Assembly (NCBI GenBank): GCA_947456525.1
Contig: CANGRI010000003.1
Coordinates: 1-42,680, forward strand
Direction of reading: 5' to 3'
From: Opitutia bacterium
GTDB lineage: Bacteria; Verrucomicrobiota; Verrucomicrobiia; Opitutales; UBA953
Length of the DNA stretch: 42,680 nt
Position numbers and translations under genes: made by a program. Shown piece after piece: positions 1 to 42,680 of this stretch. The number at the start of each line of letters is the position of its first letter. Within the stretch, counting starts at the first letter, position 1. Below the pieces are notes generated by a model. The model had not been told where the DNA came from and searched no databases. It saw only the letters and a list, made by a program, of their open reading frames with translations.

Positions 1-1
1 C

Positions 2-166
2 GACGGCCGTACGACTTCCGTCGGCTCCAACGCCATCTACCGCTTCACGCGCCTCGTCTGCTTCCAGAACTACCCGGATGCCGCCCTGCCCGCCGAACTC
101 CAGAACGCCAACCCCCTCGGCCTCTTGCGCCTCGTCAACGGCACCCGCTCAAATTCTGCGCTCTGA
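2..166 (+). CDS. 2-oxoglutarate-semialdehyde (2,5-dioxovalerate) dehydrogenase, C-terminal end only
   Basis: Only the last 54 codons are in the window; the gene enters from the left and stops with TGA at 164-166. The peptide contains TTSVGSNAIYRF, then LVCFQNYPD, then NANPLGLLRLVNG. This pattern is the usual C-terminus of NADP-dependent alpha-ketoglutarate semialdehyde dehydrogenases of the aldehyde dehydrogenase superfamily (remembered pattern, not searched). That enzyme oxidises 2,5-dioxopentanoate to 2-oxoglutarate, the last step of the glucarate pathway. The next genes on the same strand encode the two preceding enzymes and a transporter, so the context supports the call strongly. The active-site part lies outside the window, so catalytic residues cannot be checked. 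Confidence 0.82.
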   Translation, partial: DGRTTSVGSNAIYRFTRLVCFQNYPDAALPAELQNANPLGLLRLVNGTRSNSAL

Positions 167-168
167 TC

Positions 169-196
169 TAACCGCCAACCGCTAACCGCTTACCGC
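169..196 (+). repeat. Heptanucleotide tandem repeat, consensus YAACCGC, four units
   Basis: Directly after the dehydrogenase stop codon come four 7-bp units: TAACCGC, CAACCGC, TAACCGC, TTACCGC. The array fills most of the 38-bp gap and ends 8 bp before the kdgD ATG. The same heptamer recurs near 7950-8080 between other genes, so it is a dispersed intergenic repeat and not a feature of this operon. It resembles in layout the short tandemly repeated heptamers described in cyanobacteria, without being the same sequence. Function is unknown. Confidence 0.85.
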
Positions 197-204
197 TTCC
201 ATCC

Positions 205-1116
205 ATGTCCCCTCTCGAACTCCAAAAAGTCCTCTCATCCGGCCTGCTCTCGTTCCCGATCACCGACTTCAAGGCTGACGGCGACTTCGACGCCCCGAGC
301 TACGCCAAGCGCCTCCAGTGGCTCGCTCCCTATGGCGCCACCGCGCTCTTCGCCGCCGGCGGCACGGGCGAATTCTTCTCCCTCGAACCCAAGGAATACT
401 CATCCGTGATCAAGACTGCGGTCGACACCTGCGACGGCCTCGTGCCGATCCTCGCCGGCGCCGGCGGCCCTACGCGCGTAGCTATCCAGTACGCCCAGGA
501 AGCCGAACGCCTCGGCGCCAAAGGCATCCTGCTCCTGCCCCACTACCTCACCGAGACCAACCAGGACGGCGTCGCCGCCCACGTCGACCAGGTCTGCAAG
601 TCGGTCAAGATCGGCGTCGTCGTCTACAATCGTAACGTCTGCCGCCTGCAGCCGCACCACCTTGAGAAGCTCGCCGCCGCCAACCCTAACCTCATCGGCT
701 ACAAGGACGGCTTCGGCGACATTGAGCTCATGGTCTCCATCCGCCGGCGCATGGGCGATCGTTTCAGCTACCTCGGCGGCCTGCCCACCGCCGAAGTCTA
801 CGCCGCCGCCTACAAGGCCATGGGCGTGCCGGTCTATTCGTCCGCCGTGTTCAACTTCATCCCGCAGACCGCGATGGACTTCTACCACGCCGTCGCGAAG
901 GACGACCACGCCACACAGAACCGCCTGCTCGACACCTTCTTCCTGCCCTACCTCGAGATCCGCAACAAGAGCGCGGGTTACGCCGTCAGCATCATCAAGG
1001 CCGGCGCCACGATCGTCGGCCACGGCGCAGGCCCGGTGCGGGCGCCCCTGACCGACCTCAAGCCGGCCGAAGCCGAACAGCTCGCCGCCTTGATCGCGAA
1101 AGCCGGCGTCAAGTAA
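205..1116 (+). CDS. kdgD: 5-dehydro-4-deoxyglucarate dehydratase (KdgD)
   Basis: A 303-residue protein of the DHDPS/N-acetylneuraminate lyase TIM-barrel family, the normal size for KdgD. It dehydrates and decarboxylates 5-dehydro-4-deoxy-D-glucarate to 2,5-dioxopentanoate in the cytoplasm. Visible family marks are GGTGE at residues 52-56, the active-site Tyr141 in YNRN, and the Schiff-base Lys167 in LIGYKDG. YNRN and GYKDG distinguish KdgD-like proteins from plain DHDPS. The start at 205 follows the heptamer repeat; no Shine-Dalgarno is seen (TTCCATCC precedes ATG). The transporter gene begins 6 bp after the stop, so the genes form one operon with the dehydrogenase upstream and gudD downstream. 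Confidence 0.93.
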
Positions 1117-1122
1117 GCCGCC

Positions 1123-2469
1123 ATGCACGGCACCGAACTCCAGTCGGCGGTCTCCAAGGTCAAATGGCGGATCCTGCCGCTGTTCGTCGTGATGTTCATC
1201 GTGAACTACATCGACCGGGTGAACATCAGCTTCATCAAGGAGCAGCTCGGGACCGAGCTCGGCATCGGCGACCTCGCCTACGGTTTCGGCGCCGGTCTTT
1301 TCTTCTGGGGCTATGCCTTGCTGGAAGTCCCCGCGAACCTCGCGCTGGAACGGCTCGGCGCCCGTCGCTGGCTTACGATCATCGCCGTCACCTGGGGCTT
1401 GCTCGCGACCGGGCTCGCCTTCGTCCGCAACGAGTATGAGTTCTACGCGCTCCGCTTCGCCCTCGGCGCCGCGGAGGCCGGCTTCTTCCCCGGCGTGGTC
1501 TACTACTTCACCCGCTGGCTGCCTTCCGCCGAACGCGGCAAGGCCATGGCGATCTTCCTGAGCGGCTCGGCTATCGCCACCATCCTCTCGGGCCCGCTCT
1601 CTTCCTATCTCCTGCAGCTGCACGTCCCCGGCCTGCAGCCCTGGCAATGGATGATCGTCTTCGAAGGCGCCTTCTCCGTCGTGATGGCCGGCTTCCTCTG
1701 GCTCCTGCTGGATTCCCATATCGGCGACGCCCGCTGGCTGACGGACGGCGAGCGCATCTCGCTCGAGCAGACGCTCGAGGCGGAGCGCGCCCGCTCGGCG
1801 CGCCCTGGCGCCGTCGACAAGTTCGCCCTGCTGACCTCCCCCGTCGTGCTCGGTTTCTGCGGCGTCTACTTCGCCATCCAGCTGACCATCTACGCGGTGA
1901 CCTTCTGGCTGCCGACGATCATCAAGGAGATGCTGGCGACGCCCGGGCCGCACGGCGGCCTGCTCGGCCTCACCGAAGATTTCGTGCGCTGGCTGGGCTA
2001 CGCCGAACCAAAAGCCGTCGCGGTGATGTCGGCCGGCTTCCTCAACTCGCTGCCCTGGATCGTCTCGGTCATCGGCATGATCGCCGCGGCCTACGCCGCC
2101 GCCCGCTGGAAGAACCAGCAAGGATGGGTCGCCACCGCGCTCGTCATCGCGGGCCTCGGCATGCTGGTCGCCGGACACTCCGCCCCCGCCGTCGCCTTCG
2201 GCGCCATCTGCTTCGCCGCGCTGGGTTTCAAGTCCGCCGCATCGCTCTTCTGGCCGATCCCGCAGCAGAACCTCGATCCGCGTATCGCCGCGGCCGGCAT
2301 CGCCTTGATCAACTCGCTCGGCAACCTGGGCGGCTGGGCCGCGCCGATCGCCTTCGGCTGGATCAAGCAGACGACCGGCTCGGTGTATATCGGCCTCTAC
2401 GGTCTGGCCTTCACTTCGCTGCTCACAGCCGCCCTGGTGTTCTTCGCCCGCCCCAAGGCCAAGGCCTGA
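1123..2469 (+). CDS. MFS transporter, probable D-glucarate (hexarate) permease, ACS family
   Basis: A 448-residue, very hydrophobic protein with about 12 predicted membrane helices. The N-terminus has [10 protein letters not shown] followed by [20 protein letters not shown], typical of the anion:cation symporter (GudP / tartrate / galactonate) branch of the major facilitator superfamily. It lies 6 bp after kdgD and 46 bp before gudD on the same strand, so glucarate or a close aldarate uptake across the inner membrane is the best guess. Substrate choice within the family cannot be read from sequence alone; galactarate is a reasonable alternative. No Shine-Dalgarno precedes the ATG. Confidence 0.85.
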
Positions 2470-2479
2470 GCTTACCCGG

Positions 2480-2506
2480 CCCTACCCCTACCCCTCCCCC
2501 TACCCC
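2480..2506 (-). other. G-quadruplex motif in the intergenic gap before gudD
   Basis: The gap between transporter and gudD is built of C-runs of 3, 4, 4, 5 and 4 bases separated by TA, TA, T and TA. The minus strand therefore carries five G-runs with loops of one or two bases, a textbook motif for a very stable parallel G-quadruplex; the plus strand could form an i-motif. It ends 9 bp before the gudD ATG and lies on the template strand of the operon. Whether it folds, or affects transcription of gudD, is inference. Confidence 0.7.
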
Positions 2507-2515
2507 TTTTTAGCA

Positions 2516-3841
2516 ATGTCCTCCCCGCTCATCAGATCCATCCGCGTCGTGCCGGTCGCCGGCCATGACAGCATGCTGCTCAACCTGAGCGGCGCGCACG
2601 GCCCGTTCTTCACGCGTAACATCGTCCTCATCACCGACAACTCCGGCCGCACCGGCCTCGGCGAAGTCCCGGGCGGCGAGAAGATCCGCCAGACGGTCGA
2701 GGACGCGGCCGTCCTCCTCATCGGCAAGGAGATCGCCGATTACGAGAAGCTGCTGGCCGAAGTCAGCGCGGCCTTCTCGGATCGTGATGCCGGCGGCCGC
2801 GGCCTGCAGACGTTCGACCTCCGCGTGACCATCCACGCGGTCACCGCGATCGAATCCGCCTTGCTCGACCTTCTCGGCCAGTTCCAGTCCAAGCCGGTCG
2901 CGGCGCTCCTCGGCAAAGGCCAGCAGCGCACCGAAGTCGAGATGCTCGGCTACCTTTTCTTCATCGGCGATCGCCGCAAGACGACCCTCGGCTACCGCGA
3001 CGAAGCCGGCTCCGCGCACGCTTGGCATCGCCTCCGCAACGAGGAAGCCCTCACGCCCGAGAGCATCGTCCGTCAGGCCGAAGCCGCGCAGGAGCGCTTC
3101 GGTTTCCAGGACTTCAAGCTCAAGGGCGGCGTGCTCAGCCCCGCGCGCGAGATCGAAGCCGTCCGCGCCCTCGCCACCCGCTTCCCCAAGGCCCGCATCA
3201 CCCTCGACCCCAACGGCGCCTGGCTGCTGAAGGAAGCCGTCGAGGTCTGCCAGAACCTGAAGGGCGTGCTCGCCTACGCCGAAGACCCCTGCGGCGCCGA
3301 AGCCGGCTTCTCCGGTCGCGAGATCATGGCCGAATTCAAGAAGGCCACCGGCCTGCGCACCGCGACCAACATGGTCGCCACCGATTGGCGCCAGCTCGAC
3401 CACGCCTTGAAGCTGCAGGCGGTCGACATCCCCCTCGCCGACCCGCACTTCTGGACGATGCAAGGCTCGGTCGCCGTGGCACAGGTCTGCCAGGAACGCG
3501 GCCTCACCTGGGGCTCGCACTCCAACAACCATTTCGACATCTCGCTCGCGATGTTCACGCACGTCGGCGCTGCCGCCCCGGGCGACGTCACCGCGATGGA
3601 CACGCACTGGATCTGGCAGGAAGGCCAGCGTCTCACCCAGGAGCCTTTGCTCATCAAGGGCGGCAAGGTCACCGTCCCGCAGAAGCCGGGCCTCGGGGTC
3701 GAGATCGACCCGGCCCAGCTCGAGGCGGCGCACCAACTCTACCTGAAGCTGCCCTCCGGCTCGCGCGATGACGCCGTGGCGATGCAGTTCCTCATCCCGG
3801 GCTGGAAGTTCGACCCCAAGAAGCCCTGCCTGGTCCGCTGA
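2516..3841 (+). CDS. gudD: Glucarate dehydratase (enolase superfamily)
   Basis: A 441-residue member of the enolase superfamily, the size of known glucarate dehydratases. It removes water from D-glucarate (or L-idarate) to give 5-dehydro-4-deoxyglucarate, the KdgD substrate. The acid/base KLKGG motif is at 201-205, metal ligands are Asp231 (DPNGAW) and Glu256 (AEDPCG), Asn285 lies in the TNM segment, and the His of SNNHFD is His339. All are where the E. coli enzyme has them. The preceding gap holds a C-rich tract rather than a ribosome-binding site. The gene ends the operon at a strong hairpin. Confidence 0.95.
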
Positions 3842-3863
3842 GGCCAGGCACTTGGCCAAAGAA

Positions 3864-3901
3864 AAAGCCGCCGACCCGCGAGGGCCGACGGCTTTCGTTT
3901 T
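3864..3901 (+). terminator. Intrinsic terminator between gudD and the convergent barrel protein gene
   Basis: AAAGCCG at 3864-3870 pairs with CGGCTTT at 3889-3895. Inside is a second helix CCC-GCGA-GGG with a GNRA-type loop. TTCGTTTT follows on the plus strand, and GAAAAA before the stem gives a T-rich tail on the minus strand, so it can serve both convergent genes. Confidence 0.75.
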
Positions 3902-3913
3902 CCTGCCTAAGGC

Positions 3914-4438
3914 TTAGAACTTGTAGCGGGCGCCGAGGGTCCAGGCGTGGGAGCTGGCGGAGGCGTCGCGGGAAACCCACATGTAGCCCAGGTCGAGCGA
4001 GAGGTCGTGGGTGAGCATCTTGCTCACGGCGGCGGTCACGTTGTGGCCGTTGGAAACGTGCTCGTAGGAAGCCCAAGCGCCGAAGCCGGAGCCGAGGGCG
4101 CGATGGAGGGCGACGCCGTAGGTTTCGTTGGAACCGACGGTGACGGCGACATCAGCGAGGGAGGCGACATTCTTGAAGCGGTAGCCCAGGGAAGCGGTGT
4201 CGGCGCCGTTGCCGAGGTCGCTGCCGACCGTGGTCAAGGCGTTGACGAAGAAGTCGGACTTGCCGAGGTAGGCGGTGGCGGAGAGGTCCCAGCCGTTCTG
4301 ATGGCCGGACACGCCGCTGGTGGACAGCTGGACGTAGCTAAGTTCGACATTGTTGCCGAACAGGCTGGCCGGAGCGGAAGCCGCGAAGGCGGAGGCCGAA
4401 CCGAGGGCGAGGAGGCAGACGTAGGGGAGGTGCTTCAT
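3914..4438 (-). CDS. Small secreted outer-membrane beta-barrel protein, unknown function
   Basis: A 174-residue protein with a classical signal peptide (residues 1 to about 20, ending in AFAASA) and a body of alternating polar and hydrophobic residues. It ends in TLGARYKF, a terminal aromatic residue as expected for a substrate of the BAM outer-membrane assembly machinery. Strand-like segments such as NVELSYVQL, GWDLSATAYL and SLDLGYMWV are regularly spaced, suggesting roughly 8 strands. I do not recognise a named family; OmpW/OmpA-like small barrels are the closest idea. It converges with gudD but is transcribed separately, so a link to glucarate uptake is not shown. Its promoter must lie in the AT-rich 4440-4500 segment. 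Confidence 0.65.
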   Translation of the reverse strand: MKHLPYVCLLALGSASAFAASAPASLFGNNVELSYVQLSTSGVSGHQNGWDLSATAYLGKSDFFVNALTTVGSDLGNGADTASLGYRFKNVASLADVAVTVGSNETYGVALHRALGSGFGAWASYEHVSNGHNVTAAVSKMLTHDLSLDLGYMWVSRDASASSHAWTLGARYKF

Positions 4439-4573
4439 AGGTGTAGGGTACGTCTCATTGAACAGCCAAAACGGCCAAAAGTTCCAGTATTAAAATATGC
4501 AGAAGCCCCACGTATGACACCCGTGTGCCCGGATTAGGTTCGTAGATGAGGAGCTAGCGGGCACCTTGGCAGG

Positions 4574-5374
4574 ATGCTCGGAGCCATCGCCGGCGACATC
4601 ATCGGTTCGGTCCACGAATTCAGCCGCAACAGCGACGCGTCCTTCCCGCTGTTCGTGGAACGCTCCTGCCCCACCGACGACTCGTTGCTCACGTGGGCGA
4701 TCGCCGAGACGATCCTGCGGGGCGAACGCGACTACAAGCCGCGCCTCGTCGGGATGGTCGGCTACTACGAGAAGCACGGACAAAACGCGCCCTTGCCGGC
4801 GGCCTTCGGCGGCGGCTTCTCCGGCTGGGTCTATGACGGAGCTAAGGGCGAGCGTGATTCCTACGGCAACGGCTCGGCCATGCGCGTCTCGCCGGTGGCC
4901 TGGGCTTTCGACGACTTGGAAACCGTCCTCGAACATGCGACGCTCAGCGCCCGACCTTCGCACGCTCACCCTGAAGGCATCAAAGGCGCCCAAGCGGTAG
5001 CGGCGGCGATCTGGACTGCGCGCATGTACCGGAAACCCGACGCCGTTCGCGCCGTCGCCGAAAACTTCTACGGCCCCCTGCCCGACCTCGAGCACATCCG
5101 GAAGACGCATACCTACAACGAGACCTGCCAAGGGTGCGTGCCCGAGTGTCTGGCCATCGCGGTCGGCACCCCCGACTTCGAGTCTGCAGTCCGCTTCGCT
5201 GCCTCCGTGAGGGGGGACGCCGACACCCTGGCCGCCATCACCGGATCGGTCAGCCAAGCCCTCTGGGGGCTGCCCAAGGGCATCCGGGATCAATCCTTAG
5301 GCATAGCAGCCCGGTGCTACCCCGGCCTGGAACGGACCATCGCCGAATTCGAGGCCAGGTTCGGCGGATATTGA
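4574..5374 (+). CDS. ADP-ribosylglycohydrolase family protein
   Basis: A 266-residue protein starting MLGAIAGDIIGSVHEF, the usual opening of the DraG/ADP-ribosylhydrolase (ARH) fold. The di-magnesium site is visible: Thr34-Asp35-Asp36 in PTDDSLLT near the N-terminus, and Asp215, Asp217 and Thr218 in RGDADTLAAITGS near the C-terminus. GNGSAMRVSP at 98-107 is also family-typical. These enzymes remove ADP-ribose from proteins, nucleic acids or small molecules. No ADP-ribosyltransferase (DraT or toxin) is adjacent, so the target is unknown. The ATG at 4574 is chosen because the family motif starts with it; there is no spaced Shine-Dalgarno. lexA follows 66 bp downstream. Confidence 0.85.
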   Translation: MLGAIAGDIIGSVHEFSRNSDASFPLFVERSCPTDDSLLTWAIAETILRGERDYKPRLVGMVGYYEKHGQNAPLPAAFGGGFSGWVYDGAKGERDSYGNGSAMRVSPVAWAFDDLETVLEHATLSARPSHAHPEGIKGAQAVAAAIWTARMYRKPDAVRAVAENFYGPLPDLEHIRKTHTYNETCQGCVPECLAIAVGTPDFESAVRFAASVRGDADTLAAITGSVSQALWGLPKGIRDQSLGIAARCYPGLERTIAEFEARFGGY

Positions 5375-5402
5375 GGATTATATGGCCTTTTGGCCTGCCG
5401 GC

Positions 5403-5437
5403 TTGACAGTGAACAAGTTTTCATAGAACATGCGTTC
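5403..5437 (+). promoter_or_regulatory. lexA promoter with two tandem LexA boxes
   Basis: TTGACA at 5403-5408 is a perfect -35 hexamer; TAGAAC at 5424-5429 is a weak -10 with a 15-bp spacer. GAACATGCGTTC at 5426-5437 fits the GAAC-N4-GTTC operator known for Bacillus-type LexA. GAACAAGTTTTC at 5411-5422 matches it with one mismatch, 15 bp upstream. Both overlap the core promoter, which predicts negative autoregulation. The second box ends only 3 bp before the lexA ATG, so the transcript should have almost no leader. Confidence 0.72.
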
Positions 5438-5440
5438 ACT

Positions 5441-6100
5441 ATGGAAGAACTGACCAAGAAGCAGCGAGCCATCCTCGACTACATGAAGGCCCACGTGTCC
5501 GAGCACTCCTACTGGCCCAGCATCCGCGACATCCAGGCCAAGTTCCGCTTCGCCTCCACCAACGCCGTCTTCGGCCACCTGCAGGCCCTGGAGCGCAAAG
5601 GCGTCCTCCAGCGCATCCCCGGCGCCGCCCGCGCCTACAAGATCGTCCCCGAAGTCCTCGGCGACACCTCCGAGACCGTCATCCGCTACGAAGGCCCCGG
5701 CGACGACGCCATCGCCTTCGAGAACGTGAAGTTCGCCGGCTCCATCGCCGCCGGCTTCCCCGACTACACCGAATCCTCCGGTGTCCTCGATTCGCTCCAG
5801 GTCCCTCTCTCCCCCAGCTCGCGCCGCCGCGCCCCCGAATCCTTCGCGCTGCGCGTGCGTGGTGATTCGATGATAGATGCCGACATCAACGACGGCGACA
5901 CGGTCATCGTCGAGCCCGGCACCCCGAAGCACGGCGACATCGTCGCCGCGCTCATCGACGGCGAGACGACCCTCAAGCGCCTCATCAAGCAGGGCTCGAA
6001 GGTCTACCTCAAGGCCGAGAACCAGAATTACCCCGACCTCATCCCCACCACTTCGCTCACGATCCAGGGGATCGCGAAGTCGGTGATGAAGCGGATCTGA
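5441..6100 (+). CDS. lexA: SOS response repressor LexA
   Basis: With the ATG at 5441 the product is 219 residues and begins MEELTKKQRAILDYM, as LexA proteins do; an upstream in-frame extension to 5390 would run through the promoter and is rejected. Residues 1-68 form the winged-helix DNA-binding domain (SYWPSIRDIQAKF ... HLQALERKGVL). The self-cleavage site is Ala104-Gly105 in SIAAGFPD, with Ser143 (RGDSM) and Lys179 (TTLKRL) as the catalytic pair, so it should be a working, RecA-stimulated autoprotease. The linker before the cleavage site is about 20 residues longer than in E. coli. It converges with the SGNH hydrolase gene 16 bp downstream. Confidence 0.95.
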   Translation: MEELTKKQRAILDYMKAHVSEHSYWPSIRDIQAKFRFASTNAVFGHLQALERKGVLQRIPGAARAYKIVPEVLGDTSETVIRYEGPGDDAIAFENVKFAGSIAAGFPDYTESSGVLDSLQVPLSPSSRRRAPESFALRVRGDSMIDADINDGDTVIVEPGTPKHGDIVAALIDGETTLKRLIKQGSKVYLKAENQNYPDLIPTTSLTIQGIAKSVMKRI

Positions 6101-6116
6101 AGCGGCGCCCTGCCCT

Positions 6117-7091
6117 TTAGAGCGACCAAGCCTTGAGCTGGGCGTCGATCGCGGCGCCCATCACTTCGTACCCCTTGTTCGTGGGGTGCAGGTAATCACC
6201 CATGGTTTCCTTCAGGATGCTGCCGTCGGCTTCGATGAGGTTATCCGTGAGGTCCACATAGGCGTCTGCGATCTGCGATGCCTGAGCTTTGAGCAGCTTG
6301 TTGGTGTCCGTCACGCGCTGGCGCGTGGCGTCCGGCTTAGCCTGACGCGGGAGGATGGCCAGCAACAGGACCTTGGCCTGCGGGGCGTGGCGACGGAGTT
6401 CGCGGCAGACCTCGGCCACGCCCTCCGCGGTGTCGGCGACGTTATTGATGCCGGAAAGGTTGTTGGTGCCGATAAGCACGACGAAGGCCTTAGGCTTGAG
6501 GCCGGCGACCTCACCATGACGTAGACGCCAGAGCACGTTCTCCGTGCGGTCCCAGCCGTAGCCGAGGTTGACCGGGTGGTGAGGGGCGATCCACTTCTCC
6601 CACGAGTCCTTGCCGGCGACGCGCTTGGCCTTCGGCTCGCCGGACCAGAAGTGGGTGATCGAATCGCCGAGGAAGACCACGTCGGCGCGCATCGCACCCG
6701 GCTGGTTCAGGGCCAGGATCTGCTCGTGACGGACCACCCAATCATAGGACTTCCAGTCTCGGTTCTGGGTGAGCGGCAGCAAGGCACTGTTCCTCGGCCC
6801 CGACGATCCGTCGAACTGGACCGGAAGGACGCTGACCTTGCCGACGACCTTATTGCCCTCGAAAGCCGCGGCCTTGACCGTACCGCCCTCAGGCAGCTCG
6901 ATCGGCGCCAGGTAGACGCCCGCCGAGAAATCCGGGTCCTTCCCGTTCAGCGTATAGCGGATGACCTCCGCCGGATTGGACGCCGTGACCGCGACGGTCC
7001 GCTTGGCAGGATCGAGGGTAAGCTCAAAAGCGGAGACCAAAGACGAAGCTAAGATAACGACGAGCAAGGACGACAGGCGAAGGGTGCGCAT
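6117..7091 (-). CDS. Secreted SGNH/GDSL hydrolase with N-terminal chitobiase-type domain
   Basis: Using the ATG at 7091, which begins a signal peptide (residues 1-21, LASSLVSA), gives 324 residues; the open frame further upstream lacks a signal and is not used. Residues 25-90 look like a small beta-sandwich of the chitobiase/FN3-like type (VIRYTLNGKDPDFSAGVY). The SGNH esterase domain follows: Ser144 in FLGDSIT, Asn210 in IGTNN, and Asp299/His302 in DYLHPTNKGY form the expected catalytic set. It resembles platelet-activating-factor acetylhydrolase-like carbohydrate esterases, so deacetylation of a polysaccharide outside the cytoplasm is plausible but unproven. Confidence 0.85.
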   Translation of the reverse strand: MRTLRLSSLLVVILASSLVSAFELTLDPAKRTVAVTASNPAEVIRYTLNGKDPDFSAGVYLAPIELPEGGTVKAAAFEGNKVVGKVSVLPVQFDGSSGPRNSALLPLTQNRDWKSYDWVVRHEQILALNQPGAMRADVVFLGDSITHFWSGEPKAKRVAGKDSWEKWIAPHHPVNLGYGWDRTENVLWRLRHGEVAGLKPKAFVVLIGTNNLSGINNVADTAEGVAEVCRELRRHAPQAKVLLLAILPRQAKPDATRQRVTDTNKLLKAQASQIADAYVDLTDNLIEADGSILKETMGDYLHPTNKGYEVMGAAIDAQLKAWSL

Positions 7092-7137
7092 GGGGGTGAA
7101 GGCAACGTGCCGAGCCGCCTGCGACTGGCAACGCAAA

Positions 7138-7941
7138 CTAGGCCCGACGACGCAGAACCAGCAGGACATCCGAATACTCCATGTCGATCTTGCGAGTCGA
7201 ATTCAGGTCGTAATGGAAGTCGTGGCAGGCGACCAGACGGAGCGACGGCACCTTGGCGATCAGGGCTTTCAGTTCGGCGGGCGAGTAGGTGCGGAAGTCC
7301 CAGAGGGTCTCCTCGACACGGGTCTTCCCCTTCTCGGTGATGCGCATGCGGGTGCGCATCGCTTCGGTGCGGGACTTGCGGTCCGCCGGAGCGGACCAGG
7401 TGTCGCTGACGACGCGGATGCCGGGCTTGCGGCCGATCCAGCGTTCATGGTCGGGCGGGCTGTTCTTGTAGTCGGTCAGGTGGAGTCCGAGCAGCAGCAA
7501 GCCGCCGGGACGGAGAGCGGCGGCCATGCGACGGAGAGAGCTTACCGCGCCCGCTTCGGAATCGATATATTTGAACGTGCTGACGAAGCAGTGGGCGACG
7601 TCGTAGCGGGCGCCCTGGGGGACCTTGAAATCCTGGAGGCGATCGCGCCAGACCCTGCCCTTCAGTCCCTTGGCCTTGAGGCGGTTCTTGGCGAAGGCAA
7701 TCTGGTGCTTATTGAGGTCGAAACCATGGACGACATGACCGCGAGCCGCGAGGGACTCCAGCAAACGGCCGGAACCGCAGGCCGGCTCGAACACGCGCAT
7801 CGGACCGTCCAATTTCGGCCCATGCTTCTTCATGATGCCCTCGATGAAACGCGTCTCCTTCTTCGTGTAATCCGCGTACACCATGTCGTAATACAACGGC
7901 GAGTCGTACCACGCGGTGGCAGATTGCTTAGGAGATGACAA
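7138..7941 (-). CDS. Class I SAM-dependent methyltransferase
   Basis: A 267-residue cytosolic protein with the SAM-binding motif I at residues 50-60 (VFEPACGSGRLL) and an acidic residue at the end of strand 2 (VHGFDLNKHQ). The only start that keeps the N-terminal segment is TTG at 7941; the next ATG would remove residues 1-19. The fold is intact, but nothing points to a substrate. It lies 147 bp downstream of thiC and 46 bp upstream of the SGNH gene on the same strand. Its upstream region carries the YAACCGC repeat in reverse orientation, only about 9 bp from the start codon. Confidence 0.8.
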   Translation of the reverse strand: MSSPKQSATAWYDSPLYYDMVYADYTKKETRFIEGIMKKHGPKLDGPMRVFEPACGSGRLLESLAARGHVVHGFDLNKHQIAFAKNRLKAKGLKGRVWRDRLQDFKVPQGARYDVAHCFVSTFKYIDSEAGAVSSLRRMAAALRPGGLLLLGLHLTDYKNSPPDHERWIGRKPGIRVVSDTWSAPADRKSRTEAMRTRMRITEKGKTRVEETLWDFRTYSPAELKALIAKVPSLRLVACHDFHYDLNSTRKIDMEYSDVLLVLRRRA

Positions 7942-7948
7942 AGGTGTC

Positions 7949-8080
7949 AGCGGTTGGCGGTTAGCGGATAGCGGTTGGAAAAGAGACTACCGAGGCGGGT
8001 TCGAACATAGGGCAAAGAGACGTCATCGCGGCTAGACGGGTGGGTTTGGGTTCTAACCCAACCGCCAACCGCTAACCGCT
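7949..8080. repeat. Inverted pair of YAACCGC heptamer arrays around a ~79-bp spacer
   Basis: On the minus strand 7978-7951 reads CAACCGC, TATCCGC, TAACCGC, CAACCGC; on the plus strand 8059-8079 reads CAACCGC, CAACCGC, TAACCGC. The arms face each other and can pair over about 20 bases with one mismatch per heptamer, making a long hairpin in thiC read-through RNA. The whole 147-bp gap between thiC and the methyltransferase is made of these arms and the spacer. It could act as a processing or termination structure, or be a small non-autonomous element; no target-site duplication is evident. Confidence 0.75.
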
Positions 8081-8088
8081 CAAACCCG

Positions 8089-10185
<2,097 letters not shown>

Positions 10186-10249
10186 TTATGAAGGTCAGCC
10201 ACGGCGGAGACGCAAGAGGCAAGAGACCCCCCCCTGGCCCGACCTCCCC

Positions 10250-10279
10250 AAATAAAGGGGCCCGACACACGTCGGGCCC
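10250..10279 (-). terminator. Intrinsic terminator of dnaA
   Basis: A perfect 9-bp stem, GGGCCCGAC at 10258-10266 with GTCGGGCCC at 10271-10279, closes a 4-base loop. Read leftwards it is followed by CTTTATTT. It lies 27 bp after the dnaA stop codon and separates dnaA from the thiC riboswitch. The remaining gene-free part up to 10166 holds only a G-rich minus-strand stretch with a run of eight G at 10234-10227. Confidence 0.85.
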
Positions 10280-10305
10280 TGGTTGGCATCACTGACAACC
10301 GTGAA

Positions 10306-11667
<1,362 letters not shown>

Positions 11668-12055
11668 GAGAAAGGGGGAGGGTTGAGAAAGGTTGTTCAC
11701 AGGCTCTTTGGAAGCCCGAAAGTGAGGTATTTTTGTAAAACGGATGTTAATGAAACGACCTTAAGGTTTTAACTGGTTCCATGCCAAATGTGTGACGCGA
11801 ACCGTATGCCTTGTAAGTCGTTGATGAATGGTATGTTGAGCGGTTTAAAATTGGTTTCCTCCGTTTAGTGTCCGGCGGAGGGGCCGGTGACGATCCGAGG
11901 GGGGCGAATCGGAGGGCATTTGTGAACGCGCGGTGACGAGGGACAAGTGCAAGCCCTGCACAGGTTATTAACACTCCCCCTGTAGATAAGAAAGTGAGGT
12001 TTCTGTTGCATGTCCGTCACACCGCCACGGTTCCCCAATGAATAGGGGATTTAAT
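11668..12055. other. 388-bp non-coding region upstream of dnaA; candidate origin or dnaA control region
   Basis: No gene is found here. Three sites resemble the DnaA box TTATNCACA: TTGTTCACA at 11693-11701, TTATTAACA at 11965-11973, and TTATCTACA on the minus strand at 11989-11981, each one or two bases off consensus. AT-rich stretches at about 11727-11780 and 11843-11857 contrast with the GC-rich surroundings and could be an unwinding element. A weak CCTCCG/CGGAGG dyad spans 11858-11881. The region must at least hold the dnaA promoter. Origin function is inference: the boxes are few and imperfect, and flanking genes do not switch strand here. Confidence 0.45.
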
Positions 12056-13060
12056 TCACGTCACCGATTCGGCGAGATGTTCGTCACGCAGCCGTCGCAG
12101 GTCGTCCAAGGTCAGGCAATACCGTAACCGGTCGCGGAGTTTGCGCGAGCCAGGCAGCCCATGCGTCAGCGGATGCATGCGATCGAGCATCCAACGCACA
12201 TCGCGTGACCCCAGACGCGAAGCATGCACCTCGATTGTCAGCTCCGCCAAGCGGATCATGCAATCCCAGCGCTGCTTCATGCCGATCTCGACGGACTCCC
12301 CTGCCCTGCCCTCCATGGCTGCCTTGATCTGCGCGAAAACCCAAGGATTACCGAGGGCTGCGCGGCCGATCATGAGCCCGGAGACTCCGGTTTCACGCCG
12401 GCGGAGCATGGCCGAGGCGCCGTCCTTCACGTCGCCGTTGCCGATGACGGGGATATCCACGGCGGCGGCCACCTTGGCGATCCAGCCCCAGTGGGCCTCG
12501 CCGGAGTAGCCCTGCTCTTTGGTCCGCCCATGGACCGCCAAGGCCTCCACCCCGAGTTCCTGCAGCCGGCCGGCCACTTCGACGGCCACGATCGTGGAGT
12601 GATCCCAGCCGAGACGCATCTTGGCGGTGAGCGGGACGTCCGGTATCGCGTCCTTCACGGACTTCACGAGATCATAAAGCAATGGCGTGCAGCGCAGGAG
12701 CCCCGAACCGGCGTTCTGCTCGATGACCTTGTGGGCCGGGCAGCCGAAATTGAGGTCGAGGAAGTCGGGCTTCACGCGGTCGCAGACCAGCCGGGCGGCC
12801 TTGGCCATCGACGCGGGCGTCGCCCCGAAGATCTGGACGCCCATCGGACGCTGGCCTTCGGTGAAGTCGACCATCTCCCATGCCTTGACGTTATCGCGGA
12901 TCAAGGCCTCGGATTGCACGAACTCCGTGACCATCACGTCGGCTCCCTGCTCCTTGCACAGCTGCCGGAAGGCCACGTCGGTATGGCGCGCCATCGGCGC
13001 GAGGTAGAGCGGGAACTTGCCGGGCCCGAACCACGGTAGGCGTGGCGCGACCTTGCTCAC
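12056..13060 (-). CDS. dusB: tRNA-dihydrouridine synthase (DusB-like)
   Basis: A 334-residue FMN-dependent TIM-barrel enzyme that reduces uridine to dihydrouridine in tRNA. The catalytic cysteine is Cys107 in LDLNFGCPAHKV, and the FMN/phosphate-binding segment VIGNGDVKDG and the block LMIGRAALGNPWVF are present. The opening LYLAPMARHTDVAFR is normal for Dus proteins. The start is GTG at 13060 and its first bases overlap the rarA stop (GTGA), which implies translational coupling. It is the last gene of the glnD-msrA-rarA-dusB operon. The exact subfamily (DusA, B or C) is assigned by overall resemblance only. Confidence 0.9.
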   Translation of the reverse strand: MSKVAPRLPWFGPGKFPLYLAPMARHTDVAFRQLCKEQGADVMVTEFVQSEALIRDNVKAWEMVDFTEGQRPMGVQIFGATPASMAKAARLVCDRVKPDFLDLNFGCPAHKVIEQNAGSGLLRCTPLLYDLVKSVKDAIPDVPLTAKMRLGWDHSTIVAVEVAGRLQELGVEALAVHGRTKEQGYSGEAHWGWIAKVAAAVDIPVIGNGDVKDGASAMLRRRETGVSGLMIGRAALGNPWVFAQIKAAMEGRAGESVEIGMKQRWDCMIRLAELTIEVHASRLGSRDVRWMLDRMHPLTHGLPGSRKLRDRLRYCLTLDDLRRLRDEHLAESVT

Positions 13061-14415
13061 GGGCGACCGTCCTTCTTCTTCAGCGCAGCCTTCAGCTCAC
13101 GCCACCGGGCGAGGCGCTCGGCGATCTGCGGCTCGGCGCCGGCATCACCGGGATGATAGAGCGAAAGCGGACGGCTCAAGTAATCCTGGCCGCTGACGGC
13201 CTCGGGATAATCGTGACTGTAACGATAGGTGCCGCCGTGACCGAGGCTCTTGTTGACGGCGTTGTGCGCGTCCTTGAGGTGCAACGGCACTTCCTGACGC
13301 GGCAGGTTACGGACGGCGTCCTTGGCCGCGGAGATCGCCGTTGTCGTGCTATTGCTCTTCGGCGAGAGCGCCAGGAACAACGTCGCGTGGGCGAGGGCGT
13401 ATTCACACTCGGGCATGCCGACCATCTCGCAGGCCTGGAAAGCCGCCGTGGCCACGCCCAAGGCGCGGGAATCGGCGAGCCCCACGTCTTCGGAAGCGCA
13501 GATGACGAGGCGACGGGCGATGAAGCGGGGCTCCTCCCCGCCTTCGAGCATCAGGAAGAGCCAGTAAAGGGCCGCGTCCGGATCCCCGCCGCGGACGGAT
13601 TTGATGAAGGCTGAAGCGGTGTCGTAATGGTCGTCGCCACCATCGTCATAACGGATGCGCCGCTCGCGGGCGAAGGAAGCCACGGCTTCGTCGGTGACGC
13701 TGCCGAGCGCCGGCGCGGAAAGGACCAAGGTCTCGAGGCAGTTCAACGCGCGGCGCAGGTCGCCCGAAGCCATCTCGGCGACCTGCTGGAGCACCTTCTC
13801 GGAAGCCTTGATGCCGAGGGCCCCTAGGCCGCGCTCCTTGTCGGCGAGCGCCGTCCCGAGGAACGTGGCGATCTCCGGCGGCGACAACGGATCGAGGCGG
13901 AAGAGATGGCTGCGGCTCAGGAGAGCCGGCACGACATAGAGCCCCGGGTTGTGCGTCGTGCAGCCGATGAGGCGGACGACGCCGGCTTCGACGTCGGGCA
14001 GCAGCAGATCCTGCTGGGCCTTGTTGAAGCGATGGATCTCGTCGACCACCAGGACGGTCTTGCGCGAAGGCTGGCGGCGGGCGTCGGCCAGGATCTCTCG
14101 GAGCTCCGGCGTGCCCGAAAGCACGGCGTTGACGCGGACGACGTAAGACTGGGTCTCGGCGGCGATCACCTCGGCCAAGGTCGTCTTGCCGCAGCCGGGC
14201 GGACCGTAGAAGAGGAGCGAACCGAAGTTATCGGCCTTGATCAGGCGCGGCAGCAAAGCCTCCGGGCCGAGCAAGCCGGCATGCCCGACGACCTCCGAGA
14301 GGTTCCGCGGGCGCATGCGCGAAGCGAGCGGGCGGCGGCGCTCCGGGATGGCATCGGGCACCCCCTGGCCTAGGCCAGGCAGCGCATCATCCGACCCAAG
14401 GCGCCGTTCAGCCAC
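13057..14415 (-). CDS. rarA: Replication-associated recombination protein RarA (MgsA, AAA+ ATPase)
   Basis: A 452-residue clamp-loader-like AAA+ protein acting at stalled replication forks. Walker A is GPPGCGKT at 71-78, Walker B VLVVDEIHRF at 121-130 (Asp125-Glu126), and the C-terminal tetramerisation part is present (HLKDAHNAVNKSLGHGGTYRYSHDYP). The N-terminal phrase RPLASRMRP is typical. The start used is GTG at 14415, three bases after the msrA stop; a later ATG at Met34 would cut into that phrase and is rejected. No Shine-Dalgarno is seen. It is coupled to dusB by a 4-base overlap. Confidence 0.93.
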   Translation of the reverse strand: MAERRLGSDDALPGLGQGVPDAIPERRRPLASRMRPRNLSEVVGHAGLLGPEALLPRLIKADNFGSLLFYGPPGCGKTTLAEVIAAETQSYVVRVNAVLSGTPELREILADARRQPSRKTVLVVDEIHRFNKAQQDLLLPDVEAGVVRLIGCTTHNPGLYVVPALLSRSHLFRLDPLSPPEIATFLGTALADKERGLGALGIKASEKVLQQVAEMASGDLRRALNCLETLVLSAPALGSVTDEAVASFARERRIRYDDGGDDHYDTASAFIKSVRGGDPDAALYWLFLMLEGGEEPRFIARRLVICASEDVGLADSRALGVATAAFQACEMVGMPECEYALAHATLFLALSPKSNSTTTAISAAKDAVRNLPRQEVPLHLKDAHNAVNKSLGHGGTYRYSHDYPEAVSGQDYLSRPLSLYHPGDAGAEPQIAERLARWRELKAALKKKDGRP

Positions 14416-14418
14416 GAC

Positions 14419-15030
14419 TTACTTCTCTTCCGCGAAGGGCACCAGGTGGCAGTAGGGCTTCGTGCCGCGCAGCTGGTAATGCTTCTGGTGATAGTCTTCG
14501 GCGCGCCAGAACTTCGGAGCGGGCTCGATCTGCGTGGCGATCGGACGGCTGAACGCCTTCGCCAGCGTCAGGCCGGTCTTCACGTCGTCGGCCACCTTCT
14601 TCTGCTCGTCGGAATGGGTGAAGATGACCGAGCGATACTGGTCGCCGATGTCCGGCCCCTGGCGGTTGACCTGCGTCGGGTCGTGCATCTTGAAGAAATA
14701 TTCGACCAACGTGCGGTAGGTGACCTTGGCGGGGTCGAAGGTCACCTCGATGACCTCGGCATGACCGGAGGTGTGCGAGCAGACATCCTCGTAGGAAGGA
14801 TTGTCGATCTTGCCGCCGGCATAGCCGCAGACGGCGGAGAGCACGCCGGGAATCTTGGCATATTGATATTCGACGCCCCAGAAGCAGCCGGCGCCGAAGG
14901 TGGCTTTCTCGAGTTTAGGAGGGTTGGGCATGGTCTTTTCGGGGGAAGGCTTGGTGTCGGCCGCGATGAGGAGACCGCAGGCAGCGCAGGCGACGAGCCC
15001 TGACTTCAGGAGGGAGAGCAGCTTGTTCAT
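14419..15030 (-). CDS. msrA: Peptide-methionine (S)-S-oxide reductase MsrA, exported form
   Basis: A 203-residue protein whose MsrA domain starts near residue 40. The catalytic motif is GAGCFWG with Cys49, and the conserved block HDPTQVNRQGPDIGDQYRS and the C-terminal YHQKHY segment are present. Ahead of the domain is a hydrophobic N-terminus (residues 1-24, ending LLIAADTK) that reads as a signal peptide, so the enzyme probably repairs oxidised methionine in the periplasm. A lipoprotein reading (LVAC at 12-15) is less likely because the hydrophobic core would be too short. No MsrB partner is encoded next to it. It lies between glnD and rarA with gaps of 55 and 3 bp. Confidence 0.92.
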   Translation of the reverse strand: MNKLLSLLKSGLVACAACGLLIAADTKPSPEKTMPNPPKLEKATFGAGCFWGVEYQYAKIPGVLSAVCGYAGGKIDNPSYEDVCSHTSGHAEVIEVTFDPAKVTYRTLVEYFFKMHDPTQVNRQGPDIGDQYRSVIFTHSDEQKKVADDVKTGLTLAKAFSRPIATQIEPAPKFWRAEDYHQKHYQLRGTKPYCHLVPFAEEK

Positions 15031-15085
15031 GGCAGGACTCCCCTACTTTGGGCGATTCCCTGACCGAAGCAAGGTGGGACGACGC

Positions 15086-17767
15086 TCAGGAGACCACACC
15101 GCGCAGCGCTTCGGCCAACGCTTCCGGCGGATGGGGGTCGCGGGTCAGGCCGCGTTCCGGCGTCAGATAAAAGGTGTCGATGGCGAAGCCCTGCTCGGTC
15201 GCGATATTGGCGAAGGTGATCGCATAGCCTGCCTCGCGGATGGCCCGGCCGACACGGAACAGGAGTCCGAGGCGGTCGTTGCACTGGATCTCGATGACGG
15301 TACGGGCCAGGTCGACCTCGTAGTATACCTCGACCTTGGCGGCGAGCGGGACGAAGGCCTTGCGGCGCGGCGCGGTCATCAGGGCGCGCTGCTCTTCGGC
15401 GGCGACATCCTCGACGAGGTCGGTGCCTTCGAGCAAAGATTTCGCCAAGGCGGCGGTGAAGCGCTCTTTCGAGGCGGCCTCCTTGCCGAGCGGCAACACG
15501 ACCTTGAAGAAGTCGATCGCGACGTCGTCATCGCGCGAGAAAGCCCGGCACGAGACGATGTTGATGCCGGCGACGGCGAAAGCTCCGGCCATGCGGCTGA
15601 ACAGACCGGCCCGGTCCCAGGTGACGACGGTGACGATCGACTGCCCGGAGCCGGCGTCATCATGCCACTCCACGATCGGTCGCAAAGAGACCTCGGCGTC
15701 AGCCTCCGAGACCGAGGCGATGAGCCGATGGATCATGCGGAGATGATGGGCGGCGTCCTCGGCGGCGGCATGCAGGTAATACCCGCGGGGCATCGTGGTG
15801 AAATGGGCTTCGATCTCGTCGGCCGGCACGTCCTTGCCCAAGATGGCGGCGGTGGCGGCGCGCAACGCGGAGATGGCCGCGACATGGTCGTGCTCTTCTT
15901 CGCCGGCGAGCTTGGCGAGGGTGCGGCGATAGAGCGACCAATGCTGGCCATCCTTGAAGTCCGTCCAGAGATCGGGGGAAGTCGCCCGAGCGTCGCAACG
16001 GGTGTGCACGAAGAGGCTGCGCAGGACCTGTTCGTCCCCCATCAGCCGGGCGAAGCGGTCGATATTGGCCGGATCGTCGATGTCATGACGCTGCCAATAG
16101 AGGCCCATCACGAGGTGATGGCGGATCACCCCGGCGGCGATCTCCCGTTCACGCGCGTCGAAACCGAGGCGCTCGAGGATCTTGTCGGCGATGGGCACGC
16201 CACGCTCGGCATGGCCTTCGATGCCGCCCGACTTAGCGATGTCGTGCAGGAAGAGGATGGCGTAAAGCAACGAGGGAGACTCGTTGCCCAGGACGACCTG
16301 ACGGTACTTCTGGTCGACCGGCGTCTCGCCTGCATAGATGGTATCGAGCTCCATCAGGCAGCGGAGCGTGTGCACGTCGGCCGTCCAGCGATGGTAGAAC
16401 TCGAACTGCACCAGGCAGTGCAGTCCGGCGAACTCGGGGACGAGACGATACAGCAGGCCGTGCTCGCGGAGGGCGTTCAGGGTGCCGTAGACGCGGCCGC
16501 CTTCGGTCAGCATGGCGCGCAAGGCGCTGCTGGCCTCCTCCGAGGCCGCCAGCGCAGGGGTAAGCAGATGGGCGCGTTCCCGCACCAGCAGCGACAAGGC
16601 CCGATCCGGCCGCGCTTCGTGGATCTGGCAGATACGGAACAGGCGGACGAGGCGGCCCGGGTCTTCCTCGAACACGAGGCGATGCTCGGCAGTGACGGTG
16701 CCGCCAGGGACGACGCGCAGGCCGTCCATGCTGAACGGGGCGCCCCACCCTTCGGGTTCGGGCTCACCCATCACGGCGCCTTCGACGATCTCCGCGCAGC
16801 GGCGCACGTGGTCGGCGGCGTCGAAATACTCGCACATCATCCCGCCGATACGCTCGGTCAACGTACCCCGGTAGCCAAGGCCCTGGGACATCGTGTCCTG
16901 TCGCTCGAGCGAAAGCTGTTCGGTCGGACGGGTGACCTGGAAATGCAGCTCGCAGCGCAGCCGGAGGAGCACCTGCTTGGCTTCCTCGAACTTCTGGAGG
17001 TCGACCGAAGGCAGGAAGCCGGAAGCGGCGAGCCCGGCGGGACCGACGCCGTTGCGGGCCGTGCGGGCGATCCAGATGCAGCCCTGGACGTCGCGGAGGG
17101 CGCCGACGCCGTTCTTGAGGTCAGGCTCCTGAAGATAGGCGCTGCCGCCGGCCTTCTCGCGGCGCTTGCGCTGGGACTCGACGATGGCGCGTGCGAACGG
17201 CTTCCACGCCTGCCCGGAAAGCAGCGCGGCCGTCTTGGCTTCGAGCTGCGCGTAGAGTTCGGCCGAACCGCAGAGATGGCGCGTCTCAAGCAAGGCGACG
17301 TGCAGATGCAGGTCGTCCTTCGCGTAATTCGTCGACTCCGTGACCGTACGGACGGATTGGCCGACCTTGAGACCCAGATCCCAGAGCGGATAGAGGATGG
17401 ATTCGACGAGCGCCTTCGTCGCCGCGGAATGACGCGGCACAAGGACCAGCAGATCGATGTCACTGAGCGGGCAGAGTTCGGCGCGGCCGTATCCGCCCGT
17501 GGCGACGAGGCTGATCGCCGAGGCCGCGGGTCCGGCCTTCAGGAAAAGCGCGTCGAAAAGGATGTCGATGGCGTCCGAACGAAGCTTCGCGACTTCACCG
17601 CCCGGGACACCGGCCCGATGAGCGGCCAGCTGGATCTCGCGGGCTTCGGATAGGAAGACCTTGGCGCGCGGGACGAACTCGCCTTCCAAGGCGGCCTGGC
17701 CGGCCAGACCGTGCTGCAACGCGGCACGTCGGAGCAGGACGGCGGAGGACTCGTATTCGGGCGACAT
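15086..17767 (-). CDS. glnD: [Protein-PII] uridylyltransferase / uridylyl-removing enzyme GlnD
   Basis: An 893-residue nitrogen sensor with the full domain set of GlnD. The nucleotidyltransferase motif GGYGRAELCPLSDIDLLV begins at residue 91, with metal ligands Asp103 and Asp105. The HD hydrolase domain includes His465 and the HD pair 508-509 (FLHDIAKSGG). Two C-terminal ACT domains lie at roughly 700-770 and 815-893 and should bind glutamine. It uridylylates PII when glutamine is low and reverses this when it is high. No glnB or amtB gene is in the window. It heads the leftward operon with msrA, rarA and dusB. Confidence 0.95.
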   Translation of the reverse strand: MSPEYESSAVLLRRAALQHGLAGQAALEGEFVPRAKVFLSEAREIQLAAHRAGVPGGEVAKLRSDAIDILFDALFLKAGPAASAISLVATGGYGRAELCPLSDIDLLVLVPRHSAATKALVESILYPLWDLGLKVGQSVRTVTESTNYAKDDLHLHVALLETRHLCGSAELYAQLEAKTAALLSGQAWKPFARAIVESQRKRREKAGGSAYLQEPDLKNGVGALRDVQGCIWIARTARNGVGPAGLAASGFLPSVDLQKFEEAKQVLLRLRCELHFQVTRPTEQLSLERQDTMSQGLGYRGTLTERIGGMMCEYFDAADHVRRCAEIVEGAVMGEPEPEGWGAPFSMDGLRVVPGGTVTAEHRLVFEEDPGRLVRLFRICQIHEARPDRALSLLVRERAHLLTPALAASEEASSALRAMLTEGGRVYGTLNALREHGLLYRLVPEFAGLHCLVQFEFYHRWTADVHTLRCLMELDTIYAGETPVDQKYRQVVLGNESPSLLYAILFLHDIAKSGGIEGHAERGVPIADKILERLGFDAREREIAAGVIRHHLVMGLYWQRHDIDDPANIDRFARLMGDEQVLRSLFVHTRCDARATSPDLWTDFKDGQHWSLYRRTLAKLAGEEEHDHVAAISALRAATAAILGKDVPADEIEAHFTTMPRGYYLHAAAEDAAHHLRMIHRLIASVSEADAEVSLRPIVEWHDDAGSGQSIVTVVTWDRAGLFSRMAGAFAVAGINIVSCRAFSRDDDVAIDFFKVVLPLGKEAASKERFTAALAKSLLEGTDLVEDVAAEEQRALMTAPRRKAFVPLAAKVEVYYEVDLARTVIEIQCNDRLGLLFRVGRAIREAGYAITFANIATEQGFAIDTFYLTPERGLTRDPHPPEALAEALRGVVS

Positions 17768-17848
17768 GCGACTACTTCAACGTGACGGGAAAGCCCGTTT
17801 CCTTCAAGGGCGATTGCCAACGGGTTCGTTCCTTCCCCTAATGAACGC

Positions 17849-18508
17849 ATGGATAACTGGTTCAGCACCCTTAAGGCCGCCCTCCGATCGATGTCGAACG
17901 TCGAGGAGATGATCAAGATCGGCGGCATCCCCGTGATGACCCTCATCGTGTTCGGCGAGACCGGCCTGCTGCTCGGCTTCTTCCTCCCCGGCGACTCCAT
18001 GATCGTCGTCGCGGGCATCCTCACCATCGCCAACGGCGAGCGCCCCGCCCTGCTCGACCCCTGGACGCTCTTCTTCGCCCTCACCGCCGCCGCCATCGTC
18101 GGCAACGAACTCGGACGCTGGCTCGGCGTGAAGTTCGGCGAACGCGTGGAGAAATGGGAGGATGGCTGGCTCTACAAGCGACGCTACCTCGACGCCGCCC
18201 GCGCCTATTACGCCGAGAAAGGCGCCGCTTCGCTCGTCATGGCCCGTTTCATCCCGATCATCCGGACCTTCGTGCCCTTCGTCGCCGGCATGGGCAAGAT
18301 GCCTCCGCGGCGCTTCTTCGCCTGGAATGTCGCCGGCGCCGTCATCTGGATCGGCTCGCTCGTGGCGATCGGCCGACTCATCGGCAACACGCCGCTGGCC
18401 AAGAATCTCGGCGCAATCACCCTCGGCGTGATCTTCGTATCTTTCCTGCCGGTGATCTACAAAGCCGGCAAAGCCTGGCTCACTTCCCGACAGGGAACCA
18501 GAACTTGA
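17849..18508 (+). CDS. DedA family inner-membrane protein (VTT domain)
   Basis: A 219-residue polytopic membrane protein. It has the DedA marks FFLPGDS near residue 49, the re-entrant-loop motif RFIPIIRTFVPFVAGMGKM around 131-149, and four to five hydrophobic segments. DedA proteins are proposed proton-dependent lipid (undecaprenyl-phosphate or phospholipid) transporters; the specific cargo cannot be read here. It is divergent from glnD (81 bp between starts). Its last 29 bp overlap the 3' end of the convergent histidine kinase gene, so both transcripts are antisense to each other at their ends. No Shine-Dalgarno precedes the ATG. Confidence 0.9.
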   Translation: MDNWFSTLKAALRSMSNVEEMIKIGGIPVMTLIVFGETGLLLGFFLPGDSMIVVAGILTIANGERPALLDPWTLFFALTAAAIVGNELGRWLGVKFGERVEKWEDGWLYKRRYLDAARAYYAEKGAASLVMARFIPIIRTFVPFVAGMGKMPPRRFFAWNVAGAVIWIGSLVAIGRLIGNTPLAKNLGAITLGVIFVSFLPVIYKAGKAWLTSRQGTRT

Positions 18509-20198
18509 ACGTCGTCCCGCCGGGGCCGGTAGATTCGACGACGATATCGCCGCGGTGGTCGCGCATGATACGCTTCACGATGGCGAGGCCGAGACCGGTA
18601 CCGTCTTCGCGGCTGGTGAAGAAGGAGTCGAAGATCTTGGGCAGGATCTCCTGAGGGATACCCGAGCCGGTATCGGTGATACGGACGACGACGACCTCGC
18701 CCTGGGGGCCGGGCTCGACGCCGATGTGCAGGGACAGCAGGCCGCCGCCGGTCATGGCCTGCACGCCGTTCATCATGAGGTTGAGGAAGACCTGCTGGAT
18801 CTGACCGGGATGGCCTTCGACGACGGGGATGACCTGGTCGCCATGAACCTCCACCCTTACGCCGAGCTGCTGGAGCTTGAGACGGAGCAACAACACGGCG
18901 TTGTCGGTGGCCTTCCGGAGGTCGACGGTGCGGAAAGCGCCGGACTGGGCTTTGCTCATGCCGAGCACTCGGGAGACGACGCCCTCCATATGGGCGATCT
19001 TCTCGCGCATGACGCCGAGGTCCTCGACCTTCGGATCGTCGGGCGGCATCCCCTGCGAGAGCGTGTCGCACAGGAGCTTCATCACCGTAAGCGGGTTACG
19101 GATCTCATGAGCCACCTCGGCCGACAGCAGGCCGAGGGCGGTGAGACGTTCGCTGCGACGCAGGCCTTCTTCGACCGCGAAGACCTTGGCGTAGAGACGG
19201 GCGTTCTGGATCGAAGACGCGCCGAAGGACGAAAGCGCGGTGACGAGATGCTTATCGTCGTCGGAGAAACGGTAAGCGCCCATGGCGACGCACATGAGCA
19301 CGCCGAAGGTCTCATCCTCATAGCGGACCGGGACGGCGAGCAACGAGGACGAAGACACGGGCTCGGCGAGCTTAGTGAACAGGTGTTCCTCGGTCTTGCC
19401 GGCGAGGGGTACGACGACGGGACGTCCGCGACCCACGACCGTGCCGAGCGAGGTCTGGTTCACCGCGATGCTCGGGGCGAGCGCGCTGCCGGCGAGATCG
19501 CCGTCCAGGTGCTTCAGGAGAAGCACGTCATCGACGATCTTGTAGTAAGCGCAGGCGCGAGCCCCCAGGAGGCCTCGGGTATGACGCGAAAGATCCTGGG
19601 AGATGCCGGGCTCGTCGCGCTCGCGGGCCAGCCCTTGCGCCGCGCGGACCAACGCCTCGAGCTGCGCAGCCTTGGAGCGGAGCTGGCGGAGCAGCCAGAT
19701 ACGGCCGACGGCCTTGGAGGCTTCGTTGGTAAGGAGCGCCAGGAAGGCGACGTCCTGTTCGGTGAAGGCGTCGAGACGGTCCGAGTCGCAATTCACGACG
19801 CCGATCACGTTCCCCATGAGCTCCATGGGGACGGCGAGTTCGGAACGGATGCCCTTGCGGATCTCGACGTAGCGAGGATCCTTCGAGACATCGGGGATCC
19901 GCTGCGGCTTGGCGTAGAGCGCGACCCAGCCGGTGATGCCCTGCCCTTGGTCGATGACCTGCCGGATCGAGGCCTCGTCCAGTCCGTTGCTCACCTCGAT
20001 GCGGAGGGAGCCGGTCGCCGGCTCGACGAGCGCGATCGAGGCGCTCGAGGCGCCGAGGGTCTGGACGATCTCCGCGAGGATGAAGTCGAGGGCTTCGCGC
20101 GGGTCTTCGGTCGAATTGACGAAGGCGCCGACGCGATAGAGGCAGTCCAGGACGCGGGCGTCGCCGGGACGTTCCTGCGGAGGACGGGAGTTAGGCAT
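18480..20198 (-). CDS. Soluble GAF-domain sensor histidine kinase
   Basis: A 572-residue protein without signal peptide or membrane helices. Two GAF-type sensor domains occupy about residues 15-170 and 195-335. The dimerisation domain follows with phospho-acceptor His364 in EVAHEIRNPL. The ATPase domain has the N box around Asn473/Asn477, the G1 box DTGSGIP at 509-515 and the G2 box GTGLGL at 533-538. It should therefore autophosphorylate in response to a cytoplasmic or diffusible signal. No response regulator gene is adjacent, so the partner is unknown. It starts 3 bp after the cysE stop, implying co-transcription with cysE, and overlaps the dedA 3' end by 29 bp. Confidence 0.93.
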   Translation of the reverse strand: MPNSRPPQERPGDARVLDCLYRVGAFVNSTEDPREALDFILAEIVQTLGASSASIALVEPATGSLRIEVSNGLDEASIRQVIDQGQGITGWVALYAKPQRIPDVSKDPRYVEIRKGIRSELAVPMELMGNVIGVVNCDSDRLDAFTEQDVAFLALLTNEASKAVGRIWLLRQLRSKAAQLEALVRAAQGLARERDEPGISQDLSRHTRGLLGARACAYYKIVDDVLLLKHLDGDLAGSALAPSIAVNQTSLGTVVGRGRPVVVPLAGKTEEHLFTKLAEPVSSSSLLAVPVRYEDETFGVLMCVAMGAYRFSDDDKHLVTALSSFGASSIQNARLYAKVFAVEEGLRRSERLTALGLLSAEVAHEIRNPLTVMKLLCDTLSQGMPPDDPKVEDLGVMREKIAHMEGVVSRVLGMSKAQSGAFRTVDLRKATDNAVLLLRLKLQQLGVRVEVHGDQVIPVVEGHPGQIQQVFLNLMMNGVQAMTGGGLLSLHIGVEPGPQGEVVVVRITDTGSGIPQEILPKIFDSFFTSREDGTGLGLAIVKRIMRDHRGDIVVESTGPGGTTFKFWFPVGK

Positions 20199-20201
20199 GG
20201 C

Positions 20202-21008
20202 CTAGAGGGAATGGTCCATGTCGAGCGCCGGAGCGTCGACGGTGGTCTGCCCGATCATCACCGCCGGCACGCCGGCCACGCTGGTATGAGGGGCCACGTC
20301 CTTCAGCACGACCGAACCCGCGCCGATCTTAGCGCCTTCGCCGATGGTGATATTACCGAGGATCTTGGCGCCGGCTCCGACGAGGACGCCCGAGCGGATC
20401 TTCGGATGGCGATCGCCGCGGGCCTTGCCGGTGCCGCCGAGAGTGACCTCGTGCAGGAAGGAGACGTTATCGGCCACGACGCTGGTCTCGCCGGCGACGA
20501 AGCCGGTGGCATGGTCGAGCAGGATGCCCACGCCGAAACGGGCCGCGGGATGGATGTCGACGCCGAGATGCTCGGAGACGAGCGACTGGAGATGGGTCGC
20601 CAGCTCCTTGCGGCCGGCCTTCCAGAGGGCGTGCGCGAGTCGGTGCGTCGAGATAGCGTGGAAACCCTTGTACCAGAGATACGGGATCAGCGCGTGCTCC
20701 GTCGCCGGATCGCGCTCGAGGGTGGCGCGGATGTCCGCACGCATCTGCGCGAGCACCTCGGGGTCGGAAGCGACGGCTTCACCGAGGACACGCAGGACGA
20801 CCGGCAGGTCCTGACCGGTCGGCGTGAGCCGTTCGGCGAGACGCTGGATGATGCCTTCGCCGAAGCCGGCACGATCCAGGACATAGCGATGGAGCATCGG
20901 CGCCAGCGCCGGCTCGGCCTTGGCCACGACGGCGGCACGCGACTGAAGCTCCGCCCAGAGGGAAGCTTCATTGGCGCAGACCAAGGCGATGGAACGGGCG
21001 TCAGCCAT
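20202..21008 (-). CDS. cysE: Serine O-acetyltransferase
   Basis: A 268-residue enzyme making O-acetylserine from serine and acetyl-CoA, the first step of cysteine synthesis. The N-terminal helical domain (to about residue 140) includes YLWYKGFHAISTHRLAH. The left-handed beta-helix has hexapeptide repeats (ILLDHATGFVAGETSVVADNVS, then KIRSGVLVGAGAKILGNI). The catalytic histidine pattern DHATG and the acetyl-CoA segment LGGTGKARGDRHPKI are intact. The ATG at 21008 fits the family; 15 more codons upstream are open but unlikely. The C-terminal tail is extended past the core and could change feedback inhibition by cysteine. A histidine kinase gene follows 3 bp later. Confidence 0.93.
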   Translation of the reverse strand: MADARSIALVCANEASLWAELQSRAAVVAKAEPALAPMLHRYVLDRAGFGEGIIQRLAERLTPTGQDLPVVLRVLGEAVASDPEVLAQMRADIRATLERDPATEHALIPYLWYKGFHAISTHRLAHALWKAGRKELATHLQSLVSEHLGVDIHPAARFGVGILLDHATGFVAGETSVVADNVSFLHEVTLGGTGKARGDRHPKIRSGVLVGAGAKILGNITIGEGAKIGAGSVVLKDVAPHTSVAGVPAVMIGQTTVDAPALDMDHSL

Positions 21009-21170
21009 AGACGGGGGATTAATTCGGGGTTTTCGGTCAATTTGGCAACCCATGAGTCAAAAGGGCGTAAAAACAGGGCTATTCAGGAGATTTGCAGAAC
21101 CAAACGGCGTCGATGGGGTTGAAAACTGCGAGCGGCCCCCTACAAAGACTCTCCTATCCCTAACACCCAC

Positions 21171-21740
21171 ATGCGTATCCTCACCTCCCTCCTCGCGTGC
21201 CTCGCCGCGGTGGCCGCCTTCGCGGCCGCCGAAGTCGGCAAGGCTGCTCCTGACTTCTCGGGCAAGACCCTCGACGGCAAGACCGTCAGCCTCGCCGACT
21301 TCAAGGGCAAGACCGTCGTCCTCGAATGGTACAACCCCGGCTGCCCCGTCGTCCGCAAGTTCTATGACGCCGGCAAGATGCAGGAATTCCAGAAGCAGGT
21401 CATCGCCCAAGGCGGCGTCTGGCTGATCATCAACACCGGTGGCCACGAGATCAAGGAAAGCACCACCTACTACCCCGGCACCGTCGTCCAGGACGCCAAC
21501 CAGAGCATCGGCCGCGCGTACGAAGCCAAGGTGACCCCGCACTGCTACGTCATCGATGGCAACGGCGTCCTCGTCTACAAGGGCGCGATCGACAACGGTT
21601 CCGTCGCCACCAAGGCCACGGAAATCGACAAGGCCACCAATTACGTCCTCGCCGCCGTCAAGGCCGTCAAGGAAGGCAAGGCTCCGGAAGTCTCCAACAC
21701 CAAGCCCTACGGCTGCGGCGTGAAGTACAACAAGCTCTAA
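21171..21740 (+). CDS. Secreted redoxin (peroxiredoxin/TlpA-like thioredoxin fold)
   Basis: A 189-residue protein with a signal peptide (1-20, AAFAAA) and a thioredoxin-fold domain of the AhpC/TSA-redoxin kind. It has VGKAAPDFSGKTLDGKTVSL, then WYNPGCPVVRKFY with Cys58, and the cis-proline loop VTPHCYVID (Pro123). Unlike TlpA it has no CXXC: the active site is GCPV, so it acts with a single cysteine there. Further cysteines are Cys125 and Cys182, the latter in KPYGCGVKY near the C-terminus, where it could be the resolving residue. A periplasmic peroxidase or thiol-protecting role is likely. It is monocistronic and closed by a strong terminator. Confidence 0.82.
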   Translation: MRILTSLLACLAAVAAFAAAEVGKAAPDFSGKTLDGKTVSLADFKGKTVVLEWYNPGCPVVRKFYDAGKMQEFQKQVIAQGGVWLIINTGGHEIKESTTYYPGTVVQDANQSIGRAYEAKVTPHCYVIDGNGVLVYKGAIDNGSVATKATEIDKATNYVLAAVKAVKEGKAPEVSNTKPYGCGVKYNKL

Positions 21741-21760
21741 GCCGACACCTCGGCCAAGCG

Positions 21761-21787
21761 AAAGGGCGTCCGTTCGGACGCCCTTTT
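21761..21787 (+). terminator. Intrinsic terminator of the redoxin gene
   Basis: A perfect 11-bp stem, AAAGGGCGTCC at 21761-21771 and GGACGCCCTTT at 21776-21786, with a GTTC loop and a run of six T at its end. It lies 20 bp after the stop codon and faces the convergent alkaline phosphatase gene. Confidence 0.93.
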
Positions 21788-21809
21788 TTGTGCCTTGCGA
21801 GGCGATGCC

Positions 21810-23192
21810 TCAGGCCACACCCGTCGCCTGCAGGATCTTCGCGTGCACCTGGTCGTTGCGCAGGTGCGGCGTGAAGAGCTGCGAGCCCGGTCCGTAGCTG
21901 CAGAACTCGACCATCTCACCGGTGTGATTATTGCTGGTCCAGCCGATGGAGGTATACTTCATCAGAGCCTCGGAAAGGGTCTTGGTGGAGACGATCTTGG
22001 CCCGGTCGTCGGCCTTGAACTTCAGGCCGGTGACCTTCTCCGCGGCGGCGACGAAATCCTGAGGCGACATCCCCTTGGTCTCGGCCTTGAGAAGCTCAAG
22101 CGACGAGGTGAAGCCGGTCATACGATCGAAGGCGGGTGAAGATTCGGAATAGGAAGGCGCGGTGGTGTCGAAATCCTCGTTGCCCAGCCCGTTGACGTTG
22201 AAACCGCCGGTGCCGTGGTCGGTCGTGATGATCAGCAAGGTGTCCGGATTCTTGTCGACGAAAGCCAGGACGGTCGCGATGGCTTCGTCGAAGGCGACCT
22301 GCTCGCGAATCGCAGCGGCGCCGTCGTTGCCATGGGCAGCATGGTCGATGCGGCCGCCTTCGACCATCAGGAAGAACCCTTCCGAAGCCGAGCTGAGGCG
22401 CTGCAACGCGACCTTGGTCATCTCGGCAAGGGTCGGCGTCGAGGCCTTGAGCTCGGCGGAGTTGATACGATCGATCTCGAAGGGGATATGGCTCTTGCTG
22501 AAGAGACCGAGCAAGGGGGCCTTGCCGGCGTCGGCCAGGAGCTGGCCGCGGTTCAAGGCGACGCCATAGCCGGCCTTGCGGTAGGCGGCGACGAGGTCAT
22601 CGCTGAAATACATCGTGCCGCCGCCAAGGACGACGTCGACGCCACGTTCCAGATACTGAGCCGCGATGGACTTCTGGTCGGAACGCTTGGCGACGGTCGT
22701 GGCGAAGCCCGCGGGCGTGGCGTGCGTGGCGGTCGCGGTGGTGACGAGGCCGCACCGCTTCTTGGCGGCGTTCATCTTCTGGACGAGGGTGACGGGCTTG
22801 CGGCCGTCGGGCGTGATGTTGACCGCGCCGTTATTGATGCGTTCGCCGATGCCCCAGCAGCTGGCGGCGGCGGCGGAGTCGGTGACGATGCCGCTGGCGG
22901 AGTCGGTCTCGCAGAGCGAGCGGACGACGGGCAGCTCACCGTACATCTTCATCCAGTGCGAAGAACGTTTCTCGGTGCGAGTGAGATAAGTCTGCGCGGC
23001 GGTCAGCACCGAGAAGCACATGCCGTCGGAGACCATGAAGATCACGTTCTTGGCCTGGCGCTTCGCCGAATTGGCGGAGGCTTCGCGGCCGTCGGCGCCG
23101 AGGGCGCGGGCGGAGCCGGCGCCGAAGACGAGGCTGCCGAGGCCGGCGAATTTCAGGAAGTCGCGACGCGAAGAAGAACGGGGCTGGTCCAT
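21810..23192 (-). CDS. Alkaline phosphatase, Tat-exported
   Basis: With the ATG at 23192 the protein has 460 residues. Its N-terminus carries a twin-arginine signal, SSRRDFLKFAG at 7-17, so it is exported folded. The alkaline phosphatase core has metal ligand Asp56 (FMVSDGM) and the nucleophile Ser106 in VTDSAAAAS. Downstream metal-binding blocks are present: EGGRIDHAAHGND, TTDHGTGGFN and NNHTGEMV. It should release phosphate from monoesters in the periplasm or outside. Upstream in-frame codons (to 23228) precede the Tat signal and are not used. No Pho box is apparent in the short gap to thrS. Confidence 0.93.
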   Translation of the reverse strand: MDQPRSSSRRDFLKFAGLGSLVFGAGSARALGADGREASANSAKRQAKNVIFMVSDGMCFSVLTAAQTYLTRTEKRSSHWMKMYGELPVVRSLCETDSASGIVTDSAAAASCWGIGERINNGAVNITPDGRKPVTLVQKMNAAKKRCGLVTTATATHATPAGFATTVAKRSDQKSIAAQYLERGVDVVLGGGTMYFSDDLVAAYRKAGYGVALNRGQLLADAGKAPLLGLFSKSHIPFEIDRINSAELKASTPTLAEMTKVALQRLSSASEGFFLMVEGGRIDHAAHGNDGAAAIREQVAFDEAIATVLAFVDKNPDTLLIITTDHGTGGFNVNGLGNEDFDTTAPSYSESSPAFDRMTGFTSSLELLKAETKGMSPQDFVAAAEKVTGLKFKADDRAKIVSTKTLSEALMKYTSIGWTSNNHTGEMVEFCSYGPGSQLFTPHLRNDQVHAKILQATGVA

Positions 23193-23266
23193 GCCCAACC
23201 AATAGGCCCAAAAGACCCGCCCGGGCAACCTTAGTCACCCGGGTGGCCGTTAAAACCGCGTGACGG

Positions 23267-25144
23267 TCAGGCCTGCGGAGCGGCCGGGGCGGCGGGAGCC
23301 GTCGGGACGTGCGCCTTGAGACGACGCTCCGCGACCTCGGCCGAGACCAGGGACACGAACTCGGCCAAGGTGCGGTTACCTTCGAAGGACTTGTCGGCGC
23401 GGGAACGCACGTTGACGACGCCGGCTTCCTTCTCCTTGGCGCCCACGACGAGCATGTGAGGGACCTTCGACATCTCGGCGCGACGGATCTTGGCTCCGAG
23501 CTTGTCGGACGAACCGTCGACGCTGCAGCGGATCTTGGCGGCCTTGAGGACTTCGGCCATCGCTTCGCAATCGGCGTTAAGGTCGTCGTTCAGCGGGATG
23601 AGGCGCACCTGCTCAGGCGAGAGCCAGGTCGGGAAGTCGCCGGCGAAGTGCTCGATCAGGATGCCGACGAAGCGCTCCATGGAACCGAACGGAGCGCGGT
23701 GGATCATCACCGGGCGGTGCGGCTTGTTGTCGGCGCCGTTGTAGGTGAGGTCGAAACGCTCCGGCAGGTTGAAGTCGACCTGCACGGTGCCGAGCTGCCA
23801 TTCGCGACCGATGACGTCGCGGACGACGAAGTCGATCTTGGGGCCGTAGAAGGCGGCTTCGCCGGGCTCTTCGGAGAAGGCGACGCCGAGGGTGGCGGCG
23901 GCGGCGCGACAGGCGGCCTCGGCCTTGTCCCAGTTCTCAGCGGTGCCGGTGTACTTGGCGGAGTCGGGATTACGTAGGCCGACACGGACGCGATAGTCGT
24001 TCAGGCCAAGCGTCTTGAGGACGATCTTCACGAGCTCGAGGCAGCCGAGCACTTCGGGCAGGACCTGGTCTTCGGTGCAGAAGAGGTGGGCATCGTCCTG
24101 GGTGAAGCCGCGGACGCGCGTCATGCCGTTGAGCTCGCCGGACTGCTCCCATCGGTAGACCGTGCCGAATTCGGCGAGGCGCACCGGGAGGTCGCGATAG
24201 GAATGCGGCTGGGAAGCGTAGATGCGGATGTGGTGCGGGCAGTTCATCGGCTTCAGGAGGAAGCCCTGCACGGTGCCGTCGGCCAGGCGGTTGGTCAGTT
24301 CGCCGCAACCGCAGCCTTCCTTGGCAAGCATCTCCATCGCCTCGCGCTCGACGAGCGGAGGGAACTGGGCGTCCTTGTAATACGGGAAATGGCCCGAGGT
24401 GCGGTAGAGGTCGAGGTTGCCGATATGCGGCGTGAAGACCTGCTTGTAACCGGTCTGGAAGAGACGCTCGGAGATGAAGTTCTGGAGCTCCTGGCGGACG
24501 ACGGCGCCGTTGGGCGTCCAGAGGATGAGGCCCTGCCCCACCTTCTCGTCGATATGGAAGAGCTTCAGTTCCTTGCCCAGTTTGCGGTGGTCGCGCTTCT
24601 TGGCTTCTTCGGCGCGGGCCATGGCCTGCTCGAGTTCGTCCTTGGTGGCGAAGGCGGTGCCGTAGATGCGCTGCAGCTGCTTGTTCTTCTCGTCGCCGCG
24701 ATGGTAGGCCCCGGCGATGTGCAGGAGCTTGAACGCCTTCACCTGGGAGGTGTAGCGGACGTGGGTGCCGGCGCAGAGGTCGACGAACTCGCCGTTCTTA
24801 TAAAACGAGATGGTCTCGCCGGCGGGGATGTCGCCCAGGCGGCCGACCTTATAGGCGTTCTGACCGCGCTCGCGGATCAGCTTCTCGGCCTCTTCACGGG
24901 TGCACTCGAAGCGTTCGAACTTCTGGTTCTCCTTGGAGATGCGGCGCATCTCCTCCTCGATCTTCACGAGATCCTCGGCCGTGAAGGTGTGGTCGAGGTC
25001 GAAGTCGTAATAGAAGCCGTTGTCGGTAGGCGGGCCGATGTCCAGCTGGGCCTGGGGGAACAGGCGGAGCACGGCGGCGCCCAGCATATGGGCGGCGGAG
25101 TGACGGATCTCCTCGATGGGAGTCATCTGCGGGCGGGAAGACAT
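23267..25144 (-). CDS. thrS: Threonyl-tRNA synthetase lacking the TGS domain
   Basis: With the ATG at 25144 the protein has 625 residues. Catalytic class II motifs are clear: motif 2 MTRVRGFTQDDAHLFC, motif 3 HRAPFGSMERFVGILIEH, and zinc ligands Cys in MNCPHH, His in DDAHLF and His in IHRAP. The editing domain opens almost at residue 1 (IEEIRHSAAHMLGAAVLRLFP ...), whereas E. coli ThrRS has a TGS domain of about 60 residues before this point. An insertion with CGCGELTNRL lies in the catalytic domain, and the C-terminus has an Ala/Pro tail. It lies 69 bp downstream of cysS on the same strand. Confidence 0.95.
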   Translation of the reverse strand: MSSRPQMTPIEEIRHSAAHMLGAAVLRLFPQAQLDIGPPTDNGFYYDFDLDHTFTAEDLVKIEEEMRRISKENQKFERFECTREEAEKLIRERGQNAYKVGRLGDIPAGETISFYKNGEFVDLCAGTHVRYTSQVKAFKLLHIAGAYHRGDEKNKQLQRIYGTAFATKDELEQAMARAEEAKKRDHRKLGKELKLFHIDEKVGQGLILWTPNGAVVRQELQNFISERLFQTGYKQVFTPHIGNLDLYRTSGHFPYYKDAQFPPLVEREAMEMLAKEGCGCGELTNRLADGTVQGFLLKPMNCPHHIRIYASQPHSYRDLPVRLAEFGTVYRWEQSGELNGMTRVRGFTQDDAHLFCTEDQVLPEVLGCLELVKIVLKTLGLNDYRVRVGLRNPDSAKYTGTAENWDKAEAACRAAAATLGVAFSEEPGEAAFYGPKIDFVVRDVIGREWQLGTVQVDFNLPERFDLTYNGADNKPHRPVMIHRAPFGSMERFVGILIEHFAGDFPTWLSPEQVRLIPLNDDLNADCEAMAEVLKAAKIRCSVDGSSDKLGAKIRRAEMSKVPHMLVVGAKEKEAGVVNVRSRADKSFEGNRTLAEFVSLVSAEVAERRLKAHVPTAPAAPAAPQA

Positions 25145-25213
25145 GGCGGAATACCCCACTCGCTAGGGCTTCCCGAGGCGGAGGGCAAGGACGGAGCAAT
25201 CGCCCTGCCCGTC

Positions 25214-26644
25214 TTACGACTTCTTCAGATCGTAGCCGTCCTTGCGGTCCAGCATCGTCCAGCCGAGCGCGGCGAGGTCCTTGCGGAGCTGGTCGGCGGC
25301 GGCGAAGTCCTTGGACTGCTTGGCGGCCCAGCGACGGGCGCCGAGTTCGGCGACGTCGGCCGGGATCGCGACCTCCGCCTTGGCGGCGAAGAGCTGGAGC
25401 CCGAGGGCGAAGAGGATTTTGGCGAGGCCCGAGACATCCTGACGGGCCTGCTCAGCCGTCGGCTCATCCTTCTCGGCGAGCACGGTGAAGACCTGACCGA
25501 GGCAGCCCGGAATGTTGAGGTCGTCCTGCAGGACTTCCCAGGCCTTGGCGAAGCGACCCCAGGAGGTCTGGACTTCCTGGGCGACGGGCGCGGCGAATTC
25601 GGCGCGGCTGAAACCGGCGGCGGCGAGCAGGCGGTCGGCGCCACGCTCGAGCTTGGCGAGGGCGGAACGCGAATCGTCGACTCCCTTCATGGTGAAGTTG
25701 AGCGAGCTACGGTAGTGTCCGGAGATCAGCGTGTAGCGGACCTCCATGGGCGAGAAGCCCTTGGCGACGAGTTCGTCGAGCGTGTAGAGGTTGCCCTTGC
25801 TCTTGGACATCTTCTCACCCTCGACCATCAGGTGGGCGCTGTGGAACCAATGGGCGGCGAAGCCCTTCACGCCGGTGGCGCATTCGGACTGGGCGATCTC
25901 GTTCTCGTGGTGCGGGAAGCAGAGGTCGATGCCGCCGCCATGCAGGTCGAAGGTCGCGCCGAGGTGGGCGAGCGACATGGCCGAGCATTCGATGTGCCAG
26001 CCGGGACGACCCTCGCCCCAGGGCGACGGCCAGAAGTTGGCGCCATCCTCGGGCTTGCGGGATTTCCAGAGCGCGAAGTCGGAAGCCGACTCGCGTTCGT
26101 ACTCGTCGGCGTCGTTGGCTTCGCCGGCGGAATTCTCGGACTGAGTCTCGAGCTTCGAAAAGTCGATATGGTTGAGCTTACCGTAGTCGGCGCAGGTGCA
26201 GACCTTGAAGTAGACCGAGCCATCCTTGGCGACGTAGGCGTGGCCGCGGTCGACGAGGGCCTTGATCATCGCGACCTGCTGCGGGATGTGCTCGACCGCG
26301 CTGGGCTCGACGTGCGGGGCCAGAAGGCCGAGGGCCCTGCAGTCGGCATGAAACTTATCGGCCCACTTCTTCGTGAAGTCGCCGAGCGTCTGGCCGGAAG
26401 CCTGGGCGCCACGGATCGTCTTGTCGTCGACGTCGGTGATATTGCGGACGTGCTTCACCTTCAGGCCGGCGACCTCGAGGGTGCGGCGCAGGACGTCCTG
26501 CACGGTGAAGGTGCGGAAATTGCCGATGTGTGCCGGGCCGTAGACCGTGGGACCGCAGCAGTACATGCCGTAGACGTCGCGGCCGGGCTTCGGGAGCAAC
26601 GGCCGCTTCTCGCGGGACATGGTGTCATGCAGGAACACGGGCAT
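25214..26644 (-). CDS. cysS: Cysteinyl-tRNA synthetase
   Basis: A 476-residue class I synthetase of the usual length. HIGH is present as HIGN at 39-42 directly after the zinc-binding CCGPTVYGPA, and KMSKS at 278-282. Zinc ligands Cys30, Cys220 (GWHIECSAMS) and His245 in CFPHHENE are intact. The C-terminal domain has the typical RDDLAALGW-like end, here RKDLAALGWTMLDRKDGYDLK. It charges tRNA-Cys and is upstream of thrS, probably in one transcript. The ATG at 26644 has no Shine-Dalgarno. Confidence 0.97.
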   Translation of the reverse strand: MPVFLHDTMSREKRPLLPKPGRDVYGMYCCGPTVYGPAHIGNFRTFTVQDVLRRTLEVAGLKVKHVRNITDVDDKTIRGAQASGQTLGDFTKKWADKFHADCRALGLLAPHVEPSAVEHIPQQVAMIKALVDRGHAYVAKDGSVYFKVCTCADYGKLNHIDFSKLETQSENSAGEANDADEYERESASDFALWKSRKPEDGANFWPSPWGEGRPGWHIECSAMSLAHLGATFDLHGGGIDLCFPHHENEIAQSECATGVKGFAAHWFHSAHLMVEGEKMSKSKGNLYTLDELVAKGFSPMEVRYTLISGHYRSSLNFTMKGVDDSRSALAKLERGADRLLAAAGFSRAEFAAPVAQEVQTSWGRFAKAWEVLQDDLNIPGCLGQVFTVLAEKDEPTAEQARQDVSGLAKILFALGLQLFAAKAEVAIPADVAELGARRWAAKQSKDFAAADQLRKDLAALGWTMLDRKDGYDLKKS

Positions 26645-26696
26645 AGGCGGTCAGTTAGCGAACCTTGCCCCTGCTGGGCGAGTCGGAACTACGCCG

Positions 26697-27479
26697 TCAG
26701 CGCTGCAGCACCCTGACGTAGTCCACCTTGAACTGGGCCGGGAAACGCGTGTCCGCGCCGACGGGGCCGCCGAAGCCGCCGCCGACGGCGAGGTTCAGCA
26801 CCAGGAAATATTTCTGGTCGAACGGGGCGGGGAACGGACCGCCCGAGGAACTCCACTCCTTCTGCTCCTGATACTGGACCCCGTCGACGAACCAACGGAT
26901 CGCCCCCGGCTCCCATTCCACCGCGAAGAGATGGAACCCCGTGGTGAAGTCGCCCTGCGGCAGGCGGTAGGGCTTGCCCTTATAAATATTCTTCGGCCAC
27001 GGGGCGCCATAGTGGAGCGTGCCGTGCACCTGCTCGGGCTCATGGCCCTTGAACTCCATGATGTCGATTTCCCCGCTGGCTGCCCAGCCGCCGTACTTCT
27101 CCTCGGACGGCAGCATCCAGAACGCCGGCCAGAGCCCCTTCCCCGCCGGCAGCTGGGCCGACATCTCGAAGCGACCGTAAAGCCAGTCGACGCGGCGCTT
27201 CGTGCGGATCCGGGCGGAGGAATAATCCTTCAGCACGCCGGCGATGTTGAGCTTCTCCTTGCGCGCCTCGATGATCAGATGCCCGTCCTCGACGCGGAGG
27301 TTCTGCGGTCGGTCGAAGTAATACTGCAGCTCCCCGTTGCCGCCGCCGTGGCCGTTCTCCTCGGCCGCCCACTTGGTCCAATCCAGTTCCTTGCCGTTGA
27401 AATCATCGCGCCAGACCTCCCGCCATTCGCCGGCGACCAAGGCCAAAGGCACCAAAAGGAGGGAAAAAGCAGAGCGCAT
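26697..27479 (-). CDS. Secreted GH16 endo-beta-glucanase (laminarinase-like)
   Basis: A 260-residue protein: signal peptide (1-16, LLVPLALVAG) and a single glycoside hydrolase family 16 domain. The catalytic pattern ExDxxE is SGEIDIMEFKG with nucleophile Glu137, Asp139 and acid/base Glu142. Substrate-binding aromatics (GLWPAFWMLP, HGTLHYGAPWP) are as in beta-1,3(-1,4)-glucanases. The likely job is cutting laminarin or mixed-linkage glucan outside the cell. No carbohydrate-binding module is attached. It stands alone, 52 bp from cysS on the same strand and divergent from metY. Confidence 0.93.
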   Translation of the reverse strand: MRSAFSLLLVPLALVAGEWREVWRDDFNGKELDWTKWAAEENGHGGGNGELQYYFDRPQNLRVEDGHLIIEARKEKLNIAGVLKDYSSARIRTKRRVDWLYGRFEMSAQLPAGKGLWPAFWMLPSEEKYGGWAASGEIDIMEFKGHEPEQVHGTLHYGAPWPKNIYKGKPYRLPQGDFTTGFHLFAVEWEPGAIRWFVDGVQYQEQKEWSSSGGPFPAPFDQKYFLVLNLAVGGGFGGPVGADTRFPAQFKVDYVRVLQR

Positions 27480-27535
27480 GAGGCATCATCTCCCACCACG
27501 GGGGACTCCGACAAGGTCATAAGAATCGTTACGGC

Positions 27536-27564
27536 TTGTTTCAGGCGAACCGAACGAAGATAAA
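27536..27564 (+). promoter_or_regulatory. Possible metY promoter
   Basis: TTGTTT at 27536-27541 and GATAAA at 27559-27564 are separated by exactly 17 bp. The hexamers match the sigma-70 consensus at three and four of six bases. A start near 27571 would leave a leader of about 16 bases before the ATG. Weak evidence; no S-box, SAM-riboswitch or methionine repressor site is seen. Confidence 0.35.
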
Positions 27565-27586
27565 AAGCCCTCCCCACCTCACCCAC

Positions 27587-28876
27587 ATGAAACTAGGCAC
27601 CAAATCCCTGCACGCCGGTCAGAAACCCGACCCGACCACCGGTTCGCGCGCCGTCCCGATCTACCAGACCACGAGCTACCAGTTCCGCGACACGGAGCAC
27701 GCCGCGAATCTCTTCGGGCTGAAGGAGCTCGGCAACATCTACACCCGCATCATGAACCCGACGACGGACGTCCTCGAGCAGCGCCTCGCGGCCCTCGAGG
27801 GAGGTTCCGGCGCGCTCGCCCATGCTTCCGGCCAGGCCGCCATCACCGCGGCGATTCTCAACATCGCCGGCGCCGGCGACCATATCGTCTCCGTGGCCCA
27901 GCTGTACGGCGGCACCTATAATCTCTTCCACTACACGCTGCCGAAGCTCGGCATCCAGGTATCGTTCGTCGACGGCGATGATCCCGAGAACTTCCGCAAG
28001 GCCGTGAAATCGAACACCAAGGCCTTCTACGGCGAAGGCCTCGGCAACCCGCGCCTCAACATCCTGCCCTTCGCCGAAGTCGCCAAGATCGCCCAGGAGG
28101 TCGGCGTGCCTCTGATCGTCGATAACACCGCCCTCTCGCCCTACCTCAACCGTCCGTTCGAGCACGGTGCCAACATCGTCGTCCACTCGGCCACGAAGCA
28201 TATCGGCGGCCACGGCACCTCCATCGGCGGCATCGTCGTCGACGGCGGCAACTTCAACTGGGGCAACGGCAAGTTCCCCGGCTTCACCGAGCCTGACATG
28301 TCCTACCACGGCCTCCCGCACTGGGAAGCCTTCAAGGCCTTCGCGCCCGCCGGCGGCGCCAACATCGCCTTCATCATGAAGATGCGCCTGCAGTTCCTCC
28401 GCGACGTCGGCAGCTGCATCTCGCCCTTCAATTCCTTCCTCCTCCTGCAAGGCCTCGAGACCCTGCACCTCCGCATGGAACGCCATTGCTCCAACGCCCT
28501 CAAGGTCGCCCAGTACCTGGAAGCCCACCCCAAGGTGAAGTGGACCAACTACCCGGGCCTAAAGTCCTCGAAGTACCACGACCTCGCCAAGAAGTACCTC
28601 ACCAACGGCTACGGCGCGCTGGTCGGCTTCGGCCTCAAGTCGGGCTTCGAAGGCGGCAGCAAGTTCATCAACGCCCTGCAGCTTCACAGCCACGTCGCCA
28701 ACATCGGCGACGCCCGCTCGCTGGCGATCCACCCCGCCTCCACGACGCACTCCCAGCTCACCGCCGCGGAACGCGACAGCGCCGGCGTGACCGACGATTA
28801 CGTACGCCTCTCCGTGGGCATCGAGGACATCGAGGATATCATCGCCGACCTCGAGCAGGCCCTGGCCAAGGCCTGA
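27587..28876 (+). CDS. metY: O-acetylhomoserine (O-acetylserine) sulfhydrylase
   Basis: A 429-residue PLP enzyme of the Cys/Met metabolism family. The cofactor lysine is Lys204 in [11 protein letters not shown]; the PLP ring-stacking region LYGGTYNLF, Asp179 in IVDNT and the tail ending in [18 protein letters not shown] are typical. It makes homocysteine from O-acetylhomoserine and sulfide, giving direct sulfhydrylation for methionine synthesis. The spacing [20 protein letters not shown] separates it from MetB/MetC. The ATG at 27587 is preceded by CACCTCACCCAC, not by a Shine-Dalgarno. The gene is monocistronic, with its own terminator. Confidence 0.93.
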
Positions 28877-28896
28877 GCCGCTACCATCGACCGATC

Positions 28897-28925
28897 AGGG
28901 CGGGCCGCAAGGCCCGCCCTTTTTC
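28897..28925 (+). terminator. Intrinsic terminator of metY
   Basis: A perfect 10-bp stem, AGGGCGGGCC at 28897-28906 and GGCCCGCCCT at 28911-28920, with a GCAA tetraloop and TTTT. It sits 20 bp after the metY stop. The T-run touches the stop codon of the convergent acyltransferase gene. Confidence 0.93.
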
Positions 28926-30723
28926 ATGCCCGCGACTTGGCGCCGTCGAAATCGTGGTACTCCAGGAACTGCCGGGCGCCGTCGTCGCCCATGTAGGCGG
29001 CCAGGAGCTTCGGATCGGTCTGGGTCAGGTCCACGACGATCAGTCCGTCGAGGCAGCCGCCGAAACCTTCGTCGACATTGAAGGCGATGAGGCGCCCGTT
29101 GAGCTTGAGGTAATGCTTCAGAAGCACGGGCACGGCCTTGGCGTCCGGCTCAAGGTCGCTGACCAGGCTGGAGACATGCTCGAGGTCGAACGCGCACCGT
29201 TGCAGGACGTCCAGATCCGTGTCGCGCAGGCTCATCGAGCGCGGAGGATTCTTCGCCCGGACCAGCGGCAGGAGGTCGTCGGCCGAGCGGTTGTTCTTGA
29301 GATACGAAAGGATGAGTTCCTTGGAAGCCTGGCCATACTCGGGATTGATGCTCACCGGGCCGAACAGGAGGTGATACTTAGGGAAGCGGACGACGTAACG
29401 TCCGATGCCGCGCCAGAGCAGCGGAAGGCTGGTGGGCTTGCGCTGGTACTCCTGACGGATGAAGGAACGACCCATCTCCAGGGCCGGGTCCATGCGCCGG
29501 AAGAAGTCGCCCTTGAATTCGAACAAGGTCGAGGTGTAGAGGCCGTGCTTACCTTGCAGCGGCAGGATACGGTCGGTCGGGCCGAGACGATACCCGCCGA
29601 CGATGACCGAAGCCTTGTCGTCCCAGAGGACCATCTGGTCATACCAGGCGTCGAAGGGGTCGAGATCGCAGTCGAGGCCCGTGCCTTCGGAGACGGAGCG
29701 GAAGGTCGTCTCGCGCAGACGGCCGATCTCGCGCAGAGTATGAGGCAGATCCTTGCCGAGGAAGCGGTAGACCTTGAAATCGCCGCTGGTCAGCAGCAGG
29801 TCCTCGGGAGGCAGGCTCTGCAGTTCCGCCCGCAGCAGCAAAGGATTCACCGGCGGGATGATCGGGGCCTGCGGCGCGGTGGGCTTGGCGGCCGAAGGCT
29901 TCTCCCGCTCGCCGCGACTGGACAACAGCTCGCAACGTAGGCGCAGGAAGCTCGTCGCCTCGTCGTCATCGGGATGATCGGCCAGCTGCGCCGGCGTCAC
30001 CGGATTGGCGGTGCGCAGCTTGATCACTTTGCCGCGGTGGTGCAGGAACTCGCGCAGCAGGAGCATCGTGCGGAGGCGCGGATGCGCGAGGCCCAGCGAC
30101 TGGAAAAGACCGGAGTTGCGCCCTTCGATCCGGAGCGGGAGCAAGGCAGCCCCGACCTTGCGGGCCATGCGGACGACCTGCGGCGACCAGACCGGATCCG
30201 TCACCCGACGAGACCTGAGGTCGAGGCTCGAGACCTCGCCTGCCGGGAACGTCAGGATGCAACCGCCGGCGCGGAGATGCGACAGGATGCGACGGGTGCC
30301 GGCGACGTTGCCGACGTCGGCGGAAGCAGGGTCGAAGGGATTGACCTCGATCAGCCACGGGCGGATGCCGGGGATCTGACTCAGCCAGCGGTTGCCGACG
30401 ACCAACGCATCCGGACGGGCACGCAGGAGGAAATCCATCGCCACCAATCCGTCCGCCAAGCCATGCGGATGGTTGGCGACCACGATGAGCGGACCCGACT
30501 TGGGGATGCGCGCCAGACACTGATCGCTCCAGACATTGCTCAGGCCGGCCTGCTCCATCGCCGAGGTGAAGAAATCCGGCCGGCCGGCGGCATGGATCCG
30601 GGCCAGGAAGGCGTCGAAGGCGCGCACCTTGAAGAAACGATCCAGGGCGGGTTCGGCCCAGGCGAGGGGGCCGAGGTTTTCCTTCAGGGTGGCGGTGTTG
30701 CTGGGGGCGCTCTGCGGTGACAT
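28924..30723 (-). CDS. OlsF-like bifunctional acyltransferase (ornithine/amino-lipid synthase)
   Basis: A 599-residue fusion of two acyltransferases. Residues about 20-270 form a PlsC-like domain with the NHPHGLADG motif (His85, Asp91) and FPAGEVSS at 159-166, as in OlsA-type enzymes. After a proline-rich linker (about 270-305) comes a GNAT-like domain of the OlsB/hemolysin type (FRSVSEGTGLDCDLDPFDAWYD, later EMGRSFIRQEYQRK). This architecture is that of OlsF, which makes ornithine lipids by itself: the C-terminal half N-acylates the amino acid and the N-terminal half O-acylates the product. The head group cannot be told from sequence. The ATG at 30723 is preferred over GTG at 30741, which lies in a hairpin. 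Confidence 0.83.
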   Translation of the reverse strand: MSPQSAPSNTATLKENLGPLAWAEPALDRFFKVRAFDAFLARIHAAGRPDFFTSAMEQAGLSNVWSDQCLARIPKSGPLIVVANHPHGLADGLVAMDFLLRARPDALVVGNRWLSQIPGIRPWLIEVNPFDPASADVGNVAGTRRILSHLRAGGCILTFPAGEVSSLDLRSRRVTDPVWSPQVVRMARKVGAALLPLRIEGRNSGLFQSLGLAHPRLRTMLLLREFLHHRGKVIKLRTANPVTPAQLADHPDDDEATSFLRLRCELLSSRGEREKPSAAKPTAPQAPIIPPVNPLLLRAELQSLPPEDLLLTSGDFKVYRFLGKDLPHTLREIGRLRETTFRSVSEGTGLDCDLDPFDAWYDQMVLWDDKASVIVGGYRLGPTDRILPLQGKHGLYTSTLFEFKGDFFRRMDPALEMGRSFIRQEYQRKPTSLPLLWRGIGRYVVRFPKYHLLFGPVSINPEYGQASKELILSYLKNNRSADDLLPLVRAKNPPRSMSLRDTDLDVLQRCAFDLEHVSSLVSDLEPDAKAVPVLLKHYLKLNGRLIAFNVDEGFGGCLDGLIVVDLTQTDPKLLAAYMGDDGARQFLEYHDFDGAKSRA

Positions 30724-30725
30724 CT

Positions 30726-30741
30726 GTGGCAAGCATGCCAC
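30726..30741 (-). promoter_or_regulatory. Hairpin two bases before the OlsF-like start codon
   Basis: GTGGCA-TGCT-TGCCAC on the minus strand forms a perfect 6-bp stem with a 4-base loop, ending two bases before the ATG. It occupies the place where a ribosome-binding site would be. It could be an operator dyad or an RNA structure; there is no direct evidence for either. Confidence 0.4.
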
Positions 30742-30783
30742 GGATGTGCGAACGGACGGGGGCTAACCCGTGACAATGTCGTG

Positions 30784-31587
30784 TCAAACGGCGGCGAAGC
30801 CGAAGAACTCCCGCGCGTTCCGCGTGGCGACTTCGGCGACCTCGTCCGCCGGCAATCCGAGCAATTCGGCCGCCTTCGCGCAGATCTCCGGAAGATAAGC
30901 CGGCGTATTTTCCTTACCGCGGACCGACTGCGGGGCGAGGTAAGGCGAATCGGTCTCGAGCATCAGCCGGGCCAGGCCCTGAGCCTTGAGCGCCTGGCGG
31001 ATGTCTTCCGACTTGGCGTAGGTGATGATGCCGGTGAAGGACGCGCGGCCGCCGCGCTGGTTGAGCTGGCGGACCTGCTCGGGGCCTTCGACGAAGCAGT
31101 GGAAGACGACCTTGCGCCAATCCACGCCGCTGGCGTCAATCAAGCGGACACAATCATCGAACGCATGGCGCGAATGGATGACCACCGGGCAGCCGAACTG
31201 ATAGGCGAGCGAGAGCTGGCGACGAAACGCTTCCTGCTGCCAGCCCTTGATGCGGTCGGCTTCGGCGACGTCGGCCGGCAGGCGGAAGTAATCGAGGCCG
31301 ATCTCGCCGAGGGCGGCCGGATGCGTGCGGTCGGCGAAGTAGGGCGAGATCGCGGCGACGGTCTCCTCCCAGCCCTCTTCGACGTGGCACGGATGCAGGC
31401 CGACCGTGTGACGGAAGAAATCAGGCTGCGCGGCCGCGAGGTCACGGTAGTCGGACCAATCCTTGAGGTCGGTCCCGATGGCGACGACGCCTTCGACGCC
31501 GGCGGCGCGGCATTCCGCCACCCAAGCGGCGAGACGGCCGGCCTTGAGGGCGTATTCGGGGTGACAATGGGAGTCCAGCAGGCGCAC
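30784..31587 (-). CDS. TatD family metal-dependent DNase/hydrolase
   Basis: A 267-residue TIM-barrel hydrolase of the amidohydrolase superfamily. The metal-binding HxH is DSHCHP at 5-10; GLHPCHVEE, VVIHSRHAFDD, VFHCFVEG and LETDSPYLAPQSVRGKENTP are all at their expected places. TatD enzymes have 3'-5' exonuclease activity and are linked to DNA repair and protein quality control, despite the name. The start is GTG at 31587. It is 60 bp upstream of the OlsF-like gene on the same strand and divergent from the EVE gene. Confidence 0.92.
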   Translation of the reverse strand: MRLLDSHCHPEYALKAGRLAAWVAECRAAGVEGVVAIGTDLKDWSDYRDLAAAQPDFFRHTVGLHPCHVEEGWEETVAAISPYFADRTHPAALGEIGLDYFRLPADVAEADRIKGWQQEAFRRQLSLAYQFGCPVVIHSRHAFDDCVRLIDASGVDWRKVVFHCFVEGPEQVRQLNQRGGRASFTGIITYAKSEDIRQALKAQGLARLMLETDSPYLAPQSVRGKENTPAYLPEICAKAAELLGLPADEVAEVATRNAREFFGFAAV

Positions 31588-31670
31588 GGGGTGATTAGGC
31601 CCCCCGGAAACGAAAGCGCAAGACCACAGCCCTGCCTTGAAAAAGCCGCCCTGTCCTGCACGTTGACCGC

Positions 31671-32132
31671 ATGCACCATTGGCTGATGAAGTCCGAACCC
31701 GACGAGTTCTCCTTCCAGGAACTCGAACGCAAGGGCAAGGAACCGTGGACCGGAGTGCGGAATTATCAGGCGCGTAACTTCATGCGCTCGGCCAAGGTCG
31801 GAGACCTCGTGCTGTTCTATCACTCGAACTGCGACGAGCCCGGCATCATCGGCGTGGCCAAGGTCTCCAAGGAAGCCTTCGACGACCCCACGCAGTTCGA
31901 ACCGAAGTCCGATTACTACGACGCGAAGTCGACCCGGGACAATCCGCGCTGGAGCTGCATCGAGGTCTCCTTCCACCAGGCCTTCAAGCGGCTCGTCTCC
32001 CTGCCCGACCTGCGCGACTGCGCGGCGCTCAAGGACATGCTCATCCTGCGTCCTGGCAACCGACTGTCCGTCACGCCGGTGACCGCCGCCGAGTTCAAGG
32101 CGATCGCCGGACTGGGCGGAATCAGGAAGTAG
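31671..32132 (+). CDS. EVE-domain protein (THYN1-like)
   Basis: A 153-residue single-domain protein. The opening HHWLMKSEPDEFSFQEL, then WTGVRNYQARNFMR and GDLVLFYHSN are diagnostic of the EVE domain, a PUA-like fold that binds modified bases in DNA or RNA. The standalone bacterial form has no known essential role; association with restriction systems is seen in other genomes, but none is encoded here. Its last 11 bp overlap the 3' end of the convergent MFS gene. The ATG at 31671 is the only sensible start; no Shine-Dalgarno is present. Confidence 0.92.
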   Translation: MHHWLMKSEPDEFSFQELERKGKEPWTGVRNYQARNFMRSAKVGDLVLFYHSNCDEPGIIGVAKVSKEAFDDPTQFEPKSDYYDAKSTRDNPRWSCIEVSFHQAFKRLVSLPDLRDCAALKDMLILRPGNRLSVTPVTAAEFKAIAGLGGIRK

Positions 32133-33384
32133 CCTCTGCGGTCGGCAGCCACATCGCCAAGATCGCGGCGGGCAGGAACAGGAAGGAAGCGTACAGCAGC
32201 ACCGAGCTGAAGTCACCGACCTTGGCGAAGATGCCGAAGAAGACCGTCCCGGCGGCCGCGAAGACGCGTCCGATGTTATAGCTGAAACCCGCGCCGGTCG
32301 TCCGGAGCAAGGTCGGGAACAGCGGCGGCAGCGCCATCGTGAAGAGACCGAAGACGCCCTGACAGAAGCCCACCCCGGCGTAGAGCACGTAGGTCACGCC
32401 GAGGCTCCAGGGAAAGGCGAAGGCGAGCGCCATCAGGATGAAGTAGGCGCCGAAGAACGCGGCGAGGGCCCGGCGATAGCCGAAACGCTGGGCCGCCCAG
32501 CCGGAGGCGAAGTTCCCGACGACCGAGGCGGAGATCACCCAGAAGAGCGCCGTCGAGACCACCCGGGCCTTGGCTTCGGGCGAACCGTCGACGACGGCGG
32601 GATGCGAGCGGATGAATGCCTGCTGCCAGAACATGAAACACCAATGACCGGTCAGGGAGATCGCGCAGAGCAACGAGGCGACGAAGGTCGTGCGGCGGAT
32701 ATCGCGCCCGAACAGGGCGGACATCGAAGGCGCTTCACGTCTGTCCTTCTCCGCCGACCACTCGGCGGTCTCGGGGACTTCCTTGCGGATCCACAGGGTG
32801 ACGAACGCCGGCAGCACTCCGATGAGGAAGACCCAGCGCGGCTGGTAGCCCTGGACATGCTGCAGGATGAAGACCGCGGCGATGGCGGCCAGGATGCCGA
32901 AATTCACCGCGCACTGCAGCACCGCGGCGATCCAGGGGCGCCATTTCTTGGGCCAGGTCTCGGAAAGCAGCGAAGCGCCGACGGCCCATTCGCCGCCGAT
33001 GCCGAGAGCGGCGAGGAAGCGGAAGATCATCAGCTGCCACCAGGTGTGCGCGAAGAACGAAAGCCCGGTGAAGAGCGCGTAAGTGAGGATCGTCAGGACG
33101 AGCGTGCGGCTGCGACCAAGGCGATCGCCGATGACGCCGAAGAACGCCCCGCCCAAGGCCCAGCCGAGCAGGAAGGCGGCCTGGACGATCGCGCCATAAC
33201 GGGCCACGTCCGGGTCGGACTCCTTGGTCATGAGGAGCTCGGCCACGAAGACGGTGGCGACAAGCGTGTAGAGGTGCAGGTCGAGCCCGTCGAAGAACCA
33301 GCCGAGCCAGGCCGCGAAGCCCGACTTCTTCTGATGGGTGGAAAGCTCGCTCCACTTCGTGGCCTCGGCGGGGGTCTCGCTCAT
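32122..33384 (-). CDS. MFS transporter, acid:H+ symporter type
   Basis: A 420-residue, 12-helix membrane protein. The FDGLDLHLYTLVA segment in helix 1, GDRLGRSRTL after helix 2 and GIGGEWAVGASLLSETWP in helix 4 place it in the AAHS/sialate-type branch of the major facilitator superfamily, which carries aromatic or sugar acids with protons. It resembles the transporter at 35865-37181 in the same motifs, so the two are paralogues. It is downstream of ThuA (66 bp, with a hairpin between). Substrate unknown. Confidence 0.85.
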   Translation of the reverse strand: MSETPAEATKWSELSTHQKKSGFAAWLGWFFDGLDLHLYTLVATVFVAELLMTKESDPDVARYGAIVQAAFLLGWALGGAFFGVIGDRLGRSRTLVLTILTYALFTGLSFFAHTWWQLMIFRFLAALGIGGEWAVGASLLSETWPKKWRPWIAAVLQCAVNFGILAAIAAVFILQHVQGYQPRWVFLIGVLPAFVTLWIRKEVPETAEWSAEKDRREAPSMSALFGRDIRRTTFVASLLCAISLTGHWCFMFWQQAFIRSHPAVVDGSPEAKARVVSTALFWVISASVVGNFASGWAAQRFGYRRALAAFFGAYFILMALAFAFPWSLGVTYVLYAGVGFCQGVFGLFTMALPPLFPTLLRTTGAGFSYNIGRVFAAAGTVFFGIFAKVGDFSSVLLYASFLFLPAAILAMWLPTAEATS

Positions 33385-33407
33385 GGGGAGACACTTGAAA
33401 CCGCCTA

Positions 33408-33438
33408 GAAATTAGCAAGGCGGGCTTTGCGGCCCGCC
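33408..33438 (-). terminator. Terminator-like hairpin after the ThuA gene
   Basis: GGCGGGC at 33419-33425 pairs with GCCCGCC at 33432-33438 around a 6-base loop. Read leftwards it is followed by TTGCTAATTTC, a weak T-rich tail. It would partly separate the ThuA gene from the MFS gene. Confidence 0.55.
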
Positions 33439-33450
33439 CTGCGTGAGGAC

Positions 33451-34392
33451 TTATTTCTTGGCTTCGGCCTTCTTGGCCGGCGCCTTGGCCTTGGGGGCCG
33501 GCGTCGCCGTGTAAGGCTGATTCGTCATGGCGCCCGGGGCGACCTGCAGGAGGTTGGCGGACATGTCGGGCGCCTTGGCGTCACCGTTGGCCCACTTGAG
33601 GCCTCCGATCAGGATCTGCTGGAAGGTCGGGTTGGTCCAGACGTCTTCGCGGTGGCCCATGGCGGTGTAGAAGACGCGGCCCTTGCCCTCGTTGCGGGCC
33701 CAGGTGTTGGGGTAGGCCGGGCGCTTGTAGTCGTCGCCTTCGAGGGCAGGGTCATTGAAGACGGTGAGGACGTGGATTTCCGGACGGAAGTCCTTGAGCG
33801 TGTACCATTCTTCCTGGAAGGAGAAGGAGTCGCCGACCTTCTCGAAGCCGGGGAAGGTCTTGTCGATGACCTTGTTCACGCCGACCTGCTGCTTGCCGTG
33901 GCGGATGAATTCGGCGCCGAGGAAGCAGACGTAGGCGTCGGCCTTGTCGCCGTGGTTCTTGAAACGCTCCGGACCCTTGAGGGCTTCGTTATCGGTATGG
34001 AAGGTGTCGGCGGCGGAGTGCGTGCCCACGAAACCTTTGCCGGACTTAACGAAGTCGAAGAGGGCCTGCTTGCCGGCCATGGTCATGGGCGGGTTCTTAT
34101 CGGTGCCTTCCTCGCAAAGATTGCCGGTCGTGTAGAACATCACCGAGTCGAACTGGGCGAGATACTCGGGCGAGAACTTCGAGCCGTCCTTGGAGAACAC
34201 GAACTCGATGTTGTTGGCGGCGCCGATCTCGGTGAGCTGCTTCTCGGCGAAGCTGGGCTGACCCTTCTTGTAGGAGATGACCTCGTGCTCGTAGCCCGAA
34301 GACTTGGTGAAGAAGAGGACCTTGCGCTTAGGGGCGTCGGCGGCGAACGCGCTGAGCGACAGCAGGCAGAGGAGGAGCGAGCGGAGCATCAT
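33451..34392 (-). CDS. Secreted ThuA-like protein (trehalose-utilisation family)
   Basis: A 313-residue protein: signal peptide (1-18, LSLSAFAADA) and a ThuA-like glutamine-amidotransferase fold (KVLFFTKSSGYEHEV, FDSVMFYTTGN, FVGTHSAADTF, GRVFYTAMGHREDVW). The C-terminal 25 residues are a Pro/Ala/Lys tail. ThuA proteins are linked to trehalose or keto-sugar metabolism in rhizobia, while exported homologues, which I associate with Planctomycetes and Verrucomicrobia, are of unknown role. The gene follows the enolase-like gene by 59 bp on the same strand, so it may belong to that catabolic locus. Confidence 0.85.
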   Translation of the reverse strand: MMLRSLLLCLLSLSAFAADAPKRKVLFFTKSSGYEHEVISYKKGQPSFAEKQLTEIGAANNIEFVFSKDGSKFSPEYLAQFDSVMFYTTGNLCEEGTDKNPPMTMAGKQALFDFVKSGKGFVGTHSAADTFHTDNEALKGPERFKNHGDKADAYVCFLGAEFIRHGKQQVGVNKVIDKTFPGFEKVGDSFSFQEEWYTLKDFRPEIHVLTVFNDPALEGDDYKRPAYPNTWARNEGKGRVFYTAMGHREDVWTNPTFQQILIGGLKWANGDAKAPDMSANLLQVAPGAMTNQPYTATPAPKAKAPAKKAEAKK

Positions 34393-34451
34393 GGGGGTAG
34401 GTGTCCCGTGAACAAACCCACCCCGCCCTCCGCAGGCAAGCCGATTGGGGC

Positions 34452-35858
34452 TCAGCGCCCGGCGGAACGGCGGACCGGGGGCAATTCGCGGCTGATTTCA
34501 CCGAGGCGATAGCCGAAACCGGGGCCGCGCAGGCTGGACCCGTCGACCTGACCGTCCCGCCGAGAATACAGAAGCGGATGGACCTTGGCCTCGGCCGCGG
34601 AGGCCGCGGGATAAAACTGCATCCCGTTGGTCTCCACGCCGGCGATGGTCGGAGCATGGGCCGCGAGGAGCACGTGCGTCATCTGCGCCATCATGGGATT
34701 GGTGAGATCCTGGACCATCAGCTGCATGCCGTGGGCACGAGCCCAGCAGAGGCTCAGGATCGCGCCGGTCTGCGTCTTGCAGGTCTTGAGGGCGACGCCC
34801 GTCCAGCCGAGTTCGCGGCCGAGACGGACGATGCGCCAGTCGTGCGCGCTCTCATCCAGGAAGAGCGGCATGCGCTGACTGACGGAATGGACGTCGATGG
34901 GATGCTCCTCGAGCTCATATGGAAACGGCTGCTCGACGTAGCTGAGCCGCTTCCAGAGGTCCGGAAGCTCGGCCTTCACGCGATCGAGGACGCCGTTCAC
35001 GTAGGCCGGGTCCATGACGGTGCAGTTGAAGTCGGCGGTGAAGAGTTCGACGCCGAGCGGCAGGCCGATCTCCGCGACACGCTTCAGGCGTTCGAAATCC
35101 CAAGAGGCGTCGTTGCCGCGCAGCTTCACCTTCAAGGCCTTCAGTCCGTCGGCCTTGATCCACTCGTCGAGCGAGGACGGGTAGCCATCGGCGACCTTGT
35201 TCGCGCCGGCTTCGGCGAGCGTGAGGTAATCGAGGCCGCCCACGAGATGCCAGGCGAGGAGCTTGGTCGTGACGGGCGAACGGAAGTAATCGGCGGGATA
35301 ACGCCCGGCGAAGGAGACACCCTTGGCATCGGCGGCGGGCGTGACGAACGCCGACAGGTCGCGATTCATCCACGGGGCGCAGTAGGTCGAATAGGTCGGC
35401 ACGCCGTGGGCAACGCCGTAGGCGTCATGCAAGGCGAGGTCGAAAGGCGAGCAGCAGACCAATGCGGCGAGCGTCGGGATGGCGACGCCTTCAGGGAGGC
35501 TCGCGTTGAACTTCTTCAGGACACCCGGCAGCGCCTCCTCGAGGAAGTCGTGGCCGACTTCCATCGCATGGCCGCGGGCGCCGAAAGCGGCGTATGCCTC
35601 GGTCAGCGTATCGCAAAAATCCTGCAGGGCCTTGAGACGGACGTCATAAGGCACCGGCGAGGGCCAGACCCACTGGACGCTGAGAGGGGTCTCGCCCCAC
35701 CCTTCGACCCGCGAACCATCGGCCTTCTCGACCGTGACGCAGACGCGGGCGCAGACCACGCTCGTGACGGTCTCATGGCCGAACTTGAGAGGAAGCCGCA
35801 GGGTGACCGGCAAGGCATGCCAGCGCACCGCGCGGATCTGGACGTCGCGAGGGTTCAT
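34452..35858 (-). CDS. Enolase superfamily enzyme (mandelate racemase/muconate lactonizing type), unknown substrate
   Basis: A 468-residue protein, long for the superfamily. The barrel carries Lys243/Lys245 (LKVKLRG), metal ligands Asp276 (FTADFN), Glu309 (YVEQP) and Asp335-Glu336 (FLDESAHD), and a second lysine pair in LKTCKTQTG (Lys358/Lys361). Lysines on both sides of the site are as in the muconate lactonizing/dipeptide epimerase subgroup, unlike the His-Asp dyad of glucarate dehydratase. The reaction may be dehydration, epimerisation or cycloisomerisation. It starts 6 bp after the transporter gene of the LysR locus, so it probably acts on the transported compound. Confidence 0.85.
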   Translation of the reverse strand: MNPRDVQIRAVRWHALPVTLRLPLKFGHETVTSVVCARVCVTVEKADGSRVEGWGETPLSVQWVWPSPVPYDVRLKALQDFCDTLTEAYAAFGARGHAMEVGHDFLEEALPGVLKKFNASLPEGVAIPTLAALVCCSPFDLALHDAYGVAHGVPTYSTYCAPWMNRDLSAFVTPAADAKGVSFAGRYPADYFRSPVTTKLLAWHLVGGLDYLTLAEAGANKVADGYPSSLDEWIKADGLKALKVKLRGNDASWDFERLKRVAEIGLPLGVELFTADFNCTVMDPAYVNGVLDRVKAELPDLWKRLSYVEQPFPYELEEHPIDVHSVSQRMPLFLDESAHDWRIVRLGRELGWTGVALKTCKTQTGAILSLCWARAHGMQLMVQDLTNPMMAQMTHVLLAAHAPTIAGVETNGMQFYPAASAAEAKVHPLLYSRRDGQVDGSSLRGPGFGYRLGEISRELPPVRRSAGR

Positions 35859-35864
35859 GGGAAA

Positions 35865-37181
35865 TCAGTCCTGCAAAGCCTGGCCGGAAGTCTCCTTGCC
35901 CAGGAATGCGACGAACAGGCCGGCCGCGTAGACGAGCGTGATGGCGGCGGCGGCGCTCTGGTACCCGCCGAGGCTCTTCACCAGCTGGCCGCTGAGCAGC
36001 ACGAAGGGAACAGCCACCAGCCGTCCGGTATTGTAGCAGATGCCCTGCCCCGTCGCGCGGACGCGGGTCGGAAAGAGTTCGGGCAGATACAGGGGGAAGA
36101 ATCCAAAGAAGGCGGTGGCCGTCATGCCGAGCGTGAAGACCTTCACGGCCATCACCCACGGAAAGATGTCAAAGAGCTTCGGACCGCTCCAATCGGCAGG
36201 AGTCCGGTAGATCCAGATCGTGGCGGCCAAGGCGAAGAGACAAAGCAGTTGATACCCGAGACGACGGCGGAGCTTGGCCAGCAGCAGCGGCGCCACGAAG
36301 GTGCTCGCGCAGGCGCCGACGGAGACGATGACCATCGCGAGGGCCTTGGCACGCGGATTGGCCGGGCCGGCCAGGTCGCCGATCCAGAGCGGGATCCACT
36401 GGACCGCGCCCCAGGTGCCGACGAACACGACGGAGACCATGAGGATGCCCGCCAAGGTCCCGCGGCGGAGGTCGCCGCTGAACACTTCGCCGATCCTGGA
36501 ACGCGCAGGCGCCACGGAGGCGGCCTCCTTGGCCGCGGAGCGTTCCCACTTCTCGGACTCAGGCACGAAGAGACGGATGAGCAAGGTCAGGATCGCCGGC
36601 GAAGCGCCGATGAGGAAGTGGATGCGCCAAGAGGAGCCGTCGACCGGATAGGCCAACGCCATGCAGCCCACGAAGACCATCCCGAGGTTCGCCGCCATAC
36701 CGATGAAACCCGCCATCTTGGAACGATGGCGCTCCGGCCAGGCTTCCATCACCAGCGCGACGCCGAGGGCCCATTCGCCCCCCATGCCCAAGGCGGCCAT
36801 GAAGCGAGCGGCCGCGAGATGCGAAGGACCCTGGGCGAAAAAACAGACGCCGCTGAAGATCGAATAGAACAGGATGCTGAAAGACATCGCCTTCACGCGG
36901 CCGATGCGGTCACCCAGCCAGCCGAAGGCGGCGCCCCCGAGGGCGGCGCCGACAAGGAAGGCGGAAGTGATGATACCCATCCACTCGCCGACCCAACCGT
37001 TGATCGCCTTTGCGCCCAACGTGGCGACATCGGCGGGCACCATGCTCTTGAGGGCCGGACCGGCCAGCGTGGGGAAGAGCGCCTGCTCATAACCATCCAT
37101 CATCCAGCCGAGGAAACCGGCGAGGAGGGTCATCTGCATGCCCTTGGTGATCGCTTCGCGGGTGTCTTTGGCGTCGTGCAT
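35865..37181 (-). CDS. MFS transporter of the LysR-controlled locus
   Basis: A 438-residue, 12-helix transporter. GDRIGRVKAM between helices 2 and 3, and GMGGEWALGVALVMEAWPERHRSK around helix 4, mark the same acid:H+ symporter branch as the protein at 32122-33384. GAGG at the -10 region before its ATG (GAGGCTATCCCCATG) is one of the few plausible Shine-Dalgarno sequences in the window. It lies between lysR (56 bp) and the enolase-like gene (6 bp) on the same strand, suggesting one operon importing the substrate of the locus. Confidence 0.85.
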   Translation of the reverse strand: MHDAKDTREAITKGMQMTLLAGFLGWMMDGYEQALFPTLAGPALKSMVPADVATLGAKAINGWVGEWMGIITSAFLVGAALGGAAFGWLGDRIGRVKAMSFSILFYSIFSGVCFFAQGPSHLAAARFMAALGMGGEWALGVALVMEAWPERHRSKMAGFIGMAANLGMVFVGCMALAYPVDGSSWRIHFLIGASPAILTLLIRLFVPESEKWERSAAKEAASVAPARSRIGEVFSGDLRRGTLAGILMVSVVFVGTWGAVQWIPLWIGDLAGPANPRAKALAMVIVSVGACASTFVAPLLLAKLRRRLGYQLLCLFALAATIWIYRTPADWSGPKLFDIFPWVMAVKVFTLGMTATAFFGFFPLYLPELFPTRVRATGQGICYNTGRLVAVPFVLLSGQLVKSLGGYQSAAAAITLVYAAGLFVAFLGKETSGQALQD

Positions 37182-37237
37182 GGGGATAGCCTCATCAGAA
37201 GGACTTAGCCCGAGCCTTCAAGGGGCGATTTCATCGG

Positions 37238-38113
37238 CTACACCCCAGCTTCACCGATCAGCAGGCGGCGGAAAGATTGGGCCGAAGGCGAAAGTTCCTG
37301 CCCGCGACGCTGGAGCAAGGCCACGGAACGACGGATCGGATTACCACCGAGCCGCACGACCGCGCAACCTGGCACCGAACCCCGAGCGGCCAGTTCCGGG
37401 AGCAAAGCCACGCCGAGGTCGGCCGCCACGAGCGAACGGATCGTTTCCAGTTCCCCGCTCTCGCAGGCCGTCCGCGGCTCGAAGCCGGCGCTCCGACAGG
37501 CCGCCTGGGCGACGTCGCGGGCCCGGCCTTTGTAGAACACGAAGGATTCCTTCGAAAGCTCGGTCAGCTTCGGCAGACGGCGCCGAGCCAACGCGTGCGA
37601 CTTCGGGACCAATAAGACGAACGACTCGTCGAGCAACGGCGTCACCGTGAAGGCGTCGCCGGGCGCCGGCAGCTGCACGACCCCGAGCTCGATCATCCCG
37701 GACTCGACCCATTGGGCCACGGCTTCGGAAGTGCCTTCATGCAAGGCCAGCTCAACCTGCGGATGCTTGCGGCGGAAGGCCGCGACGGCGGCGGGCAGCA
37801 GGCAGGCGCTGACGGAAGGAATCGCGCCGACGGCCAGCCGGCCTCCTTTCATCGCCACCAGGTCGACCACCGCGCGGCGCGCTTCCGCGGCCTTCCGTAA
37901 CAATGCTTCGGCGTGGTCACGCAACGTCTCTCCCGCCGGCGTCAGGGTCGTCTCCTGGCGGCCGCGGTTGAAAAGCCTCGCGCCCAGCTCGGCCTCGAGC
38001 TTCCGCATCTGCTCGCTCAAGGCGGCCTGGGCCAGGTTCAGCCGGGCCGCGGCGCGCGTGAAGCTCCGCTGGCGGGCGGCTTCGAGGAAGTATTCGAGCT
38101 GGTAGAGGTCCAT
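37238..38113 (-). CDS. LysR-type transcriptional regulator
   Basis: With the ATG at 38113 the protein has 291 residues. The winged helix-turn-helix is at 1-60 (MDLYQLEYFLEAARQRSFTR, AAARLNLAQAALSEQMRKLE). The effector-binding domain runs from about 88 to 280. It is divergent from the DHDPS-like gene (72 bp between starts) and co-directional with the MFS and enolase-like genes. The classical LysR arrangement makes it the likely regulator of both arms. AAGGA lies 11 bases upstream of the ATG. The inducer is unknown, presumably the substrate or an intermediate. Confidence 0.92.
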   Translation of the reverse strand: MDLYQLEYFLEAARQRSFTRAAARLNLAQAALSEQMRKLEAELGARLFNRGRQETTLTPAGETLRDHAEALLRKAAEARRAVVDLVAMKGGRLAVGAIPSVSACLLPAAVAAFRRKHPQVELALHEGTSEAVAQWVESGMIELGVVQLPAPGDAFTVTPLLDESFVLLVPKSHALARRRLPKLTELSKESFVFYKGRARDVAQAACRSAGFEPRTACESGELETIRSLVAADLGVALLPELAARGSVPGCAVVRLGGNPIRRSVALLQRRGQELSPSAQSFRRLLIGEAGV

Positions 38114-38159
38114 CGTTTTTTCCGTCCTTAATCGCTGGAAACTAATGTTTTTCAAGCAC

Positions 38160-38179
38160 CTACCGTTGTGTTAAGGTAG
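38160..38179 (+). promoter_or_regulatory. Candidate LysR operator in the divergent promoter region
   Basis: CTACC at 38160-38164 and GGTAG at 38175-38179 form an inverted repeat with a 10-base centre; a T-N11-A pattern also lies inside (38161 to 38173). It ends 6 bp before the ATG of the DHDPS-like gene and 46 bp upstream of the lysR ATG. The position near a start codon is unusual for an activator site and would suit repression or autoregulation. Confidence 0.45.
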
Positions 38180-38185
38180 CGTCCC

Positions 38186-39304
38186 ATGAAGCCGCTGATC
38201 GACCGCCCCGAGGACCTGACGCCGACGACCCCGTGGTCCGCGACGAAATGGGCCTGGACGGCCGAGGAAGCCCTCGTCGACCACCGCACCAAGGCGCGCC
38301 TATGCTCCGCCGTGCTCCTGCCCTTCCGGGACGGCCGGCCCGACTGGCAGAGCTTCGTCGCCGAGATCCGCTGGCAGAAGGCGGCCGCCGACCATTACGG
38401 CGTCGAGCTCGTCCCGGTGCTCAACGCGGATACCGGCTACATCTTCGACCTCGACGACAAGTTGTACGCCGAGGTGCTCCGCCAGTTCCGCCTGGCCTTC
38501 CCGGACCTGCGTTTCATCGCCGGGATCACCGCCCGCGGCGCGCAGGACGATACCTCCTTCAAGGCCGAGCGCTACCGCGCCCTCCTGGACCTCGTGCAGG
38601 CGCACGACAACTGCGAGGTGATGATCATGACCTCGAAGTGGCTGAACTCGCTCGAACCCGAACGTCGCCGCGATGGCTACTACCAGATCGCCGAATGGCT
38701 CGTCCGCCCGGGCATCGTGCACGCCCTCGAACCCTCCTTCGTCTCCTGGGCCACACCTTATGAGCCCTGGCTGCTGCACCAGCTCGCCATCCACCCTAAG
38801 TTCGTGGGCGGCAAGGTCAGCACGCTCGACGAACCGCACTTCCTCTACTGGGCGGCGATGTGCAAGGACCTGAAGCTCGACTTCGCCCCGCACAGCGGCG
38901 ACGACTACGGCATCGCGACCGCGATCAAGACCGGCCTGCCTCTCCTCATCGGCGCCGCCAGCAGCGCCGCCCCGCAGATCTGCGCCGCGAAGGACATGTG
39001 GCTCGACGACGGAGCCCCGGGCAAGAAGTTCCCCACGGGCGCGGGCCGCTTCGACACCCGCGTCTATAAGCTCTTCGAAGCCTTCCAGTCGCTCGAAGAC
39101 CAGGTCTTCCGACTCGACGCCAAAGGGAGCGCCGCCGCTTACAAGCATAGCACCGCGCACCTGCTGCATCAGCTCGGCGTCATCGCCGCGCCCGAACCGC
39201 ACCCGGCCTGCAAGGACGTCCGCGGGCCCGACGAGGCCGCCCGCATGACCGAAGCGATGCTCCGCACGCGTCGCATCTCCGAACGCCTCAACATCCCTCG
39301 CTGA
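38186..39304 (+). CDS. DHDPS-like TIM-barrel aldolase/dehydratase, unknown substrate
   Basis: A 372-residue protein, longer than the 290-310 of typical DHDPS-family lyases. It resembles the family of dihydrodipicolinate synthase-like proteins related to DUF993 (assignment from general resemblance). Barrel segments LVPVLNADTGYIFDLDD, RFIAGITARGAQDD and MIMTSKWLN are readable, and the likely Schiff-base residue is Lys210 in KFVGGKVSTLDE. Such enzymes cleave or dehydrate 2-keto acids. It is the first gene of the rightward arm, divergent from lysR, and the oxidoreductase gene follows 8 bp later. Confidence 0.7.
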   Translation: MKPLIDRPEDLTPTTPWSATKWAWTAEEALVDHRTKARLCSAVLLPFRDGRPDWQSFVAEIRWQKAAADHYGVELVPVLNADTGYIFDLDDKLYAEVLRQFRLAFPDLRFIAGITARGAQDDTSFKAERYRALLDLVQAHDNCEVMIMTSKWLNSLEPERRRDGYYQIAEWLVRPGIVHALEPSFVSWATPYEPWLLHQLAIHPKFVGGKVSTLDEPHFLYWAAMCKDLKLDFAPHSGDDYGIATAIKTGLPLLIGAASSAAPQICAAKDMWLDDGAPGKKFPTGAGRFDTRVYKLFEAFQSLEDQVFRLDAKGSAAAYKHSTAHLLHQLGVIAAPEPHPACKDVRGPDEAARMTEAMLRTRRISERLNIPR

Positions 39305-39312
39305 ACCTCGCC

Positions 39313-40800
39313 ATGACCACTCCCTTCAAGCTCACCCGCGTCGCGTCGCTCAAGACCGTCGCCGATTTCCGCGCCCATTGCGCCTCGGTCGGAGCCGACC
39401 TCCCCCTCGAGGACACCATCGAGGCCGGCGCCGGCAACCCGCTCTCCCAGCCGATCGCCCGCACGAAGGTCAACGGCAAGACCATCGGCAACCGGATCGC
39501 CATCCATCCGATGGAAGGCTGGGACGGCACCACCACCGGCGGCATCTCGGAAGAGATGAAGCGACGCTGGCAACGCTTCGGCGCGAGCGGCGCCAAGCTC
39601 ATCTGCGGTGCCGAGGCCATGGCCGTGCGCGCGGACGGACGCGCCAACATGAACCAGCTGATCATCAATGAACAGAATCAGGCCGGCATCACCGAACTGG
39701 TCGCCATCCTCAAGGCCGAGCACCTCGCCCGCTGGGGTTCGGTCGACGACCTCGTCATCGGCTTCCAGCTCACCCACTCCGGTCGCTTCTGCCGGCCGCA
39801 CGACAAGAAGCGCTGGGAATCCCGCGTCGCCTACCGCCACCCGATCCTCGACAAGAAGTTCAACGTGACGTCGGACGACCAGGTGCTGACCGACGCCGAC
39901 GTCGAGGAGCTGATCCGCTGCTACGTCAAGGCCGCCCGCGTGGCCCGGGACTGCGGGGCCGACTTCGTGGACATCAAGCATTGCCACGGCTACCTCCTGC
40001 ATGAATTCCTCGGCGCCCACACGCGTCCGGGCAAGTTCGGCGGCTCGTTCGAGAACCGCACCCGCATCCTGCGCGACATCATCGCCGGCATCCGCGCCGA
40101 CGGTAACGCGATCGATATCGGTGTCCGCCTGAGCCTGTTCGACATGGTCCCGTTCCGTCCGGATCCGGCCCTCAGCCAGCCGGGCAAGCTCGGCCCAGGC
40201 ATCCCGGAAGAACACGCCCAACTCCTGCCCTATCGATACGCCTTCGGCGTCAATCAGGCGAAGCCGACGGAGATCGACCTGACCGAGACGTTCGCCTTCG
40301 TGAAGCTACTCGGCGAACTGGGCGTAAAGATCCTCAACACCACCGCCGGCTCGCCCTACTATAACCCGCACCTGCAGCGTCCGGCGGCCTATCCGCCCAG
40401 CGACGGCTATCAGCCCGCGCATGACCCGCTCATCGACGTCGCCCGCCAGGTCCGCGTGGTCCGCGAAGTCCGCGCGCAAGCGCCGGCCGGCATGATCGTC
40501 GTGAGTTCCGGGCTCAGCTATGTCCAGGAATACCTCCCGCACCTCGCCCAGCACATCCTGCGCACCGGCGGCAGCGACGCCATCGGCGTGGGCCGTGCCG
40601 TGCTCAGCTACCCGGCCATGCTCGCCGACGCGGCCAAGAACGGCGTGATGGAGACGAAGTTCATCTGCCGCACGTTCAGCGACTGCACGACCGCGCCCCG
40701 CAACGGGCTGATCTCCGGCTGCTACCCGCTCGACAAGTACTACACCGCCAAGCCCGAGTTCCAGCAGCTCAAGGACATCAAGAAGAGCGTCGGCGCCTGA
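39313..40800 (+). CDS. NADH:flavin oxidoreductase, Old Yellow Enzyme-like
   Basis: A 495-residue FMN TIM-barrel protein. NRIAIHPMEGWDGTTTGG, GFQLTHSGRF, the active-site segment DIKHCHGYLLHEFL and the phosphate-binding GVGRAVLSYPAM are the normal OYE landmarks. The C-terminus has three cysteines (Cys452, Cys458, Cys470), which resemble but do not equal the 4Fe-4S motif of 2,4-dienoyl-CoA reductases. It probably reduces an activated C=C bond or works as a dehydrogenase on the pathway intermediate. It is 8 bp after the DHDPS-like gene, so the two are co-transcribed. It converges with the methyltransferase gene. Confidence 0.85.
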   Translation: MTTPFKLTRVASLKTVADFRAHCASVGADLPLEDTIEAGAGNPLSQPIARTKVNGKTIGNRIAIHPMEGWDGTTTGGISEEMKRRWQRFGASGAKLICGAEAMAVRADGRANMNQLIINEQNQAGITELVAILKAEHLARWGSVDDLVIGFQLTHSGRFCRPHDKKRWESRVAYRHPILDKKFNVTSDDQVLTDADVEELIRCYVKAARVARDCGADFVDIKHCHGYLLHEFLGAHTRPGKFGGSFENRTRILRDIIAGIRADGNAIDIGVRLSLFDMVPFRPDPALSQPGKLGPGIPEEHAQLLPYRYAFGVNQAKPTEIDLTETFAFVKLLGELGVKILNTTAGSPYYNPHLQRPAAYPPSDGYQPAHDPLIDVARQVRVVREVRAQAPAGMIVVSSGLSYVQEYLPHLAQHILRTGGSDAIGVGRAVLSYPAMLADAAKNGVMETKFICRTFSDCTTAPRNGLISGCYPLDKYYTAKPEFQQLKDIKKSVGA

Positions 40801-40818
40801 GAAGCCTCAGGGCTTCTC
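40799..40818. terminator. Hairpin across the two convergent stop codons
   Basis: GAGAAGCC at 40799-40806 pairs perfectly with GGCTTCTC at 40811-40818 around TCAG. The stem includes part of the oxidoreductase stop codon, and the loop part of the methyltransferase stop. There is no T-run on either strand, so termination would be inefficient; it may instead protect the 3' ends. Confidence 0.4.
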
Positions 40819-41577
40819 GAAGATTAGCAGGTGCTGCCAAGGCAGGTCCGGTTTGTTCGTCACGAACCGGAACCCCGCGGCCGCGAACTCCTTGCGCGCC
40901 TGCGCCTCGGTCATCTTGTGGTGCGGCTTGATCGGGACGTTGTCGTCCTCCGCGCGATACTCGAGGAGGTAGATCCGCCCCTTCGGCTTCAGCGCCGAAC
41001 GCAACGAGGCCAGCATCTCCACCGGGTGGTCGAATTCATGATAAGCGTCGACCATAAGGGCCGCGTCGATCGAGGCGGACGGAAGCCTCACATCGTCGAT
41101 CGCACCTAGGTGGGGACGCACGTTCTTCACGCCCTGCTTGGCCGATTCGGCCTTCAGGAAGTCGAGCATCTCCGGCTGGATATCCACCGCGACGACCTCG
41201 CCTTGCGGCAGTTTGCGGGCGATGCGGAAGGAATAATAACCGGAGCCCGCGCCGATGTCGGCCAGCACCGCATCCGGCGCCAGGTCGAGCAGCGCGATCG
41301 CCTTCGACGGAGCTTCTTCCTTCTCCCGATCGGTGCGCTCGAGCCAGCCGATGCCGGGATGCCCCATCACCTGCGCGATCTCACGGCCCATCCAGACCTT
41401 ACCGATACCATCCGACGAAGCGGCACAGGCCTCGTAATTCGCAGGCGGCACGACAGGCGATGCGGCGACGGGACGCGACCAGACGAAGAGAGCGACCGCT
41501 CCGCCCAGGAGCAGCACGGAGGAAAGCACGGGGTGACGCTTCAGCATGCCCAGCAAACTGACGACCTCACGACGCAT
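40807..41577 (-). CDS. Membrane-anchored or exported SAM-dependent methyltransferase
   Basis: With the ATG at 41577 the product has 256 residues. A hydrophobic segment at about 18-38 (HPVLSSVLLLGGAVALFVWS) precedes the catalytic domain, so it is either anchored to the inner membrane or exported. The SAM motif is LADIGAGSGYYSFRIA with acidic VVAVDIQPEM after it, then VDAYHEFDHPVEML. The region before it (IGKVWMGREIAQVMGHPGIGWLER) is a conserved opening in a group of putative secreted methyltransferases whose substrate is unknown. A second possible ATG lies at 41547. A small gene lies upstream on the same strand behind a terminator. Confidence 0.78.
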   Translation of the reverse strand: MRREVVSLLGMLKRHPVLSSVLLLGGAVALFVWSRPVAASPVVPPANYEACAASSDGIGKVWMGREIAQVMGHPGIGWLERTDREKEEAPSKAIALLDLAPDAVLADIGAGSGYYSFRIARKLPQGEVVAVDIQPEMLDFLKAESAKQGVKNVRPHLGAIDDVRLPSASIDAALMVDAYHEFDHPVEMLASLRSALKPKGRIYLLEYRAEDDNVPIKPHHKMTEAQARKEFAAAGFRFVTNKPDLPWQHLLIFEKP

Positions 41578-41597
41578 CGCAAGGTTCTCGATACGTG

Positions 41598-41631
41598 AAA
41601 ACAAAAAGGGCCGGACTTTGGTCCGGCCCTT
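41598..41631 (-). terminator. Intrinsic terminator of the small Asp/Lys-rich protein gene
   Basis: A perfect 11-bp stem, AAGGGCCGGAC at 41606-41616 and GTCCGGCCCTT at 41621-41631, encloses TTTG. Read leftwards it is followed by TTTTGTTTT. It lies 21 bp after the stop of the small gene and before the methyltransferase start. Confidence 0.9.
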
Positions 41632-41652
41632 CGGGCGATCCTTGCGATCGGC

Positions 41653-41925
41653 TTACTTCTTGAACGGACGCTTGTCGTCGTCCTTCTTCTCCGGGGCCTT
41701 GGGGGCGACGGCGGGCGCAACCTTCTTGTCGTCGCACTTCTTTTCCGGAGCCTGAGGAGCGACGGTGGTCGGGCGCTTGTCATCGTCCTTCTTCGTGCAG
41801 GGAGGCTTCACGACCGGGGTCGTAGGAGTCGTGGTCGTACCACCCGGGGCGACACCGACGTTGGTAAGCGCGAAAAGCGAAACCGAGGCGAAAAGGAGAG
41901 CCGAGGCGAAGAGAGGGATTTTCAT
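41653..41925 (-). CDS. Small secreted Asp/Lys repeat protein, unknown function
   Basis: A 90-residue product from the ATG at 41925. It starts with a signal peptide (1-20, FASVSLFALTN) and continues as a low-complexity, intrinsically disordered chain. After a Thr/Pro stretch three imperfect repeats follow, each with a charged KKDDDKRP-like block (KKDDDKRP, KKCDDKKV, KKDDDKRP) joined by VAPQAPE-type spacers. Two cysteines are present. I do not recognise it. The alternating acidic and basic blocks could bind metal ions or a charged surface, but this is a guess. It is well delimited by a palindrome upstream and a strong terminator downstream, which argues for a real gene. Confidence 0.65.
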   Translation of the reverse strand: MKIPLFASALLFASVSLFALTNVGVAPGGTTTTPTTPVVKPPCTKKDDDKRPTTVAPQAPEKKCDDKKVAPAVAPKAPEKKDDDKRPFKK

Positions 41926-41936
41926 CGTGCAATCAT

Positions 41937-41950
41937 CTTGGCATGCCAAG
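41937..41950. promoter_or_regulatory. 14-bp perfect palindrome upstream of the small secreted protein
   Basis: CTTGGCATGCCAAG is a perfect palindrome 11 bp before the ATG of the leftward small gene. It lies beside an AT-rich segment (41968-41988, with TATACC and TATATC) that probably holds divergent promoters. It has the shape of an operator for a dimeric repressor; no regulator is encoded nearby. Confidence 0.45.
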
Positions 41951-42045
41951 TTCTCAATGAAAACACCTATTTTATACCTTATATCAGGAGTCAGCTTGTC
42001 AGACTACGCCCGCCCCAAGACTCAGCCCATGAAGAAGTTAGCATA

Positions 42046-42117
42046 CCTACGTTCTCCGTAGGGGCTTGCATAGCCATCGCCATGGGCAATAATACTCATG
42101 CTACCCCTCAGGGTAGC
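42046..42117 (+). promoter_or_regulatory. Two hairpins in the leader of the pseudopilin-like gene
   Basis: CCTACG-TTCTC-CGTAGG at 42046-42062 and GCTACCC-CTCA-GGGTAGC at 42100-42117 are perfect 6-bp and 7-bp stems. The second ends 5 bp before the ATG at 42123, where a ribosome-binding site would be expected. The sequences do not match a riboswitch class I know. Confidence 0.45.
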
Positions 42118-42122
42118 CTGGC

Positions 42123-42680
42123 ATGAAACACAGCAAGCGCAGCCCCGGTTTCAGCCTCATCCTGTCCATGACGGTGATGGTCGCGATCGTCATGCTACTC
42201 GTGACCATCTCGGCTTTCATGACGGTGGAATCCCGCGCGGCGATGAACCAGCAGCTGGCAGTACGCGCGAAATTGAACGGCATCGTTTCGATGCGGCTCG
42301 CGCTCGCGCATCTGCAGCAGGAGGCCGGCGCGGATCGCCGAGCCACCGCTCGCGCCGAGATCACTCAGTCCGCTGTCACGCCCGACAAGACGATCAACCC
42401 GATGTGGACCGGCGTGTGGCGTTCCGACATGCCCGACGCCCCGCCCGCCTGGCTCATCAGCGGACGGGACGACCTGACGGCCGGCGCCCAGTCGGCATCA
42501 CTCAGCGGGCTCGGCGATTACCCGACCGACATCTGGACGCCTTGGCAGACAGATTACGACCCCAACTCCTGGGGCGTCACCGAAAAGGCCGCCCGCCTCG
42601 TCACCCTCGTCGGCACGGGGAGCGCCAGCGCCGCCGAAGCCGCATTGAGCGGACAGCCTTGGACCGCCAAGCCCAGCGGC
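42123..42680 (+). CDS. Pseudopilin-like (PilX-type) protein, 5' part; runs off the window
   Basis: The frame is open from ATG 42123 to the end of the window (186 codons, no stop). The N-terminus, MKHSKRSPGFSLILSMTVMV then AIVMLLVTISAFMTVESRAA, has a short basic leader, a GF prepilin-like junction and one long hydrophobic helix, as in type IV pilin-like and PilX proteins. The next segment, LALAHLQQEAGADRRATARAEI, matches a motif pattern I know from large verrucomicrobial pilin-like cassette proteins (from memory). The domain after it is unrecognised. It is likely an envelope or secretion-system component, and it supports the taxonomic guess. Confidence 0.75.
   Translation, partial: MKHSKRSPGFSLILSMTVMVAIVMLLVTISAFMTVESRAAMNQQLAVRAKLNGIVSMRLALAHLQQEAGADRRATARAEITQSAVTPDKTINPMWTGVWRSDMPDAPPAWLISGRDDLTAGAQSASLSGLGDYPTDIWTPWQTDYDPNSWGVTEKAARLVTLVGTGSASAAEAALSGQPWTAKPSG

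Follow-up and report, generated by a model that had tools for sequence, protein, structure and literature searches.

A pair of YAACCGC heptamer arrays beside thiC in an Opitutales bacterium is probably one copy of a genus-specific intergenic inverted-repeat element

Several bacterial phyla are known to contain intergenic heptamer repeats, for which no function or mechanism is accepted. In Xanthomonas the GGGAATC/GGGNATC repeats form 186 and 183 arrays, prefer four units and are 89-93 % intergenic, and the GGGAATC repeats make up 70-75 inverted pairs per genome with an unexplained function (PMC4692102). Their G-rich strand is sense just after stop codons and antisense just before start codons, divergent gaps are under-represented, and a detailed proposal ties the preference for four units to G-quadruplexes (PMC4692102). 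A Nostoc heptamer repeat, GGGGA(C/T)T, is of the same kind (PMC4692102). The TAACTGA repeats of Beggiatoaceae, cyanobacteria and some Bacteroidetes are direct repeats, with one inverted case, that usually precede the start codon by 1 nt and share one orientation (PMC4679880). An element of four GGGACCG heptamers occurs in 49 copies in Geobacter metallireducens (PMC2700814).

We analysed a window of 42,680 nucleotides (contig CANGRI010000003.1, positions 1 to 42,680) from an Opitutia bacterium whose genome assembly (G000; GCA_947456525.1) comprises 1.8 Mb in 144 contigs and is 64.6 % complete. Two arrays, one on the minus strand (7949-7976) and one on the plus strand (8058-8080), occupy the gap between thiC and a methyltransferase-like gene together with the 79 bp that separate them. 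The methyltransferase-like gene neighbours thiC in most congeners too. A preliminary description of this DNA had reported the inverted pair filling the gap and a third array at 169-196, and all of these are present. The features are:

169-196, plus strand: lone four-unit array occupying the 39-bp gap that separates the upstream gene (stop codon TGA, 163-165) from a 5-dehydro-4-deoxyglucarate dehydratase gene (ATG at 205)
7138-7941, minus strand: methyltransferase-like gene with a TTG start (CAA at 7939-7941 on the plus strand), matching several SAM-methyltransferase models, all below their curated cut-offs
7942-7945, no strand: AGGT, the outer terminus of the left arm, for which the family consensus reading outward is nnACCT (126 arrays)
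7949-7976, minus strand: left arm of four units, lying 7 nt from where the methyltransferase-like gene starts and reading RGCGGTT on the plus strand and CCAACCGCTATCCGCTAACCGCCAACCGCT on the minus strand
7979-8057, no strand: spacer (loop) of 79 bp, without conservation in congeners, including a small inner inverted repeat TTGGGTTctAACCCAA that adjoins the right arm
8058-8080, plus strand: right arm of three YAACCGC units, ending 8 nt short of the thiC stop codon
8084-8087, no strand: ACCC, a variant of the right arm's outer terminus ACCT
8089-10137, minus strand: thiC, phosphomethylpyrimidine synthase (NF006763, 1033.8 bits, above cut-off), with its stop codon as TTA at 8089-8091 on the plus strand

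Within the window we found eight matches to two units (≤ 2 mismatches) against 1.38 expected, a count reached by none of 100 shuffles, and the whole genome holds 73 matches to three units (≤ 2 mismatches) in its 1.8 Mb. In the congener Opitutae bacterium BS6 (G015, 1.565 Mb) we counted 52 arrays compared with none in a fifth-order Markov control of the same size, which was used because a control with the pattern read backwards gave inflated counts, CAACCGC backwards being a rotation of CAACCGC. Intergenic DNA makes up only 14 % of this genome, yet 51 of the 52 arrays are intergenic (binomial p ~1e-42). Genes in G015 were called with a simple home-made codon-model script, and their starts are approximate. 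The preliminary description had named a chance-level count, or no tendency to lie between genes, as findings that would speak against a repeat family; given 52 arrays against none, 51 of them intergenic, neither was observed.

The unit is YAACCGC, in which Y is divided about 50:50, the two A positions are variable (89 % and 81 %) and CCGC is almost invariant. Conservation extends beyond the units at both ends of an array. In 126 arrays taken from three species the consensus of the outer end is CCGC-Y-n-n-Y-ACCT, with the last four positions at 75 % (A), 84 % (C), 89 % (C) and 68 % (T). That of the inner end is C(C/T)A-ACCGC preceded by pyrimidines, with the inner C at 98 %. The number of units is narrow, with 57 arrays of three, 59 of four and 13 of five (n = 134). 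Arrays no more than 520 bp apart are arranged as '-+' in 41 cases, '++' in three, '--' in two and '+-' in none, and in G015 an opposite partner lies on the inside of 23 of the 52 arrays and on the outside of none. A full copy would have the form AGGTnnn-(RGCGGTT)3-4-GGgaa - loop - ttcC-(CAACCGCY)3-4-nnnACCT. The remaining 29 arrays of G015 are without a recognisable partner, a proportion that we count against a paired element; they may be copies whose partner was lost or not kept.

Placement relative to genes follows a rule. In G015 the outer end points toward the nearer gene in 43 arrays and away from it in eight (n = 51), and other repeat families in the gaps that hold YAACCGC arrays follow the same rule. 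Arrays facing a stop codon often lie 0-20 nt from it, and those facing a start mostly lie 55-80 nt from the predicted, approximate start. YAACCGC pairs occur in convergent, tandem and divergent gaps; in G015 convergent gaps are over-represented (15 compared with 7.3 expected) and divergent gaps, which hold ten arrays, are somewhat under-represented. On the reading as an inverted-repeat element, the strict '-+' order would arise because an inverted repeat has no direction, and each arm automatically faces the gene on its own side.

The intergenic DNA of G015 has further regularities. Purines tend to predominate in the left half of a gap and pyrimidines in the right half. Many gaps contain nested palindromes, with CTCAAAGGGAAACCGG..CCGGTTTCCCTTTGAG elements and REPs of the GTAG type enclosed by heptamer arms. 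Additional short tandem families with a fixed gene side are CCCCTN (period 6), CAGTCCTCNNNN (period 12) and TTTGCACY (period 8).

We consider it somewhat more likely than not, at roughly 0.55, that the pair beside thiC represents a single copy of a non-coding inverted-repeat element, specific to the genus, that is amplified and lost in intergenic space, most likely as passenger DNA. Amplification of whole copies is argued from the combination of variable copy number, conserved ends and dispersed loci. Such copies would tend to sit against a gene boundary, just past stops and mostly tens of bases before starts; the loop would be free to change, often by taking up other repeats, while the arms persist. 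Beyond filling tolerated space the element most likely has no cellular function, in the manner of REP or MITE elements, and its behaviour is closer to that of passenger DNA than to that of a gene switch. The clustering 0-20 nt past stops counts against a passenger, as it might also mean that the arrays act at the 3' ends of mRNAs. An alternative is that the arrays are simple tandem repeats produced by replication slippage at boundaries that tolerate drift, with neither transposition nor function. The units do drift, their number varies between orthologs (six in G014, Opitutia bacterium UBA953, and three in G015 at locus L298_0; likewise at L302_0), and heptamers are reported to be over-represented among bacterial simple repeats (PMC4692102). 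However, three or four units account for 116 of the 134 arrays and long perfect arrays are absent; this dominant length and the defined ends beyond the units are not expected from simple slippage. Nor would slippage alone put a new array at a new locus, and one unit recurs at dozens of unrelated loci, always in '-+' rather than '+-' pairs. Slippage is a distinctly unlikely explanation.

The second alternative is that the arms pair in the transcript and that the resulting hairpin ends, protects or regulates the mRNA, as a terminator, an RNase barrier or a control of translation. The thiC gap does fold strongly (-55.2 kcal/mol, z = -3.55), so the long imperfect hairpin of the preliminary description can form, and the proximity of stop-facing arrays to stops, the excess of convergent gaps and the presence in the thiC gap of one congener (G008) of a different heptamer in both arms would suit a role of this type. 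What the tests did not bear out is that the hairpin itself matters. The two arms of one locus do not complement each other better than arms combined across loci (mean scores 17.9 and 18.4, permutation p = 0.97), and RNAalifold on nine orthologous thiC gaps gave a slightly unfavourable covariation term of +0.47. With arm covariation absent in both analyses, selection on the hairpin was rejected; the ability to fold is a by-product, because both arms share one unit. No terminator-like site, a GC stem followed by a U-run, is present in the thiC gap, and two arrays (L303_0 and G015 C14 16070) lie beyond a canonical terminator, so an intrinsic terminator was rejected as well. A known structured RNA was rejected on the lack of any Rfam match in the window. 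Further points against a transcript hairpin are the ten arrays in divergent gaps, the thiC gap of G013, whose right arm has decayed while the left is intact, and G006, which dispenses with the gap altogether, having 4 nt between the thiC stop and the next ATG. We regard a transcript hairpin as unlikely; the influence on mRNA ends or translation that the preliminary description had suggested may exist but found no support in these tests.

Species of the genus have orthologous thiC gaps, and nine of them carry arms there around differing loops. G008 has AGGGGAT heptamers at the position of the left arm, and in G001, G003, G009 and G012 the gap holds other sequence. Of 19 array sites from G014 mapped to G015, ten carry an array there and nine do not; for 12 sites from G000 the figures are eight and four. 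About half of the sites thus differ between G014 and G015, the flanks of which are ~93 % identical. Loss does occur, since one gap has arrays in both G000 and G014 and none in G015 (L266_0, L287_0). Arms are kept while loops are replaced at L300_0, at L302_0 and in the thiC gap. At L300_0, G014 and G015 have almost the same outside DNA and arms, and half of the loop is unrelated; a similar replacement is seen within a longer spacer at L302_0. When compact pairs were sought by pattern throughout the genus, the thiC site alone was recovered, in three species, exact matching over variable spacers being too strict. Numbers of 0 to 114 matches per genome together with these gains and losses support the preliminary reading of drift between the units of a living repeat family, here amplified and intergenic.

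Copies of the inverted-repeat element may have spread by a copying or transposition step. Transposition is inferred, because none of the orthologous gaps read (G000 and G014 against G015) was a clean empty site showing a target duplication; clean empty sites are missing because gaps without arrays have been rebuilt with other repeats or unrelated DNA. No cognate mobilising gene was found in a transposase search that covered Y1_Tnp, which counts against mobile copies. Of 55 congeners, 28 have Y1_Tnp (RAYT) genes, the presence of which does not track array number (18 of 31 compared with 10 of 24, p = 0.28). None of 13 RAYT loci has heptamer arrays at its flanks, where GTAGGG palindromes or GGGGTCAGGCCG repeats are found instead. 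RAYT was rejected as the mobiliser, as a link seen in 25 genomes was gone at 55 and the RAYT flanks hold other repeats. The REP/MITE-like mobility of the preliminary description accordingly stands as regards behaviour, with 0-114 matches per genome and gains and losses between species, and fails as regards REP in the strict sense, GTAG being absent and RAYT genes being flanked by other repeats.

The RAYT-like genes themselves fall into recognisable settings. Short ones of ~140-190 amino acids (L311, L314, L315, L316, L317, L319, L321, L322) have GTAGGG palindromes on both sides, e.g. GGTAGGGTCAGCACTGCGTGCTGACCTAG, the typical REP-RAYT arrangement. Longer RAYTs (L312, L313, L318, L320) have GGGGTCAGGCCG..CGGCCTGACCCC flanks in place of GTAGGG palindromes. 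In the genome to which the window belongs, the RAYT-like gene (L280, G000 C73, around 1377-1487) seems to be broken by a stop codon close to its start.

Within its order the YAACCGC family is confined to one genus. Among 273 genomes of the order, matches were found in 13 of 20 from the same genus, in none of the 15 that represent other genera of the family, and in two of 238 from other families, these two having one to four overlapping matches each. In a set of 55 genomes of the genus, 43 have matches, ranging from 0 to 114. Which heptamer family is amplified varies among the congeners. G013 has 104 YAACCGC matches and almost no ATACTCN, ATACTCN is high in G009 and G042, and YATCCCC is high with YAACCGC low in G008, G016, G020 and G057. 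This third family, YATCCCC/GGGGATR, is amplified in these four and a few other genomes, and in the thiC gap of G008 it stands where congeners carry RGCGGTT. A second family, NATACTC, is found in 37 of 55 congeners; in G015 (e.g. C2:138363 and C2:138496) 18 of its 20 arrays are intergenic, most have four units and all five pairs are '-+'.

The unit is also present outside the phylum, in Steroidobacteraceae, where Povalibacter uvarum DSM 26723 has 254 matches and a Steroidobacter assembly has 213. Neighbouring pairs there are '-+' in 12 of 12 cases and arrays mostly have four or five units, with other ends (CCGCT-TC). The unit spectrum is similar in a sample that was drawn by the YAACCGC pattern and is hence biased to it; the likeness to the Opitutales arrays may reflect either common origin or convergence. 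Paired arrays as in the Opitutales genus were seen in CALPIW020000214.1 (L041), CALQLO010000056.1 (L080) and CALQLO010000011.1 (L141), contigs labelled Polynucleobacter meluiroseus and Akkermansia muciniphila, MAG organism names that look wrong; the arrays of L080 and L141 have the ACCT-type ends of the Opitutales genus, and the L041 arms resemble orthologs of the G015 pair C5:84511-84635. Mixed arrays of AACCGTC/AACTGTC/AACCGCC-type heptamers, much longer than those of the Opitutales genus, occur in Desulfobacterales HSG2 (L056, L106, L108) and a Bacteroidetes MAG (L035, L105).

A third alternative is that the arrays are protein binding sites, serving chromosome organisation, transcription or an S1-like translation factor, and are selected at gene boundaries. 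The regular 7-bp spacing, the fixed three or four units and the fixed side relative to genes would fit, as would the closely similar units and pairing in Steroidobacteraceae, and a similar proposal exists for the TAACTGA repeats (PMC4679880). However, full-sized congeners do without arrays (G048 is 99 % complete and has no matches), half of the sites differ between close species, and an informal look at the flanking genes (thiC, kdgD and many others) noticed no common function. We consider protein binding very unlikely, and retain the amplified inverted-repeat element as the better account.

Set beside described elements, this inverted-repeat element shares with REP/RAYT systems the form of dispersed intergenic palindromes and the presence of RAYT genes in the genus, but the GTAG/GGAG-type tetranucleotide that precedes the REP palindrome is absent from the YAACCGC consensus ends. 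As in a MITE, there are terminal inverted arms, a non-coding centre and amplification without a gene of its own; unlike in a MITE, the arms are tandem heptamers, the centre differs between copies and no target duplication was seen. The Geobacter element resembles it in having four tandem heptamers in dispersed, partly intergenic copies, although that element also occurs inside genes and has another unit, and the part of its description used here does not describe inverted pairing (PMC2700814). The TAACTGA repeats are likewise short intergenic heptamer arrays (of 2-6 units) by start codons with a patchy distribution across phyla, but they are direct and bound to starts, whereas the arms described here form inverted pairs found at stops and starts alike. 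Searching the literature for AACCGCTAACCGC gave no match.

The closest resemblance in layout is to the Xanthomonas GGGAATC repeats. Both have a 7-nt tandem period with one or two degenerate positions, about four units and an unexplained function; both are intergenic (51 of 52 arrays here, ~90 % there) and frequently form inverted pairs (41 here, all '-+'); and in both the G-rich strand is sense after stops and antisense before starts (43:8 here, with starts approximate). They differ in turnover, 83 % of the Xanthomonas repeats being common to the two species compared, against roughly half of the array sites in G014 and G015, and in that several unrelated heptamer families obey one rule within one genus here. 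The unit RGCGGTT has GG only, without the GGG tracts required for a quadruplex, and comes from another phylum; we therefore assign the arrays to the wider heptamer kind and not to the GGGNATC repeats. As RGCGGTT and GAGTATN, both without GGG, match the Xanthomonas repeats in unit number, pairing and side rule, the quadruplex is not the general reason for these features. A tentative and rather doubtful extension is that paired heptamer arrays form one cross-phylum class of spacer DNA, whose spread is governed not by unit sequence or quadruplex formation but by a period of 7 nt and an inverted layout; the unrelated families YAACCGC, NATACTC and YATCCCC would then replace each other within one genus while obeying one placement rule, and a near-YAACCGC unit would have been independently amplified in, or transferred to, Steroidobacteraceae. 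Such a class, if real, would imply an undescribed amplification mechanism that favours 7-nt units. A genus with 0-114 matches per species, and with heptamer families whose amplification differs from species to species, is a natural system for studying the origin of such repeats. The YAACCGC arrays belong to a known and unexplained kind of intergenic heptamer repeat, new in this phylum as far as the literature searched shows, and are most likely palindromic passenger DNA.
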